A stretch of 64,000 bases of DNA, from positions 67,001-131,000 of the forward strand of contig CABZCX010000001.1 of the NCBI GenBank assembly GCA_902524345.1. Reading direction: 5' to 3'. The position numbers and the translations under genes are program-made. This DNA comes from an uncultured Pelagibacteraceae bacterium (GTDB lineage: Bacteria > Pseudomonadota > Alphaproteobacteria > Pelagibacterales > Pelagibacteraceae). The notes under the pieces were generated by a model. The model worked only from the letters and a program-made list of their open reading frames with translations. It was not told the origin of the DNA and searched no databases. Positions 1 to 64,000 of this stretch are shown piece by piece; position 1 is the first letter of the stretch, and each line of letters starts with the position of its first letter.

Positions 1-369
1 GGTAAGAATTGCCATATTTCTGCAGGTTCGGGTGTTGGTGGAGTTCTAGAGCCCGCGCAAGCTTTACCAACAATCATAGAGGATAATGTATTTCTTGGAG
101 CGATGTCAGAGGTAGTTGAAGGCGTAATTGTTGGAGAAGGTTCAGTTTTAAGTATGGGTATGTATATTGGTCAATCAACTAAAATAGTTGAAAGGAAAAC
201 TGGGAAAATTACTTTTGGTAAAATACCACCTTATTCAGTTGTAGTTCCAGGCTCGTTGCCTGATAAAAATAATTCTTCTGCACCCTCCTTGTATTGTGCA
301 GTAATAATTAAACAAGTTGATGAAAAAACAAGATCTAAAACTTCTATTAACGACCTCTTAAGAGACTAA
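1..369 (+). CDS. dapD: 2,3,4,5-tetrahydropyridine-2,6-dicarboxylate N-succinyltransferase, C-terminal part (cut by window edge)
   Basis: Succinylates tetrahydrodipicolinate in the succinylase branch of diaminopimelate/lysine synthesis, in the cytoplasm. The frame is open from base 1, 34 codons before the ATG used by the ORF track, and reads [14 protein letters not shown] and [19 protein letters not shown], the left-handed beta-helix end typical of DapD. The ATG at 103 is internal to this conserved stretch, so the gene starts outside the window. In this copy GA-M-SEVVEG replaces the GARSEVVEG I remember for the family. dapE follows after 2 bases, so the two are almost certainly co-transcribed. 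Identity is secure; only the N-terminus is missing. Confidence 0.93.
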
Positions 370-371
370 AA

Positions 372-1529
372 ATGAAAACTTTAAATGAGTTAAAATTAGC
401 TAAAGAGCTAATCAGATTTCCTTCTATCACTCCAGTTGATGCTGGGGTAATGAAATTTTTAGAAAAAAAATTAAAAAAATTAGGTTTCAAAACAAAAATA
501 TTGGAATTTAAAGAAAGAGGATTTCAGCCTGTGAAAAACTTGTATGCAAGATTAGGATCTAAGAAACCGAATTTTATGTTTGCAGGACATGTTGATATTG
601 TCCCTCCAGGAAACATTAAGGATTGGACGGTAAATCCATTTAAACCATCTATCAAAAAAGGCTATTTAATTGGGAGAGGTGCAAATGATATGAAAAGCTC
701 TGTTGCAGCTTTTGTGTCTGCTGTAAGCACTTTTTTATCAAAAAATAAAAAATTCAACGGATCAATAAGTTTACTTATCACAGGAGATGAAGAAGGTGAT
801 GCAGTAAATGGCACCAAAAAAGTTGTAGATTATTTAAAAAAAAGGAAAGAGAAAATTAACTTTTGTCTTGTTGGTGAACCAACAAATCCAAATAAATTAG
901 GTGAAATGATAAAGATTGGTCGTAGAGGAAGTATAACTGGAAAAATTAAAATTATAGGTGAACAATGTCACGTCGCTTATCAACATAGAGGAAATAATCC
1001 CTCAACATCATTAGTTCAAATTCTAAAAGAAATTAAAGATATTAAGTTTGATCAAGGAAACAAACACTTCCAACCTACAAACTTAGAGGTTACAAAAATA
1101 AATATAAATAATAACGCTGATAATGTTATCCCAGCTATGGCTGAGGCAACATTTAATATAAGATTTAATAATAAACATTCATCAAATTCTATCAAAAATA
1201 GACTTAATAAAATTTTTAAAAAGATAACCAAGAAAAATAAATCGAAATTCAAAATTGATTATAGAGTTTCAGGTGAAGCATTTCTAACAAGACCGAATGA
1301 AACAACGCACATGATACAAAATATCATAAAAAAAGTGACCAAAATTAAACCAAAGCTATCTACTACAGGTGGAACCTCAGATTTAAGATTCATAAGAAAA
1401 ATATCACCTGGATTAGAATTTGGGCTTGTTGGAAAAACAATGCATAAAGTTGATGAAGCCGTATCTTTAAAAGATTTGAAAAATCTTAAGAAAATTTATG
1501 AAAACATTTTAATAAATTATTTTAAATGA
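372..1529 (+). CDS. dapE: Succinyl-diaminopimelate desuccinylase
   Basis: A 385-residue M20-family di-zinc hydrolase that releases succinate from N-succinyl-LL-diaminopimelate, the step after DapD and the aminotransferase. Visible metal and catalytic motifs are AGHVDIVPPG (H73, D75), RGANDMKSS (D106), GDEEGDA (E140, E141), LVGEPTN (E169), GGTSDLRF and a C-terminal MHKVDE histidine. Length and motif spacing match the family. It lies 2 bases after dapD, and its last 4 bases overlap the start of the deacetylase-like gene (ATGA), which suggests one transcript. Confidence 0.95.
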   Translation: MKTLNELKLAKELIRFPSITPVDAGVMKFLEKKLKKLGFKTKILEFKERGFQPVKNLYARLGSKKPNFMFAGHVDIVPPGNIKDWTVNPFKPSIKKGYLIGRGANDMKSSVAAFVSAVSTFLSKNKKFNGSISLLITGDEEGDAVNGTKKVVDYLKKRKEKINFCLVGEPTNPNKLGEMIKIGRRGSITGKIKIIGEQCHVAYQHRGNNPSTSLVQILKEIKDIKFDQGNKHFQPTNLEVTKININNNADNVIPAMAEATFNIRFNNKHSSNSIKNRLNKIFKKITKKNKSKFKIDYRVSGEAFLTRPNETTHMIQNIIKKVTKIKPKLSTTGGTSDLRFIRKISPGLEFGLVGKTMHKVDEAVSLKDLKNLKKIYENILINYFK

Positions 1530-2449
1530 AAACAGCGATCATAAATTCTGATTCCTATGAGAAACATAACACTGGCAATGGTCATCCTGAGCAGCCTAAA
1601 AGAGTAGTTGCTATAAAAGAAGAGTTAAAAAAAAGAAAAGATTTAATCTGGGATAAACCAGATAATGTTCCTGATGATATATTGTATATGACACATTCAA
1701 AAGACTATATAAATAATTTAAAAGATTCTTTTCCTCAAAAAGGCCTTAAGTTTCTAGATGGCGATACAGTTGTATCACCCGAAAGTAAAAAAGCAGTTTT
1801 TGATGCTGCTGGTTCAACAATAAGAGCAATAGATGGAATAGAGAGTAACCAATTTAAAAATGCATTCTGTTTGGCTAGACCACCTGGGCACCATGCTGAA
1901 AAAAATAAAGCTATGGGATTTTGTTGTATATCAAACGCGGGAGTAGCAACAAACTATTTAGTGTCAAAATATAAATACAAAAAAATTGCCTGTGTAGATT
2001 TTGACGTGCACTGGGGTAATGGAAATTATGATGTCATGCGTAATAATAAAAATTCATTATATATTTCTACACACCAATATCCTTTTTATCCTGGGGGTGG
2101 AACAGATAAAGATAAAGGAGACTTTAATAATTCATTGAATATCCCTTTGCCTGCTGGGACGAACTCCGAAGAATACTTTAATGCATTTGATAGGGTGTTA
2201 GAAAGATTAGTTCAATATAAACCAGATTTTCTCATATTTTCAGCAGGTTTTGATGCACATAAAGATGATCCATTAGCTCAATTTCAACTTAGTTCAAAAG
2301 ATTTTTATGAAATTACCAAAAGAACATTAGCGGCTACTAATAAGTTTACCGCAGGTAAAGTTGTTTCTATACTTGAAGGTGGATATGATTTAAATGCTTT
2401 AGCAGAAAGCGCCAACGAACATGTTAATGCATTGGTGGAATTCAATTGA
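1526..2449 (+). CDS. Histone-deacetylase-superfamily protein (AcuC/HDAC-like amidohydrolase)
   Basis: A 307-residue arginase-fold, zinc-dependent deacetylase. The whole HDAC signature is present: ARPPGHHAE (H122/H123), CVDFDVHWGNG (zinc ligands D160 and H162), FSAGFDAHKDDPL (D243) and LEGGYD (284-288). Bacterial members act on acetyl-lysine, acetylpolyamines or other amides; the substrate cannot be read from the sequence. It begins inside the dapE stop and is followed 30 bases later by a SET-domain gene, so a deacetylase and a putative lysine methyltransferase sit side by side. All catalytic residues I can recognise are intact, so it is probably active. Confidence 0.9.
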   Translation: MKTAIINSDSYEKHNTGNGHPEQPKRVVAIKEELKKRKDLIWDKPDNVPDDILYMTHSKDYINNLKDSFPQKGLKFLDGDTVVSPESKKAVFDAAGSTIRAIDGIESNQFKNAFCLARPPGHHAEKNKAMGFCCISNAGVATNYLVSKYKYKKIACVDFDVHWGNGNYDVMRNNKNSLYISTHQYPFYPGGGTDKDKGDFNNSLNIPLPAGTNSEEYFNAFDRVLERLVQYKPDFLIFSAGFDAHKDDPLAQFQLSSKDFYEITKRTLAATNKFTAGKVVSILEGGYDLNALAESANEHVNALVEFN

Positions 2450-2479
2450 TAAATATCTAGCCCATCATAAATCGACTTC

Positions 2480-2974
2480 ATGAAACTATACAAAATAAGA
2501 AAATCAAAAATTGATAATAAAGGTCGTGGACTTTATGCTACTAAAAATATCAAAGAGGGTACAAAAATTATTAATTACTTAGGAAAAATAATTACAAATA
2601 AAGAAGTTGAAGACTCAGATAAATATGACAATAAAAAACCTATTTATCTATTTACTCTAAATAAAAAATATACCTTAGATGGTGATTTCTCATTTAATAT
2701 TGCTGGATTGGTAAATCATAGTTGTGATGCGAACGCACGTTATGATGGTAAGGGTTTAAAAATTTGGATAACAGCTGATAGAGATATTAAAAAGGGCGAA
2801 GAGATAACTTGTGATTATGGTTTTAGTTTTGACAAAGAAGATTACAAGCAATTTCCTTGTAAATGTAAATCAAAAAATTGTTGTGGTTTTATAATTCGTG
2901 AGGAAAGCAGATGGCGAATACACCGTAAATTTGCGATGAGTAATAAAAAAAAATTAATAAATAACTCTCGTTAA
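2480..2974 (+). CDS. SET-domain protein, putative protein-lysine methyltransferase
   Basis: A 164-residue protein made almost entirely of a SET fold. The start RGLYATKNIKEGTKI matches the SET N-terminus, LVNHSCDANARY carries the NHSC motif (79-82) that binds S-adenosylmethionine, and EEITCDYGF supplies the catalytic tyrosine (Y113). A short post-SET cysteine set follows (FPCKCKSKNCCGF, near 126-136), which in eukaryotic enzymes binds zinc. The target protein is unknown. It lies 30 bases after the HDAC-like gene, and its 3' end overlaps truA convergently by 21 bases. Bacterial SET proteins are known but not common; the call rests on complete motifs. Confidence 0.88.
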   Translation: MKLYKIRKSKIDNKGRGLYATKNIKEGTKIINYLGKIITNKEVEDSDKYDNKKPIYLFTLNKKYTLDGDFSFNIAGLVNHSCDANARYDGKGLKIWITADRDIKKGEEITCDYGFSFDKEDYKQFPCKCKSKNCCGFIIREESRWRIHRKFAMSNKKKLINNSR

Positions 2975-3694
2975 ATAGAGACCTTGAGGAGGTGCAGGTG
3001 GAGCACATAATTCTCTTTTTTTAGACTGCATTACATTTACAAATCTTTTTAATGTCCATTTTTCTTCCCCAACATATTTTAAACAACCAACCATAGACCG
3101 AACTTGTTGTTGTAAGAAAGATTGAGATCTGAATTCTATTTCAATCTTATTTTTTGTAGATCTTATTTTTACAGATTTCATAGTCTTTATTGGACTTTTA
3201 GCCCTACAACTCGATTTTCTAAAAGTACTGAAATCTTTAGTACCAATCAATTTTCTTGCAGCACCTTTCATCAATTTTAAATCAAGATCTTTTATAATAT
3301 GCCAGCCTCTATTTTTATCTAAAACTGGTCCACTAATCCGATTAATAATCACATAATTATAAACTCTCATTTTAGCTGAAAATCTAGCATGAAAATTATT
3401 ACCTCTTTTTGTAATTTTAAGTATTGCTATTCCATCTTTATTTAAAAAATGATTGATTGATTTTAAAAACCTATCAATTTTGATAATCTTATTTTTACAA
3501 TCAAAATGTGCTGACTGTTCTTTAGCATGTACACCAACATCTAATCTTCCAGCCCCATATATTATGATTTTTTCTTTTAAAAGTTTTGAAATTTTCTCTT
3601 GTAATAACCCCTGGACAGTTTTTTTTTTTTTTTGAATTTGCCAACCCCTAAAATTAGTGCCCTCATATTCAATTAATATTTGATACCTAAACAT
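2954..3694 (-). CDS. truA: tRNA pseudouridine(38-40) synthase
   Basis: A 246-residue enzyme that isomerises uridines 38-40 in the anticodon arm of tRNAs. It has the N-terminal IEYEGTNFRGWQ motif and the catalytic aspartate in GAGRLDVGVHAKEQ (D52); the usual form is GRTDAGVHA, so two flanking residues differ but the Asp is kept. The C-terminal half has FLQQQVRSMVG, also typical. Codons for residues 20-26 contain a run of 15 A (T on the plus strand at 3619-3633), a slippage-prone tract. Its start overlaps the fmt stop by 8 bases, and def-fmt-truA form one operon. Confidence 0.94.
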   Translation of the reverse strand: MFRYQILIEYEGTNFRGWQIQKKKKTVQGLLQEKISKLLKEKIIIYGAGRLDVGVHAKEQSAHFDCKNKIIKIDRFLKSINHFLNKDGIAILKITKRGNNFHARFSAKMRVYNYVIINRISGPVLDKNRGWHIIKDLDLKLMKGAARKLIGTKDFSTFRKSSCRAKSPIKTMKSVKIRSTKNKIEIEFRSQSFLQQQVRSMVGCLKYVGEEKWTLKRFVNVMQSKKRELCAPPAPPQGLYLTRVIY

Positions 3695-4619
3695 TTGATA
3701 ACTTTGAGCCCTTTTTAATTTGAGAGCCCAACATGAATTTGGTAATTTTTTGTGGTCTTTTTCCTTGTCTTTGAATTTCGAGAATCTTAATAGATTGGTT
3801 TTTATTACATGCTACTTCCAGCTGATTTGAAATTATTTCTCCAACTTGACCTATGCCATTACCAATTTCGGCTTTCAAAATTTTATATCTTTCGCCATTA
3901 AAACTAAAAGAAGCACCTGGGGAGGGAAATAATCCGTTTATTTTTCCAATTATTTTAGAAGCATCTTCGTGCCAATCGATCCGTGACTCCTCCTTGTCAA
4001 TTTTTTTTGCATAAGTAGCTTTTGAATGATCCTGATCAATAAATTTCGCCTTATCTTCCAGTATATCATCCACATTATCTAAAATTTTTTCAGCAGCTAA
4101 AGCCGATAGTTTTTCTGAAATTTCTTGAGCATTTTGGTTTTGATCTATTTTGATTTTATAAATATTACTAACTGGTCCGCTATCCAATTCTTTTTTGATC
4201 TTCATAATACTTATGCCCGTTTCAGGATCTAAATTCATAATTGATCTTTGGATTGGCGCTGCGCCTCGCCAACTAGGAAGAATTGAGGCGTGAATATTTA
4301 CAAAACCTTTTTTAGTTAAGTTTAAAAAATTTTCAGGAATTATTTGTCCATATGCACACACTATCGCAAGATCTGCATTTAATTCTTTTAAAAATTCATA
4401 CTCCTCATGATTATCTTTAAGTGTCTTGGGTGTTCTATGATTAATATTTAAAGTTTCAGAGATACCCTGAACTGGACTTTTGTTTATTTTTTGTCCTCTA
4501 TGAGATTTTTGCGGTGGTTGAGTAAAAACCACAGAAATATTATAACCATTTTGATATAGAGATTTTAAGATAGGAACACAAAATATTGGTGTACCCATAA
4601 AGATAATTTTATTTGCCAT
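3687..4619 (-). CDS. fmt: Methionyl-tRNA formyltransferase
   Basis: A 310-residue enzyme that formylates initiator Met-tRNA using 10-formyl-tetrahydrofolate. The N-terminal Rossmann half starts IIFMGTPIFCVPIL and contains FVNIHASILPSWRGAAPIQ, which holds the catalytic Asn/His and the folate-site SWRGAAPI motif. GISIMKIKKELDSGPV follows, then a C-terminal OB-like tRNA-binding domain. It lies 2 bases downstream of def, the enzyme that later removes the formyl group, and runs into truA. Length and motifs are normal. Confidence 0.96.
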   Translation of the reverse strand: MANKIIFMGTPIFCVPILKSLYQNGYNISVVFTQPPQKSHRGQKINKSPVQGISETLNINHRTPKTLKDNHEEYEFLKELNADLAIVCAYGQIIPENFLNLTKKGFVNIHASILPSWRGAAPIQRSIMNLDPETGISIMKIKKELDSGPVSNIYKIKIDQNQNAQEISEKLSALAAEKILDNVDDILEDKAKFIDQDHSKATYAKKIDKEESRIDWHEDASKIIGKINGLFPSPGASFSFNGERYKILKAEIGNGIGQVGEIISNQLEVACNKNQSIKILEIQRQGKRPQKITKFMLGSQIKKGSKLSNV

Positions 4620-4621
4620 CT

Positions 4622-5146
4622 TTAAACTACTACTCTGTCTGGATTTTTTTTAATTTTTGAAATTTTTTTAATAATAAAGTCTTTTTTTAATTTAGATAAA
4701 TGATCAATGATCAATTTCCCATCTAAATGATTAATTTCATGTTGGATACATGTTGATAAGAGTCCATCACATTTTAAATTTTTTTTTGAGCCTTTTTCAT
4801 CAATATACTCAATTTCACATATTTTTGGTCTTTCAATTTCAACAAACGTTTCTGGTATTGAAAGACATCCTTCTTCATAAACCGACATTTCATCACTCAA
4901 ATTTTTGATCACTGGATTAATTAATGCCATTGGTTGCTTTTTTTCATTTTTACTTGAAACATCAACAACTAAAACTCTTTTAAGTATACCTACTTGAACT
5001 GCCGCAAGACCAATTCCATTAGAGTGGTACATTGTTTCGAATAAATCATTTATTAATTTTTTTTCATCACTTCCAATTTTTTCAATTGGATTAGAAACTT
5101 TTTTTAATATTTCATCTGGGACAGTAATAATTTCTTTAATGGTCAT
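4622..5146 (-). CDS. def: Peptide deformylase
   Basis: A 174-residue metalloprotease that removes the N-formyl group from new proteins. All three family motifs are seen: GIGLAAVQVG (motif 1), EEGCLSIPE with the metal-binding Cys (motif 2), and QHEINHLDG with the two His ligands and catalytic Glu (motif 3). It is the first housekeeping gene of the def-fmt-truA set and lies 23 bases downstream of the 587-aa protein on the same strand. Confidence 0.96.
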   Translation of the reverse strand: MTIKEIITVPDEILKKVSNPIEKIGSDEKKLINDLFETMYHSNGIGLAAVQVGILKRVLVVDVSSKNEKKQPMALINPVIKNLSDEMSVYEEGCLSIPETFVEIERPKICEIEYIDEKGSKKNLKCDGLLSTCIQHEINHLDGKLIIDHLSKLKKDFIIKKISKIKKNPDRVVV

Positions 5147-5169
5147 GAAATAAACAAATAAACTAATTT

Positions 5170-6933
5170 TTACACTTTTAAAGGAAGAACTTTAAGCAAA
5201 ATTTTATTTCTTATAGAATCTATGTTTAACTGGTTTAATGCACTAATTATAAAATAAACTGTATCTTCATCTATTCTCTCAAGTTTATCCTGACCAATAA
5301 CTTCGACGATTCTTAATAGTGCTGCACCAGATTCAGCATTATTAATCATTATTTGTATATCCGTTGGCATTTCGTTTTCACTTATCAAGTATAATTCATC
5401 ATATTTTTCAGAAATCTTTATACCATCTGCTTTAAGAGACTCTAAAAATATTACATCCTTTTTAGAAAAAGAATATCTTTTATTTTTTTTAATTTTTTTA
5501 AGAAAATTATTAACATCTTTTTCAATCTTTGACTTTGAATAATCTCCATTAAAATAGTTAATTAATTTAGATTGGTGAAGAACATCATTATTATATTTTA
5601 TTTCCATTGGTAAATCTTTATTCAATTCTATATTCGTGTAATAAAAACTTGTTAAATTGTCAGGCACTTCTGTAGGGTCCATCTCTTTTAAAAATTTTTT
5701 TAATTGATTATCAAAAGCATAATTTAAATTATCTTTTTTGAATAACCCCTTTAAAATTTTTAATAATTTTAATTTTTCAATCATTTCAGATTCAAGTAAA
5801 ATTTTCTGATAAAGTAAGGCTCTTGCCTCAATATTAGATAGAGATTTGTAGGACTCTTTAGCATTTAAAAGTTGACTAATATTAAATTGAAATCTCATAT
5901 AAATTTTAAATAACTCGTTCTCAGAATAGTTCTTATTATGAACGGCTTTTTCAATATTTGATATCTTATCTATTTCTGAAATATCAACTTTTTTTAAAGA
6001 TGATAACAAATTTGCTGATGATAGATATCTCCAAATAATTTTAGATGTTTTTTCGTCTGGTTGAAATTCAAAATTAGGATTTGTCTTATGAGCAAGATGA
6101 AAATCAAATATTGTTTTTTCAGATATTGAATCATCGATTTTTGAGGTATAGCCAAGTAAATAATCAATTTTTTTTTCAAAATATCTATCTTTGAAACCTA
6201 ACTCTTTTTTTAAGTCTAAAATTAATAATGCTTCCTCAGTCTTGCCTGCATTTATCAGACAGTATACGTTAAATTTTGAAAGATATTTATCTGTGATTGG
6301 CTCAGAATTTTTTGAAAATATATCACAAGCCTTTTTCAATCTAAACTCAGATATATAATAATCTATAAAGTGTTTAGATAATTTAGGGTTATCATTAAGA
6401 AGACTATTTTTATCCAAATACTCTTTAATTAAATCAAAATTTGAGTTCTTTATTAGCCAGTCTGATTTTAATTTTAAAAATTCTTTCTCGGTGATATTTT
6501 TTTTAGGATAGTGAGCATTAGTTAAAATTGAAATCTTCATCAACTCTGAAGCATCATCAGAAAGATTTAGTTTTGTGATTCTACCAAACAGATTCTTTAA
6601 TTGATTACCATCCGAATTACTCCACATATTAATATCTAAATCATAATCCTCCGGGTCGTATAATCCAGTAATCTTTATCTTCTTTGAATTTAAAGACGAG
6701 TCTTGAATAATGCCTAAAGTTTCATCATTTGACTTTTTATTAAAAATACTTATCTCACTTGATAAGTTGTTACTTTCATCTATTGGCAAGTTAGATTCTG
6801 GATTTAGGTCACTTTTTTTCTCATTAAACTTCCAAATGTCTACTGGTTTATCTGAGGAATGTGCTTTGAAAGAGGTAAATAATATGAAAATAACAAGTAA
6901 AAGTTTTTTACTTAACAATTTTGAATTTTTCAT
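5170..6933 (-). CDS. Uncharacterised exported protein, 587 aa
   Basis: I do not recognise the family. The first ~27 residues (KKLLLVIFILFTSFKAHSS) look like a Sec signal peptide with cleavage after AHSS, so the protein is probably periplasmic. The rest is hydrophilic and largely helical, with stretches such as FNVYCLINAGKTEEALLILDL that resemble degenerate TPR-type helical repeats. There is no catalytic motif or second membrane segment. It starts inside the 3' end of a 59-aa membrane-protein gene and precedes def by 23 bases, so the three may share a transcript. A scaffold or envelope role is a guess from localisation only. Being a long gene in a compact genome argues for a selected function. 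Confidence 0.8.
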   Translation of the reverse strand: MKNSKLLSKKLLLVIFILFTSFKAHSSDKPVDIWKFNEKKSDLNPESNLPIDESNNLSSEISIFNKKSNDETLGIIQDSSLNSKKIKITGLYDPEDYDLDINMWSNSDGNQLKNLFGRITKLNLSDDASELMKISILTNAHYPKKNITEKEFLKLKSDWLIKNSNFDLIKEYLDKNSLLNDNPKLSKHFIDYYISEFRLKKACDIFSKNSEPITDKYLSKFNVYCLINAGKTEEALLILDLKKELGFKDRYFEKKIDYLLGYTSKIDDSISEKTIFDFHLAHKTNPNFEFQPDEKTSKIIWRYLSSANLLSSLKKVDISEIDKISNIEKAVHNKNYSENELFKIYMRFQFNISQLLNAKESYKSLSNIEARALLYQKILLESEMIEKLKLLKILKGLFKKDNLNYAFDNQLKKFLKEMDPTEVPDNLTSFYYTNIELNKDLPMEIKYNNDVLHQSKLINYFNGDYSKSKIEKDVNNFLKKIKKNKRYSFSKKDVIFLESLKADGIKISEKYDELYLISENEMPTDIQIMINNAESGAALLRIVEVIGQDKLERIDEDTVYFIISALNQLNIDSIRNKILLKVLPLKV

Positions 6934-7087
6934 TTGGGATTATTTTTTGTATATCATTTTTTGGGGCTGGAAATTCAATTTTATTTAAAAAGAAAACAAT
7001 ACCAATAATAAATAGTAAAATTAAAGTTAATTTTATTACTATCCCAATTAAACTTTGTCTCGAACTTGTTTTTTTATAAATTTGCAT
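6908..7087 (-). CDS. Small single-span membrane protein, 59 aa (below ORF-track cutoff)
   Basis: Found by reading the minus strand. The ATG is at 7087 and the TAA at 6908-6910, giving 59 codons. The peptide has a basic start (MQIYKKTSSRQS), one strong hydrophobic helix near residues 13-34 (IKLTLILLFIIGIVFFL) and a short polar tail (EFPAPKNDIQKIIPNEKFK). This predicts an inner-membrane protein with one span. Its last 26 bases overlap the start of the 587-aa exported protein, an arrangement typical of translationally coupled genes. It fills the space between that gene and the divergent aroK. Function unknown. Confidence 0.6.
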   Translation of the reverse strand: MQIYKKTSSRQSLIGIVIKLTLILLFIIGIVFFLNKIEFPAPKNDIQKIIPNEKFKIVK

Positions 7088-7144
7088 ATAACTTTAAGTA
7101 TTTTCAAATTAAGACATATTTGTGTTTTTTCAATAAAGAAACTT

Positions 7145-7669
7145 ATGGAATCAAGAGAAAATATTGTTTTTTTAGGCATGATGGGATCTGGTAAAACCAG
7201 TATTGGAATATTAATTTCAAAAAGACTTAATTTACAATTTTACGATATTGATCAAATTATTGAAAAAGAATTGAAGATGAGTATATCAGACATCTTTAAT
7301 TCAAGAGGAGAAAAATTTTTTAGAGATTTAGAGGAAAGAACAACACTTAAAATTTTAAAAAAAAGAGGTGTGGTTGTTTCTTTGGGTGGAGGTGCATTTA
7401 TTAATAAAAAAATTAGAGACGAAATTTTGAAAAATCACTTTTCTTTTTGGTTAAGCTGGAATTTCAAAACACTCGTCAGGAGAATACAAAATAACTCAAA
7501 AAGACCAATTGCTGTTAAATCCTCTCCGGGTGAACTAATAGATTTAATAAAAAAAAGGTCAATAATTTACTCTAAATCAAAATATAAAATTAATTGTGAA
7601 AGATTGTCCAAAAATGAGATAGTAAATAAAGTTAGAAAAATATATGAAAATAAAAAGACTTTTAGTTAG
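7145..7669 (+). CDS. aroK: Shikimate kinase
   Basis: A 174-residue kinase that phosphorylates shikimate in aromatic amino-acid synthesis. The Walker A loop is GMMGSGKTS (11-19). QFYDIDQIIE supplies the shikimate-contact Asp, GEKFFRDLEE the conserved RxxE region, and GGGAF the central glycine loop. The ORF track starts at 7055, but the family N-terminus fits the ATG at 7145 (MESRENIVFLG); the 30 residues before it look non-coding. The 3' end overlaps aroB by 26 bases, as expected for the aroKB pair. Confidence 0.94.
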   Translation: MESRENIVFLGMMGSGKTSIGILISKRLNLQFYDIDQIIEKELKMSISDIFNSRGEKFFRDLEERTTLKILKKRGVVVSLGGGAFINKKIRDEILKNHFSFWLSWNFKTLVRRIQNNSKRPIAVKSSPGELIDLIKKRSIIYSKSKYKINCERLSKNEIVNKVRKIYENKKTFS

Positions 7670-8750
7670 TACAAATCAAGAAAAATACCCAATATTTATT
7701 GGCTCAGGACTAATTTCAAATTTAAAAGGTATTATAAAAAAACAGTCAATTAGTTTTGTCAAATGTCTAATTGTTGTTGACAGAAACGTTCCAAGCAGGA
7801 AAATTAATATAATTAGAAAAAAACTGTATCCCAAAAAAGTATATATTCACTACTTAGAGGCTAATGAAAAAAACAAAAATCAAAAAACAACAGATAAAAT
7901 TTTAGATATCCTTCTAAAAAAAAATTTTTCAAGAGAAGATATTTTGATAAGTGTCGGTGGTGGTATAACTGGTGACATTGCTGGATACGCTGCAAGCATA
8001 TTTAAAAGAGGACTAAAATTTATAAATATACCCACTACTCTTTTAGCTCAAGTAGACTCTTCAATAGGTGGTAAAACCGGTGTTAATACAAAACACGGTA
8101 AAAATCTTATTGGAAGTTTCTACCAACCTAAATTAGTCATAAGTGATATTGATTTTCTAAATACTCTTCCCAAAAGAGAGATTATATGTGGCTATGGTGA
8201 AATTTTAAAACATTCTTTAATTTCTAATAAAAATTTTTTTCAATTCTTAAATAAAAATTTTGAAAAAATTTTAAGATTTAAATCCCCATATATTGAAAAA
8301 ACTATTCATGAGAGTTGTAAAATTAAAAAAAAAATAGTCGAGAAAGATGAAAAGGAAAGAAGTTTAAGGAAAATTCTAAATTTTGGTCATACTTTTGCTC
8401 ATGCTTATGAAGCAAGCTTAAATTTTTCCAGAAAACTAAATCATGGTGAAGCTGTTATTTTAGGGATGACCACAGCACTCAACTTTAGTAAATCAAACAA
8501 TTTGTTACCATCAAATGAATTCAAAATTATTTTAGACCATATAAAAAACTCCAATTTACCAAATAATATTAAAGAATATTTTTTTTTAAAGGATATAAAC
8601 AAAATTATCTCATTTATGATTAATGATAAAAAAAATAGTTCAAATAAAATAAATCTAATATTATTAAAAAAGATTGGGGCTCCATTAATTAATAAAAAGT
8701 TTAGTAAAGAAAAATTAAAAATATTTTTAGATAAACAATTACGTAATTAA
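7644..8750 (+). CDS. aroB: 3-dehydroquinate synthase
   Basis: A 368-residue NAD- and zinc-dependent enzyme that turns DAHP into 3-dehydroquinate, the second shikimate-pathway step. It shows SVGGGITGDIAGYAAS (NAD-binding glycines), IPTTLLAQVDSSIGGKTGVN (substrate and NAD contacts), GEILKHSLI with a metal-ligand Glu, and NFGHTFAHAYE and LNHGEAV with the metal His residues. The start overlaps aroK in another frame, so translation is likely coupled. The last 12 bases overlap bolA convergently. Confidence 0.96.
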   Translation: MKIKRLLVSTNQEKYPIFIGSGLISNLKGIIKKQSISFVKCLIVVDRNVPSRKINIIRKKLYPKKVYIHYLEANEKNKNQKTTDKILDILLKKNFSREDILISVGGGITGDIAGYAASIFKRGLKFINIPTTLLAQVDSSIGGKTGVNTKHGKNLIGSFYQPKLVISDIDFLNTLPKREIICGYGEILKHSLISNKNFFQFLNKNFEKILRFKSPYIEKTIHESCKIKKKIVEKDEKERSLRKILNFGHTFAHAYEASLNFSRKLNHGEAVILGMTTALNFSKSNNLLPSNEFKIILDHIKNSNLPNNIKEYFFLKDINKIISFMINDKKNSSNKINLILLKKIGAPLINKKFSKEKLKIFLDKQLRN

Positions 8751-8999
8751 AATTTGAATTGAATGAATATTATTTTTGAGTTCCTTATCTAAAATTTTAT
8801 AAATTTTTTTATTACTTTGAATTCTACCCATTTTTAACAGTTCTTTCGAACTTATCAAAATTTTTAAATGAAACTTTTTTTCATCATTGCCTTTGTGCCC
8901 CGTGTGTAGAAAAGATTTATCTTCTATATTAATATGTTGTACAATAATTTCTTTTTCAATTTTTTTTTTTATGATTGCAATTAAATCATTTATATTCAT
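8739..8999 (-). CDS. BolA-family protein
   Basis: An 86-residue protein with the BolA fold. The pattern IVQHINIEDKSFLHTGHKGNDEKKFHLKILISS matches the family, including the conserved His-rich segment, and KIYKILDKELKNNIHSIQI forms the C-terminal helix and strand. BolA proteins pair with monothiol glutaredoxins in iron-sulphur or iron handling. No glutaredoxin gene is in the window. Its start is only 17 bases from the divergent J-domain gene, so the two promoter regions must overlap the genes or each other. In many alphaproteobacteria a BolA gene neighbours cobS and cobT. Confidence 0.85.
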   Translation of the reverse strand: MNINDLIAIIKKKIEKEIIVQHINIEDKSFLHTGHKGNDEKKFHLKILISSKELLKMGRIQSNKKIYKILDKELKNNIHSIQILIT

Positions 9000-9016
9000 T
9001 ATGAATTTATTATATC

Positions 9017-9544
9017 ATGAAAAATATTTGTGATTGGAATAATTGCACAGAGATTGGTGAATATAAAGCACCAGTTGAAAGAGACAATAGTAAAAAGTAC
9101 AGAATGTTGTGTTTAAAGCACGTTAAAGAATTTAACAAAAATTGGAATTATTTTTCTGGCATGAATGATGATCAAATAATGAATTTTTTAAAATCAGATA
9201 TGACCTGGCATAAACCTACTCAGAGCTTTAGCTCCTCAGATAATTTTTTTAAGGTGTTATGGAACAACACCTTAAAGGATGAATTTGATAATAAGAAAAT
9301 TAAAAGTGATTTCAATTATATGCGTCAATTTAAATTTGACCACAAAGATATAAAAGCTTTTGAAATACTTGGATTGTCAGCTGGTATGAAGTGGATGAAA
9401 ATACAGAAAAAATTCAAAACACTTGTCAAAAAATTTCACCCTGATATGAATTCAGGAAATAAAAAATATGAAGAAAAACTTAAACTAATCACTCTAGCTT
9501 ACACTCAATTGAAAAACACTTATAGAGAAAAAATTGACACCTAA
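9017..9544 (+). CDS. J-domain (DnaJ-like) co-chaperone
   Basis: A 175-residue protein with a C-terminal J domain (about 113-172). It contains [32 protein letters not shown] with the essential HPD tripeptide at 141-143. The N-terminal third has cysteines in a C-x4-C...C-x2-H pattern (C5, C10, C32, H35), possibly binding zinc. It lacks the Gly/Phe region and zinc fingers of true DnaJ. It overlaps the start of cobS by 11 bases, pointing to an Hsp70-linked role with the CobS/CobT pair. This gene order is known from other alphaproteobacteria. Confidence 0.87.
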
Positions 9545-10508
9545 CATTAACCCTCAACCGGATATAAAAGTTTCAATAAAACAAACTTTTGGTATAGACT
9601 CTGAAATGGAAGTCGTGGCTTTTTCAGAAAAAAATGAGTACGTGCCTGAAATAGATAAAAACTACAAATTCGACAGAGATACAACATTAGCGATAATTTC
9701 TGGATTTGCTTTCAACAAGAGAGTCTTGGTCCAAGGTTATCATGGCACTGGCAAGTCTACTCATATTGAACAAATCGCTGCAAGGTTGAATTGGCCTTGT
9801 ATACGAGTAAACCTTGATAGTCATATAAGTAGAATTGATTTGATTGGAAAAGACGCAATTACTTTAAAAGACGGTAAACAAGTTACTGAATTTAAAGAAG
9901 GAGTCCTTCCTTGGTCTATACAAAATCCTGTAGCTCTAGTTTTTGATGAGTATGATGCTGGTAGACCAGATGTAATGTTTGTCATTCAGAGAGTGCTTGA
10001 GTCAGAGGGGAATTTTACACTTCTTGATAAAAACAAAGTTTTAAAACAAAATAAATATTTTAGATTGTTTGCAACTTCTAATACTGTAGGACTTGGTGAT
10101 ACGAGTGGGCTTTATCATGGTACACAACAAATAAATCAAGGTCAAATGGATAGATGGAATATTGTAACAACTCTTAACTACTTAAGTTTAGATAAAGAAA
10201 TGGATATTATATTGGCTAAAAATAAATCTTTAAATAACCCTAAAGGAAAAGAGAAAGTTTCAAATATGATAAAAGTTGCATCCTTAACTCGAAAGGGATT
10301 TATTGCTGGAGATATAAGTACTGTAATGAGTCCAAGAACAGTACTGCATTGGGCTGAAAATGCAGAAATATTTAAAGATGTAGGATACGCATTTAGAGTC
10401 ACTTTTCTAAATAAATGTGATGAGATTGAAAAAAATACAATTGCAGAATACTACCAAAGATGTTTCGGAGAAGAACTGCCAGAGTCACTAGCAAATATTC
10501 AAATTTAA
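9534..10508 (+). CDS. cobS: CobS-like AAA+ ATPase (cobaltochelatase-subunit family)
   Basis: A 324-residue MoxR-type AAA+ ATPase. The family N-terminus [22 protein letters not shown] is intact. Walker A is GYHGTGKST (68-76), Walker B is [10 protein letters not shown], and the sensor region includes [11 protein letters not shown]. The start codon is TTG at 9534; the conserved start of the family rules out the next ATG downstream. In aerobic cobalamin synthesis CobS, CobT and CobN insert cobalt, but no cobN or other cobalamin gene is nearby, so the real client may be a different metal centre or protein. cobT follows directly. Confidence 0.93.
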
Positions 10509-12308
10509 ATGAAAAATAATAAGGTTGAAAACTTAAGAGAAAAACTTAAGCAAGCTTTAACTTCAACAGCAAAAGTAATTTCTGATGATATTAGTCTTAA
10601 AAAAATTGATGAAAAAAATAAAAAAGATTTGAATTTTGTAAATATTGAAAATCTTAACTCAAAAAGAGATTTCATTAAAGCTAGAGCAGAGTCTGACTCG
10701 TCTGCTTTAAAAAAAAAGTTCTCAGATGATGCAGTTTACAAAAAAAATTTACCTATAAATTCATCGTATAAGTCCCTTTATACTATCGCAGAAAAAGTAA
10801 GGTATGAATGCCTGGGCTCAAAAATGTTGAAAGGTATAGAAAAAAATCTTAAAGAAAATTATGATCAAATAATCCAGTTAAAAAGAAAAGACCAATTAAA
10901 TTCAAAAGAGGATGTACCAGTAGTAGAGGCTTTTGAATTGTATATGTTAAAGAAATTTCTAAACGTCAAATTAAATACCTTAACCAATAATATGTTAAAT
11001 TTTTGGGAGAAAGACTTCGATAAAGTAATGAATAAACACATTGAATTTTTAAAAGAAAATTTAGAATATCAAAATGAATATTCTTCAAAGTTTTCAGAAA
11101 TATTACAAGAAATGGATATTTTTAAAAATGAGGACAATGAGGAAACCAGAGAAGAAAATCAAGATGATGGTCAAAATAATCCATCCAATGATGATCAAGA
11201 CAGCAATTCGAATGAATCTAGAGATGAAAATAAAAACGAACAAACCGAAGCTAGTTTGGACTCTGAATATGACATAGACGAATACAAACTTGATGAACAA
11301 CAAATTGATAGTGAGTCTGATCAACAAAATAATGAACAAATTATTCAAAAAAAAACAATTAATGATTTAAATGCAGACTATAAAATTTTTACAACCCAGT
11401 TTGATGAAATTACGAAGGCAGAAAATTTAGAAAACTCCGATGAAGCTTCAAAATTAAGAAAAACATTAGATCAGCAGTTAATAAGTTTCCAGGACGTTAT
11501 CACTAAACTTGCGAACAAACTTCAAAGACAGCTGTTGGCAAAACAAAATAGAGCCTGGGAGTTTGATTTAGAGGAAGGATTATTGGATAGTGCAAAATTA
11601 CCACGAATAATAATGGACCCTTATAATTCATTATCTTTTAAAAAAGAAAAAGATTTAGATTTTAAAGACACTGTTGTTACTCTTTTAATAGATAATTCAG
11701 GGTCTATGAGAGGACGTCCAATTACAATTGCTGCGATTTGCGCTGACATTTTATCAAGAACCTTAGAAAGATGTTCTGTTAAAGTTGAGATATTAGGTTT
11801 CACAACTAAAAATTGGAAAGGTGGAAAAAGTAGAGAGTTTTGGAATAAAGAGGGTAAACCAAAAACGCCAGGTAGATTAAATGACTTAAGACACATAATT
11901 TATAAAGGGGCTGACACTCATTGGCGACAATGTAAAAATAATCTTGGTTTAATGTTAAAAGAAGGATTATTAAAAGAAAATATTGATGGAGAAGCAATTT
12001 CTTGGGCATTTAATCGATTAAAAAAAAGAAAAGAAGAAAGAAAAATATTAATGGTAATTTCTGATGGTGCACCAGTTGATGACTCAACTCTGTCAGTCAA
12101 TTCAGGAGATTTTCTTGAAAAAAATTTAAAGAAAATTGTGAAATTTATCGAGGAGAAAACTGAAACTGAAATTTTAGCGATTGGAATAGGGCATGATGTG
12201 TCAAGATACTATAATCGAGCGATAAAGATTACAGATGTCAATGAATTGGGGGATGTCATGATTTCTCAGTTGAGTGAACTATTTAAAAGTAAAAAAAATT
12301 TACATTAA
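10509..12308 (+). CDS. cobT: CobT-like VWA-domain protein (cobaltochelatase-subunit family)
   Basis: A 599-residue partner of CobS. An N-terminal helical part (about 1-200) is followed by a very acidic, Asn/Gln-rich linker (about 205-280, with runs such as [15 protein letters not shown]), then a second helical segment and a C-terminal von Willebrand A domain. Its MIDAS motif DNSGSM starts at D395, and [13 protein letters not shown] lies further on. This is the domain order of CobT. It begins immediately after the cobS stop. The last 4 bases overlap the convergent kinase gene. CobS/CobT pairs form an AAA+/VWA machine; the target here is unknown. Confidence 0.93.
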
Positions 12309-13573
12309 AGATTGAACAAATCTTTATTTTTCCACTTTATTGTCACTTCAGCTCCACTTCTTGTTTGAGAATTCCAACAATTAACAGTGGCAAAATTTTT
12401 TTCTAATAAAGTCTTTCCTATAAATAATCCTAAACCTAATCCACTATTTTTATCAGATGATTTTAAATAAGGTTCTCCTATTTTTGAGAGAATGTCATTT
12501 GGGTATCCCTGGCCATCATCCTCAATGGTCACAATAGTATTTTCGGTATTTGATCTTAGGTTTATATAAATTTTGTTTTTGCAAAATTTATTTGCATTAC
12601 CTATGAAATTTCTGAGACCATAAACTATTTCAATTGATTTGGTTATTTTTTTTGAGTACGCGTCTTGCTCAAAATTAAATTTAAACTGATTTTTACTAGT
12701 TTCTTTAAAAGAGGATATTATCTCTTTAAGATAATCTCTCATAGTTGAATCCTCATCAATAAAATTATCCTCTACATCAGGATTTAGTGATAGCTTTTTC
12801 AAAATTTGATTACATCTCTCGACCTGACTTGAGAGTAATTCAATATCCTGAATTACATCTTTTTGATTTTTTAATTGTTTTGTTAATTCTTGTGAAATTA
12901 TTTTAATTGTCGATAAAGGCGTTCCAAGAGAATGAGCTGCTGCTGCTGCTTGACCTCCTAAAGATAACATTTCATGTTCTTTTGCCATAATTTCTTCCAT
13001 TTTGTTTAAAGCTTCTTTTCTTAATCTTGATTCTCTTCCAAAGATTATCGCAAAATAATTTAAAAATATTAATGCTATAATCAAAGAAACAGGTATTGAA
13101 TAATAAATATAGTCACTTATGTGAAAGTGACCATCTAATGGGTATGGTAAGTCACTTGCATAAAATGTGAGAAAAATAATCATAATACAGGTTATCAAAA
13201 CTATAAATAAGTTAGTTTTTAATCCAAGATTAGTTGAAGCAAAAATACTTGGTATAATTATAAAAATTATAAAAGGATTTTTTGCACCTCCGGTTAAATA
13301 AATTAAAACAGTTAATTGAAAAATATCAAAGAGTAAAAATAGTAAAGCTAACCTATCTGATAGTTGAATTTTTTTATAAATAAAGATTAAATATAAATTA
13401 CTTATTACCCCAAAAAAAATTGCTAAATTAGCAAGAAAAAAATCAAATTTAAAACCAAAATAAAAATGAACTAAGTAAACAGAGATTAATTGACCAATGA
13501 TTCCAATCCACCTTAGATTTATATATGTAGATTTTTTAAGAGAATAATACTTTGAGTCCTCAAAGAACCTCAT
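12305..13573 (-). CDS. regB: RegB/PrrB-type redox-sensing histidine kinase
   Basis: A 422-residue membrane kinase. Six hydrophobic segments occupy about residues 20-185, including LTGGAKNPF, the GGxxNPF quinone-site motif of RegB. The phosphoacceptor box is [18 protein letters not shown], the distinctive RegB version (A-rich before the His). The ATPase domain has [17 protein letters not shown] and GLGLGLFI. RegB senses the ubiquinone pool and phosphorylates RegA; regA is not in the window. It lies 2 bases downstream of gyrB on the same strand and shares its stop region with cobT. Confidence 0.88.
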
Positions 13574-13575
13574 TT

Positions 13576-15666
<2,091 letters not shown>

Positions 15667-15731
15667 TCACTTATCATTGGCTTGTTTAATTAAAATTGCA
15701 AAATTAAGCTTGAAAATATTGACTTTTTGAA

Positions 15732-15821
15732 TGGCGGAGAGAATGGGATTCGAACCCATGAAAGAATTGCTCCTTTACACGCTTTCCAAGCGTGCGCCTT
15801 AAACCACTCGGCCATCTCTCC
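15732..15821 (-). tRNA. tRNA-Ser(GGA)
   Basis: The minus strand folds as a type II tRNA. The acceptor GGAGAGA pairs with TCTCTCC, discriminator G is followed by encoded CCA, the anticodon stem CACGC/GCGTG encloses loop TTGGAAA (anticodon GGA), there is a long variable arm, and the T arm contains GGTTCGAATCC. The long variable arm and GGA anticodon identify serine. It stands alone between gyrB and the GT2 gene. Confidence 0.96.
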
Positions 15822-15901
15822 AATATGTTAAAATATATTAGATTTTTATTCTTATTAAAGAACAGTTTACATATTCACAAAACAAGACCAATTAAATTTA
15901 A

Positions 15902-16738
15902 TCAAATCTTCGGCCTATAAAAAGAACTTTTGCCTATTATAGAAGCTAATAAACCTGCAAATCTTTTTTTAGTAATAATGAATTTCTTATTATTTCTTAA
16001 AATAAAATGAAACATTAATTTTATTAAAAGTTTAATCAATAATGGGAAAAAAATAATTATACTTAGGAGATAACCTTTATGTTTTTTGCTGAAATAAAAT
16101 TTTGACCACATCCAATGCCAATTTCTTGACATTTCTATTTCAAAACTCTCATCATATTTGGAAGATTGATTGCCTAAATGAGAAACTTCAACGTTAATTT
16201 CGATTATTTTTTTACCATTTTCTCTAATTCTTTTACAAAGGTCAATTTCCTCTAAGTACAGAAAAAAATTTTCATCAAAAAAATAATTGGAGAATTGTTT
16301 TTTGTTTAATATCATTGCCATTCCAGGTACCTCATTTACGAAAACATAATCTTTATCACCACTATTTTGTCTATAAGCCTTAAATTTTTCAACAATTTGA
16401 GGTGCTGCAATTGCAAAATCAACGTTTTGAGTAACTCTAATTATTTTGTCGATTTCTGAGCTATATATCTTTAAATCTGGATTTATAAGAAATAGATACT
16501 GAGTGTCTGAATTTAAAATTCCAAAATTATTAGCTTTACCAAAACCACAATTACTATTCATTACGAAGACTTTTAAATTTGGAATTTTATTCTTAAGAAT
16601 TTTATAAAATTCATGATTATTAGAGTTTTCAACAATAATTTTTTTACATTCCTTAGGAATATCTTTTAAACAATCATGGATAATATGTTCGCTTTTAAAT
16701 GTAACGATAATAAAGGTTAAATCAGAATAGCTTACCAT
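15902..16738 (-). CDS. Family 2 glycosyltransferase
   Basis: A 278-residue GT-A fold enzyme that probably transfers a sugar (rhamnosyltransferase-like) to a surface glycan at the inner membrane. The start LTFIIVTFKSEHIIHDCL, the NSNCGFGKANNFG segment, the INPDLKI motif (equivalent to the DxD region) and FLYLEEIDLCKRI (general-base Glu/Asp) are typical of WbbL-like GT2 proteins. The C-terminal hydrophobic stretch (LLSIIIFFPLLIKLLIKLMF) would anchor it. It is the last gene of the thrS-to-lepA run, 3 bases after the FkbM gene. The acceptor sugar cannot be read. Confidence 0.87.
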   Translation of the reverse strand: MVSYSDLTFIIVTFKSEHIIHDCLKDIPKECKKIIVENSNNHEFYKILKNKIPNLKVFVMNSNCGFGKANNFGILNSDTQYLFLINPDLKIYSSEIDKIIRVTQNVDFAIAAPQIVEKFKAYRQNSGDKDYVFVNEVPGMAMILNKKQFSNYFFDENFFLYLEEIDLCKRIRENGKKIIEINVEVSHLGNQSSKYDESFEIEMSRNWHWMWSKFYFSKKHKGYLLSIIIFFPLLIKLLIKLMFHFILRNNKKFIITKKRFAGLLASIIGKSSFYRPKI

Positions 16739-16741
16739 TAC

Positions 16742-17443
16742 TCAAATTTTGATATCTTCTGAAATTTTATCTAAAAGGTTTTTTTGATAAAAAAACATAG
16801 TTACACCAATTATATTTATTAATGTATAATTTCTTTCATTCATATAGTCTATTTTTTCATTTTTTAACTTTGAAATCTCAAAAAAATTATTTTCTTCAAT
16901 AGTGATTAACTTCGGATTAAATTTTTTAAAATTTATACCCTCCAAAACCTCCATCTCATTTCCCTCAGTATCAATATTCAAATAATCAGGACTCTTAATA
17001 TTTCTAGAAGTTAATAGTTCATCTAAAGTATAGGCTTGAATTTCTATTTCTCTCTGATCAGAATTTTGTTTGATTAAGGAGTTTTGTTGATTTATAGGAG
17101 AATTTTCAAAGTAGGTTTTTTTTTCAGTTTTATTACTAATGGCACAACAGACATTGGCATCTTTAGGTCTTGCCATTTTGAACAAATCTATAGATGTTTT
17201 GCTTAAATCTATATTTGTACCTTTCCAGCCTTTTTTAAAAAGTTTATAGGTCAGAGAGCCTTTGAAGGGGTGATATGCACCAATATCTATATAGGTTCCT
17301 TTATTTTGATTTTTAAAAATTCTATTCACCATTACATCCTCGGCAAACTCTGCAAAATGTGAATTTGGATATTTACCTTTATATAATTTTTGTAATTTAT
17401 AAAAAAAATATAAAAATTTATTATCAAATTTATTGACCATCAT
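16742..17443 (-). CDS. FkbM-family methyltransferase
   Basis: A 233-residue S-adenosylmethionine-dependent methyltransferase. [51 protein letters not shown] forms the SAM-binding start (motif I IDIGAYHP), and [19 protein letters not shown] is the hallmark of the FkbM group. Members often methylate sugars of surface polysaccharides, which fits the GT2 gene just downstream. Its ATG overlaps the lepA stop (ATGA); a second ATG follows directly, so the start is uncertain by one codon. Confidence 0.88.
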
Positions 17444-19248
17444 TTTTCTTTAGAAATTTTAAGTACTCCTATAAATGCTTCTTGCGGTATCTCTACTCTT
17501 CCAAATTGTTTTGATCTTGCTTTGCCCTTTTTTTGTTTTTCAAGAAGTTTTCTTTTTCTATCCGTTGCACCACCACCATGTATCTTTGTTAAAACATCTT
17601 TTTTAAAACCTTTAATTGTCTCTCTTGCTATAATTTTTCCTCCTATTGCTGCTTGAACAGGTATCATGAAATTATGTCTTGGGATTAAATTTTTCAATTT
17701 TTCACAAACCTCTCTTCCTGTTTTTTGTGCAAAATCCTTATGTATCATCATCGCTAATGCGTCTACGGGTTCACCATTAACTAAAATACCAAGTTTTACC
17801 AAATCACCTTCTCTGTGTTCAAGTATCTCGTAATCAAAACTTGCATATCCACTTGTCATAGATTTAATACGATCATTAAAATCAAAAACAACTTCATTTA
17901 GTGGTAATTCGTAAGAAATTACAGCTCTATTACCCGAGTAGCTAAGGTTTGTTTGAATTCCCCTTTTATCCTGACACAATTTTATAATAGAACCTAAATG
18001 ATTATCTGGAGTAATTATTGTTGCTTTAATCCATGGTTCTTCTATAGACTGAATTGATGTTGGATCAGGTAAACTTGAGGGATTTTGTAAATCCTTAATC
18101 TTTCCATTGTTAAGTTTTACTTTATATACAACACCTGGTGTAGTTGTTAATAAGTTAACATCAAACTCTCTCTCGAGTCTTTCTGTTATTATTTCAAGAT
18201 GTAATAAGCCAAGAAAACCACATCTAAAACCTAAACCTAACGCTGATGAAGACTCCGCTTCATAAGAGAAGCTCGCATCATTAAGTTGTAATTTTGCCAA
18301 ACCGTCTTTTAGTTTTTGGTATTCAGAGCTATCAACAGGAAATAGGCCACAAAATACTACTGGTTTACTTGGTTTAAAGCCTGGCAAAGCTTCAACTATT
18401 GGTTTTGAAGCATCACAAATTGTGTCTCCAACTTTTGTATCTGATAACACTTTAATTCCCGTAGTTATGAATCCAATTTCTCCAGAATTAAGTTCACTTA
18501 TATCTTTTGGTTTAGGTGTAAATAAACCCACTTTTTCAACTATATAATCTTGATTAGTGGAAAGCATTTTTATTTTCATATTTTTTATAATTTTGCCATT
18601 AATAACTCTAACCAAAATTACAACTCCCAAGTAAGTATCATACCAACTGTCTACTAAAAGACATTTTAGATCCTGATTTAAATTACCTTTTGGTCCAGGC
18701 AACTGATTGACTATTTGCTCCAATATATCGTCAATACCTTCACCCGTTTTTCCTGAACAAGGAATAGCATTTTCAGTTTCAATACCGATCACATCTTCAA
18801 TTTGTTTTTTTGTTCTATCCAAATCTGATGCTGGTAAGTCAATCTTATTTAAAACAGGTATAATCTCATGATTTATATCCATAGCTTGATAGACATTTGC
18901 TAATGTTTGTGCCTCTACACCCTGTGTACTGTCGACAATAAGTATGGAACCTTCACAAGCATAAAGTGATCTACTCACTTCATAACTAAAATCTACGTGA
19001 CCTGGTGTATCTATAATATTCAAAATATATTCTTTACCATTTTTAGATTTATAATTGAGTTTCACTGTCTGAGCTTTGATAGTTATTCCCCTTTCTCTCT
19101 CAATTTCCATTGAGTCCAATACTTGAGCTTTCATCTCTCTTTCGGTTAATCCTCCACATCTATGAATAATTCTGTCTGCGATTGTAGATTTACCATGATC
19201 TATATGAGCAATTATTGCAAAATTTCTTATATGATCGATTGTAGTCAT
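17440..19248 (-). CDS. lepA: Elongation factor 4 (LepA, back-translocating GTPase)
   Basis: A 602-residue translational GTPase. G1 is [10 protein letters not shown]2 contains ERERGITI, G3 is DTPGHVDF, G4 is NKIDLP and G5 is CSGKTGEG. The LepA-specific C-terminal domain is present ([39 protein letters not shown]). Length is standard. It follows pheT by 5 bases. Instead of the common lepA-lepB arrangement, the next genes here are a methyltransferase and a glycosyltransferase. Confidence 0.97.
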
Positions 19249-19253
19249 TTTAA

Positions 19254-21659
19254 TTAAGAGCGGATCTTTGCACCAGTTTTATTTTCTACTGTTTCAATGA
19301 TTAATTTGTTGATGTTTTCTAAATCATTATCATTTAATGTTTTCATTGTAGATTGTATCGTGACACTTATCGCTATTGATTTTTGACTCTCTGGAATATT
19401 ATCACCCTCATAAACATCAAAAACTTTAATGTTACTGATTAAATTCTGGTCTACACTTGCAATAGCATTAATTAAATCTTGTGCATTAACGTCTTTGTTT
19501 ACAATGAATGCAAAATCTCTCTCAGATTTTTGATAATCTGAAACATTAAATTTATTTTTTTGACCATTTAAAGTTTTTTCCATTAATTTTAAATTGTCTA
19601 AAAAAATTTCAAAACCTACAAGGGACTCTGTCTTCATGTCAATTTTTTTAGTTATACCGGGGTTAATTTCCCCAAAATAGGCTGCTACTGAGTCTGCTCC
19701 TTTTTTTAGAAATAATCTACCTGATTTACCAGGATGGTAATAATTTGGAGTTTTGTTGTCTATAAAAAATTCTTCTGATTTGTACCCTGCTTCAATTAAA
19801 GTTTGAACTACATCTTTTTTGACATCAAAAACATCAACATTTCTCTCTTTTTCAATCCAAGATAATCTTGATTTTTTTCCTGATGACAAACCACATACTA
19901 CTATGTTTTGCTCACCAGGCCTTGAACCAGTAAAGGTAGGGCCGATTTCATAAATTGATAAATCTTTAAAACCTCTATCAAGATTTTTTTTCATATATAT
20001 TATTAAGTTTGAGAATATTGAACTTCTCAAAACATCTAATTCAGTGCTTATTGGATTTACAATTTTAATTTCTTTCTTAGTGTTTCTGAAATAATCATTG
20101 TAATTTGAGTCTGTAAATGACCAAGTAATTGCCTCTAGATACCCTTTTGAGGCAACTGATCTTTGTAAAAAATGAAATAATTTTTGGGATTTATTCAAAG
20201 TAGGTTTCTTTCTTTCTTTGATTGGATCTATAATCCTTATTTTATCATAACCACTTATTCTGACCAACTCTTCAACAACGTCTACTTCTTGTGTGATATC
20301 AGGTCTCCATGAAGGAACAGTCAATTCAAAAAGGTTTTTTTTCTTTTTAAATTTGAAACCAAGATTTTCTAGAATTTTTAAAATTTCATTAATAGAAATT
20401 TTAAAACCTGCTATTTTCTCAAATAATTTGGTATCAAATTTAAACCTTTTTGTTTTATGTGTTTCAATTTTTTGAATATCGATTTTACTAATTTTACCAC
20501 CACAAATTTCTTTAATTAATATTGCAGCTTTATTTAAGCCATCCTCAATAGATAATGGATCAATGCCTCTTTCAAATCTAAACTTTGCATCAGTATCAAG
20601 ATTCAATTTTTTTGCAGTAGTCCTTATTGAACCAGGTTTAAAATAAGCTGACTCTAATAATATATTTTTTGTATCTACTTCTGTTCCTGATCTTGTTCCA
20701 CCAATAATTCCACCCAGTCCTAAAACACCTTTATGATCACTGATTACACACATTCCATCTTCCAGCTTATAATTCTTATTATCTAAAGCAGTAAATTTCT
20801 CTCCTGATTTTGAACTTCGAACAATTATACCTTTTTCAATTTTATCAGCATCATAGGCATGTAATGGACGATTAATATCAAACATTACATAATTTGTAAT
20901 GTCGACTATTGCAGAAATTGGTTTTTGACCAATTGAGATCAATTTATCCTTAAGCCATTGAGGACTTTCTGTATTCTTTACGTTAGTAATAAGGCAACTA
21001 CCAAATATAATGCATCCCTGGTTTTTTTCTTTTTTTATTTTTACATTTAAAGTATGCCTAATATTTGATTTAATTTTTTTTTCCTTTAACTCAATCAATT
21101 TTCCAAAGCCCGAAGCAGCCAGATCTCTTGCAATTCCTCTTATACCAAGACAATCTGGTCTATTAGGTGTTATAGATAAATCAATCAAATTAGATTTAGA
21201 TTTTGAAAAATAACTCTTACCAATAATTTTTTTGTATCCTGATGATAATTCAATTATACCATCACTTTCATTAGATAAATTTAACTCAGACTCTGAGCAA
21301 AGCATTCCATAAGAAGTTTCGCCTCTTATTTTAGCCACAGCTAGTTTTGTTTTAGTTTTTGGGATAATTGATCCTGGTGGGGCATATACCGTAATTAATC
21401 CCTCAACTGCATTAGCAGCACCACAAACAACTTTTTTTAATTCTTTTTCTCCAATATTAACCTCACAAACTTTTAGCCGATCCGCATTTGGGTGCACTGT
21501 AGTTTTAATTATTTTAGCTACTTTAAAAAGCTCTTTATCTGAGAATAGATTTTGTACTCCTTCTACCTCTAATCCAACATTGGTAAGTTGTTCTAAAAGA
21601 TTTTTTTCTTTTAAGTTTGTCCTTAAATGATCTTTAAGCCAATCAAATGTGATTTTCAT
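19254..21659 (-). CDS. pheT: Phenylalanyl-tRNA synthetase beta subunit
   Basis: An 801-residue beta subunit of the alpha2-beta2 PheRS. It has the N-terminal [12 protein letters not shown] start and EMAP-like tRNA-binding domain ([20 protein letters not shown]), the B3/B4 region with [20 protein letters not shown], the B5 domain, a catalytic-like core ([11 protein letters not shown]) and the C-terminal anticodon-binding FDX domain ([12 protein letters not shown]). It overlaps pheS by 4 bases, so the subunits are translated together. Confidence 0.97.
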
Positions 21660-22723
21660 CTACTCAAGCCTCTATAATTTGTTGGTACATCCAAAGGATC
21701 AAATCCGAAATGATTTAACCATCTATAGTCACAATCGAAGAAAGCTCTTAAATCATTAATTCCATATTTTAACATGGCTAACCTATCGATACCCATTCCA
21801 AATGCATATCCTTGAAACTTTGTTGAATCTACCTTAACATTTCTTAAAACATTTGGATGTACCATCCCACACCCCAAAATCTCAAGCCATTTATCACCTT
21901 CACCAATTAATATTTTGCCATCCTTCATCTCGTATCCTATATCAACTTCAGCAGACGGCTCTGTGAAAGGAAAATGACTTGGTCTAAATCTCATTTTAAT
22001 TTTATCCAGTTCAAAAAATTCCTTAATAAAATAATTTAAACATCCTTTTAAATGTCCCATATTAATATCTTTGTCTATATGAAGACCTTCAACCTGATGA
22101 AACATAGGTGCGTGTGTTTGATCGCTATCTGACCTATATGTTCTGCCAGGAGCTATTATTTTAAAAGGTGGTTTATCATTTAACATTGTTCTAATTTGAA
22201 CTGGAGAAGTATGAGTGCGTAATAATCTTTCTTTTTTTTCATCAAGATAAAATGTGTCATGCATATCTCTAGCTGGATGATTTTCTGGCGTATTAAGTGC
22301 AGTAAAATTATTATATTCACTCTCAACATCTGGACCTTCCTCAACGCTAAAACCAATTTCAGAAAAAATCGAGGATATTTCGTCTATTGTTTGTGACACG
22401 GGATGAATTTTGCCTCTCACAAATGGTCTCTCAGGCAGAGTAATATCAATTTTTTCTTTTTGTAACTTTTCTCTAATTTCCTCGTTTTCAATTTCCTTTA
22501 TTTTCAAATTAATTAAATCTTGTAATTCATCTTTAATAACATTCAGTTCTGAGGCAAATTTTTTTCTCTCGGTTTCTGCGATTGTTCCTATTTTTTTAAA
22601 TTGTGATGAAACTAATCCATTCTTACCAAATAAATCAGATTTCATTTGATTTACCTCTGATAAGTTTAATTTACTTTTCAGTTTCAAAAGAAGTTCATCT
22701 TTTATTTTTTTAAGATCCGACAT
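21656..22723 (-). CDS. pheS: Phenylalanyl-tRNA synthetase alpha subunit
   Basis: A 355-residue catalytic subunit of PheRS. An N-terminal coiled coil (about 1-95) is followed by class II motif 2 ([24 protein letters not shown]), [14 protein letters not shown] and motif 3 ([18 protein letters not shown], with Y for the first F here). Length is standard. It lies 43 bases downstream of rplT, and pheT follows with a 4-base overlap. Confidence 0.97.
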
Positions 22724-22766
22724 TTTTACAGATTATTTCTTCAGTGAAATAAAACAATAGTGAAGA

Positions 22767-23123
22767 TTAATTTAGTGCAGATTGTGCTTTTTGGACAATA
22801 GTTTTAAAGGCTTCTGGACTATCATAAGCTATCTCGGCTAGTATTTTTCTATCAATTTTAATTCCACATTTATTTAATCCATTAATAAATTTAGAATAAG
22901 TCAATCCCTCAGCTCTCACTCCTGCATTAATTCTTTGAATCCATAAAGATTTAAAATCTCTTTTTTTATTTCTTCTGTCTCTGTAAGCATATTGCATTGC
23001 CTTTTCCATAGCTTGTTTTGCAACTCTGATGGTATTTTTTCTTCGACCCCACTGACCTTTAACAGCTTTTAAAACTTTTTTATGTTTTGCTCTACTTGTA
23101 ACACCTCTTTTTACTCTAGCCAT
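22767..23123 (-). CDS. rplT: 50S ribosomal protein L20
   Basis: A 118-residue ribosomal protein that binds 23S rRNA early in assembly. [29 protein letters not shown] is the classic basic N-terminal extension, and [23 protein letters not shown] is the globular part. It follows rpmI after one base. In E. coli and Bacillus L20 controls its own operon by binding the leader; I cannot identify such a site with confidence here. Confidence 0.98.
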
Positions 23124-23124
23124 T

Positions 23125-23331
23125 TTAACCTCTTAAACTATAAGGCATGTACGACTTAACAATTTTTCCATCTTGTTTTGACATTGTAGTAGTGCCTCTT
23201 AATTTTCTTATTTGTGAATTAGTCCTTTTAATCATTCCATGCCTTTTACCAGCCTGAGCCATAATAACTTTTCCCCTGGCAGATATCTTAAATCTTTTTT
23301 TTGCTGAGCTTTTGGTTTTTAATTTTGGCAT
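23125..23331 (-). CDS. rpmI: 50S ribosomal protein L35
   Basis: A 68-residue ribosomal protein starting [21 protein letters not shown], with [10 protein letters not shown] and [11 protein letters not shown], all typical of L35. It is the middle gene of the infC-rpmI-rplT block. The 53-base infC-rpmI spacer, the longest in this operon, could form a weak hairpin (plus-strand arms at 23341-23348 and 23367-23374). Confidence 0.97.
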
Positions 23332-23340
23332 AATTGAGCG

Positions 23341-23374
23341 AGGTTATACATACAAAGAAATAAATTTACAACCT
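23341..23374 (-). promoter_or_regulatory. Possible leader hairpin before rpmI-rplT
   Basis: In the 53-base gap between infC and rpmI the transcript reads AGGUUGUA...UAUAACCU, an 8-bp stem with one G-U pair and an 18-base loop, ending about 10 bases before the rpmI ATG. L20 represses rpmI-rplT through leader RNA in other bacteria, so a structured leader would make sense. The stem is short and the loop long, so chance is quite possible. Confidence 0.25.
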
Positions 23375-23384
23375 ATATTAAGGC

Positions 23385-23930
23385 TTATAAAGGCTGGATT
23401 ACCATAATCATTTGTTTACCATCAAACTTTGGTTGCAATTCTATTTTGCCAATATCTTTCATATCCTCTTTAATTTTAGCCATAAGCTCATTCCCAAGAT
23501 GAGAATGTTGAAGTTCGCGACCCTTAAATCTTATTGTAAATTTTACTTTATCACCTTTAGCAATAAATTTTTTTGCATTTTTTACTTTGAATTCATAATC
23601 GTGCGTCTCTGTAACAGGTCGCATCTTTATTTCTTTTAGTGAGACTATTTTTTGCTTTTTCTTTGCAAGATTTGCTTTTTTTTGAGCATCATACTTGAAC
23701 TTTCCCATATCCATAATTTTACAGACAGGTGGATTAGCATTAGGGGATATTTCTATAAGATCTAATCCCTCTCTTTTAGCGATTGTAATTGCCTCATTTG
23801 TATTTAAAATTCCTAAATTATTTCCATCGTTTGCAATTACCTGAACTTCGGGTGATGAAATTCTATTATTAGATCTCGGGCCACGATCTTTAGTTCTTTT
23901 TTGGAAATGATTTTGTTTGATGTCTGCCAC
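23385..23930 (-). CDS. infC: Translation initiation factor IF-3
   Basis: A 181-residue factor that checks start codons and keeps 30S subunits free. The N-domain has NTNEAITIAKREGLDLIEISPNANPPVCKIMDMGKFKYD and the C-domain has LKEIKMRPVTETHDYEFKVKNAKKFI and RFKGRELQHSHLG. The start codon is GTG (GTGGCAGAC on the minus strand), not ATG. In E. coli infC uses the rare AUU for self-control, while here a common alternative start is found. It lies 6 bases after thrS, as in many bacteria. Confidence 0.96.
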   Translation of the reverse strand: MADIKQNHFQKRTKDRGPRSNNRISSPEVQVIANDGNNLGILNTNEAITIAKREGLDLIEISPNANPPVCKIMDMGKFKYDAQKKANLAKKKQKIVSLKEIKMRPVTETHDYEFKVKNAKKFIAKGDKVKFTIRFKGRELQHSHLGNELMAKIKEDMKDIGKIELQPKFDGKQMIMVIQPL

Positions 23931-23936
23931 TAAATT

Positions 23937-25850
23937 TTAAGATACTTTGTTTAGTGCAGAAAAAGTTTTTAAAAATAAGTCTAATTTCATATTTTCTTGT
24001 TTGTTAGAGTCCAATCTTCTAATGGTTACACTCTTACTGTCAACTTCTTTTTTACCACAAATCAATAGAATTGGTATTTTTGCTAAAGAATGTTCTCTAA
24101 TTTTATAATTTAGATTATGTTTTTTTAAGTCAACAGTCGAACTTATGCCTGCATCTTTTATTATTTTGTTCACTTCTTTTGCATAGTTCTCAAAGTCTTC
24201 AGAGATAGGTATTACCACGGTTTGTAAAGGAGAGATCCAAAATGGGAATTTACCAGCATAATTTTCAATTAATATTCCAATAAATCTCTCAAGTGAACCA
24301 AACATTGCTCTATGAAGCATAACTGGTACTTTTTTTGTTCCATCCTTATCCACATAGGAAGCATTTAATCTGCCAGGTAAATTTAAATCAACTTGTACTG
24401 TCCCACATTGCCAATCTCTACCGATTGCGTCTCTTAAAACAAATTCAATTTTAGGTCCATAGAAAGCGCCTTCCCCTTTATTGATACTATATTCAAGTTT
24501 GGTGGCTTTTACTGCTTCCAATAAAGAAGCCTCTGCTTTATCCCAAACATTATCTTCGCCAACTCTTATTTTGGGTCTGTCTGCATATTTCAAAATAACG
24601 TTTTTAAATCCTAAATCTTTATAAATATCTAAAATTAAATTTGTTACGTTTAAACACTCGCTTGTAATTTGATCCTCTGAGCAGAAAATATGTGCATCAT
24701 CTTGAGTGAAAGCTCTCACTCTTAAAAGGCCATGTAGTGCACCTGAAGGTTCATATCTATGAACTTTTCCAAATTCTGTAATTCTTAGTGGTAAATCTCT
24801 GTAACTTTTGAGACCTTGATTAAAAACTTGAATATGGCCTGGACAATTCATGGGTTTTATAGCGAAAACTTTTTCATCAGGTGTTTGAGATGTGTACATA
24901 TTTTCTCCATATTTTTCCCAGTGACCAGATTTTTCCCAAAGTAATCTGTCCAATACCTCTGGTGTATTTACTTCTTTGTATCCTGCTTTATCTTGTTTAG
25001 CTCTTAAATAACTAATAAGTTTTTGAAAAAGTGCCCAACCCTTTTCATGCCAAAAAACAGAGCCAGGACTTTCCTCTCTAAAATGAAATAAATCCATTTC
25101 TTTACCTAATTTTCTATGATCTCTTTTCTCAGCTTCTTCAATTCTTCTTAAATAATCATCTAAGTCTTTCTTGGTTGCCCATCCAGTTCCATAAATTCTT
25201 TGAAGCATTTCATTTTTAGAGTCACCACGCCAATATGCCCCTGATACTTTAGTAAGTTTAAAAGCTTTACCAATTTTGCCAGAAGATAACAAATGTGGTC
25301 CTCTACATAAATCATGCCAGGTATCACCGTGATGGTAAATTGAAAGTTCCTCATTTTCTGGAATACTTTCAATGATTTCTGCCTTATATTTTTCGCCAAT
25401 CTTTTTAAAATGTTTAATTGCTTTTTCTCTATCCCAAACTTCTCTTCTTGTTTTTACGTCTTTGTCTATTATTTCTGACATTCTTTTTTCAATTTTTATA
25501 AGATCTTCATCAGTAAATGGATCCTTTCTTGCAAAATCATAATAAAATCCATTCTCTATCACTGGTCCAATGGTAACTTGGGTTCCAGGATATAATTCTT
25601 GAACAGCCATAGCCATAATGTGAGCAGTATCGTGTCTGATAACTTCTAATCCCTCTGGATCTTTTGCGGTAAAAATTTTTACTAGAGAATCTTCTTTAAT
25701 CAAAAAGTATAAATCTTTAAGCTCACCATTTACACTCATTATCAGCGCTTCTTTATAAAGCGATTTACTTATTTTTTCTGCAATTTCTAAACCCGAGACC
25801 TCTTTTGGAAACTTAAGATTATTTCCATCTGGTAATTTTATTGTAAGCAT
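23937..25850 (-). CDS. thrS: Threonyl-tRNA synthetase
   Basis: A 637-residue class II synthetase with the full domain set: an N-terminal TGS domain (MLTIKLPDGNNLKFPKEVSGLEIAEKI), an editing domain with HDTAHIMAMAV and CRGPHLLSSGKIG, a catalytic core (MNCPGHIQVFNQGLKSYRDLPLRITEFGKVHRYEPSGALHGLLRVRAFTQDDAHIFC in pieces) with metal-binding Cys/His, and a C-terminal anticodon-binding domain. It starts one base before the stop of the upstream glycosyltransferase, which suggests co-transcription. Confidence 0.97.
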   Translation of the reverse strand: MLTIKLPDGNNLKFPKEVSGLEIAEKISKSLYKEALIMSVNGELKDLYFLIKEDSLVKIFTAKDPEGLEVIRHDTAHIMAMAVQELYPGTQVTIGPVIENGFYYDFARKDPFTDEDLIKIEKRMSEIIDKDVKTRREVWDREKAIKHFKKIGEKYKAEIIESIPENEELSIYHHGDTWHDLCRGPHLLSSGKIGKAFKLTKVSGAYWRGDSKNEMLQRIYGTGWATKKDLDDYLRRIEEAEKRDHRKLGKEMDLFHFREESPGSVFWHEKGWALFQKLISYLRAKQDKAGYKEVNTPEVLDRLLWEKSGHWEKYGENMYTSQTPDEKVFAIKPMNCPGHIQVFNQGLKSYRDLPLRITEFGKVHRYEPSGALHGLLRVRAFTQDDAHIFCSEDQITSECLNVTNLILDIYKDLGFKNVILKYADRPKIRVGEDNVWDKAEASLLEAVKATKLEYSINKGEGAFYGPKIEFVLRDAIGRDWQCGTVQVDLNLPGRLNASYVDKDGTKKVPVMLHRAMFGSLERFIGILIENYAGKFPFWISPLQTVVIPISEDFENYAKEVNKIIKDAGISSTVDLKKHNLNYKIREHSLAKIPILLICGKKEVDSKSVTIRRLDSNKQENMKLDLFLKTFSALNKVS

Positions 25851-27005
25851 TTAATTAACTAATCTTTTATATTCTGAATAAGTAGAAAAGCACATTTTTT
25901 CAACATTAAATTTTTTTACAATGTTTTTTCTACCTTCAATACCCATAGTTTTCAATAAGCTTTCGTTCATAGTTAAAGCCTGCATTATTTTTTTACTTAA
26001 AGATTTTGGATCTCCAGACTCAAATAATAATCCTGTTTTTTCATTAATCACAGTTTCATTTGATCCACCAATATTACTAGCAATTATCAGTTTTTCCATT
26101 GATTGGGCTTCTACCGCAACTCGTCCAAATGCTTCTGGTTCAATTGATGCTGAAACAATTATATCTGAAACTTTATAAGCTAAAGCCATATTTTTACATG
26201 AGTCAATAAATTTTATTTGATTAGAAATTTTGTATCGTTCACAAAGATCATGCAACTTTTTTTTATATACATCTCGTCCTTGATCATTACCTAGCACTAC
26301 CGCATAAAATGCTTCATAACCTAATTCCATGTTAACCAAATTTATCGCTTCAATAAATAGTTCCTGACCTTTCCAGGATGTTAATCTACCTGGTAACAAA
26401 ATAATCTTTTTATTTTCCAATATACCCCACTCGCTAAGTAATTTTTTTTCATCCTTTTCTAACAATGTGCTGGAGTCAAAATAATCAACATTTATGCCTC
26501 TAAATATTACGAGTAATTTTTTTTTTAAATTAATGAAATTTGAATAGTTTTCTTTAATGTGAGAAAAAATAAAGTTAGATCCAGCTATAATAAGATCTGA
26601 TCTAACCATTACCGAATTATAAAATTTTTTAATTTTACCATTGAAATTATATGTACCATGAAAAGTTGTTACGAACTTTCTTCTTGTAAATTTAGTTGCA
26701 ATTAAACAAGACCAAGCTGGTGCTCTACTTCGAGCGTGAACTATGGATATATTGTAAAATAAAATGATAAAAACTAAAATTATCGAGTTTAATAAAATTA
26801 ATAAAGGATTTTTGCTATGAACAGGTAATCTAATTAATTTAACTTTTTTCCTATCTATAAATTTTGTTAACTCACCACCACTCGTAACTATAAAAGATTT
26901 ACAGTCATTTTCTGGAAGATAATGAGCAATATCATAACAACCTGTTTCAGCTCCCCCGTAGCCTAGTTTGGGGATAACTTGCAAAACTTTTAAATTAAAT
27001 GACAT
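25851..27005 (-). CDS. Family 4 glycosyltransferase
   Basis: A 384-residue GT-B fold enzyme. The N-terminal half starts LKVLQVIPKLGYGGAETGCYDIAHYL (acceptor side with the GGAE motif). The C-terminal half has LLPGRLTSWKGQELFIEAI and SASIEPEAFGRVAVEAQSMEKLIIASNIGGSNETVI, the EPEAFG...E region that binds the nucleotide sugar. Such enzymes build lipopolysaccharide or other surface glycans at the inner membrane. It is the first gene of the operon that continues with thrS and infC, an unusual partner set. The divergent hydrolase starts 42 bases away. Confidence 0.9.
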   Translation of the reverse strand: MSFNLKVLQVIPKLGYGGAETGCYDIAHYLPENDCKSFIVTSGGELTKFIDRKKVKLIRLPVHSKNPLLILLNSIILVFIILFYNISIVHARSRAPAWSCLIATKFTRRKFVTTFHGTYNFNGKIKKFYNSVMVRSDLIIAGSNFIFSHIKENYSNFINLKKKLLVIFRGINVDYFDSSTLLEKDEKKLLSEWGILENKKIILLPGRLTSWKGQELFIEAINLVNMELGYEAFYAVVLGNDQGRDVYKKKLHDLCERYKISNQIKFIDSCKNMALAYKVSDIIVSASIEPEAFGRVAVEAQSMEKLIIASNIGGSNETVINEKTGLLFESGDPKSLSKKIMQALTMNESLLKTMGIEGRKNIVKKFNVEKMCFSTYSEYKRLVN

Positions 27006-27047
27006 AGGAATTAATTATATAATAATCGAAATAACTAATAAACTTTT

Positions 27048-27794
27048 ATGACTAAGTTTAAATACTTAAAACTAACAAAAACTAAAAGAATAAGATATTT
27101 GACGAATTTTAAGAAAAAAAACACTTATCTTGTTTTTCTTCATGGTTTTAAATCAGACCTAGAGGGTCAAAAACCCAAAATTTTTTTAAGATTTGCAAAA
27201 AAAAATAATTTAGGTTTTTTAGGTTTAGAATATTCCGGCCATGGAAAATCATCAGGGAAATTTATTGATGGAAATATAACCAAATGGACAAATGAAACTT
27301 CAAAATTAATTAAAAAAATTGTCAAAAAAAATAACATAATATTAATTGGGTCAAGCATGGGTTCTTGGATTTCATTAAATCAATTTAAATATTTTAAAGA
27401 TCAAATCGTAGGTTTTTTAGGAATTGGATCTGCACCCGAATTTCTAGAACACTTAATGTGGAAGAAATTTACAAAAAAGATTAAATCGGAAATCATTAAA
27501 AATGGTATATATCTTCTTAAATATGGTGACTATACTTATCCAATTACTCACCAATTAATAAAAGATGGAAAACAGAACAAAGTTTTAAACAAAAAAATAA
27601 ATCAAAATGTAAATGTAACTATGGTTCATGGGAGTAAGGATGAGTCTGTTCCTATAATTTACTCAAAAAAAATTTTGAAAATGTTTAAATCCAAAAAAAA
27701 GAAATTAGTAATTGTAAAAAACGGTGACCATAGTTTGTCTTCACCCAAATGGCTTAAAATATTGAAAAGAGAGTTAAGATTAATAATTAGCTAA
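27048..27794 (+). CDS. Alpha/beta-hydrolase-fold protein
   Basis: A 248-residue serine hydrolase. YLVFLHGFKSDLEG is the oxyanion-hole strand, LIGSSMGSWISL holds the nucleophile elbow (GSSMG), MVHGSKDESVPI the acid and KNGDHSLSSPKW the catalytic His. It is close in type to short serine aminopeptidase/esterase-like proteins; the substrate is unknown. It is alone on the plus strand, and its last 8 bases overlap the convergent gltB. Confidence 0.85.
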   Translation: MTKFKYLKLTKTKRIRYLTNFKKKNTYLVFLHGFKSDLEGQKPKIFLRFAKKNNLGFLGLEYSGHGKSSGKFIDGNITKWTNETSKLIKKIVKKNNIILIGSSMGSWISLNQFKYFKDQIVGFLGIGSAPEFLEHLMWKKFTKKIKSEIIKNGIYLLKYGDYTYPITHQLIKDGKQNKVLNKKINQNVNVTMVHGSKDESVPIIYSKKILKMFKSKKKKLVIVKNGDHSLSSPKWLKILKRELRLIIS

Positions 27795-30700
27795 CTTTTT
27801 GTATTTTTGTTTTTGTAGAAATTGGATTTTTAAGCTTATCTATCATCTCTTTTGGACAGACCTGTACAAAATTCTTTAACTCATTCTCAAAATCATCAAT
27901 TATTTTTTTAGACAAATTGGATCCAGTTTCATTACAATGTTCGAGCACTAGTTCTTTTAAAATTTTTGACCAATATTCAGTCTCTACATTTTGCCATACA
28001 ACTGAGTCAGGGTTTACTTTTTTTTCAAATTCTTTTGATTTATCGTAAATAAAAGCCATACCCCCTGTCATGCCAGCCGCAAAATTATCTCCAACATCCC
28101 CAAGAATTACTGCCGTTCCACCTGTCATATATTCACAACCATTTGAGTCACAACCTTCGATGACAGTTATTGCGCCAGAATTTCTTACTGCAAATCTATC
28201 CCCAGCTTGACCGGCTGCAAAAAGTTTACCTGACGTTGCGCCATAAAGAACTGTATTCCCAATAATAGTATTCTCATTTGAAATCAAATTACTTTCATCA
28301 GGAAGTTTTATTGAAATGGTGGCACCCGATAAACCTTTCCCAACGTAATCATTTGCATCACCTTTTAAATTGAGTTTAAGTCCTTTTGATGTAAATGCCC
28401 CAAAAGATTGTCCAGCTGAACCTTTAAAATCAAGAGTTAAAAAATTTTCTTCTAATTTTTCATAGCCATATTTTTTGTACAAGTGATGTGAAATTCTAGT
28501 ACCCACTGCTCTATTAGTATTTTTAATTAAAAACTCATTATTTATTTTCTCAGAGTTATCTAAAGCCTTTTCTATTTGAGGCCAAATCTCTTGATCCAGC
28601 GTATCTGGAACTTTATTAATTTCTGATATCTCACAGTACCTCTTATTATTACCAGGGTCTGCTTGTACAAATAGTGGATTAAGATCTAAATCATCTAGAT
28701 TAGGTGATGCTTTGCTTACCTGCATCAATAAATCTGTTCTACCGATAACTTCATTTAAAGATTTAAAACCAAGAGAAGCTAAAATTTCTCTTACCTCTGT
28801 AGCGATAAACGTAAATAAATTTACAACTTTATCAGGAGTTCCAGTAAATTTTTCTCTTAGTTTTTCATCTTGTGTACATACTCCTACAGGACAAGTATTG
28901 GAATGACATTGCCTTACCATAATGCAACCCATTGCTACTAAAGCTGTAGTTGCTACACCATATTCCTCAGCACCCATCATGGCTGCAATAACCACATCTC
29001 TTCCAGTTTTAATACCTCCATCAGTTCTTAAAGTAACTTTGTGTCTTAGATTGTTTAATGTTAAAACTTGATTTGCCTCTGTAAGTCCCATCTCCCAAGG
29101 AATACCTACATATTTTACACTTGTTTGTGGTGTAGCTCCAGTTCCTCCATTATGTCCCGAAATTAAAATTATATCAGCTTTTGCTTTTGCCACACCAGCT
29201 GCAATAGTACCTACGCCTGATGACGCAACTAATTTCACTCCAATTCTTGCCCTAGGGTTGATTTGTTTTAAATCATAAATTAGCTGAGCTAAGTCCTCAA
29301 TTGAATAAATATCATGATGTGGAGGTGGGGAAATTAATGTAACGCCTGGTGTTGAATGTCTTAGCTTAGCAATTTCATCTGTTACTTTAAATCCTGGTAA
29401 TTGGCCACCTTCACCAGGTTTTGCACCTTGAGCAATTTTGATCTCAATTTCATTACAATTGTTCAAGTAATTAACTGTTACACCAAATCTAGCAGATGCA
29501 ATTTGCTTTACCCTCGAATTCGCACTATCACCAGAGTCCATGACTTTGAATCTATTTGCATCTTCACCACCTTCTCCGCTACAGGATGCACCTTTAATCC
29601 TATTCATCCCAATAGCCAAAGTTTCATGTGCCTCCTTAGATAATGCTCCATGAGACATACTTCCACTACCAAATCTCTTTAATATTTTTTCTATCGGTTC
29701 AACCTCAGAAATTTGAATAGATGGACCTAATTTTTTTTTTCTAAAATCAATCAAATCCCTTAAATTAATGGGTGGCAAGTTATATATTCCCTCAGCATAT
29801 TTTTTATATGCTGAATAAGAATTTGACCCCACTGCACTCTGTAATAAGTGGATTAATCTACCTTGATATTGGTGTATTTCTCCATTCTTTCTGTATCTAT
29901 AGATACCACCAATAGGCAAAACCGTATCAGTACTCTCAAATGCTTCTTTATGTATCGCACGTATTTTTTTTTCAATTCCTGACAATCCAATACCAGAAAT
30001 TTTTGAGGTAACTCCTGGAAAATAATCATCAACTATTGATCTGCTTAGACCGACAGTCTCAAAATTACATCCACCCCTATAAGAACTTAAAACAGAGATA
30101 CCCATTTTTGACATGATTTTTAACAATCCTGCATTCACTGATTTGATATACCTTTCGACACATTCATCAAAACTATACTGACCAAATAACTTTTTCTCAT
30201 GTCTTTGGTATAAACTGTCAAAAGCTATATATGGATTAACTGTAGTTGCTCCAACTCCTATCAATGTTGCAAAAGAGTGGGTATCTAACGCCTCACCAGA
30301 TTGAACATTGATTGAAACATATCCTCTCAATTTTTTATCAATTAAAAAAGTATTAATCGCTCCAACGCATAACAGCATTGGCATAGGCATTCTCTTATCT
30401 GAAATATCTTTGTCACTTAAAACTAATTGAGTCACACCCTGTCTAACAGCAATTTCTGACTCTTTTTGGATCCTTTTAATAGAGTCAAATAAATTTTCCT
30501 CATTCGAAAAAGTACAATCTATAGAAACTGAGTTTTTGCCAAAAAAATTAATAAATTTATTAAATTGTGAATTCGATAATATCGGGCTATTCAAAACATA
30601 AATATTTTCTTTCGTTAAGGTATCAAAATCTAAAATATTCCCAAGATTACCAAATCTAGTTTTCAAACTCATAACTTTATTTTCTCTTAGAGAGTCAATC

Positions 30701-32292
30701 GGTGGGTTAGTCACTTGGCTAAAGTTTTGTCTAAAAAAATGATAAAGTGGTCTGTATTTATCTGACAAAACTGCTAAAGGTGTATCATCACCCATAGAGC
30801 CCGTTGCCTCTTTAGCATCTTCTGCCATTGGATGTAAAATTAACTCTAAGTCTTCTAAGCTTATTCCAAAAGTATGTTGTCGTCTCCTTAGATCTTCGCC
30901 ATCAAAATTATGTTTCTCATTAGAAATGAATAATTTTTCATCTAAATCTATTATCTGAGAATTAAAATGTTTATATTCTTTTGCTAAGTAGTCTTTAATT
31001 TGGTTATTCGTAAATAATTTACCTTTTTCAATTCTAACCCCAATTATCTCACCAGGGCCTAGTCTACCTTTTGATAAAATTCTTTTTTCATTTAACTCAA
31101 TCATTCCAGTTTCAGATCCAGCAAAGAGAAACTTATCTTTTGTTATTGCGTATCTTAAAGGTCTTAAACCATTACGGTCATTTGCTGCAATAACCCACTC
31201 ATTATCTGTTGCAGCAATTGCAGCAGGACCATCCCAAGGTTCCATAGTGCTATTTAAAAAATTAAACAGTTGTTGATGGTTTTTTGGTAGAGTTTTATTT
31301 CTTTTTGACCAAGCGTCAGGGATCATCATCAATTTTGCTAAAGGAGCGGGTTGACCTGATTTATTTAATAACTCAAAAACATTGTCTAGGGCCGCGGAGT
31401 CTGAAACTCCTTTTTGTATAACTGGCTTTAAATTTTCAATATTTTCAAAAAAAGGACTACTCATCTCTTGTTCATGAACTCTCATCCAGTTTTTGTTTCC
31501 TTTATAAGTATTAATTTCACCATTATGGGCGACTGCTCTAAACGGTTGAGCCAAACTCCAGCTCGGAGCGGTGTTGGTTGAAAATCTTTGATGAAAAATT
31601 GCAAATCTTGAAATAAATCTCTCGTCTTTTAAATCCAAGAAAAAATCTGAAATAGCCTCAGCTAAAAACATGCCTTTATAGATAATTGATTTAGCGCTTA
31701 TTGAGCAAATATAAAAATTATTTAATGATAGATTGAAAGCTTTATTCTCAATTTTTTTTCTTGTTTCATAAATTTTTCTCTCAAGATCTTTATCAAGTAA
31801 ATTTTTATTATTTGCTTTGAAAAGTACTTGAATTATCTCTGGCATAGTTTGAAGAGCCTTTTCTCCTAAAACTTTTGGATTAACGGGCACCTGTCGCCAA
31901 CCATAAATACTAAAATCATTTTTGGTTAACTCACTTTCTACAATCGTTTTACAGCTTTCCTGTGAAGTATAATCATTTCTTGGTAAAAAAATCATCCCAA
32001 CACAAATATCAGACCCATCATGAGTGTGACCTGTAACTTCTATTTTTTCGACAAAAAAATCTTTAGGTATTTCTAAATGTATTCCTGCCCCATCACCCGT
32101 TTTTCCATCAGCATCAACGGCTCCTCGATGCCAAACTGCTTTTAAAGCTTCAATTCCATATTCTACAACTTCTCTTGATTTTTTTCCCTCTGTCGATGCA
32201 ATTAAACCTACTCCACATGCATCATGTTCCATTTCTTTAGAGTAAACATTATTTTTAGTAAGTAATTTTAAATTTTTTTTATAAGTGTTCAT
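27787..32292 (-). CDS. gltB: Glutamate synthase (NADPH) large subunit
   Basis: A 1501-residue enzyme that moves the glutamine amide nitrogen to 2-oxoglutarate. A 25-residue propeptide precedes the N-terminal nucleophile Cys26 (MEHDACGVGLIAS), followed by the class II glutaminase domain, the central domain, the FMN-binding synthase barrel (GGEDANRFKV, SGHNGGTGATPQTSVKYVG) and the 3Fe-4S motif CHSNTCPVGVC. The C-terminal beta-helix carries GxxxG repeats (GATSGKLFAAGQAGDRFAVRNSG in part). Length is standard. It starts one base from the gltD stop. Confidence 0.97.
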   Translation of the reverse strand: MNTYKKNLKLLTKNNVYSKEMEHDACGVGLIASTEGKKSREVVEYGIEALKAVWHRGAVDADGKTGDGAGIHLEIPKDFFVEKIEVTGHTHDGSDICVGMIFLPRNDYTSQESCKTIVESELTKNDFSIYGWRQVPVNPKVLGEKALQTMPEIIQVLFKANNKNLLDKDLERKIYETRKKIENKAFNLSLNNFYICSISAKSIIYKGMFLAEAISDFFLDLKDERFISRFAIFHQRFSTNTAPSWSLAQPFRAVAHNGEINTYKGNKNWMRVHEQEMSSPFFENIENLKPVIQKGVSDSAALDNVFELLNKSGQPAPLAKLMMIPDAWSKRNKTLPKNHQQLFNFLNSTMEPWDGPAAIAATDNEWVIAANDRNGLRPLRYAITKDKFLFAGSETGMIELNEKRILSKGRLGPGEIIGVRIEKGKLFTNNQIKDYLAKEYKHFNSQIIDLDEKLFISNEKHNFDGEDLRRRQHTFGISLEDLELILHPMAEDAKEATGSMGDDTPLAVLSDKYRPLYHFFRQNFSQVTNPPIDSLRENKVMSLKTRFGNLGNILDFDTLTKENIYVLNSPILSNSQFNKFINFFGKNSVSIDCTFSNEENLFDSIKRIQKESEIAVRQGVTQLVLSDKDISDKRMPMPMLLCVGAINTFLIDKKLRGYVSINVQSGEALDTHSFATLIGVGATTVNPYIAFDSLYQRHEKKLFGQYSFDECVERYIKSVNAGLLKIMSKMGISVLSSYRGGCNFETVGLSRSIVDDYFPGVTSKISGIGLSGIEKKIRAIHKEAFESTDTVLPIGGIYRYRKNGEIHQYQGRLIHLLQSAVGSNSYSAYKKYAEGIYNLPPINLRDLIDFRKKKLGPSIQISEVEPIEKILKRFGSGSMSHGALSKEAHETLAIGMNRIKGASCSGEGGEDANRFKVMDSGDSANSRVKQIASARFGVTVNYLNNCNEIEIKIAQGAKPGEGGQLPGFKVTDEIAKLRHSTPGVTLISPPPHHDIYSIEDLAQLIYDLKQINPRARIGVKLVASSGVGTIAAGVAKAKADIILISGHNGGTGATPQTSVKYVGIPWEMGLTEANQVLTLNNLRHKVTLRTDGGIKTGRDVVIAAMMGAEEYGVATTALVAMGCIMVRQCHSNTCPVGVCTQDEKLREKFTGTPDKVVNLFTFIATEVREILASLGFKSLNEVIGRTDLLMQVSKASPNLDDLDLNPLFVQADPGNNKRYCEISEINKVPDTLDQEIWPQIEKALDNSEKINNEFLIKNTNRAVGTRISHHLYKKYGYEKLEENFLTLDFKGSAGQSFGAFTSKGLKLNLKGDANDYVGKGLSGATISIKLPDESNLISNENTIIGNTVLYGATSGKLFAAGQAGDRFAVRNSGAITVIEGCDSNGCEYMTGGTAVILGDVGDNFAAGMTGGMAFIYDKSKEFEKKVNPDSVVWQNVETEYWSKILKELVLEHCNETGSNLSKKIIDDFENELKNFVQVCPKEMIDKLKNPISTKTKIQKVS

Positions 32293-33731
32293 TATGCAAC
32301 TTTTGATTTTTTTAATTCTATATTTTCAAGATAAGACTTGATTGACGACGCAGCATCTCTTCCATCTTTTATTGCCCATACCACTAAAGATGCACCCCTT
32401 ATAATATCACCAGCAGCAAAAACACCTTTGATATTTGTTTCCATGGTATCAAAATCAGCTTTTATCGTTCCCCATTTTGTAACTTGTAATTCTTGTGCTT
32501 CAAATAATAATGGCAAGTTTTCTGGATCAAATCCTAAAGCTTTTATTACCATATCTGCTTTAATTTCAAATTCAGATCCTTGTTTAATTTCTGGTCTTCT
32601 TCTACCTGAGTCATCTGGATCTCCTAGTTGGATTTGATCTACAATTAATTTTTCGATTTTATTTTTTCCTTTAAATTCTTTTGGACTAGACAACCAAACA
32701 AATTCAACACCTTCTTCTTCTGCGTTAGCTACTTCTCTCGCAGATCCAGGCATATTATCTTTATCTCTTCTATATAAGCATTTAACCGAGTTAGCTTTTT
32801 GTCTTACTGAGGTTCGAACACAATCCATTGCTGTGTCCCCACCTCCAATAACTACAACATCTTTACCTTCAGCATTTAATATACCTTTATCAAATAAATC
32901 AACTTTGTCTCCTAATCCCTTTTTATTTGATGCTGTTAAAAACTCCATAGCAGGAAAAATATTATCTAAGTCATTCCCTGGTAAATTAATCTCTCTTGGT
33001 TTATAAACCCCGGTAGCAATTAAAATTGCATCATGTCTTTTTCTCAATTGCTCCAAAGTTGCATCCTTACCAACCTCAAAATTTTGTTCAAATTTAATCC
33101 CACCATCTTTCAACAATTTAGTTCTTCTCTCGACCACATGTTTTTCTAATTTAAAATTTGGTATACCATAAATTAACAGGCCACCTGCTCTGTCATATCT
33201 ATCATAAACAGTTATTTGATATCCATTTTTCCTAAGTTGTTCAGCGGCTGCAAGTCCAGCAGGTCCAGCACCAATTATTCCAACACTTTGATCTTTTTCA
33301 TGTTTAACTGAAATTGGTTTTACCCATCCATTCTCCCATGCACTATCTGTAATGTATTTTTCGACTGATCCAATTGTAACAGTGCCATGGCCTGACTGCT
33401 CAATAACACAGTTACCCTCACATAATCTGTCTTGTGGACATATTCTACCACAAACCTCGGGCATGTTGTTTGTGCTCTGAGATAATTCATAAGCTTCCTT
33501 CAATCTGCCTTCAGCAGTCAATTTGAGCCAGTCTGGAATATTGTTACTTAACGGACAATGGACTTGGCAAAAGGGAACACCACATTGAGAACATCTACTT
33601 GACTGCTCTTGTGCTTTTTGAGTTATAAATTCGTCATAGATTTCATTAAAATCATCTTTTCTATTATCTACTCCTCTTTTAGGTGGAGTTTGTTGACCTA
33701 TTTTAACGAATTTTAGCATTTTATCAGTCAT
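32292..33731 (-). CDS. gltD: Glutamate synthase (NADPH) small subunit
   Basis: A 479-residue FAD/NADPH subunit that feeds electrons to GltB. The N-terminal cysteines CSQCGVPFCQVHCPLSNNIPDW and CGRICPQDRLCEGNC hold two 4Fe-4S clusters. GIIGAGPAGLAAAEQLRKNGY is the FAD Rossmann motif, VVVIGGGDTAMDCVRTS the NADPH one, and FAAGDIIRGASLVVWAI is typical at the end. It is the first gene of gltDB. A palindrome lies 56-76 bases upstream of the ATG and may be its operator. Confidence 0.96.
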   Translation of the reverse strand: MTDKMLKFVKIGQQTPPKRGVDNRKDDFNEIYDEFITQKAQEQSSRCSQCGVPFCQVHCPLSNNIPDWLKLTAEGRLKEAYELSQSTNNMPEVCGRICPQDRLCEGNCVIEQSGHGTVTIGSVEKYITDSAWENGWVKPISVKHEKDQSVGIIGAGPAGLAAAEQLRKNGYQITVYDRYDRAGGLLIYGIPNFKLEKHVVERRTKLLKDGGIKFEQNFEVGKDATLEQLRKRHDAILIATGVYKPREINLPGNDLDNIFPAMEFLTASNKKGLGDKVDLFDKGILNAEGKDVVVIGGGDTAMDCVRTSVRQKANSVKCLYRRDKDNMPGSAREVANAEEEGVEFVWLSSPKEFKGKNKIEKLIVDQIQLGDPDDSGRRRPEIKQGSEFEIKADMVIKALGFDPENLPLLFEAQELQVTKWGTIKADFDTMETNIKGVFAAGDIIRGASLVVWAIKDGRDAASSIKSYLENIELKKSKVA

Positions 33732-33786
33732 ATTTTTTAAAATTTATGGCAAGATATACATTGTTTTTATTAGTAAAAGAAATATA

Positions 33787-33807
33787 TAGGTCAATAATTT
33801 TGACCTA
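33787..33807. promoter_or_regulatory. Perfect inverted repeat between gltD and uppP (candidate operator)
   Basis: The site reads TAGGTCAA-TAATT-TTGACCTA, two perfect 8-bp arms with a 5-base spacer. It lies 56 bases upstream of the gltD ATG and 107 bases upstream of the uppP ATG, in the only sizeable gap of this region (182 bases, otherwise AT-rich with nothing else clear). The size and symmetry suit a dimeric DNA-binding protein, and the flanking gltDB makes nitrogen or amino-acid control a natural guess. There is no T-run after it, so it is not a simple terminator. Confidence 0.5.
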
Positions 33808-33913
33808 ATTATTACAATATCTAGCTTAAAACCTACTTAATCTGATTTTTGCATACCTAATATGATTAAATCGAATTGTTTAAAATGAATATTTTTTAAG
33901 TTACGACACTTAT

Positions 33914-34681
33914 ATGTTTCGAGATTTTATAGAAATTTTAATTCTTTCTTCAATTCAAGGAATTTCAGAATTTTTACCCATAAGCTCATCAGCTCATTTA
34001 ATATTGATATCAAACTTTTACGATTTAGAGACAAGTTCTTTATTGATTGATATAAGTTTACATTTAGGCTCATTAATTGCGGTAATTTTTTATTTTAGAA
34101 AAGAGTTATTTGATCTAAGAAATAATAATAAATTATTAAGTTTAATAATTATTGGTTCTTTGCCTTTAATACTATTCGGATATATTTTATATACCACTGA
34201 GTTTATTCATCTTTTAAGAAACACAAAAATAATTGCATCAACAACATTGTTTTTTGGATTCATACTTTTTTTTGCTGATCAAAGAAAAACTGATCGAAAT
34301 ATCTCTACCGATTTGAATATTAAGTCAATTTTATTAATTGGTTTATTTCAAATATTAGCATTAATACCAGGAGTTAGTAGGGCTGGAATAACAATTACTG
34401 CAGCAAGATTTTTAAATTTTAATAGAATTGACTCTAGTAAAATTTCTTTTTTATTATCTATACCTGCTTTAACAGGAGCAAGCTTCCTAGGTTTGAGGGA
34501 GGCTTTTGAACAATCAATAGAAATAAATTATTTATTATTGATTGCCACTTTCTTATCATTTATGTTTTCATTTTTTACAATTAAATATTTTCTTAAATTT
34601 ATAAATAAAATTTCCTTCAATATAATTGTAGTATATCGAATAATTCTTGGCTTAATTTTATTTTTAATAATATATGCTTAG
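33914..34681 (+). CDS. uppP: Undecaprenyl-diphosphatase
   Basis: A 255-residue integral membrane enzyme of the BacA family that recycles the lipid carrier for peptidoglycan and surface glycans. The two active-site motifs are GISEFLPISSSAHL near the N-terminus and PGVSRAGITITAARFL in the middle, with about seven hydrophobic helices. The stop (TAG) shares bases with the stop of the convergent EamA gene in the four bases TTAG. Confidence 0.95.
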   Translation: MFRDFIEILILSSIQGISEFLPISSSAHLILISNFYDLETSSLLIDISLHLGSLIAVIFYFRKELFDLRNNNKLLSLIIIGSLPLILFGYILYTTEFIHLLRNTKIIASTTLFFGFILFFADQRKTDRNISTDLNIKSILLIGLFQILALIPGVSRAGITITAARFLNFNRIDSSKISFLLSIPALTGASFLGLREAFEQSIEINYLLLIATFLSFMFSFFTIKYFLKFINKISFNIIVVYRIILGLILFLIIYA

Positions 34682-35568
34682 GTTGTTTTCTTAATTAATG
34701 GAACTAATTGGGATAATAAGACCCCACTTAATATGAAAAAACAACCAAGTAGATTATTAATTCCTAATATTTGATTTAAAAGAAACCAAGCAGCAATCGT
34801 TGCAAATACACCTTCCAAGGAAAAAATTATTGCTGCTGGTGCTGGTGTTATATTTCTTTGTGCATAAATTTGTAAAACAAATGCAAAACCGCCCGACAAA
34901 ATTCCAGCATATAAAATTGAATCCATTTCATTTAAAATATTTTCAATTACAAATTCTTCGGAAAATAAACCTATAATAAATGAAAATATAGCAACTAGTA
35001 GAGTTTGAATTGCTCCAATCGTTAATGGTAGATTGTACTTTTTAATAATCATACCAGTAAAAATAATATGTGTACTCCAAAATAAAGCTCCCAATATCAC
35101 AAGAGTGTCACCTAGTCTTACAGTTGCATCTTGAAAATTTGTTAATAAATATCCACCAATCAAACATAAAATTACTGATGGCCATACACTCCAATGTAAA
35201 AAATCTTTTTTAAAGATGAAAATAATTATGGGGACCATTGGCACATAAAAAATTGTAAAAAAAGCAGCATTTGCTACATCGGTGTAAAGCAACGCAACCT
35301 GTTGTAATGCTGAGCCTAAAAATAATGAGACTCCAATTAAAAGGGACAGAATAATGAATGTTTTCGTATCAAATCTAAATTCCTTTTTTAGTTTTTTTGC
35401 TTCAAACAATAATGCTAAAGGAATAATTGATAAAAAACCTACAAAAAATCTTACAGAATTAAAAGTGAATGGACCGATGTCATCCATACCTGTATCTTGT
35501 GCAATGAATGTAGTCCCCCAAATGAAAGTGCACAGTAATGCACTAAATAATGATAGAGTTTTTGACAT
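34678..35568 (-). CDS. DMT-superfamily transporter (EamA domains)
   Basis: A 296-residue inner-membrane protein with about ten hydrophobic helices in two EamA repeats. LLCTFIWGTTFIAQDTGMDDIGPFTFNSVRFFVGFL is the typical first repeat and LGALFWSTHIIFTGMIIKKY starts the second, with FSLEGVFATIAAWFLLNQ near the end. Substrates of this family range from amino acids to metabolites and cannot be read here. It lies 5 bases after the aceF stop on the same strand, which places it at the end of the aceE-aceF transcript. Confidence 0.88.
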   Translation of the reverse strand: MSKTLSLFSALLCTFIWGTTFIAQDTGMDDIGPFTFNSVRFFVGFLSIIPLALLFEAKKLKKEFRFDTKTFIILSLLIGVSLFLGSALQQVALLYTDVANAAFFTIFYVPMVPIIIFIFKKDFLHWSVWPSVILCLIGGYLLTNFQDATVRLGDTLVILGALFWSTHIIFTGMIIKKYNLPLTIGAIQTLLVAIFSFIIGLFSEEFVIENILNEMDSILYAGILSGGFAFVLQIYAQRNITPAPAAIIFSLEGVFATIAAWFLLNQILGINNLLGCFFILSGVLLSQLVPLIKKTT

Positions 35569-35573
35569 ATTTC

Positions 35574-36836
35574 TTATACAGCTAATTTATAAGCAAAATT
35601 TTTTCCAAGATTATCTTTCAAATCGTTGTTAAATCGAGCCGCTTCAGCTCCATCAATTATTCTATGGTCATATGATAAAGATAAAGGTAGTACTGTTCGT
35701 GTTATGAACTTTCCATCAATAAAAATTTGTTTTTTTTGAGATTTACCAACTCCTAGAATTGCGACTTCAGGGTAATTAATGATGGGTGTAAAAAAAGAAC
35801 CACCAATACCTCCTAGACTCGTTATAGTCATAGAACCACCAAATAATTCTTTTTTATCAATTTTAAGATTTCTGCATTGATCACTTAATTTTTTAAGTTC
35901 AGTACCTATTAAAGAGATGTTCTTGTTATCAGCATTTCTAAGTTTTGGTACCATAAGCCCATGCTTCGTATCCACAGCTATTCCAATGTGATAATACTTT
36001 TTTAGAGTCATTTTTCCTTTATCAATTTCATCAATGGATGAGTTAAAATTTGGAAATTTTTTAAGTGATGCAGTTAAAGCTTTGACAATAAAAGCTAAAG
36101 GAGTAATTTTTTTTTTTTCTCCAGTGTAAATATCTGTTAGAGAAGTTCTAAACTCCTCTAATTCAGTTATATCTGCTTCGTCATGATTGGTCACATGTGG
36201 AATATTGGACCAAGAATTCATAAGATATTTAGATGAAAGTTTTTTTACTCTTGGAATATCCTTTATTTCCGTTTTTCCAAATTCAGAGTGAGGATACTCT
36301 AGTTCTATCATTTCATCTTTTTTGAATTCTTTTTCAATATTTCTCTCAGGGGTTTTTGCAACAAATGACTTAACATCACTTTCAGTTACTCTTCCTAATC
36401 TTTCACTACCTTGAACTTTACTAATATCAACACCAAGTTCTCTAGCAAATTTTCTGACTTTTGGTGAGGCTGAAGTTTTTTTTGAAAAATCTTTTACGGT
36501 AATGTTTTTTGGTTTAACTTCTTTTTCAATTTCTATTTTGTTTTCTTTGATGTTTTCTTTTTTAGTTGATTGTATTACTTTAGTTTCTACGTTGTTGTCT
36601 TTTAATTCGATTTCTAAAATCTTACTACCCTCAGAAACCTTATCACCAATTTTTAGGTTTAATTCTGTAACTAGTCCGTCATGTAATGAGGGAATTTCAA
36701 CACTCGATTTATCACTTTCAATTGTGATTAAAGGATCATTTTTTTTAATCTCTTGACCTTTTTTAATTAAAATTTCAATAACCTCTACATCTTTGAATTC
36801 ACCAATGTTTGGAACTTTTATATCTTTTTTAGGCAT
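35574..36836 (-). CDS. aceF: Pyruvate dehydrogenase E2, dihydrolipoyllysine acetyltransferase
   Basis: A 420-residue E2 with a single lipoyl domain (1-78, lipoyl-lysine K43 in ESDKSSVEIPS), a charged linker, a peripheral-subunit-binding domain (SPKVRKFARELGVDISKVQG, about 123-158) and the catalytic domain ending with DHRIIDGAEAARF (H391, D395). The ORF-track start at 36914 would add 26 residues that lie inside aceE; the ATG at 36836 (MPKKDIKVPNIGEF) is the true family start, one base from the aceE stop. E. coli E2 has three lipoyl domains. Here one is on E2 and another on E1. Confidence 0.95.
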   Translation of the reverse strand: MPKKDIKVPNIGEFKDVEVIEILIKKGQEIKKNDPLITIESDKSSVEIPSLHDGLVTELNLKIGDKVSEGSKILEIELKDNNVETKVIQSTKKENIKENKIEIEKEVKPKNITVKDFSKKTSASPKVRKFARELGVDISKVQGSERLGRVTESDVKSFVAKTPERNIEKEFKKDEMIELEYPHSEFGKTEIKDIPRVKKLSSKYLMNSWSNIPHVTNHDEADITELEEFRTSLTDIYTGEKKKITPLAFIVKALTASLKKFPNFNSSIDEIDKGKMTLKKYYHIGIAVDTKHGLMVPKLRNADNKNISLIGTELKKLSDQCRNLKIDKKELFGGSMTITSLGGIGGSFFTPIINYPEVAILGVGKSQKKQIFIDGKFITRTVLPLSLSYDHRIIDGAEAARFNNDLKDNLGKNFAYKLAV

Positions 36837-36837
36837 T

Positions 36838-39800
36838 CTATAGTTTTGTTGGCATAGGTTTATCAGTATCAATCTTATACTTCTTAATTGCTTCTTTAGC
36901 ATATTTTGATGCAATAAGCTGTTCCTTAGCTAAAATGCTCAACCCATATGTTGTGATATGTTCCTTATCAACCTCAAAAAATTTTCTTAACTCTTTTCTT
37001 GTATCACTTCGTCCAAATCCATCTGTTCCTAGTGAATAAAAACTTTTGTTTACATAAGGTCTTATCTGATCAGAGTTCATTCTCATATAATCAGAGGCTG
37101 CTAAAATTGGCCCTTCAGCGTTACCTAAACATTTTTCTACATAACTTTTTTTAGGGTCTTTATCAGGGTTTAGAAGATTATATCTCTCTACTTCAAGACC
37201 GTCCCTTCTTAATTCGTTAAAGCTTGTTACGCTCCAAATCTCACTATCGATTTGATATTCATTTTGTAATATTTCTGCACCAGCTATCATTTCTCTTAAT
37301 ATTGTGCCAGATCCAAGAAATTGAATTTTAGTTTTTTTATACTTATTAAACTCCTTTATTTTGTACATTCCTTTTAAAATACCCTCCTCACATGAGTTAT
37401 CTTTTGGCATTTCTGGATGAGGATAATTTTCATTCATAGTTGTAATATAATAAAAAATATTTTCTTTTTTCTCATGCATTCTTCTTAAACCTTCTCGAAA
37501 AATGACTGCAAGCTCATAATGAAATGTTGGATCATATGATATGCAATTAGGAATAGTCGAAGCCATTAAATGACTATGACCATCCTGATGTTGCAAACCC
37601 TCTCCAGCAAGGGTTGTTCTTCCAGCAGTAGCTCCAATCAAAAATCCTCTAGACTGACTATCCGCACCTGCCCAAGCAAAATCCCCAATTCTCTGAAAGC
37701 CAAACATTGAGTAGAAAAGATAAATTGGGATCATTTCAATATCATGATTGGTATATGAAGTTCCAGCAGCTATCCACGATGACATTGCTCCAGCTTCATT
37801 AATTCCTTCTTCTAAAACTTGACCGCTCTTTTCCTCTTTATACGAACTTAGTTGAGCAGAGTCCTCTGGCTCATATTTTTGACCCTCATGTGCGTAAATT
37901 CCTATCTTTTGAAAAAATCCTTCCATTCCAAAAGTTCTTGCTTCATCAGGAATGATTGGGACCAGTCTTGATGCAACATTTTTGTCTCTCAAAAGATTTG
38001 TCAACATTCTAACTAGTGCCATTGTGGTCGACATTTCTTTTTCACCTGTTGAAACTTTCATATTAGCGAAAATGTCTTTTGGAGGTGCTTTAATAGGTTT
38101 TGCATAAGCAGTTCTCTCAGGAATAAAGCCACCCAACTGAAGCCGTCTCTCTTTAATATATCTTATTTCAGGAGAATTTTGATCTGGTTTATAATATTCG
38201 ATATTTTTGACCTGTTTGTCTGTTAATGGAACATCGAATCTATCTCTATAATACATTAGGTCTTCAACATCTAACTTTTTGGTCTGATGAGTTGTATTTA
38301 CGCTCTCACCACTTTTACCCATGCCATAACCCTTTATGGTCTTAGCAATTACTACAGTGGGACTACCGACATTTTTAGATGCTTTATCATATGCTGCAAA
38401 AACTTTATGAGGATCATGCCCACCTCTATTTAATCTCCAAATATCCCTATCTGAAAGACTTGAGACAAGTTCCGAAGTTTCTGGATATTTTCCAAAAAAT
38501 TTTTCTCTAACGTAAGCTCCATCTCTTGCTTTCATTGCTTGATATTCTCCATCAACTGTTTCATTCATTGTCTTAATAAGATGGCCTGTTTTGTCATTCG
38601 CTAACAGTGAATCCCAATAAGAACCCCAAATTACTTTAATAACATTCCATCCGGCTCCTCTAAAAATTCCCTCTAATTCTTGTATAATTTTTCCATTACC
38701 TCGCACTGGACCGTCTAATCTTTGAAGGTTACAATTTATAACAAATATTAGATTATCTAAATTTTCCCTAGCTGCTAAACCAATTGCTCCTAAAGACTCT
38801 GGCTCATCCATTTCGCCATCACCTAAAAATGACCAAACTTTTCTACCCTCATCCTTAATCAGGCCTCTATTGATCAAGTATTTCATATATCTTGCTTGAT
38901 AAATCGCTAACATTGGTCCTAAACCCATTGAGACTGTTGGAAATTGCCAAAAGTTTGGCATTAACCAAGGATGTGGATATGAAGATAAACCGCCAGGCTT
39001 AACTTCCTGTCTAAAACTGTCCAATTGTTTTTCATTAAGCCTTCCTTCAAGGAATGCTCTAGCATACATACCAGGTGCACTATGACCTTGAAAATAAATA
39101 AGATCTCCACCGAATTTATTATTTTTAGCTCTCCAAAAATGATTCATTCCAACATCATATAAAGTTGCTGCAGATGCAAAAGTTCCAATATGACCTCCAA
39201 GTTCAGGAAATTTTTTATTTGCTCTTACTACCATTGCAGCAGCATTCCATCTAATTAATGACCTAATCCTTCTTTCTATATTCTGATCACCATTTGATTT
39301 CTTCTCCTCACTCACAGGAATAGTATTTATATAAGGGGTATTTTGCGTGTATGGAATATTAGCACCCTCCATATAAGCTTTATTAATTAATTCCTTAATC
39401 AAATAGTGAGCTCTTTGATTACCATCTTTTTCGATGACATCTGATAGAGAGTCTATCCATTCAAGTGTCTCTAAAGGATCAATATCACCCTCATTTACAA
39501 CTTCAATTTTGCTAGGTTTTTCTTTCTCTAATTCTGGAATTTGCTTTTCTTGTTCTTTATTTTTCTTTAAAGAATTTTCCGCCTCTAAAATTAAATTTTC
39601 AGTATTTTTTGGAACCTCTTCTAATTTAGACAATTTTTTACTAGGGCTTGATATATTGAGAAGCAAATCCCCTTTTGAAACTTTATCACCAACTTTTACC
39701 TCAATGTTTTCAACTTTCCCTGAAAAAGTTGATGGAATTTCAACACTAGATTTGTCACTTTCAATAGTGACCACTGGATCATTTATTTTAATTTCTTGAC

Positions 39801-39876
39801 CCTCTGCAACAAGTAATTCAATTACCTCAACATTTTCAAAATCGCCAATATCAGGAACTAATAATTTTTCAGTCAT
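36838..39876 (-). CDS. aceE: Pyruvate dehydrogenase E1, homodimeric type, with N-terminal lipoyl domain
   Basis: A 1012-residue thiamine-diphosphate enzyme. Residues 1-75 are a lipoyl domain (VPDIGDFENVEVIELLV...ESDKSSVEIPS, lysine K42) that closely resembles the one in AceF. A charged Glu/Lys linker (about 80-130) follows, then the AceE body: DVGMNHFWRAKNNKFGGDL, WSFLGDGEMDEPESLGAI with the ThDP motif, NCNLQRLDGPVRGNGKI, and GEGLQHQDGHSHL. E. coli AceE is 887 residues and has no lipoyl domain, so the extra length is this fusion. No lpd (E3) gene follows. Confidence 0.95.
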   Translation of the reverse strand: MTEKLLVPDIGDFENVEVIELLVAEGQEIKINDPVVTIESDKSSVEIPSTFSGKVENIEVKVGDKVSKGDLLLNISSPSKKLSKLEEVPKNTENLILEAENSLKKNKEQEKQIPELEKEKPSKIEVVNEGDIDPLETLEWIDSLSDVIEKDGNQRAHYLIKELINKAYMEGANIPYTQNTPYINTIPVSEEKKSNGDQNIERRIRSLIRWNAAAMVVRANKKFPELGGHIGTFASAATLYDVGMNHFWRAKNNKFGGDLIYFQGHSAPGMYARAFLEGRLNEKQLDSFRQEVKPGGLSSYPHPWLMPNFWQFPTVSMGLGPMLAIYQARYMKYLINRGLIKDEGRKVWSFLGDGEMDEPESLGAIGLAARENLDNLIFVINCNLQRLDGPVRGNGKIIQELEGIFRGAGWNVIKVIWGSYWDSLLANDKTGHLIKTMNETVDGEYQAMKARDGAYVREKFFGKYPETSELVSSLSDRDIWRLNRGGHDPHKVFAAYDKASKNVGSPTVVIAKTIKGYGMGKSGESVNTTHQTKKLDVEDLMYYRDRFDVPLTDKQVKNIEYYKPDQNSPEIRYIKERRLQLGGFIPERTAYAKPIKAPPKDIFANMKVSTGEKEMSTTMALVRMLTNLLRDKNVASRLVPIIPDEARTFGMEGFFQKIGIYAHEGQKYEPEDSAQLSSYKEEKSGQVLEEGINEAGAMSSWIAAGTSYTNHDIEMIPIYLFYSMFGFQRIGDFAWAGADSQSRGFLIGATAGRTTLAGEGLQHQDGHSHLMASTIPNCISYDPTFHYELAVIFREGLRRMHEKKENIFYYITTMNENYPHPEMPKDNSCEEGILKGMYKIKEFNKYKKTKIQFLGSGTILREMIAGAEILQNEYQIDSEIWSVTSFNELRRDGLEVERYNLLNPDKDPKKSYVEKCLGNAEGPILAASDYMRMNSDQIRPYVNKSFYSLGTDGFGRSDTRKELRKFFEVDKEHITTYGLSILAKEQLIASKYAKEAIKKYKIDTDKPMPTKL

Positions 39877-39970
39877 TTTTATGTTTTATACACTATAAAA
39901 ATATAGTTAATTGCAAATTTTAACACATTCTGTCCTATTTTTTGACACTCTTTTACTCTTAAATGCAAAA

Positions 39971-40087
39971 ATGATTAAAAAGATACTAAAATTACTTGTT
40001 CATTCAAATTATAATACACACGTAGACGCTAAAATGTGGATACAAAAAATATTACTAGAAGGGAAGTACGGAAAAATAAATTCCTAA
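39971..40087 (+). CDS. Possible small ORF, 38 aa
   Basis: An ATG-to-TAA frame on the plus strand in the 207-base gap between aceE and the thiolase, whose stop it overlaps by 4 bases. It encodes MIKKILKLLVHSNYNTHVDAKM and ends EGKYGKINS. It has a basic amphipathic start and a mixed sequence not obviously biased like junk. No ribosome binding site is visible, and I know no relative. It may be a real small gene or chance. The rest of the gap is featureless AT-rich DNA. Confidence 0.25.
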   Translation: MIKKILKLLVHSNYNTHVDAKMWIQKILLEGKYGKINS

Positions 40088-41259
40088 ATTCTTTCAACAC
40101 ATAAAGCTATACCCATTCCACCTCCAATACAGAGAGTCGCGCAACCCTTGCTTTTTTTTTGTCTCTTCATTTCATGTACTAAAGTTACAAGTATTCTTGC
40201 TCCTGATGCACCAATAGGATGACCTAGCGCGATTGCACCACCATTTACATTAACTTTATTTGGGTCAACACCAAGCTCACGAATTACAGCTATGCTTTGA
40301 GCTGCAAAAGCTTCATTGATTTCAAATAAATCAACCTCATCTAAATTCCATCCAGCTATATTAATTGCCTTGCGAACAGCTTCTATTGGTCCTAGACCCA
40401 TTAAAGTTGGATCTACTCCAACTGATGCCCATGACACTATTTTTGCAAGTGGAATGATAGATTTTTTTTCTGCTTCTTCAATAGTGGTTAAAAATAAAGC
40501 TGCAGCACCATCATTTATACCAGAAGAGTTTCCAGGTGTGACTGTCCCATTTTCTTTAAAAACTGTTTTAAGTTTTTCTAGATCAGAAATTTTTAAACCT
40601 ATTCGTGGATGCTCATCTAACTTTAATAGGTTATTACCTTGATTAATCTTAACTAACTCATTATCAAATTTGTTATTTTTGATTGCTTCTTCTGTTTTTT
40701 TTTGAGAATTTAAAGCAAACTCATCTTGTTCCTTTTTAGATATGTCAAATTTTTTTGCAATATTTTCTGCTGTAACGCCCATGTGATAATTATTAAAAGC
40801 ATCCATTAATCCATCATTAATCATTGTATCTGTTAGTTTATCCTCTGAAATTTTTCTTTCATCTCTAAAAAAAATTGAATGTGGTGCTATTGACATATTC
40901 TCTTGTCCCCCAGAAATAACATTTAATGACTCTCCCAATTTGATAGATTGATATCCCGATATTACTGCTCTTAATCCAGACCCACAAACTTGATTAATTA
41001 TATGTGCTGGTTTTGAAATTGGTATTCCGGCATTTATTGCAGCTTGTCTTGCAGGGTTCTGTCCAGCCCCAGCAGTCAATACTTGGCCCATTATTACTTC
41101 ATCTACCTCATCTGGACTAAATTTAGTTAGTTTTAAAGATTCTTTGATCACTAAAGATCCAAGCTGATCAGATCTCATTTTTTTTAATGAGCCTCTATAA
41201 GATCCTATAGGTGTCCTAACAGCACTAACAATCACCACTTCTTTTGATTTATCTGTCAT
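40084..41259 (-). CDS. Acetyl-CoA acetyltransferase (thiolase)
   Basis: A 391-residue thiolase. The nucleophile Cys92 is in NQVCGSGLRAVISG, NEAFAAQS carries an active-site His/Asn region, GGAIALGHPIGASGARI the catalytic His, and CIGGGMGIALCVERI the second Cys. Length and motifs fit the biosynthetic type (AtoB/PhaA-like), which condenses two acetyl-CoA or cleaves acetoacetyl-CoA. No polyhydroxyalkanoate genes are beside it, so the pathway is left open. Confidence 0.93.
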   Translation of the reverse strand: MTDKSKEVVIVSAVRTPIGSYRGSLKKMRSDQLGSLVIKESLKLTKFSPDEVDEVIMGQVLTAGAGQNPARQAAINAGIPISKPAHIINQVCGSGLRAVISGYQSIKLGESLNVISGGQENMSIAPHSIFFRDERKISEDKLTDTMINDGLMDAFNNYHMGVTAENIAKKFDISKKEQDEFALNSQKKTEEAIKNNKFDNELVKINQGNNLLKLDEHPRIGLKISDLEKLKTVFKENGTVTPGNSSGINDGAAALFLTTIEEAEKKSIIPLAKIVSWASVGVDPTLMGLGPIEAVRKAINIAGWNLDEVDLFEINEAFAAQSIAVIRELGVDPNKVNVNGGAIALGHPIGASGARILVTLVHEMKRQKKSKGCATLCIGGGMGIALCVERI

Positions 41260-41331
41260 TCATTTTTAAATTTATCTTATAATTAAAATATACTAAAAAT
41301 TAATATAATGTATTTAAATAAAATTATAAAT

Positions 41332-41408
41332 GCGCCTGTAGCTCAACTGGATAGAGCGCTTGGCTACGGACCAGGAGGTTCTGGGTTCGACTCCTAGCAG
41401 GCGCACCA
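41332..41408 (+). tRNA. tRNA-Arg(ACG)
   Basis: The sequence folds as a standard cloverleaf. The acceptor GCGCCTG pairs with CAGGCGC, the D arm is GCTC...GAGC, the anticodon stem CTTGG/CCAGG encloses loop CTACGGA (anticodon ACG, normally read as inosine), and the T arm has GGTTCGACTCC. The CCA end is encoded. A TATAAT hexamer lies 23 bases upstream (41304-41309) and may be its -10 box. A tiny membrane ORF starts 10 bases after the CCA. Confidence 0.97.
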
Positions 41409-41418
41409 AAAAATATAA

Positions 41419-41517
41419 ATGTTTGATTGGCTCCTTAAATCTTCCCTGCAAATGTCTGTAATTTATTTTTTTATAATAATCTTTATTATTTTATTAATTT
41501 TAACTTTTATATTATAA
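41419..41517 (+). CDS. Possible tiny membrane peptide, 32 aa
   Basis: The frame MFDWLLKSSLQMSVIYFFIII... is one long hydrophobic helix after a short polar start, 32 codons ending in TAA 7 bases before the thioesterase ATG. It fits exactly between tRNA-Arg and the thioesterase. T-rich DNA readily yields such Phe/Ile/Leu frames by chance, and no ribosome binding site is seen, so the call is tentative. Confidence 0.3.
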   Translation: MFDWLLKSSLQMSVIYFFIIIFIILLILTFIL

Positions 41518-41524
41518 AAATTCT

Positions 41525-41938
41525 ATGACAGGTAAATTTGAGCAAATTAGTCTAAAATCAGGATTTATGAAACACAATGGTGGGGTTTTATTTAGACAAA
41601 TTTCTGAAAATCATTATGAGTTTAAATCTACAATAACAAAAAACCATCTAAATTCAGCTGGTATCACTCACGGTGGTTACCTTGCGGCTTTAATTGATGC
41701 TGGTTCTGGTTCAGCCGCTCACAGATCAGCTAAACCTTCACCATGTGTAACAATTTCATTGGACTTAAAATTTATTGGTACATCTAAAGTTGGAGATGAA
41801 ATTATAGGTCATGTTAAAATTTTAAAAAAAACCAAAACACTCGTATTTTTATTTTGTGAGCTTAAGTGTAACGATGAAATAATTACTGCCGCAAACGGTA
41901 TTTGGAAAATCTTAAAAAATAAACCTATTAATATTTAG
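41525..41938 (+). CDS. PaaI-type hotdog-fold thioesterase
   Basis: A 137-residue acyl-CoA thioesterase. HLNSAGITHGGYLAALIDAGSGSAA carries the HGG motif with the catalytic Asp of the PaaI/4HBT group, and CVTISLDLKFIGTSKVGDEI is the core beta-sheet. The natural acyl group is unknown. It is separated from the helicase by a 209-base gap. Confidence 0.88.
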   Translation: MTGKFEQISLKSGFMKHNGGVLFRQISENHYEFKSTITKNHLNSAGITHGGYLAALIDAGSGSAAHRSAKPSPCVTISLDLKFIGTSKVGDEIIGHVKILKKTKTLVFLFCELKCNDEIITAANGIWKILKNKPINI

Positions 41939-42015
41939 TATGTATTTGGCTAATTAGTTAAAGATGAAATACAACTGAAGAATAAAATATTAATTGTTAT
42001 ATAAATTTTATATAT

Positions 42016-42103
42016 GTGCTAAAATAAATTTGTTTATTTTTGAAATGAGAACTTTTTAACTTCCGATTCGGTCTTGTTTTAGTCTATTTTTGTTCTTTAG
42101 CAC
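42016..42103 (+). promoter_or_regulatory. Possible structured leader upstream of the helicase gene
   Basis: In the 209-base gap 41939-42147, the arms GTGCTAAA (42016-42023) and TTTAGCAC (42096-42103) are exact reverse complements and would enclose an 88-base domain. Within it AAAATAAA-TTTG-TTTATTTT (42021-42040) is a perfect A/T hairpin, overlapping the outer arm. The two folds compete. The rest of the gap shows nothing else I can name. This may be a 5' untranslated element or chance in AT-rich DNA. Confidence 0.25.
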
Positions 42104-42147
42104 TAACAATATCTGGTAGGTTAAAAAAAAAGTACACCAAACATAGA

Positions 42148-44631
42148 ATGAGTAAAAATAAAATATCAGCAATTCTAGGTCCAACCAATACTGGAAAAAC
42201 GCACCTTGCAATAGAGACAATGTTATCTTTTGAAAGTGGAATGATTGGTTTTCCACTAAGGTTGTTAGCACGTGAGGTTTACGACAAATTATTAAAAAAA
42301 CTAAACTCAGACAAGGTTGCATTAATAACTGGTGAGGAAAAAATTATCCCAACAAATGCCAAATATTTTTTATGCACTGTTGAATCTATGCCAATTGATA
42401 AACAATTAGATTTTGTTGCTGTTGATGAAATTCAAATGTGCTCAGATCATGAACGAGGTCATATTTTTACGGATAGACTTTTAAATATGAGAGGTGAGAA
42501 ATTAACAATGTTTATGGGTTCAAATACAATTAAGAGTATTATTACTAAACTAGATGATGATATCGAATTTATTAATAGAAATCGTTTGTCAAAACTTTCT
42601 TATTCTGGTCATAAAAAAATTTCAAGAATTGATCGAAAAACTGCTATAATTGCATTTTCTGCGGAAGAGGTTTACGCAATAGCTGAACTTATCAGAAGAC
42701 AGAAAGGAGGGGCATCAATCGTTATGGGGTCTCTCAGTCCAAAAACTAGAAATGCTCAAGTTGAATTATATCAATCTGGAGATGTTGATTTTTTAGTTGC
42801 GACTGATGCAATTGGAATGGGTATAAATATGGATCTCAATCATGTGTATTTTTCAAATTTGAAAAAATTTGATGGGAAAAAATTGAGAAGATTGAATTTA
42901 TCTGAAATTGGTCAAATTGCTGGTAGAGCAGGAAGATATATGAATGATGGTAGCTTTGGGATAACAGGTCAATGTGGAACAATTAGTCCTGAGGATGTTG
43001 AATTACTCGAAAATCATAAATTTGAGGAAATTAGCTACTTATTTTGGAGAAATTCAAATTTGAATTTTCATAGCTCCTCTTTATTAATAAAATCATTAGA
43101 TGAAAAACCTCATAAAGACTGGTTAAGAAAAATATATGAATGTGAGGATGAAAAAGCTTTAAAGTTTTTTTTAAAAGACAAAAATTTCGAAAATATCAAG
43201 AACAATCAAGCAAAATTAAAACTTTTATGGGAATGTTGTCAAATACCTGATTTTGTAAAAAAAACTTATGGCAATCATTATGAGGTAATTGGAAATGTTT
43301 TCAAATATTTAAGCAGTGAAAAAGGCAAAATTTCTAACGATTATATGCGATTACAGCTGATGAAACTTGATAAATTGGAGGGGAATGTTGATTCTTTATC
43401 AAATAGAATTGCAAATGTAAGAACTTGGTCATATGTTTCAAACAAAAATAATTGGGTAGAGAATCATAACTATTGGATAGAAAAAACTAAGTTATTAGAG
43501 GATAGACTTTCAGACAGATTACATGAGGAACTTACAAAAACTTTTATTGATAAACGTGCAAGTATTCTTGCAAGAGGTTTAAAGCAGGATATGGAGTTTA
43601 ATACGCAAATTTTAGAAAATAATGATGTAATAATCGACAATCAATTTATCGGTAAAATTAATGGTCTCAAACTAGAATTGGATTTAAAAAAAGGAGCCTT
43701 AGAAACGGACATAAAATCTCTTAAAAAAGCTGCCAGACAATCTGTTGGCCCTGAACTCGAAAAAAGAGTTAAGATTATAATTGATAATGGTCTTATTGAA
43801 CTTAAGGATGATTCTAAAATTTATTGGGAAAACTCTGCGATCGGAAGATTGACTGCTGGTAAAGATTATCTAAATCCCAATTTAGAATTAATAGTTGATG
43901 ATATTTTAGAACAAAATCAAAAGCAAAAATTATCAGATTTTATTAATAAATGGTTAAAAAATAGAATTGGCACGGTTTTAAAAAGTTTAATTGATTTAAA
44001 AAATATAAAAGAAAAAAATCCATCCACAAAAGCTTTAGCATATCAACTTTATGAAAATAATGGTGTAATTAAAAGAGAAAAAGTTTCTGAATATTTGGAT
44101 AAGCTAGATCAAAATGAAAGAAAAACTTTACGCAATATAGGAGTCAAATTTGGAAGATATCATGTGTTTTTGTTTAAATTAATAAAACCTGATGCAGTTT
44201 CCTTAAGGACGCTATTATGGAAAAATTATCATCAAAAATATTTCAATTTAAGACCTCCAACATTTGGTTTGAACTTTTTAAACAATAAGGATTTCAAAAA
44301 TAAAAATTTCATGCTGTTATGTGGATTTGAAAAATTTGATACCTTTTTTGTTAGAATTGATATTCTTGAGAGATTATTTATACAAATATTGAATTCCGAC
44401 AATCAAGAAAAAGAAAAGATGATCAAAATGGTCCCAGAGATGATTAATCTACTAGGCTGTAGTAGAGAAAATTTTAAAAAGTTAATTAGTATGATGAATT
44501 ATAAAGTTTTAGAAATAAATAACGACCTTTTTTTCAAATATAATCCCCCTAAAAAAAACAAAAAAGTTTTTTTAAAAAAACCTAATAAAGAAAGCCCTTT
44601 TATGGTTCTTAAAAATCTTAATTTGAGCTGA
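42148..44631 (+). CDS. SUV3-like superfamily 2 helicase
   Basis: An 827-residue helicase like mitochondrial SUV3. Walker A is GPTNTGKTHLAIE (11-23), motif II is VDEIQMCSDHERG, motif III-like MFMGSNTIK follows, and motif VI is IGQIAGRAGRY. The typical SUV3 reading LPLRLLAREVYDKL appears here as FPLRLLAREVYDKL. The long C-terminal part (about 400-827) is Lys-rich and without a motif I recognise. The probable role is RNA unwinding for decay or processing. It heads a same-strand set with TerB-like, ferredoxin and CarD genes. Confidence 0.9.
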   Translation: MSKNKISAILGPTNTGKTHLAIETMLSFESGMIGFPLRLLAREVYDKLLKKLNSDKVALITGEEKIIPTNAKYFLCTVESMPIDKQLDFVAVDEIQMCSDHERGHIFTDRLLNMRGEKLTMFMGSNTIKSIITKLDDDIEFINRNRLSKLSYSGHKKISRIDRKTAIIAFSAEEVYAIAELIRRQKGGASIVMGSLSPKTRNAQVELYQSGDVDFLVATDAIGMGINMDLNHVYFSNLKKFDGKKLRRLNLSEIGQIAGRAGRYMNDGSFGITGQCGTISPEDVELLENHKFEEISYLFWRNSNLNFHSSSLLIKSLDEKPHKDWLRKIYECEDEKALKFFLKDKNFENIKNNQAKLKLLWECCQIPDFVKKTYGNHYEVIGNVFKYLSSEKGKISNDYMRLQLMKLDKLEGNVDSLSNRIANVRTWSYVSNKNNWVENHNYWIEKTKLLEDRLSDRLHEELTKTFIDKRASILARGLKQDMEFNTQILENNDVIIDNQFIGKINGLKLELDLKKGALETDIKSLKKAARQSVGPELEKRVKIIIDNGLIELKDDSKIYWENSAIGRLTAGKDYLNPNLELIVDDILEQNQKQKLSDFINKWLKNRIGTVLKSLIDLKNIKEKNPSTKALAYQLYENNGVIKREKVSEYLDKLDQNERKTLRNIGVKFGRYHVFLFKLIKPDAVSLRTLLWKNYHQKYFNLRPPTFGLNFLNNKDFKNKNFMLLCGFEKFDTFFVRIDILERLFIQILNSDNQEKEKMIKMVPEMINLLGCSRENFKKLISMMNYKVLEINNDLFFKYNPPKKNKKVFLKKPNKESPFMVLKNLNLS

Positions 44632-44634
44632 TAG

Positions 44635-45048
44635 ATGATTTTTAAAAAAAAAGAAAAATTAGATATTAATAGTAATTTAATTGAAATATGTGCTCTTTTA
44701 ATTCATGCAGCAAAAATTGATGAACACTTCTCTGAAAAAGAGGAAAAAATTATTAAGCAAACAATGCTAAAAATTGGAGTAAAAAAAGACCATTTAGACA
44801 AATTATTTAACGAAGCGATAAAAATTGAGGATAATTCTAATCAAATTCTTAATTTTACAAAACAGGTCAAAAATATGAATGAACAAAATAAAATTCAAAT
44901 TATTGAAGCATTGTGGAGAATTATTTACTCTAATAAAGAGGCGGACATCTATGAAACAAGTTTAATGAGAAGGCTTGGAGGATTATTGTATGTTGACAAT
45001 AAATTGATGGGAGACATTAAAGAAAAGATAAAAAGTGAGAATTTATAA
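44635..45048 (+). CDS. TerB-like helical protein
   Basis: A 137-residue all-helical protein of the TerB/COG4103 type. [26 protein letters not shown] and [29 protein letters not shown] are the two repeats with acidic residues after the helices that in TerB bind metal. Function is unknown. It starts 3 bases after the helicase and overlaps the ferredoxin start by 1 base. In other alphaproteobacteria I recall an S4-domain gene in this position between helicase and fdxA; that is from memory and not checked. Confidence 0.75.
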
Positions 45049-45374
45049 TGACATATTTGGTTAATGATAAATGTATTAAATGTAAGCTGACTGATTGTGT
45101 TGATGTTTGCCCAGTTGATTGCTTTTATGAAGGTAAAAATATGCTTGTAATTAAACCCGATGAGTGTATAGATTGTGGCGTTTGTGAACCTGAATGTCCA
45201 GTGGATGCAATTCAAGCTGATACAGAACCAGGAAGTGACAAATGGCTAGAAATCAATAAAAAATATTCTGAAATCTGGCCAAATATAAGCGAAAAAAAAG
45301 ATCCACCATCGGATCATGAAAAATATAGAGATGAGCAAGATAAGTTTGAAAAATATTTTAAAGAGAACATTTAA
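45048..45374 (+). CDS. fdxA: Seven-iron ferredoxin
   Basis: A 108-residue electron carrier. [18 protein letters not shown] and [16 protein letters not shown] supply the cysteines for one 3Fe-4S and one 4Fe-4S cluster, and the C-terminal tail ([17 protein letters not shown]) matches the FdxA group. It sits between the TerB-like gene and carD. The carD frame starts inside its 3' end. Confidence 0.94.
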
Positions 45375-46200
45375 AAATAAATCCAAAAAAACAAAAAAGG
45401 TGACTAAAACAAAAGTTATCAAAAGTATAAAAAAACCAGCCAAAAAAATTAAAAAATTAGTAAAACCCAAATCAAAGATAATTACTCAAAAAAAACAAAC
45501 TAAAATTAGTAAAAAAAATGTTGAGTTAAAAACAGAAAACTTAAGGATTTCTAAAGGAACTGAGGTTAAGCCTGAAATAAAAAAGGTAAATAAACAAGCG
45601 ACTGAAAAGAGAGAGTATAAAGTAAAAGATCATGTTGTTTATCCTAAACATGGTGTTGGACAGATTTCTGAATTTAAAAAAATTAGTATTGGTGGAATAG
45701 ATGTTGAAACATACGTTATAAAATTTGAAAAAGATAAAGCTGACGGTATGGTTCCAGTCAACAAGCAATCTCACCTTCGACCATTAGCTACAATTAATCA
45801 AGTCAACAAATGTATTTCAATTTTAAAGAGTAAACCAAAAATTAAAAGATCCATGTGGAGTAGGAGAGCCCAAGAATATGAAGCTAAAATTTCCTCAGGT
45901 AAAATTTATGAATTGGCTGAAGTGGTAAGAGATTTAAATAAAGGTGACGACTTAATGGTCGATCAATCCTACAGCGAAAGACAACTTTTTGAAAAAGCTT
46001 ACGAACGAATTTTATCTGAATTTAAAATAATATTAAATATATCACTGGAAGATACTCAAAAAAAATTAGATAAAGCGCTCAAAAGAAACTTAGATAGCCA
46101 AAATAAACAAGAGACTAAAACAATTAAAGGTTCTGAATCTGAAATTCAAGATGAGGAGCCAATTTCAGAAAATGATAATGATGAGCCAATAGAAGAATAA
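45316..46200 (+). CDS. carD: CarD/CdnL-family RNA-polymerase-binding regulator
   Basis: A 294-residue protein. The CarD N-domain is clear at about 97-155 ([17 protein letters not shown]...[17 protein letters not shown]), followed by the helical DNA-contact domain. Before it lie about 90 residues extremely rich in lysine ([24 protein letters not shown] in part), and after it an acidic tail ([10 protein letters not shown]-like). CdnL proteins are usually about 160-190 residues, so both ends are extensions. The start is uncertain: ATG at 45316 or 45331 lies inside fdxA, and a GTG at 45400 would avoid the overlap. A terminator follows. Confidence 0.88.
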
Positions 46201-46205
46201 AAAAA

Positions 46206-46243
46206 AAAACGCCTCTCACACATAACGTTATGAGAAGCGTTTT
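46206..46243. terminator. Bidirectional intrinsic terminator between carD and the Lys/Arg-rich peptide gene
   Basis: The inverted repeat AAAACGC-c-TCTCA / TGAGA-a-GCGTTTT has a 12-base loop. On the plus strand it has one C-A mismatch and a run of five T, ending carD. On the minus strand the mismatch becomes a U-G pair and the stem is followed by nine T, a stronger signal, ending the small basic gene 20 bases after its stop. It is the only convincing intrinsic terminator I found in the window. Confidence 0.78.
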
Positions 46244-46263
46244 TAATAAAGAATACTAAGTTC

Positions 46264-46341
46264 TTATCTTCTTCTTCTTTTTTTTGCTTTTTTCTTAGCT
46301 TTTTTCTTAGCCTTCTTTGCTTTTTTTCTTCTTTTAGCCAT
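46264..46341 (-). CDS. 25-residue Lys/Arg-rich peptide gene
   Basis: The minus strand has ATG at 46341 and TAA at 46264-46266, encoding MAKRRKKAKKAKKKAKKKAK followed by KRRRR. It is about 76% Lys/Arg plus Ala, with AKK repeats as in histone H1 tails. Support for a real gene comes from its surroundings: a GGAG ribosome binding site 7 bases upstream (rare in this window), a TTGACA-containing promoter-like site, a perfect 9-bp hairpin at the predicted 5' end and a strong terminator. In length and charge it recalls tiny ribosomal proteins such as eukaryotic L41 or Thermus Thx, but homology is not claimed. Likely roles are rRNA or nucleoid binding. Confidence 0.65.
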   Translation of the reverse strand: MAKRRKKAKKAKKKAKKKAKKRRRR

Positions 46342-46363
46342 CTTTAGCTCCCTTTTTAGTTAA

Positions 46364-46384
46364 ACGAATCAAAAATTGATTCGT
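46364..46384 (-). promoter_or_regulatory. Perfect 9-bp hairpin in the leader of the Lys/Arg-rich peptide gene
   Basis: ACGAATCAA-AAA-TTGATTCGT is a perfect inverted repeat with a 3-base loop. It would form about 3 bases after the predicted transcription start and end 22 bases before the ATG, leaving the ribosome binding site free. A hairpin at the very 5' end often stabilises mRNA. It could also be a dimeric protein site. Confidence 0.55.
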
Positions 46385-46393
46385 AATTACTTA

Positions 46394-46422
46394 TTTTTAT
46401 TTTTTTATACACGTTATGTCAA
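46394..46422 (-). promoter_or_regulatory. Candidate sigma-70-type promoter of the Lys/Arg-rich peptide gene
   Basis: The minus strand reads TTGACA (46417-46422), a 17-base spacer, then TAAAAA (46394-46399). The -35 is perfect and the -10 matches 4 of 6. The predicted start near 46387 gives a leader of about 45 bases. The remaining stretch up to the acyl-CoA ligase stop (46423-46539) is AT-rich with nothing else visible. Confidence 0.45.
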
Positions 46423-46539
46423 TTCTTTAATTGAAGTTAAAATTTTTATAAAATTTTTTAAATTCAAAAATATTTTTATAATTTCAATGCATTAAAAAGT
46501 TAATGTTTATGCGCTTAATAATCAAATATTTTACTTAAA

Positions 46540-48285
46540 CTAATAAAGTTTTTCTAAATCTTCTTTATATTTCTCTAAAATTTTTTTTCTTTTTAGTTTT
46601 AAAGTGGGTGTTAACATTCCATTTTCAATTGTAAATTCTTCTTTAACTAATTTAAATTTTTTAACTTTTTCAACTAAAGATAAAGTTTTATTTAAATTTT
46701 CTAAATAAATTTCTATTTCTTTCTTATTTTCATTACTTTCACTTACAATTAATGCAACGAGATATGTTTTTTTATCTCCATATACAAAGCTTTGTTTAAT
46801 TTTTTCATTTAAACATAATAAGTTTTCAATTTTGGAAGGTGATATGTTATCTCCACCAAGATTGACGATTATTTCTTTTTTTCTATCTGTTATTTTTAAA
46901 TTTCCCTCTTTTGTAATTTCCCCTATATCTCCTGTATGTAACCAGCCATCTTTAATAACCTCATCAGTTTCTTTCTTTTTATTCCAGTAACCAAGCATGA
47001 CATTTTCTCCTTTAACTAAAATTTCACCATCATCAGCAATTTTTACTTGATTAGTTTTAAAAGGAGGGCCCACTGTTTCAATCTTAATTTTTCCAGGAAT
47101 ATTACAACTAACAACAGGAGAGGCTTCAGTTAATCCATATCCTTGTAAAGTTGGTAATCCTATAGAATTCAAAAATTCACCAATTTTTTGATCTAAAGCA
47201 CCCCCTCCAGAAACAAAAGCCTTTAGTTTGCCACCAAATTGATTCTTAATTTTTCTTCTTACCAATTTTTCACAGAAAATATTAATAAAATTTTCTTTCA
47301 AACTAAATTTACCTTTATTTAGTTTTTTAATCCCAAGTGAGATGGTAGATGAAATCAGCTTCCTCTTAAGACCTTTTTGTTTTGTGAAATTCATATAAAT
47401 TTTACTGTATAAATTTTGATAAAATCTAGGGACTGCTGTCATTATTGTTGGTTTTGCAACTGACATATTAGATAATAATTTTTCCAAACTTTCAGCATAA
47501 TAAACTTTTGCTCCAAGTGAAATTTGAACAAATTGAACTGCATGTTCATATGAATGAGATAATGGTAACCACGTTAGAAAAACTGGTTTTTCATTTTTAA
47601 ATAAAGGTACTAAAATTTCTAATGCTCCCTCGCAATTAGATAAAATTCCTCCATGACTCAACATTACTCCTTTTGGGTTTCCAGTTGTACCAGAAGTATA
47701 AATAATACACGCAAGATCATTCCTTTTTAGATTGGTGTTTATAGAATGTTGAATTTTAAAGTTCTGATCAATCATTATAGTTTGCCAGTCAGTAAAAATT
47801 TTTTGAAAAAAATCTAATTCTTGATCAAAGCTATCCATAGAAATAACATTAATGTCTTTTGTTAAATATTTTTTAATTTTATCGAATTGTTCTTGAGTAG
47901 AGACAATACAAACTTTTGGCATACAATCTTTAATTATATATTCATAATCCTTATCAGAATAAGTTGTAAATAAAGGTACGGTCACTCCACCAGCATTCAT
48001 AATTGATAAATCAGAAATTAGCCACTCAGGTCGATTTTCCGAAAGCAACAAACACCTATCTCCCCTAGATATTATCTTTTTTAAATAAGTAGTTAATATC
48101 CTAATTTGTCCATCAACTACTCTCCACGAATAATTAGTAGGTTGTCTTAATTCTGGCAACTCGTGTTCTCTTGATTTTAAATTTGTCAAAAAAGCAGACT
48201 CATTCATACTAAATTTTTTTGGTATATTTTTTTCAGATGTTTTAAAAAAAAGTTCTACAAGACTATTGATATTTTTTAATTCCAT
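46540..48285 (-). CDS. AMP-forming long-chain acyl-CoA ligase
   Basis: A 581-residue adenylate-forming enzyme that activates fatty acids. The P-loop is CIIYTSGTTGNPKGVMLSHGG, then WLPLSHSYEH, GYGLTEASPVVSC, GWLHTGDIGEI and the hinge region KITDRKKEIIVNLGGDNISP. The ORF track starts at 48321, but those first 12 residues are read from the tRNA-Leu gene; the ATG at 48285 (MELKNINSLVELFF) fits the family. Only six bases (TTTTTT) separate the tRNA CCA end from this ATG, so there is no room for a normal ribosome binding site. Confidence 0.9.
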   Translation of the reverse strand: MELKNINSLVELFFKTSEKNIPKKFSMNESAFLTNLKSREHELPELRQPTNYSWRVVDGQIRILTTYLKKIISRGDRCLLLSENRPEWLISDLSIMNAGGVTVPLFTTYSDKDYEYIIKDCMPKVCIVSTQEQFDKIKKYLTKDINVISMDSFDQELDFFQKIFTDWQTIMIDQNFKIQHSINTNLKRNDLACIIYTSGTTGNPKGVMLSHGGILSNCEGALEILVPLFKNEKPVFLTWLPLSHSYEHAVQFVQISLGAKVYYAESLEKLLSNMSVAKPTIMTAVPRFYQNLYSKIYMNFTKQKGLKRKLISSTISLGIKKLNKGKFSLKENFINIFCEKLVRRKIKNQFGGKLKAFVSGGGALDQKIGEFLNSIGLPTLQGYGLTEASPVVSCNIPGKIKIETVGPPFKTNQVKIADDGEILVKGENVMLGYWNKKKETDEVIKDGWLHTGDIGEITKEGNLKITDRKKEIIVNLGGDNISPSKIENLLCLNEKIKQSFVYGDKKTYLVALIVSESNENKKEIEIYLENLNKTLSLVEKVKKFKLVKEEFTIENGMLTPTLKLKRKKILEKYKEDLEKLY

Positions 48286-48291
48286 AAAAAA

Positions 48292-48376
48292 TGGTGGGCG
48301 AAGAGAGAATCGAACTCTCACTTCTTGCGAAACACGATTTTGAGTCGTGCGCGTCTACCAGTTCCGCCATTCGCCC
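48292..48376 (-). tRNA. tRNA-Leu(CAA)
   Basis: The minus strand folds as a type II tRNA. The acceptor GGGCGAA pairs with TTCGCCC, A is the discriminator with encoded CCA, the anticodon stem CACGA/TCGTG encloses CTCAAAA (anticodon CAA), there is a long variable arm, and the T arm has AGTTCGATTCT. Its 3' end is six bases from the start of the acyl-CoA ligase on the same strand. Confidence 0.96.
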
Positions 48377-48435
48377 ATAATTGTTTAATAATTTATTAAA
48401 TAGTATAAGAACTAAAATTATATTAAAACCAAAAA

Positions 48436-49041
48436 ATGTTTAATAATCTTTATAAAAAGTGTTTAGATTTAGCAGCACACAAAAGTTCAAAGTACTACTT
48501 GGCAATCGTATCTTTTGTTGAAAGTTCTTTTTTTCCTATTCCTCCAGATGTTATGATTATACCAATGGTGATCTCAAAAAAGAATGATTTTATCAAAATC
48601 TTTCTTATAACTACGATTTTTTCTGTTTTGGGTGGTATGTTAGGTTATTTAATTGGAGCTTTCTTTTTTGATTTTGGATCACAAATTATGAGTTTTTATG
48701 GATATGAAAATAAATTATCGAGTATCAAAGAAAATTTAGTCAATAGTGATGGTTTTTATGCCTGGCTAGGTATACTTTTTTTAGCAGGATTTACACCTCT
48801 TCCCTATAAAGTTTTTACCATTGCAAGTGGCCTAATAAGTTTTAATTTTTTTATATTTATAGTTATTAGTTTGGTTTCAAGAGGGTTGAGATTTTTTATA
48901 GTCTCATACCTCTCTTATAAATTTGGGAATTTATTTACTGAATTTATGGAAAAGCACGGGTCAAAATGGTTTACAATAATTGGATTAATAATTGTTACAA
49001 TTGGCCTATTGATTTACTTAATTATAAAATTTTATGTTTGA
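48436..49041 (+). CDS. YqaA/DedA-like membrane protein (VTT domain)
   Basis: A 201-residue inner-membrane protein with about five hydrophobic segments. VESSFFPIPPDVMIIPMV and GFTPLPYKVFTIASGLISF are the two re-entrant-loop motifs of the VTT (DedA/SNARE-associated) family, and the short form fits YqaA. Some relatives flip lipid carriers or phospholipids; the substrate here is unknown. The dsbB frame starts 8 bases before its stop. Confidence 0.85.
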   Translation: MFNNLYKKCLDLAAHKSSKYYLAIVSFVESSFFPIPPDVMIIPMVISKKNDFIKIFLITTIFSVLGGMLGYLIGAFFFDFGSQIMSFYGYENKLSSIKENLVNSDGFYAWLGILFLAGFTPLPYKVFTIASGLISFNFFIFIVISLVSRGLRFFIVSYLSYKFGNLFTEFMEKHGSKWFTIIGLIIVTIGLLIYLIIKFYV

Positions 49042-49519
49042 TTTAAAGAATGAATTCTATCTAAAAATTATTTTAATTATTAGCTTTACTGCATTAATTT
49101 TTGCGTATTTCGTAGAACATATTTTAGGTCATCAACCATGTAATTTATGCATTATTGAGAGAATTCCTTATGGGATAAGTATAATCTTAATTGCAATGAT
49201 TTTTATTATAAAGAAAAATCAAAAATTTTTAACTTTGTTGCTAATTCTTACCTTTGTCTTTTCGTTAACAATTTCTGTTTACCATTATGGAATTGAGCAA
49301 AGTTTTTTTCAAGAATCAACTGTATGTAATGCGAGAAATTTTACAGAAAATATAACCAAAGAAGATTTACTTAGAGAGTTGAGCAAAAAAACTATAAGCT
49401 GTAAAGATGTGACATTTAGGATCTTAGGATTATCACTAACAAGTATTAATATTGTAATAAGTTTATTATTTATTATAACTTTTATAAAAATTTTTATTAA
49501 ATATGAAAAAAACAAGTAA
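49034..49519 (+). CDS. dsbB: Disulfide bond formation protein DsbB
   Basis: A 161-residue protein with four membrane helices. The first periplasmic Cys pair is QPCNLC (C36, C39) and the second pair is C98 and C123, as needed to pass electrons from DsbA to ubiquinone. IERIPYG after the first pair is typical. dsbA is not in the window. The gene overlaps YqaA-like and coq7 on either side, so the three are one transcript; both DsbB and Coq7 concern ubiquinone. Confidence 0.9.
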   Translation: MFDLKNEFYLKIILIISFTALIFAYFVEHILGHQPCNLCIIERIPYGISIILIAMIFIIKKNQKFLTLLLILTFVFSLTISVYHYGIEQSFFQESTVCNARNFTENITKEDLLRELSKKTISCKDVTFRILGLSLTSINIVISLLFIITFIKIFIKYEKNK

Positions 49520-50033
49520 TAAAGTTGAAGAATTTATAAGAGTTGATCATGCAGGTGAAAGAGGGGCTGTCAAAATTTATGAAGGTCAGCTGTTGGCTCT
49601 AAATACAATTGTTAAGAATGAAAGTCTAAAAAAGACAATTGAAGATATGAAAGAGCATGAGATAGAACATTGTCAATTTTTTGAAAATGAAATAAAAAAA
49701 AGAAATATTAAACCTACAAAATTTTTACCTTTATGGGACTTAATGGGTGTAGGTTTAGGATTTGGATCAACCTTATTAGGAAAAAAAGCAGCGATGTTGT
49801 GTACTGCATCAGTTGAAGAAGTAATAGACAAACATTATTTAGATCAAATTAATCAATTAGGTCCAGAAGAAAAAGAGTTGAAAAAAAAAATAACTAAATT
49901 TAGACAAGATGAGCTAGATCATAAAGATATAGCCTATGAGGAGGGTGCATCAAAAAAAGGTTTTTACTCAATTATGGACAAAATAATTAAAACAGGTTCA
50001 AAAATAGCTATTCGTATTTCAGAAAAAGTTTAG
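49503..50033 (+). CDS. coq7: Demethoxyubiquinone hydroxylase (Coq7 family)
   Basis: A 176-residue di-iron monooxygenase that hydroxylates 5-demethoxyubiquinone. The ligands are in VDHAGERGAVKIYEGQ (E19), KEHEIEHCQFFENE (E53, H56), ASVEEVIDKHY and QDELDHKDIAYEEGA, arranged in the two-repeat four-helix pattern of COQ7. It works with UbiE and UbiB, encoded 10 kb away in this window. Confidence 0.94.
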   Translation: MKKTSNKVEEFIRVDHAGERGAVKIYEGQLLALNTIVKNESLKKTIEDMKEHEIEHCQFFENEIKKRNIKPTKFLPLWDLMGVGLGFGSTLLGKKAAMLCTASVEEVIDKHYLDQINQLGPEEKELKKKITKFRQDELDHKDIAYEEGASKKGFYSIMDKIIKTGSKIAIRISEKV

Positions 50034-50036
50034 AGA

Positions 50037-50609
50037 TTAAGCCTCAAGCTCAACATCCCAATATAAATAATCCATCCAACTTTTATGTAAATAATTTGGA
50101 GGAAAATTTTTTCCGTTACGATGTAAATCTTCTGTTGTAGGCTGATAAGGATACTGAGCTAACTTCATTCCTGATGTTTTTAAAAGTTTACCACCCTTTT
50201 TAACATTACATTCAGAACAAGCTGTTACAACATTATCCCAATTAGTTTCTCCTCCTTTAGATCTTGGCAACAAGTGATCAAAAGTTAACTCCTCACCACT
50301 ACCACAATATTGACAAGAAAATTTATCTCTTAAAAAAACGTTAAATCTTGTAAAACTTGGTTTAGTTTGGGGCACAATATAATTTTTTAATGCAATAACG
50401 CTCGGTAGCTGCATGTTAAAAGATGGACTCCTAATAATTCTGTCATAACTACTTACGATTACGACTCTATCTAAGAAAACTGATTTAACAGTGTCTTGCC
50501 AAGACCACAAAGATAAAGGATAGTAACTTAGTGGTCTGTAATCTGCATTAAGAACTAATGCGGGACATTTTTCTAAAGAAACATTTTGTTCAACAAAATT
50601 ATTCATCAA
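50037..50609 (-). CDS. HNH endonuclease-domain protein
   Basis: A 190-residue protein. CPALVLNADYRPLSYYPLSLWSWQDTVKSVFLDR at the start and CQYCGSGEELTFDHLLPRSKGGETNWDNVVTACSECNVKKGGK further on (zinc Cys pairs plus HNH core) match a conserved alphaproteobacterial single-copy HNH protein. It is not next to restriction or phage genes, so a housekeeping role in DNA or RNA handling is more likely than defence. The 3' end is 3 bases from coq7. Confidence 0.88.
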   Translation of the reverse strand: MMNNFVEQNVSLEKCPALVLNADYRPLSYYPLSLWSWQDTVKSVFLDRVVIVSSYDRIIRSPSFNMQLPSVIALKNYIVPQTKPSFTRFNVFLRDKFSCQYCGSGEELTFDHLLPRSKGGETNWDNVVTACSECNVKKGGKLLKTSGMKLAQYPYQPTTEDLHRNGKNFPPNYLHKSWMDYLYWDVELEA

Positions 50610-50644
50610 ATAATAGTAACTTAATTGAAAAATTATTTCAATAA

Positions 50645-51304
50645 CTAGCGATTATTAAATTTTTCTAAAATATAATTTAATCCTATGCTTGAAGCTTCTA
50701 CTGGGATATGATGTCCACAATTTTTTATAAGTCTTGTTTCAACATTAACAGCATTCCTGATAAAGAAATCCTTAGCTTCAAGCAAAAAATTAGGTGTAAC
50801 TATTTCATCTGCGTCACCATGAATCATCAAAATATCTGTATCTACATTTTTTCTTTGAGCTAGATATTCTTGATTAATTATTTTACCAGAAAAACCTACT
50901 ACACAGCTGTATCTTTGATCAGAAATTAAACCTATATTTAATGACATCATACATCCTTGACTAAAACCTGATAAACAAATTTTATCATTCGACAAACTAA
51001 ATTCATTTTTAATTTCACTTATGAATTTATTTAATTTAGTTTCTGCTTTTTTTGATTCATTTAAAATATATTCTGGATCATCTCTTGACAAATCAAACCA
51101 TTGATAACCTGAAGGATTTATTTTACATTTTTCATGACCGTTTGGACAAATAAAAATTGTATTAGGCAAATGACGTCTCCAGCCTAAAGATAGCATACTA
51201 ATATCTTGACCATCACCCCCATACCCATGAAGTAAAATTATTGCATTCTCAATTTCTAAACCCTCCTCAGGTTTCAATATTATTGCGTCAAGACAAAATG
51301 TCAT
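50645..51304 (-). CDS. Carboxylesterase/phospholipase-type alpha/beta hydrolase
   Basis: A 219-residue serine hydrolase. AIILLHGYGGDGQDISML is the oxyanion strand, ICLSGFSQGCMMSL holds the nucleophile in GFSQG, MIHGDADEIVTP the acid and KNCGHHIPVEASSIG the His. This is the short YpfH/esterase-type family acting on esters or lysophospholipids. It precedes the HNH gene by 35 bases on the same strand. Confidence 0.87.
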   Translation of the reverse strand: MTFCLDAIILKPEEGLEIENAIILLHGYGGDGQDISMLSLGWRRHLPNTIFICPNGHEKCKINPSGYQWFDLSRDDPEYILNESKKAETKLNKFISEIKNEFSLSNDKICLSGFSQGCMMSLNIGLISDQRYSCVVGFSGKIINQEYLAQRKNVDTDILMIHGDADEIVTPNFLLEAKDFFIRNAVNVETRLIKNCGHHIPVEASSIGLNYILEKFNNR

Positions 51305-51353
51305 AGTTTATAATTAATGTTTTTTTATTTTAAAAACACCCTACAATAAGTAA

Positions 51354-51557
51354 ATGATTTCTGGAATAATTTTAAAAGTACTATCAATAGCACTGCTAGT
51401 AGTCGTAGGAATAGTCCTTATACTTGGAATTGGAACTTTGTTTAAAGGAGGAGAGACTAGTAAAAAATACTCAAATAAATTGATGCAGTTGAGAGTAATA
51501 TTACAATTTATTGCTATTATCGTACTAGTAGGTTTTGCGTATTTTTTTAAAAACTAA
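51354..51557 (+). CDS. HIG1-domain small membrane protein
   Basis: A 67-residue protein with two membrane helices joined by the loop GGETSKKYSNKLMQLRVILQ, the HIG1 signature (N-x-LM-x-x-RV-x-x-Q). In mitochondria HIG1 proteins attach to cytochrome oxidase or bc1-oxidase supercomplexes, and a similar role is likely here. Its stop codon shares the bases CTAA with the convergent thioredoxin-like gene. Confidence 0.86.
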   Translation: MISGIILKVLSIALLVVVGIVLILGIGTLFKGGETSKKYSNKLMQLRVILQFIAIIVLVGFAYFFKN

Positions 51558-52063
51558 TTGTAAAGTTTAAGCCACTCAATAAAATTTTCTTCATTAAAAT
51601 CTATTGAACCAATAACCCTAGCAAATTCTTTACCATTTTTATTTAGTAAAACTGAAGTCGGAATTCCTCTTAAAGCAAACTTTTTTGTTAAATTTATATT
51701 TTCATCAAAATATAAATTTAAATTTTTAATATTCAAATCATCAAAAAATTTTTTAGCTTTTTTAACATTATCCTGTCCAACATTTACTGGAAAAATTTTA
51801 AGGTTATCTAAATCTTTATTTGATTTCAGTAAATCTAATGATGGCATTTCCTCTTTACATGGAGCACACCAAGTTGCCCAAAAATTTAGTAATAAAATAT
51901 TTCCCTTATAATTACTTAAATCTAGTTGGTTATTTTGATCATCTAAGATGGTTAAATTTGTATATTCTTTTAATTCTTTATTAATTATAAGGTTTTTAAT
52001 ATTTGGGGTTTCATTTGCAAACGTATTTGAAATTAAAAATATAAATATTACTAAAAATCTCAT
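51554..52063 (-). CDS. TlpA/ResA-like thiol-disulfide oxidoreductase
   Basis: A 169-residue exported thioredoxin-fold protein. MRFLVIFIFLISNTFA is the signal peptide, and LLLNFWATWCAPCKEEMPSL holds the active site C66-x-x-C69, followed by the cis-Pro region GIPTSVLLNKNG. The ORF-track frame begins 118 codons further upstream, inside the opposite strand of argH. The ATG at 52063 gives the right protein and starts 24 bases from the divergent argH. It probably reduces disulfides for cytochrome c maturation. Confidence 0.88.
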   Translation of the reverse strand: MRFLVIFIFLISNTFANETPNIKNLIINKELKEYTNLTILDDQNNQLDLSNYKGNILLLNFWATWCAPCKEEMPSLDLLKSNKDLDNLKIFPVNVGQDNVKKAKKFFDDLNIKNLNLYFDENINLTKKFALRGIPTSVLLNKNGKEFARVIGSIDFNEENFIEWLKLYN

Positions 52064-52087
52064 ATTAAAAAGGTATAAATAATTAGC

Positions 52088-53479
52088 ATGGTAAAAAATA
52101 AAAACAATAAGGCAATTTGGAATAGTCGAATAAAAACAAAGACATCTGCGCTCTATAAAAGATATGGGAGCTCTATTAACGTTGATAAAAAACTTTTTAA
52201 AGAAGATATAATCGGATCTATCGCTCACGTAGAAATGCTTTTTAAACAAAAAATTATTTCTTTTAAGATTAAAAACAAAATTATTTATGGACTCAACAAA
52301 ATTGAAAAAGAAATACTGAATAATAAATTTGAATTTAATAAAGAATTTGAGGATATTCATATGAACATAGAAAAAAGGCTCACACAATTGATAGGTGACG
52401 ATGCAGGCTATATTCATACGGCCAGATCAAGAAATGATCAAGTTATTACAGATTTAAAGATATGGATGAAATCAGCAACTCAAAATATAGACTTAAACTT
52501 AAAAAAATTGATTAAAACCAATCTTAAGATTTCAGAAAAAAATATTAAAACTATTATACCAGGTTTCACTCACCTAAAAAACGCTCAAGCTTTATCTTTA
52601 GGTCATTACTTAATGTCTTATGTTGAAATGTTTACTAGGGATAGAAAAAGATTTTTAAATAATTTGGAAAGTCTTAATGAAAACCCTCTTGGTGTATGCG
52701 CATTAACAGGAACTTCCTTTAATATAGATAGAAAACTCACAACGAAAAAACTAGGTTTTAAAACCCCTACTAATAATTCAGTAGATACGGTATCGGACAG
52801 AGATTTTGTTTTAGATTTTTTATATAGTTGTTCTGTATGTGCAATGCATATATCCAGAATAGCTGAGGAATTAATAATTTGGAACTCCGATGGTTTTAAC
52901 TTAATAAATTTATCCGACAAAGTTGTAACAGGATCTTCCATAATGCCTCAGAAAAAAAATCCAGATATGTTAGAATTTTTAAGAGGCAAGACAGGAGGGA
53001 TCTATGGCAATTTATTTTCAATGTTAACTGTACTTAAAGGTTTACCTCTATCTTATTATAAAGATCTTCAGGAAGATAAAGAGATAATCTTTAAAACTAA
53101 TAGTACTTTAAATAGTTGTTTAAAGATTCTTGAGGAAATTTTAAATAATTTTAGTCCAAATAAAAAAAAAATGTTAGAGTTGGCTAACAATGGTTATATT
53201 ACTGCGACTGATTTAGCTGACTATATTGTTAAAAATCACTCTAAATCTTTTAGAGAAGCTTATCAAAAAACAGCTGCAATTATAAATATGGCCGAGAAAA
53301 GAAAAAAAAAATTAGATGAGTTAACATTATATGATTTGAAAAAAGTTGAACCAAATTTGACAGAAGATGTTTTAAAAGTATTCAATTTAAAAAATTCTGT
53401 AAATTCAAAGAAATCTTATGGAGGAACTGCTTTTGATAATATAAAAAAAATGATAATAAAATATAAGAAACAATTATGA
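52088..53479 (+). CDS. argH: Argininosuccinate lyase
   Basis: A 463-residue enzyme of the fumarase/aspartase superfamily that makes arginine from argininosuccinate. It has EDIHMNIEKRL and DAGYIHTARSRNDQVITDLKIW (signature 1), GFTHLKNAQALSLGHYL and GSSIMPQKKNPDMLEFLRGKTG (the superfamily signature loop with catalytic Ser). Length is normal. The stop overlaps the start of a tiny lipoprotein gene. Confidence 0.96.
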   Translation: MVKNKNNKAIWNSRIKTKTSALYKRYGSSINVDKKLFKEDIIGSIAHVEMLFKQKIISFKIKNKIIYGLNKIEKEILNNKFEFNKEFEDIHMNIEKRLTQLIGDDAGYIHTARSRNDQVITDLKIWMKSATQNIDLNLKKLIKTNLKISEKNIKTIIPGFTHLKNAQALSLGHYLMSYVEMFTRDRKRFLNNLESLNENPLGVCALTGTSFNIDRKLTTKKLGFKTPTNNSVDTVSDRDFVLDFLYSCSVCAMHISRIAEELIIWNSDGFNLINLSDKVVTGSSIMPQKKNPDMLEFLRGKTGGIYGNLFSMLTVLKGLPLSYYKDLQEDKEIIFKTNSTLNSCLKILEEILNNFSPNKKKMLELANNGYITATDLADYIVKNHSKSFREAYQKTAAIINMAEKRKKKLDELTLYDLKKVEPNLTEDVLKVFNLKNSVNSKKSYGGTAFDNIKKMIIKYKKQL

Positions 53480-53601
53480 TGAAAAAATTTTATCTTTTGT
53501 TGATAATTTGCCTACTAGTAATGTCTTGTGGAAAACGGGGAGATCCTACATATAAAGAACCAAACTCCAAAATACCTTATTATCTCACAAAATATTCATG
53601 A
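53479..53601 (+). CDS. lptM: LptM (YifL)-type small lipoprotein, 40 aa (missed by ORF track)
   Basis: The frame starts at the ATG at 53479 (another in-frame ATG lies at 53476) and ends TGA at 53599-53601. It encodes a signal peptide with a lipobox ending LVMSC, then GKRGDPTYKEPNSKIP. A short tail with CGKRGD...P after the Cys is the pattern of LptM, which helps fold the LptD outer-membrane LPS translocon. Position supports it: in many proteobacteria this gene lies between argH and lysA. The ends overlap argH by 1 base and lysA by 4 bases (ATGA). Confidence 0.78.
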   Translation: MKKFYLLLIICLLVMSCGKRGDPTYKEPNSKIPYYLTKYS

Positions 53602-54812
53602 AATACGTAAATAAAAATTTTTATGTAGAGGGTATTAAAGCATCTTATTTAGCCAAAAAATTTGGAACTCCGCTTTATTGTTATTCATTAAAAAGACTAA
53701 AAAATAACATAAGTAATTTGAGGAATAATTTTAAAAAAATTGATCCAATTATATGTTTTTCTGTAAAATCAAATCCCAATACAAATCTGTTACGTGAAAT
53801 CAATAAACAGGGTCTTGGTGCTGATGTTGTTTCCATTGGTGAACTAATGAAAGCCCTTAAAGCAGGAATAAAGCCAAAAAATATTGTTTTTTCAGGAGTA
53901 GGTAAAACTAAAGTTGAAATTGAATACGCCATTAAAAAAAAAATTTTACTAATAAATGCAGAATCTAAAAATGAAATTTTGCAAATAGAAAAAGTTGCTA
54001 GGAAGTACAAAACTAAAGTCAATGTAGGAATTAGATTAAATCCAAATACTGATGCAAAGACTTTAAGCCAAATATCAACAGGGAAAAAAGAAAATAAATT
54101 CGGAGTTTCCGACAAAGTGTTCTTAGCACTTGTCAAATATGTGAAAAAGTCAAAAAATTTAAATTTGAAATGCTTAAGCGTCCACATTGGAAGTCAAATC
54201 TTAGATTCAAAACCATATGAAAAAATGCTTGGGATACTTGATAAAATTATAAGGAAAACCAAATTCAATTTTGAATATATTGATTTAGGCGGCGGAATGG
54301 GGATTAATTACAATAATGATAAAAAAACTTTAAATCTAGATAAATATTCCAATAGTATAAAAAAATTTTTAAGAAAAAATAAATCTAAAATTATACTAGA
54401 ACCAGGTAGATCTATAATTGGCAATACAGGTATTTTGATATCAAAAGTGATTTATAATAAAGAAGGTTACAAAAAAAATTTTATAATATTAGATGCAGCT
54501 ATGAATGATCTTATGAGGCCGGCCTTATATAATGCAAAACATCAAATTAAACCAGCTGTAAAAAATAATAGCTATGCAAATAAAGTTTATGAGTTTGTTG
54601 GCCCGATCTGTGAGAGCACTGATAAATTTGGAGCATTTAAAAAGTATCAAAAATTAAGGGAGAATGATTTAATTATAATTTGTGATGTTGGAGCTTATGG
54701 GTTATCTTTAAGTTCAAATTATAATTTAAGACCAAAACCAGCAGAAATATTGATTGAAAAATCAAAAGCTAAGGTGATCTCAAAAAGACAAAAACTTATT
54801 GAAATAATTTAA
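53598..54812 (+). CDS. lysA: Diaminopimelate decarboxylase
   Basis: A 404-residue PLP enzyme making lysine, the last step of the pathway that includes DapD and DapE at the left of the window. The PLP lysine is K57 in ICFSVKSNPN. GLGADVVSIGEL, CLSVHIGSQI, DLGGGMGINY and EPGRSIIGNTG bind PLP phosphate, and GPICESTDKFG provides the substrate Cys/Glu. Length is standard. Confidence 0.96.
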   Translation: MKYVNKNFYVEGIKASYLAKKFGTPLYCYSLKRLKNNISNLRNNFKKIDPIICFSVKSNPNTNLLREINKQGLGADVVSIGELMKALKAGIKPKNIVFSGVGKTKVEIEYAIKKKILLINAESKNEILQIEKVARKYKTKVNVGIRLNPNTDAKTLSQISTGKKENKFGVSDKVFLALVKYVKKSKNLNLKCLSVHIGSQILDSKPYEKMLGILDKIIRKTKFNFEYIDLGGGMGINYNNDKKTLNLDKYSNSIKKFLRKNKSKIILEPGRSIIGNTGILISKVIYNKEGYKKNFIILDAAMNDLMRPALYNAKHQIKPAVKNNSYANKVYEFVGPICESTDKFGAFKKYQKLRENDLIIICDVGAYGLSLSSNYNLRPKPAEILIEKSKAKVISKRQKLIEII

Positions 54813-54824
54813 AGTTATCTAAAT

Positions 54825-55526
54825 ATGATAAGAAACTTTTTATTTTCATTTTCTTTTTTTTCAGGAATTATTTTCATATCAATAATCTTTTTACCTTCAC
54901 TTTTGTTACCACAAAAAATTGCTTTGTTTGGTGGAAAACTTATGGGTTATTGGTCCCAATATTGTCTAAAAATTATTCTATCAACGAAAATAGTTATTAA
55001 AGGAAAAGATAATATAATAAATGATGAAAAATTTTTCATCGCCTCTTCACATCAATCAATGTTTGAAACTTTCTTTCTTCAAACCATTTTTAATTCACCA
55101 GTATTTATTTTAAAAAATGAACTTATGAGAATTCCTGTTTTTGGATGGTATTTAAAAAAGATAAGCTCTATTTCAATTAAACGAGATAAGATTACGAGAG
55201 ATAATCTTGATTTTTTTGAAGGTATTTCAGAAATAATTCAAAATTCTAAAAGACCAATAATTATTTTTCCACAGGCCACTAGGGTATTACCAGAAGATCG
55301 ACCACCCTTTAAAAAAGGAGCATCACGAATTTATGAAAAATTAAATATTCTATGTCAACCAGTTGCAATCAATTCAGGTTATGTATGGCCTAAAAAAGGT
55401 ATTAAAAAAACCAATAAAGTAATTACTATATCAATACTTAAGCCTATTGAACCTGGTTTACAAAAAGAGGAATTTCTTCAAGTACTTCAAAAAAAAATTT
55501 ATGAAGAACTAGACTTAATTTGCTAA
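54825..55526 (+). CDS. plsC: 1-acyl-sn-glycerol-3-phosphate acyltransferase
   Basis: A 233-residue membrane-bound acyltransferase making phosphatidic acid. N-terminal hydrophobic helices (about 5-30) precede the motif SSHQSMFET (H76-x4-E81; the classic form is HX4D, with Glu as a variant), then the IPVFGWYL block, SISIKRDK and FPQATRVLPEDRPPFKKGASRI (the EGTR-equivalent block). It follows lysA by 12 bases. The stop shares CTAA with dnaN. Confidence 0.88.
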   Translation: MIRNFLFSFSFFSGIIFISIIFLPSLLLPQKIALFGGKLMGYWSQYCLKIILSTKIVIKGKDNIINDEKFFIASSHQSMFETFFLQTIFNSPVFILKNELMRIPVFGWYLKKISSISIKRDKITRDNLDFFEGISEIIQNSKRPIIIFPQATRVLPEDRPPFKKGASRIYEKLNILCQPVAINSGYVWPKKGIKKTNKVITISILKPIEPGLQKEEFLQVLQKKIYEELDLIC

Positions 55527-56635
55527 CCTTTCATTGGCATTACAATAAAAATACTATCAAAATCACTTGGATCTTTAATTAATACAGGTGAACCAGTATC
55601 ATTAAAATGTAATTCAATTTTCTCACCATCTAGCTGGGAGGCTACATCAATCAGATACCTTGAATTAAAACTAATTTCTAGGTCATGTTCAAATCTTGTT
55701 GAAATAGTTTCATTACCGTCTCCGCTGTTTGTGTTATTGACGGACAGATTTAAAGTGTCCTTTTTTAAACTAAATTTTACACCATCCTTTTTATCTAACG
55801 AAACTGATGCAACCCTGTCTACTGAATTTAAAAATAATTTTAAATCAATCTCTAATTTTTTTTGATTATTTTTGGGTATCACTTGTATATAATTTGGGAA
55901 TTTTCCATCGATCAGTTTTGAAACAAGAATGCTATTACTTAATTCGAACTTAATTTTTGATTTCATGTTTGAGATTTTTACTTCTCCATCATAGTTATCT
56001 AAAATAGCACATAATTGAAAAATAGTTTTTTTTGGTAAAATTATAGGTTCAAAATCAATTTGTTTTTCTAGTCTAATTTTTGAAATTGACATTCTATGGC
56101 TGTCAGTTGCAACAGCTGTTAAATATTTTTTTTCATCAACTTCTGTTTGGTGTAAGTAAATACCACTTAAATAATGCCTTGTTTCATCATTTGAGATTGA
56201 AAACTTACACTTATTTAATAATTTTAAAAATTGCTTAGATTTAATTGAAAATTCATTTTGATTAAAATTTTCATCTGTTACAGGAAACTCCGAATGACTT
56301 ATACAATTAAGATTGAAAGTGGATTTATCTGACTCAAGATGTAACTTATTCTTATCGTTTAAAGTTAAATTAATCTTTTTCCCAGCGGAAATTTTTCTTA
56401 CTATGTCATACATTATAGAAGACGTTGTAGTAGTTTTACCTTCCTCAAACACTTCGACATTATTGATTTGATGAATAAAAATAATATCAAGATCAGTTGC
56501 TGTTAAAATTAGTTTTGAATTATTAGCATTCAAAAGAATATTTGATAAAATTGGTAATGTTCCTCTTTTTTCTATAACTCCTTGACAGTAATTTAATGCT
56601 TGCTGTAAATCCTGTTGGTTTACACTAAACTTCAT
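55523..56635 (-). CDS. dnaN: DNA polymerase III beta subunit (sliding clamp)
   Basis: A 370-residue clamp with three similar domains: MKFSVNQQDLQQALNYCQGVIEKRGTLPILSNILL starts the first, FSIKSKQFLKLLNKCKFSIS the second and LEIDLKLFLNSVDRVASVS the third, ending with the typical IFIVMPMKG. It overlaps the dnaA stop by 11 bases, the common dnaA-dnaN pair. recF does not follow. Confidence 0.97.
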   Translation of the reverse strand: MKFSVNQQDLQQALNYCQGVIEKRGTLPILSNILLNANNSKLILTATDLDIIFIHQINNVEVFEEGKTTTTSSIMYDIVRKISAGKKINLTLNDKNKLHLESDKSTFNLNCISHSEFPVTDENFNQNEFSIKSKQFLKLLNKCKFSISNDETRHYLSGIYLHQTEVDEKKYLTAVATDSHRMSISKIRLEKQIDFEPIILPKKTIFQLCAILDNYDGEVKISNMKSKIKFELSNSILVSKLIDGKFPNYIQVIPKNNQKKLEIDLKLFLNSVDRVASVSLDKKDGVKFSLKKDTLNLSVNNTNSGDGNETISTRFEHDLEISFNSRYLIDVASQLDGEKIELHFNDTGSPVLIKDPSDFDSIFIVMPMKG

Positions 56636-58043
56636 TTTCTTTTGTATTATATAATATTTGGTTCTTTAGATTGTTTATATTTTCTGCCATATCCTTATCA
56701 TTCTCTTTTAATCTCTCTATAGTTTTGACTGAATGAATTATAGTAGTATGATCTCTATTTGAAAATTCTCGACCTATTTCCGGTAAAGATTTTGGTGTAA
56801 GAATTTTTGTAAGATATATTGCAGTTTGTCTTGGTCTTACCAAATACCTTGATCTTCTTGAGGACAACATTTCATTCTTGCTAATTTTAAAAAATTTGCA
56901 CACCAAAGTCTGTATTAAATCTATTGTAACTTTATTTTCATTAATATTTAGTAAGTCCTTCAAAACTACCTTAGTTTCAGCCAAATTAGGTAATTTATTA
57001 TAAATTCTTGAAAAAGATATTAAGCGATTAATAGCGCCAACCAATTCTCTTATACTGTTAGAAATTTCAAGGCTTATAAAATCTTTAATTTCCTTTGAAA
57101 TTTCAATGTTATCTGCATAAAGCTTGTTTAACTCGTCAATTTTTTTTTCAATTATATTTTTTCTTAATTCAAGATCAGGTTTTTGTATATCTACAACTAA
57201 TCCACCAGAAAATCTGGATTTTATTCTCTCTTGAATTCTAGACAATTTGTTTGGAGATCTATCTGCAGATACTATAATTTGACTCCCTTTATCAAGTAGA
57301 GCATTAAACGTATGAAAAAATTCTTCCTGCATAGCTTCTTTTCCGTTCATAAATTGAATATCATCTATCAATAATATATCTGTGTTTCGAAAATATTCTT
57401 TGAATTTTACCATATCGTTTGCTTTTATTGATTTAATAAATTGATACATAAAACGTTCTGCTGGAATAAACATTACTTTTTTTCTTTTTTTAAATTCAAA
57501 ACCTATAGAATTTAAAAGATGTGTCTTACCCATCCCAACACCTCCATAAATATATAAAGGATTATATTGAGAGAGATTTTCGGTAACTTTCAATGAGGCT
57601 TCATAAGCAAGCTTATTACTGCTACCAGTCACAAAATTTTCAAATCTCTTGTTATGATCAACACGATTATATTGTAGAAAAGAATCCTTTAAGAATGAGA
57701 CATTTTCATTTTTTTTCAACGAAATTTCGTTATTATTTTGATTTTCTAAATTAATATTATTTTCTACAATTTTAAATTCTATCCTAATTAAGTCTTTTTT
57801 AAAAATTTTCACGATCTGTAAAATTTGGTCCAAATATCTTGATGTTATCCAATCTCTAATAAATCTGGTTGGCACTGATATCAATATATAATTATTAAAT
57901 TCCTCAATAAAATCGATTTTTTTTAACCAACTTTCATAAACTTCAGAACCCAATTTTTTTTTCATCTCATTTTGAATTAATTGCCAGTCTAATTTATTTG
58001 AACTAGATTTATTTAAATTTGAATTGTTGTAGATATTTTCCAT
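56625..58043 (-). CDS. dnaA: Chromosomal replication initiator DnaA
   Basis: A 472-residue initiator. Domain I (about 18-95) is followed by an Asn/Glu-rich linker. The AAA+ domain has NPLYIYGGVGMGKTHLLNSIG (Walker A), ILLIDDIQFMNGKEAMQEEFFHTFN (Walker B) and SRFSGGLVVDI. Domain IV has SRRSRYLVRPRQTAIYLTKILTPKSLPEIGREFSNRDHTTIIHSVKTIE, the DnaA-box-binding signature. The upstream 316-base gap holds 17-bp direct repeats with DnaA-box-like ends. Confidence 0.97.
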   Translation of the reverse strand: MENIYNNSNLNKSSSNKLDWQLIQNEMKKKLGSEVYESWLKKIDFIEEFNNYILISVPTRFIRDWITSRYLDQILQIVKIFKKDLIRIEFKIVENNINLENQNNNEISLKKNENVSFLKDSFLQYNRVDHNKRFENFVTGSSNKLAYEASLKVTENLSQYNPLYIYGGVGMGKTHLLNSIGFEFKKRKKVMFIPAERFMYQFIKSIKANDMVKFKEYFRNTDILLIDDIQFMNGKEAMQEEFFHTFNALLDKGSQIIVSADRSPNKLSRIQERIKSRFSGGLVVDIQKPDLELRKNIIEKKIDELNKLYADNIEISKEIKDFISLEISNSIRELVGAINRLISFSRIYNKLPNLAETKVVLKDLLNINENKVTIDLIQTLVCKFFKISKNEMLSSRRSRYLVRPRQTAIYLTKILTPKSLPEIGREFSNRDHTTIIHSVKTIERLKENDKDMAENINNLKNQILYNTKENEV

Positions 58044-58120
58044 TTTTATGAAGAGAGTTGAGTAAGGGCTATAATGAAAATTATTGCAACAAAATATTTT
58101 AAAAATTCAAAAAAAAATAA

Positions 58121-58137
58121 AATCTAGGATTGTGTAG
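58121..58137 (+). repeat. 17-bp direct repeat upstream of dnaA, copy 1
   Basis: The sequence AAATCTAGGATTGTGTA is identical to copy 2 at 58165-58181. Its complement in context ends TTCTACACA, near a DnaA box. It lies 78 bases upstream of the dnaA ATG. Confidence 0.8.
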
Positions 58138-58164
58138 AATAAATAAATTTAAAAAAAAAATTGA

Positions 58165-58181
58165 AATCTAGGATTGTGTAA
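58165..58181 (+). repeat. 17-bp direct repeat upstream of dnaA, copy 2
   Basis: Identical to copy 1, 44 bases away start to start (about four helical turns). With its flank the complement reads TTTTACACAATCCTAGATTT, whose first nine bases fit TTWTNCACA. Confidence 0.8.
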
Positions 58182-58323
58182 AAATTTTTTTCAAGAATTT
58201 TTTCTTATCATTTCTAATTATAAATTTATTAATAAAATTTATAATTGAATTCAAAGAGTTCAGGTTATTTACTAAATCTAAATATTGTATAATAATTTAT
58301 TTTTATTACAGATTTTGTATATC

Positions 58324-58347
58324 CTGAGGTTGTATCTCTCAGACAAC
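58324..58347. promoter_or_regulatory. Two interlocked inverted repeats after rpsT
   Basis: The 24 bases CTGAG-GTTGT-ATCT-CTCAG-ACAAC contain two 5-bp stems: CTGAG with CTCAG and GTTGT with ACAAC. The arms alternate, so only one hairpin can form at a time unless a tight pseudoknot folds. The site begins 13 bases after the rpsT stop in the direction of transcription and lies between rpsT and dnaA. No T-run follows, so it is not an ordinary terminator. Confidence 0.4.
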
Positions 58348-58359
58348 TTTTAATATAAA

Positions 58360-58620
58360 TTAAATAGATGATATTTTTTTCGTTATCCTGGAAATATTTC
58401 TGGAAGCGTTTTGTTTCTTTATTACCCCAGTTTTAGCAATCTTCATCAGTTCAGAATTCAACTTTGGTAAGAATTTTAGAGCTTCCGATTTATCTTTTTT
58501 TTCCAATAAAAGGTTCATTTTTTTTATTGCATTTTTATATCTACTTTTTCTGATTTTATTGACAGAAGTTTGTTTCGATATTCTTCTAATTCTTTTGATT
58601 GCTGATTTTGTATTAGCCAT
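58360..58620 (-). CDS. rpsT: 30S ribosomal protein S20
   Basis: An 86-residue basic helical protein, starting MANTKSAIKRIRRISKQTSVNKIRKSRYKNAIKKM and ending with VIKKQNASRNISRITKKI, both typical of S20. It lies between mutM and dnaA on the same strand; the rpsT-dnaA order is common in alphaproteobacteria. Confidence 0.96.
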   Translation of the reverse strand: MANTKSAIKRIRRISKQTSVNKIRKSRYKNAIKKMNLLLEKKDKSEALKFLPKLNSELMKIAKTGVIKKQNASRNISRITKKISSI

Positions 58621-58671
58621 TTTCGCAGGGGTATAACTTGATAAATACTATCGGTCAATCAAATAATTCTT

Positions 58672-59535
58672 TTATTTTTGGCAGAATGTACAGAAGAATG
58701 TTGATCTATTTGAAATATTTTTTTTTTGAATAATACCATTACAACTTGTTCTTTTACATTGTAATCCCTCTCTTTGGTAAACTTTAAAATTTTTTTGAAA
58801 TGATCCTTTTTTTCCTGAGAGGTCTTTAAAGTTTCTTATTGAGGACCCTCCTCTTTTTATAGCATTTAGGAGTACCAACTTCGAGTTAATAAAAATTTTT
58901 TTACACTCTTCTTTATTGATGGATTCACCCCTTTTTGTAGGATTTATCTTACTTAGATAAAGAATTTCACTAGCATAAATGTTTCCAATTCCAGATATAA
59001 AATTTTGATCTAATAAAAAGTTTTTAATATCTTTTTTTTTATTTTTTAAATTATTATAGATATAATTTGTGTTAAACTTTAAGTTAAAAGGTTCAGGACC
59101 TAGTTTTTCAAATCTTTTTTCAAGAGACTGTTGGTCTTTTATAATTTCAAAAAAACCAAATCTTCTGGGGTCATTATATACTAATCTAAATTTATCAAAT
59201 AAAATTTCAATATGATTATGTTTATCAGGTAATTTTGGAGAATTGTAAAAGCTTGTATTGGTCAAAAAATTTTCTTTACCGTGTTTCAAAAAATGAATTG
59301 TACCACTCATACCAAGATGAATTAACAATTTATTTCCTCTAGATAAAAAAAGAATCAGATATTTTGAAAATCTATCAACATTTAAAATTTTTTGATTTTC
59401 TAAAATTTTTTTAAAATTTCGAGGTACCTTAATTCTTAAATTTCTATTCCTAACTATTACCTTTTTTATAGTTTTTTGTATTATTTTTTTATTTAGTGAT
59501 TGTCTTACAATTTCTACTTCTGGTAATTCTGGCAT
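58672..59535 (-). CDS. mutM: Formamidopyrimidine-DNA glycosylase
   Basis: A 287-residue repair enzyme that removes 8-oxoguanine. MPELPEVEIVRQSL gives the catalytic Pro2/Glu3, LLIHLGMSGTIHF the conserved Lys/His strand region, YNDPRRFGFFEI the central motif, QNFISGIGNIYASEILY the helix-turn-helix, and the end carries a zinc finger CKRTSC...CTFC. Length is normal. Its start is 32 bases from the divergent ubiE. Confidence 0.95.
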   Translation of the reverse strand: MPELPEVEIVRQSLNKKIIQKTIKKVIVRNRNLRIKVPRNFKKILENQKILNVDRFSKYLILFLSRGNKLLIHLGMSGTIHFLKHGKENFLTNTSFYNSPKLPDKHNHIEILFDKFRLVYNDPRRFGFFEIIKDQQSLEKRFEKLGPEPFNLKFNTNYIYNNLKNKKKDIKNFLLDQNFISGIGNIYASEILYLSKINPTKRGESINKEECKKIFINSKLVLLNAIKRGGSSIRNFKDLSGKKGSFQKNFKVYQREGLQCKRTSCNGIIQKKNISNRSTFFCTFCQK

Positions 59536-59567
59536 TTCATACTATATTATTTGTATATTTAAATTTT

Positions 59568-60272
59568 ATGCAACAAGATCTTCAAAATAAAAAAGGACTA
59601 GTTCAAAGTATCTTTAACCAAGTTTATGATCAATATGATCTTATGAATGATCTAATGTCATTGGGTATTCATAGAATATGGAAAAAAAACTTATTGAATA
59701 TGATGAATCCCTCTATCAACCAAAATTTAATAGATGTTGCCTGTGGAACTGGAGATATAGCGAAAATCTATCTGAATAATGTGGGTAAAAATGCTAATGT
59801 AACTTGCGTTGATCCAAATAAAAGAATGATAAATATTGCTAAAAAAAAATTACCTAAATATAAAAATCTAAAATGGTATATATCCTCAGCTGAAAGTTTG
59901 CCTGTTTCGAGTAACTCCTTCGATTTTTATACAATTAGCTTTGGATTGAGAAATACCAAAAATATTAAAAAATCCCTGAAAGAAGCATACAGAGTTTTAA
60001 AGCCAGGAGGTCGATTTTTATGTCTTGAATTCTCAAAAATTCAAAACACTAATTTAGATAAACTTTATAAAAATTATTCAAAGCTAATTCCAGAAATTGG
60101 AAAAATCGTTGTTGGAAAAAAAGAGCCTTACCAGTATTTGATTAAAAGTATTGAAAATTTTGTTAATCAACATGAGCTCATAGACTTAATGCACGAAAGC
60201 AAATTTGATAGATGTGATTATACAAATTTGTCTGGTGGTATAGTTTCAATTCATAGTGGTTGGAAGATATAA
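59568..60272 (+). CDS. ubiE: Ubiquinone biosynthesis C-methyltransferase
   Basis: A 234-residue SAM-dependent methyltransferase. VYDQYDLMNDLMSLGIHRIWKK is the UbiE signature 1, LIDVACGTGDIA motif I, and YRVLKPGGRFLCLEFSK signature 2. The ORF-track start at 59496 lies in mutM territory and adds a hydrophobic leader not found in the family; the ATG at 59568 (MQQDLQNKKGLVQSIF) is correct. ubiB starts on its stop (TAATG). Confidence 0.95.
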   Translation: MQQDLQNKKGLVQSIFNQVYDQYDLMNDLMSLGIHRIWKKNLLNMMNPSINQNLIDVACGTGDIAKIYLNNVGKNANVTCVDPNKRMINIAKKKLPKYKNLKWYISSAESLPVSSNSFDFYTISFGLRNTKNIKKSLKEAYRVLKPGGRFLCLEFSKIQNTNLDKLYKNYSKLIPEIGKIVVGKKEPYQYLIKSIENFVNQHELIDLMHESKFDRCDYTNLSGGIVSIHSGWKI

Positions 60273-61840
60273 TGATCAAAAAATTAGTAACATTATTTAA
60301 ACTTGGAAGAAAAGTAGCAAAATCTGATATTTTGGATATAACCTCAAAATTTCAAGAGCCACCTTTATCTATTAAAATTTTATTTAAAATTTTATCTTTT
60401 TCTTTTTCATCCAAAAATAATACACAATTAAACAATAATGCAGGAGAAAGGTTATCTAAATCTTTAGAGTCAATGGGTACAACTTTTATAAAACTAGGTC
60501 AGTTCTTAGCAACAAGACCGGACATTATTGGCGAGAGTTTATCTAGGGAACTTGAAAATCTTCAAGATAGATTGCCCCCTTTTCCCCAAGATCAGGCAAA
60601 GAAAATTATTAATGATGATTTAGGAATTAATACTTATAACTCAATTATTCATTTAAGCGAACCAGTTGCAGCTGCATCTATAGCTCAAGTTCATAAAGCT
60701 AAAATAGACGATAATGGAATAATAAAAGATGTTGCAATAAAAATTTTGCGGCCTGATATTAAAAAAATTTTCAATGATGAAATTGATGCTATTATGTTAT
60801 TTGCATTCTTAGTTGAGTCTTTAATAAAAAAAACAAAAAGATTGAAACTTGTTGAAGTAGTTTTTTTACTCAAAGAAATTACTAATCTTGAAATGGACCT
60901 AAGATTTGAAGCTGCTGCTGCAAATGAATACGCAGAAAATACAAAAAATGATTTTGGTTTTAATGTTCCAAAAATTTATTGGAATTATACTAGTGAAAAT
61001 GTAATGACACTAGACTGGGTAGAGGGTATATCAATTAGAGAAACTGATGAGTTAAAAAAAAGGGATATAAATACGAAGAAATTAGCAGAGGATATTATTC
61101 AGAATTTTCTTCGACATGCTGTCAGAGACGGTTTTTTTCATGCTGATATGCATCAAGGAAATATTTTAATAGATAATGATGGCCATATTGTTCCTATTGA
61201 TTTTGGAATTATGGGCAGACTCGATAAAATGAGTAAAAGATTTTTAGCTGAAATACTCTTTGGTTTTATTCAAAGAGACTACAAAAAAGTTGCTGAAGTT
61301 CATTTAATTGCGGGTCTAGTACCAAAAGATGTCCCAATAAATGATCTTGCTCAAGCTTTAAGATCTATAGGTGAGCCTATTTTTGGTCAAGCAGTTAAAG
61401 ATATATCCGGTGGAAAATTGTTAAAACAACTTTTTGATGTCACGGAAAAATTTAATATGCAAACACAACCACAATTATTAATGTTACAAAAAACAATGGT
61501 AGTAGTTGAAGGAGTAGCAAGAAAATTGAATCCTGAAACAAATATTTGGACTACATCTAAACCTATTCTTGAAAACTGGTTGAAAGAGACAAAAAACCCT
61601 ATGACTACAATTAATGAAACAATTAATAGCACATCAGAAGTAATAAAAAGATTACCAGAATTTCCAGAAATAATGGATAAAGCTAATCAGGCTCTTACTT
61701 TTTTGGCTAGTGGACAAATTCCTCAAAACTCAAATTCTTATAATGCATTAAGTGATAAAAGATCTGAAATGGTAGCTTTCAGAAATCAATCTATAATAGG
61801 TTTTTTATTGCTTGTAATTCTTGGCCTACTAGTATTTTAA
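60272..61840 (+). CDS. ubiB: Ubiquinone biosynthesis protein UbiB (ABC1/ADCK atypical kinase family)
   Basis: A 522-residue membrane-associated ATPase/kinase-like protein. FIKLGQFLATRPDII holds the KxGQ motif, EPVAAASIAQVHKAKI the Ala-rich loop and catalytic Lys region, LEMDLRFEAAAANEYAEN the ExD-type helix, DGFFHADMHQGNILI the HxDxxxxN catalytic loop and IDFGIMG the DFG. The C-terminal SIIGFLLLVILGLLVF is a membrane anchor. The ATG at 60272 is preferred over the one at 60260, as it overlaps the ubiE stop by one base. Confidence 0.94.
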   Translation: MIKKLVTLFKLGRKVAKSDILDITSKFQEPPLSIKILFKILSFSFSSKNNTQLNNNAGERLSKSLESMGTTFIKLGQFLATRPDIIGESLSRELENLQDRLPPFPQDQAKKIINDDLGINTYNSIIHLSEPVAAASIAQVHKAKIDDNGIIKDVAIKILRPDIKKIFNDEIDAIMLFAFLVESLIKKTKRLKLVEVVFLLKEITNLEMDLRFEAAAANEYAENTKNDFGFNVPKIYWNYTSENVMTLDWVEGISIRETDELKKRDINTKKLAEDIIQNFLRHAVRDGFFHADMHQGNILIDNDGHIVPIDFGIMGRLDKMSKRFLAEILFGFIQRDYKKVAEVHLIAGLVPKDVPINDLAQALRSIGEPIFGQAVKDISGGKLLKQLFDVTEKFNMQTQPQLLMLQKTMVVVEGVARKLNPETNIWTTSKPILENWLKETKNPMTTINETINSTSEVIKRLPEFPEIMDKANQALTFLASGQIPQNSNSYNALSDKRSEMVAFRNQSIIGFLLLVILGLLVF

Positions 61841-61848
61841 TTCATAAA

Positions 61849-63054
61849 ATGAAAAATTTAGCTAATAAAAAAATTTTATTTGTAATTTGTGGAGGGATAG
61901 CCGCATATAAAAGTTTAGAATTGATCAGATTATTTAGGAAAAATAAAGCTACTATAAAAACAATTTTAACAAAGAGTGCTAAAAAATTTGTAACTCCCTT
62001 ATCAATCGCTTCATTATCACAAGGGAAAGTTTACGAGGACCTATTTAGTACAGAAAATGAGTTAGAAATGGACCATATTTCTTTATCAAGATGGGCTGAT
62101 GTAATTATTGTTGCTCCTGTAACTGCAAATACTATTTCAAAACTCGCCACTGGAAACGCTGAAGATTTAGCTTCAACTGTTATTCTAGCATCTAATAAAC
62201 AAGTTTACTTGGCTCCTGCAATGAATGTTAGAATGTGGGAACACAAGTCTACTAAAGATAATTTGAAAAATTTGAGAAGTTATGGTTATAAACTTATAGG
62301 TCCTGTTACTGGCGATATGGCATGTGGAGAATATGGTGATGGCAAAATGTCTGATCCAATTGATATATTTAATGAAATCCAAAATTTTCTCACAGCCAGA
62401 AAAAAAAATAAAAAAATTAGAGCTTTAGTTACTGCAGGCCCAACGAATGAATACATAGATCCAGTAAGATTTATTTCAAACAAATCAAGTGGTAAACAAG
62501 GTTATGAAATTGCAAAATCCTTACATAAAAGAGGTTTTGATACAACTTTAATATCAGGTCCAACCAATCTAGATATAGATCAAGAAATCAAACTTATAAA
62601 AGTTGAAACGGCAGATGAAATGTTTAAAGCCACTCAACAAAATTTGCCAACAGATATAGCGGTGTTTTCTGCCGCGGTTTCTGATTTTAAGATCAATATA
62701 AAAAGTAAAGACAAAATAAAAAAGGAGGAAAACCTAAATATCAAGTTAGAAAAAAATATTGATATCTTAAATTATATTTCAAATCATAATTCAATGAGAC
62801 CGAAACTAGTTATTGGTTTTGCAGCTGAGACAAAAAATTTAAACTCAAATGCAATAAAAAAACTTAAAAATAAAAACTGTGATTGGATTGTTGCAAACGA
62901 CGTGTCTAAAAAAAATATTGGTTTTGATAGTGATTTTAATGAGGTTACAATTCATTATAATGATTTTAAAGAGAAAAAAGAGACACTTTCATACAAAAAA
63001 AAATCTGAAATCTCCGAAGAGATTGTTGACAGAATTGTTACTCAGATGAATTAA
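61849..63054 (+). CDS. coaBC: Bifunctional phosphopantothenoylcysteine decarboxylase/phosphopantothenate-cysteine ligase
   Basis: A 401-residue enzyme for two steps of coenzyme A synthesis. The N-terminal CoaC flavoprotein part has ILFVICGGIAAYKSLELIR, DHISLSRWADVIIVAPVTANTISKLATG, PAMNVRMWEH and GDMACGEYGDGKM. The C-terminal CoaB part has VTAGPTNEYIDPVRFISNKSSGKQGYEIA and VIGFAAET. It is followed by dut with a one-base overlap, the coaBC-dut (dfp-dut) pair known in many bacteria. Confidence 0.96.
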   Translation: MKNLANKKILFVICGGIAAYKSLELIRLFRKNKATIKTILTKSAKKFVTPLSIASLSQGKVYEDLFSTENELEMDHISLSRWADVIIVAPVTANTISKLATGNAEDLASTVILASNKQVYLAPAMNVRMWEHKSTKDNLKNLRSYGYKLIGPVTGDMACGEYGDGKMSDPIDIFNEIQNFLTARKKNKKIRALVTAGPTNEYIDPVRFISNKSSGKQGYEIAKSLHKRGFDTTLISGPTNLDIDQEIKLIKVETADEMFKATQQNLPTDIAVFSAAVSDFKINIKSKDKIKKEENLNIKLEKNIDILNYISNHNSMRPKLVIGFAAETKNLNSNAIKKLKNKNCDWIVANDVSKKNIGFDSDFNEVTIHYNDFKEKKETLSYKKKSEISEEIVDRIVTQMN

Positions 63055-63491
63055 TGGTCAGAGTACTAATTAAAAAACTTGATCCTAAAGTTGCCATTCC
63101 ATCTTATAAAACCAAAGGAGCTTCGGGCATGGACCTAATGGCCTTCGTGAGGGAAAAAATAATAATTAAACCTCAAACCTCAGCTATAATTCCAACAGGT
63201 TTATCTGTCGCTTTCTCTGAAGATTATGAGATACAAATAAGGCCACGTTCTGGCTTAGCGGCTAAAAATAACATTAGTGTTTTAAATACTCCTGGAACCA
63301 TTGACAGTGATTACAGAGGTGAATTAAAAATTATAATATTTAATCATAGTAAACATGATTTTGTTGTTAATAATAATGACAGAGTCGCACAAATGGTTTT
63401 AACCCCTATTGCAAAGATGGAATTAGAGGAAGCAAATGAATTACCCAAAACTTTAAGGGGAGAGGGTGGATTTGGCTCAACAGGTAAATGA
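63054..63491 (+). CDS. dut: Deoxyuridine 5'-triphosphate nucleotidohydrolase
   Basis: A 145-residue trimeric dUTPase that keeps uracil out of DNA. All five motifs are seen: GASGMDLMA, RPRSGLAAK, GTIDSDYRGELKI (with the catalytic Asp), DRVAQMVLTP and GEGGFGSTGK. It overlaps the next gene by 4 bases. Confidence 0.97.
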   Translation: MVRVLIKKLDPKVAIPSYKTKGASGMDLMAFVREKIIIKPQTSAIIPTGLSVAFSEDYEIQIRPRSGLAAKNNISVLNTPGTIDSDYRGELKIIIFNHSKHDFVVNNNDRVAQMVLTPIAKMELEEANELPKTLRGEGGFGSTGK

Positions 63492-64000
63492 GTCAAAATT
63501 TGAATAAAAACCAGGTTGCGAGATTCTCAAGACAAATAATCTTAAAGAATATTGGTGCTTTGGGTCAAAAAAAAATAATTCAATCTAAAGTTCTTATCAT
63601 TGGGATGGGTGGTTTAGGTTGTTCTGTTGCAGAATTTCTTACCAGAGCAGGTGTAGGTAGTCTAGGTATAATTGATTTCGACAATGTAGATATAACTAAT
63701 ATTCATCGACAAAGCCTTTATGATGTAAAAGATATTAAAAAATCAAAAGTTATAGTGGCAAAAAAAAAATTGCGTAAAATTAATTCAAACACAAAAGTTA
63801 ATTGTTACAAAGTTAAACTTAATGAGAGTAATATCAAAAATATTACAAGTAAATATGATTATATTATAGATGGATCAGATAACTTCAAAACTAAATTCTT
63901 AGTAAATGATTATTGTAAAAAAACAAAAAAATTTTTAGTGGTAGGAGCTATAAGTAAATTTGATGGACATATTTTTACTTTTAATTTTAAAAATAAAAAC
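63488..64000 (+). CDS. ThiF/MoeB/HesA-family E1-like adenylyltransferase, N-terminal part (cut by window edge)
   Basis: Not in the ORF track because it runs off the end. The ATG at 63488 overlaps the dut stop (ATGA), and 171 codons are open. QVARFSRQIILKNIGALGQKKI, VLIIGMGGLGCSVAEFLTRAGVGSLGIIDFDNVDITNIHRQ and IIDGSDNFKTKFLVNDYC are the family's start, ATP-binding loop, IHRQ and SDN-x-x-x-(K/R) motifs. These enzymes adenylate the C-terminus of a sulphur-carrier protein for thiamine or molybdopterin synthesis. Which one cannot be settled from this half. Confidence 0.88.
   Translation, partial: MSQNLNKNQVARFSRQIILKNIGALGQKKIIQSKVLIIGMGGLGCSVAEFLTRAGVGSLGIIDFDNVDITNIHRQSLYDVKDIKKSKVIVAKKKLRKINSNTKVNCYKVKLNESNIKNITSKYDYIIDGSDNFKTKFLVNDYCKKTKKFLVVGAISKFDGHIFTFNFKNKN

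Follow-up and report, generated by a model that had tools for sequence, protein, structure and literature searches.

A tiny basic protein gene beside carD in Pelagibacteraceae and its proposed repression by the trans-encoded RNA RF01814

We analysed a 64,000-nucleotide stretch of DNA from an uncultured Pelagibacteraceae bacterium (hereafter the window) and propose, with a probability of roughly three in four, that it carries the gene for a very small, H1-like protein that binds nucleic acid, and that a trans-acting small RNA, RF01814, represses translation of this gene by lying over its Shine-Dalgarno (SD) sequence and AUG. What is new here is the complementarity between the ribosome-binding site (RBS) of this gene and the RF01814 loop, which makes the gene the proposed target of the RNA.

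The peptide gene and its expression signals

The coding sequence runs on the minus strand from the ATG at 46341 to the TAA at 46264 (46264-46341) and specifies MAKRRKKAKKAKKKAKKKAKKRRRR, a peptide of 25 residues of which 20 are Lys or Arg, four are Ala and one is Met. Upstream on the same strand, a -35 box TTGACA (46417-46422) and a -10 region TAAAAA (46394-46399), the latter inside AAAAAAATAAAAATA, are separated by a 17-nt spacer and form a predicted promoter. A few bases downstream of the expected transcription start lies a perfect 9-bp hairpin with a 3-nt loop, ACGAATCAA-TTT-TTGATTCGT (46364-46384, minus strand), followed by the SD sequence GGGAG (46348-46352, minus strand). The unit closes with an intrinsic terminator (about 46207-46243, minus strand; stem AACGCTTCTCA/TGAGAGGCGTT plus a T run) common to the convergent carD gene (45316-46200, plus strand), which is recognized by Pfam matches to CarD_C and CarD_TRCF_RID and serves as the synteny anchor. 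The terminator stem, with G.U/A-U changes between loci, is conserved in the consensus fold. The signals listed by the initial annotation, namely TTGACA/17/TAAAAA, the 9-bp hairpin, the RBS and the terminator, are thus all present.

With CarD as the anchor, we gathered 80 loci from Pelagibacteraceae. In 79 of them this same ORF lies 59-63 bp past carD, and the contig of the 80th stops before the ORF position. Among 75 distinct aligned loci the -35 box is invariant, and AAAAAAATAAAAATA (near-invariant in close loci), CGAATCA...TGATTCG, AGGGAGCTAAAGATG and the terminator stem are nearly so, while the DNA upstream of the -35 box drifts. Single-base codon changes, counted over 64 distinct coding sequences representing 36 peptides, comprise 51 synonymous and 20 nonsynonymous ones, where about 19% synonymous changes would be expected by chance. 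No frameshift was seen among these 64 sequences, and the differences in ORF length are codon-sized. Given the synonymous excess and the intact frame, 46264-46341 is, by this comparative evidence, a real, selected protein gene. The initial annotation had suggested a search for a short RK-rich ORF with hairpin and RBS beside carD in related genomes, and had named frameshifts, or free drift between terminator and hairpin, as grounds for giving up the gene; the first was found in 79 loci and the second did not appear. Its view of the locus as a self-contained transcription unit, too short for most gene callers, also holds, the promoter-like signals, hairpin, RBS and terminator being near-invariant across loci. 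At least three unnamed small ORFs are reported in SAR11 strain HIMB5 (PMC6429828), and the peptide gene might be among them.

The GAATC arm of the 5' hairpin is kept in every SAR11 leader checked. Its 3' arm varies with pairing retained (GATTC, GATTT with a G.U pair, and longer stems in genera g2-g4), and the loop length differs between leaders. Such variation favours an RNA hairpin over a DNA palindrome or CcrM site. The second GANTC site is lost in several genera in which the pairing persists. Most simply, this 5'-terminal hairpin, kept in all genera examined, is an mRNA stabiliser, and since it opens with GAATC in all leaders checked, it may also have a role in methylation. CcrM-type GANTC sites number 129 in the window, against 169 expected from base composition. 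Also conserved is a 3' untranslated stretch, CTTAGTATTCTTTA (46247-46260, minus strand), between the stop codon and the terminator. A long-range pairing of this motif with codons 8-12 appears in one fold and is absent from the consensus fold, and we discarded it. Farther upstream, the listed GTG start of an acyl-CoA synthetase-like ORF (46540-48321, minus strand) overlaps a tRNA gene (48295-48376, minus strand); translation of this ORF probably begins at an ATG further along (MELKNINSL...).

Complementarity between the ribosome-binding site and RF01814

At every position, the SD/AUG stretch GGGAGCUAAAGAUGGCUAA is complementary to a hairpin loop of the 'rhtB sRNA' (Rfam RF01814). The putative target, GGGAGCTAAAGATGGCTAA (46334-46352, minus strand), spans the SD, the start codon and codons 2-3. 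The 20-mer at the RBS has a single second copy in the genome, which lies outside the window on a different contig (G000:C2, about 89328-89347), and a pattern search of the 1.08-Mb window genome, the one genome on which the uniqueness of the target rests, retrieved no sites within three mismatches besides that pair. Read on the opposite strand, the second copy makes up the loop of the hairpin GATAGTCCTT-CTTAGCCATCTTTAGCTCCCGGTTTT-TAAGGACTATC, after which comes a U run. We considered whether this copy could be a paralogous peptide gene and rejected the idea: conservation of its ORF does not extend beyond the hairpin, and the sequence is that of the RF01814 antisense strand. The predicted loop-RBS duplex has an energy of -36.2 kcal/mol, compared with -22.6 for the next-best site in the 64-kb window and a mean of -7.8. 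Two points weigh against the proposed control: in the window genome the RBS is predicted to be about half paired (mean unpaired 0.49), and in the MPKK clade a C.C mismatch at codon 2 leaves a 14-bp pairing core. The initial annotation had read this leader as expression signals alone; the signals stand, and the SD/AUG stretch is in addition likely to be the binding site of the trans-encoded RF01814, which its reader had not seen.

The partner element in the window genome (L116, 1473-1554, plus strand) scores 79 bits under the RF01814 covariance model, for which the gathering threshold is 55. The family was described as the 'rhtB associated element', a hairpin near rhtB, in a paper that gave neither target nor function (PMC2704228); the element of the window genome shares its hairpin, loop and genomic place, and the Lys/Arg-rich gene next to carD is here proposed as its target. 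It was found in 293 of 399 genomes of the genus, including 54 of the 57 that are at least 90% complete. Nearly all of 39 aligned elements carry an extended -10 (TGnTATAAT-like) 6-8 nt before GATAGTCC, the stem covaries (GATAGT/ACTATC, GATAGC/GCTGTC, CCT/AGG and CCA/TGG), and a U run stands behind the hairpin in only part of the genomes, so that the 3' end of the RNA can be placed only tentatively. In L004 and L116, some 17 nt upstream of the extended -10, there is a conserved AATGCA box that is not of the TTGACA-type -35 kind; this box could be a regulator site that times production of the RNA.

A divergent DUF2805 gene stands beside the element in most loci, while the gene downstream varies between RhtB, ProC and a porin-like protein, with an SDR gene on the opposite strand in L107. 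With such variable neighbours, the element looks like a free-standing, trans-acting RNA, which fits these arrangements better than a leader does. At L231, L174, L180, L189 and L250 the element is followed by a porin-like secreted protein, at a distance of about 185-225 nt, and by ProC, in place of RhtB; in some genomes, the stretch beside DUF2805 has thus been exchanged while the RNA remained. In other SAR11 genera, no such RNA was found beside DUF2805 and no RF01814 match exceeded the cut-off, though the peptide persists there; a pattern search in these genera retrieved peptide genes and scattered sites only. As far as seen, control by the RNA is confined to the window's genus. Within open-licence papers, a body of literature lacking many journals, we found none naming an RF01814 target or the carD-side peptide.

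Covariation in trans lends the pairing further support. At the peptide RBS, part of the genus has GGGAGCTAAA-A-ATGG instead of GGGAGCTAAA-G-ATGG, and this G-to-A change is matched by a C-to-U change in the loop in 16 of 16 A-type genomes with both sites read (13 from one survey, plus G229, G245 and G270). In 15 further genomes the original pair is kept, and mixed combinations number zero. Two more genomes with an A-type RBS (G512 and G343) have an element match of neither type, and G464 (59% complete) has an A-type element but no carD locus among those compared. A CarD+FadD tree holding 29 genomes with both sites known (14 AA, 15 GG, none mixed) requires by parsimony five changes per site, also after collapsing support under 80, and thus at least five concerted changes. 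The chance that five changes placed at random on 104 branches would hit the same five is near 1e-8, a rough figure. Pairing is also kept in G166, where an A-to-G change at the RBS gives a G.U pair, and in G125, where a change in the loop does so. An RBS A opposite a loop C costs about 5-6 kcal/mol, whereas an RBS G opposite a loop U is a tolerated wobble and hence offers a route for the concerted change. Since the two loci lie on separate contigs of the window genome (C1 and C2) and far apart in the single-contig genome G013, co-inheritance by linkage does not explain the covariation; gene conversion is by inference unlikely, as it would have to copy tracts of only about 20 bp between unlinked loci. 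The element is thus encoded away from its proposed target, with conserved and covarying complementarity, as a trans-acting antisense RNA should be, and pairing between the RF01814 loop and the peptide RBS is strongly supported by these sequence comparisons.

Nature of the peptide and proposed mode of control

In other SAR11 genera, too, almost every CarD locus sampled has a Lys/Arg-rich ORF at the same position, with lengths of 21-24 residues in three genera and 31-58 in g3, g4 and g2; the shortest version, of 20 residues, comes from one g1 genome. A second SAR11 family has Lys/Ala/Pro-rich versions of 40-91 residues (MEELKVIFAKARKKAKKKAAPKKKRKAAKRKPAKKKAAPKK...), the long forms of which resemble histone-H1-type tails in their repetitive Lys/Ala/Pro composition. 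On the strength of this resemblance, we take the peptide for a reduced form within an H1-like family that spans SAR11, and we infer that it binds DNA rather than the ribosome. Pfam and NCBIfam models, ribosomal ones included, gave no meaningful match for four versions of 25-85 residues, and no curated family model places the peptide with H1-like/HctA or with bTHX/bS22. A PDB search returned just one weak match (E 0.52). Outside SAR11, none of 28 alphaproteobacterial loci has a Lys/Arg-rich ORF beside carD; a match at L305 was set aside, as it looks like the Lys-rich N-terminal part of CarD itself. The CarD of the window likewise has an N-terminal Lys-rich extension of about 100 residues (45316-45630, plus strand) ahead of the RNA-polymerase-interacting domain, comparable to the K/A-rich stretch ahead of CarD at L305, and this extension and the adjoining peptide are alike in composition.

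In the proposed mechanism, a sigma-70-type promoter would start an mRNA of about 180 nt that opens with the protective hairpin and ends at the terminator shared with carD. RF01814, a short hairpin RNA presumably transcribed from its own extended -10 promoter (TGnTATAAT), would pair in the cell through its loop with 14-19 nt that take in the SD, the AUG and codons 2-3, thereby blocking 30S binding and initiation. The peptide, when made, would bind nucleic acid. There is moderate evidence that the outcome would be repression rather than activation.

Several other readings need to be weighed against this one. That the RNA is nothing but a cis element of rhtB, a leader or terminator whose match to the RBS is incidental or reflects a generic start region, agrees with its original description as an element before rhtB (PMC2704228); in many genomes the rhtB ATG indeed lies 8-12 nt past the hairpin, the 3' arm of which contains AAGGA. 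We nevertheless regard it as very improbable, because complementarity between loop and peptide RBS persists where the gene after the element changes, because the concerted G-to-A changes recur on the tree, and because the genome holds just two such sites. The same SD-like AAGGA lies in the hairpin stem and could be opened by loop pairing, so the action might run in reverse, with the peptide mRNA titrating or opening the rhtB RNA and altering its stability or, where present, rhtB translation. This is improbable in our judgement, although less so than a purely cis role: the pairing covers the peptide SD and AUG exactly, which is the usual geometry of a repressor, and in many genomes the gene behind the element is not rhtB.

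Two further readings concern the product rather than the direction of control. The locus could be a non-coding RNA or a low-complexity accident, its ORF a by-product of A-rich DNA, as the genome is A-rich and Lys codons are AAA and AAG; the synonymous excess, the codon-sized indels, the invariant SD and start codon and the presence across genera leave this hardly credible. With the same gene and the same control by the RNA, the peptide could instead be a mini-protein in or on the ribosome, such as bTHX or bS22. Its size and charge, the constitutive-looking promoter with a strong SD, and lengths of 20-25 residues in several genera speak for such a role, which we consider unlikely but worth keeping in view, given that none of the ribosomal models matched and that a drift in length from 20 to 91 residues in Lys/Ala/Pro repeats suits an H1-like tail better. 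The initial annotation had left the choice between a tiny ribosomal and a nucleoid protein undecided, and the nucleoid side is favoured by the longer versions of other SAR11 genera, which look H1-like. Our preferred reading therefore remains an H1-like protein repressed in trans by RF01814.

Significance and relation to known systems

SAR11 bacteria are the commonest in the ocean and among the most abundant cells on Earth, and few of their regulators are known. The present analysis gives an orphan Rfam RNA, present in almost every near-complete genome of the genus, a proposed target backed by covariation in trans, and adds an order-wide gene for a basic protein that most gene callers would miss for its shortness. 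Should the peptide coat DNA, it would have a bearing on chromosome packing in minimal cells; should it be ribosomal, it would be a new ribosomal mini-protein.

Bacterial histone-H1-like proteins (HctA/Hc1, BpH1 and AlgP-type tails) are Lys/Ala/Pro-rich, of low complexity and built of length-variable repeats. The likeness to them is closest in the 40-91-residue versions of the second SAR11 family; the window peptide, unlike these proteins, has just 25 residues, consists of K, R and A apart from its initial Met, and matches no family model. The ribosomal mini-proteins bTHX and bS22 (SRA), of 25-45 residues, are strongly basic. The peptide is likewise short and basic but differs from them in composition and length drift, and again no model matches.

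The closest parallel to the proposed control is IhtA of Chlamydia, a trans-acting RNA whose loop occludes the start codon of the mRNA for the H1-like protein HctA (PMC4355289, PMC3469542). In both cases the hairpin loop of a trans-encoded RNA would lie over the start codon of an mRNA for a small, very basic, Lys-rich H1-like protein, a label that for the SAR11 peptide rests on composition. However, IhtA has three stem-loops and a functional contact of 6-7 nt without the SD, whereas RF01814 has one hairpin and a predicted contact of 14-19 nt that includes it. We therefore describe the two systems as analogous and do not claim homology. Tentatively, and at somewhat less than even odds, the pair could form a SAR11 compaction switch, in which perhaps the smallest known H1-like protein (20-35 residues) has its SD and start codon covered by a dedicated RNA and is released when the promoter of that RNA shuts off, for example at starvation or growth arrest; it would then be an independently evolved counterpart of IhtA-HctA in a free-living, streamlined bacterium.
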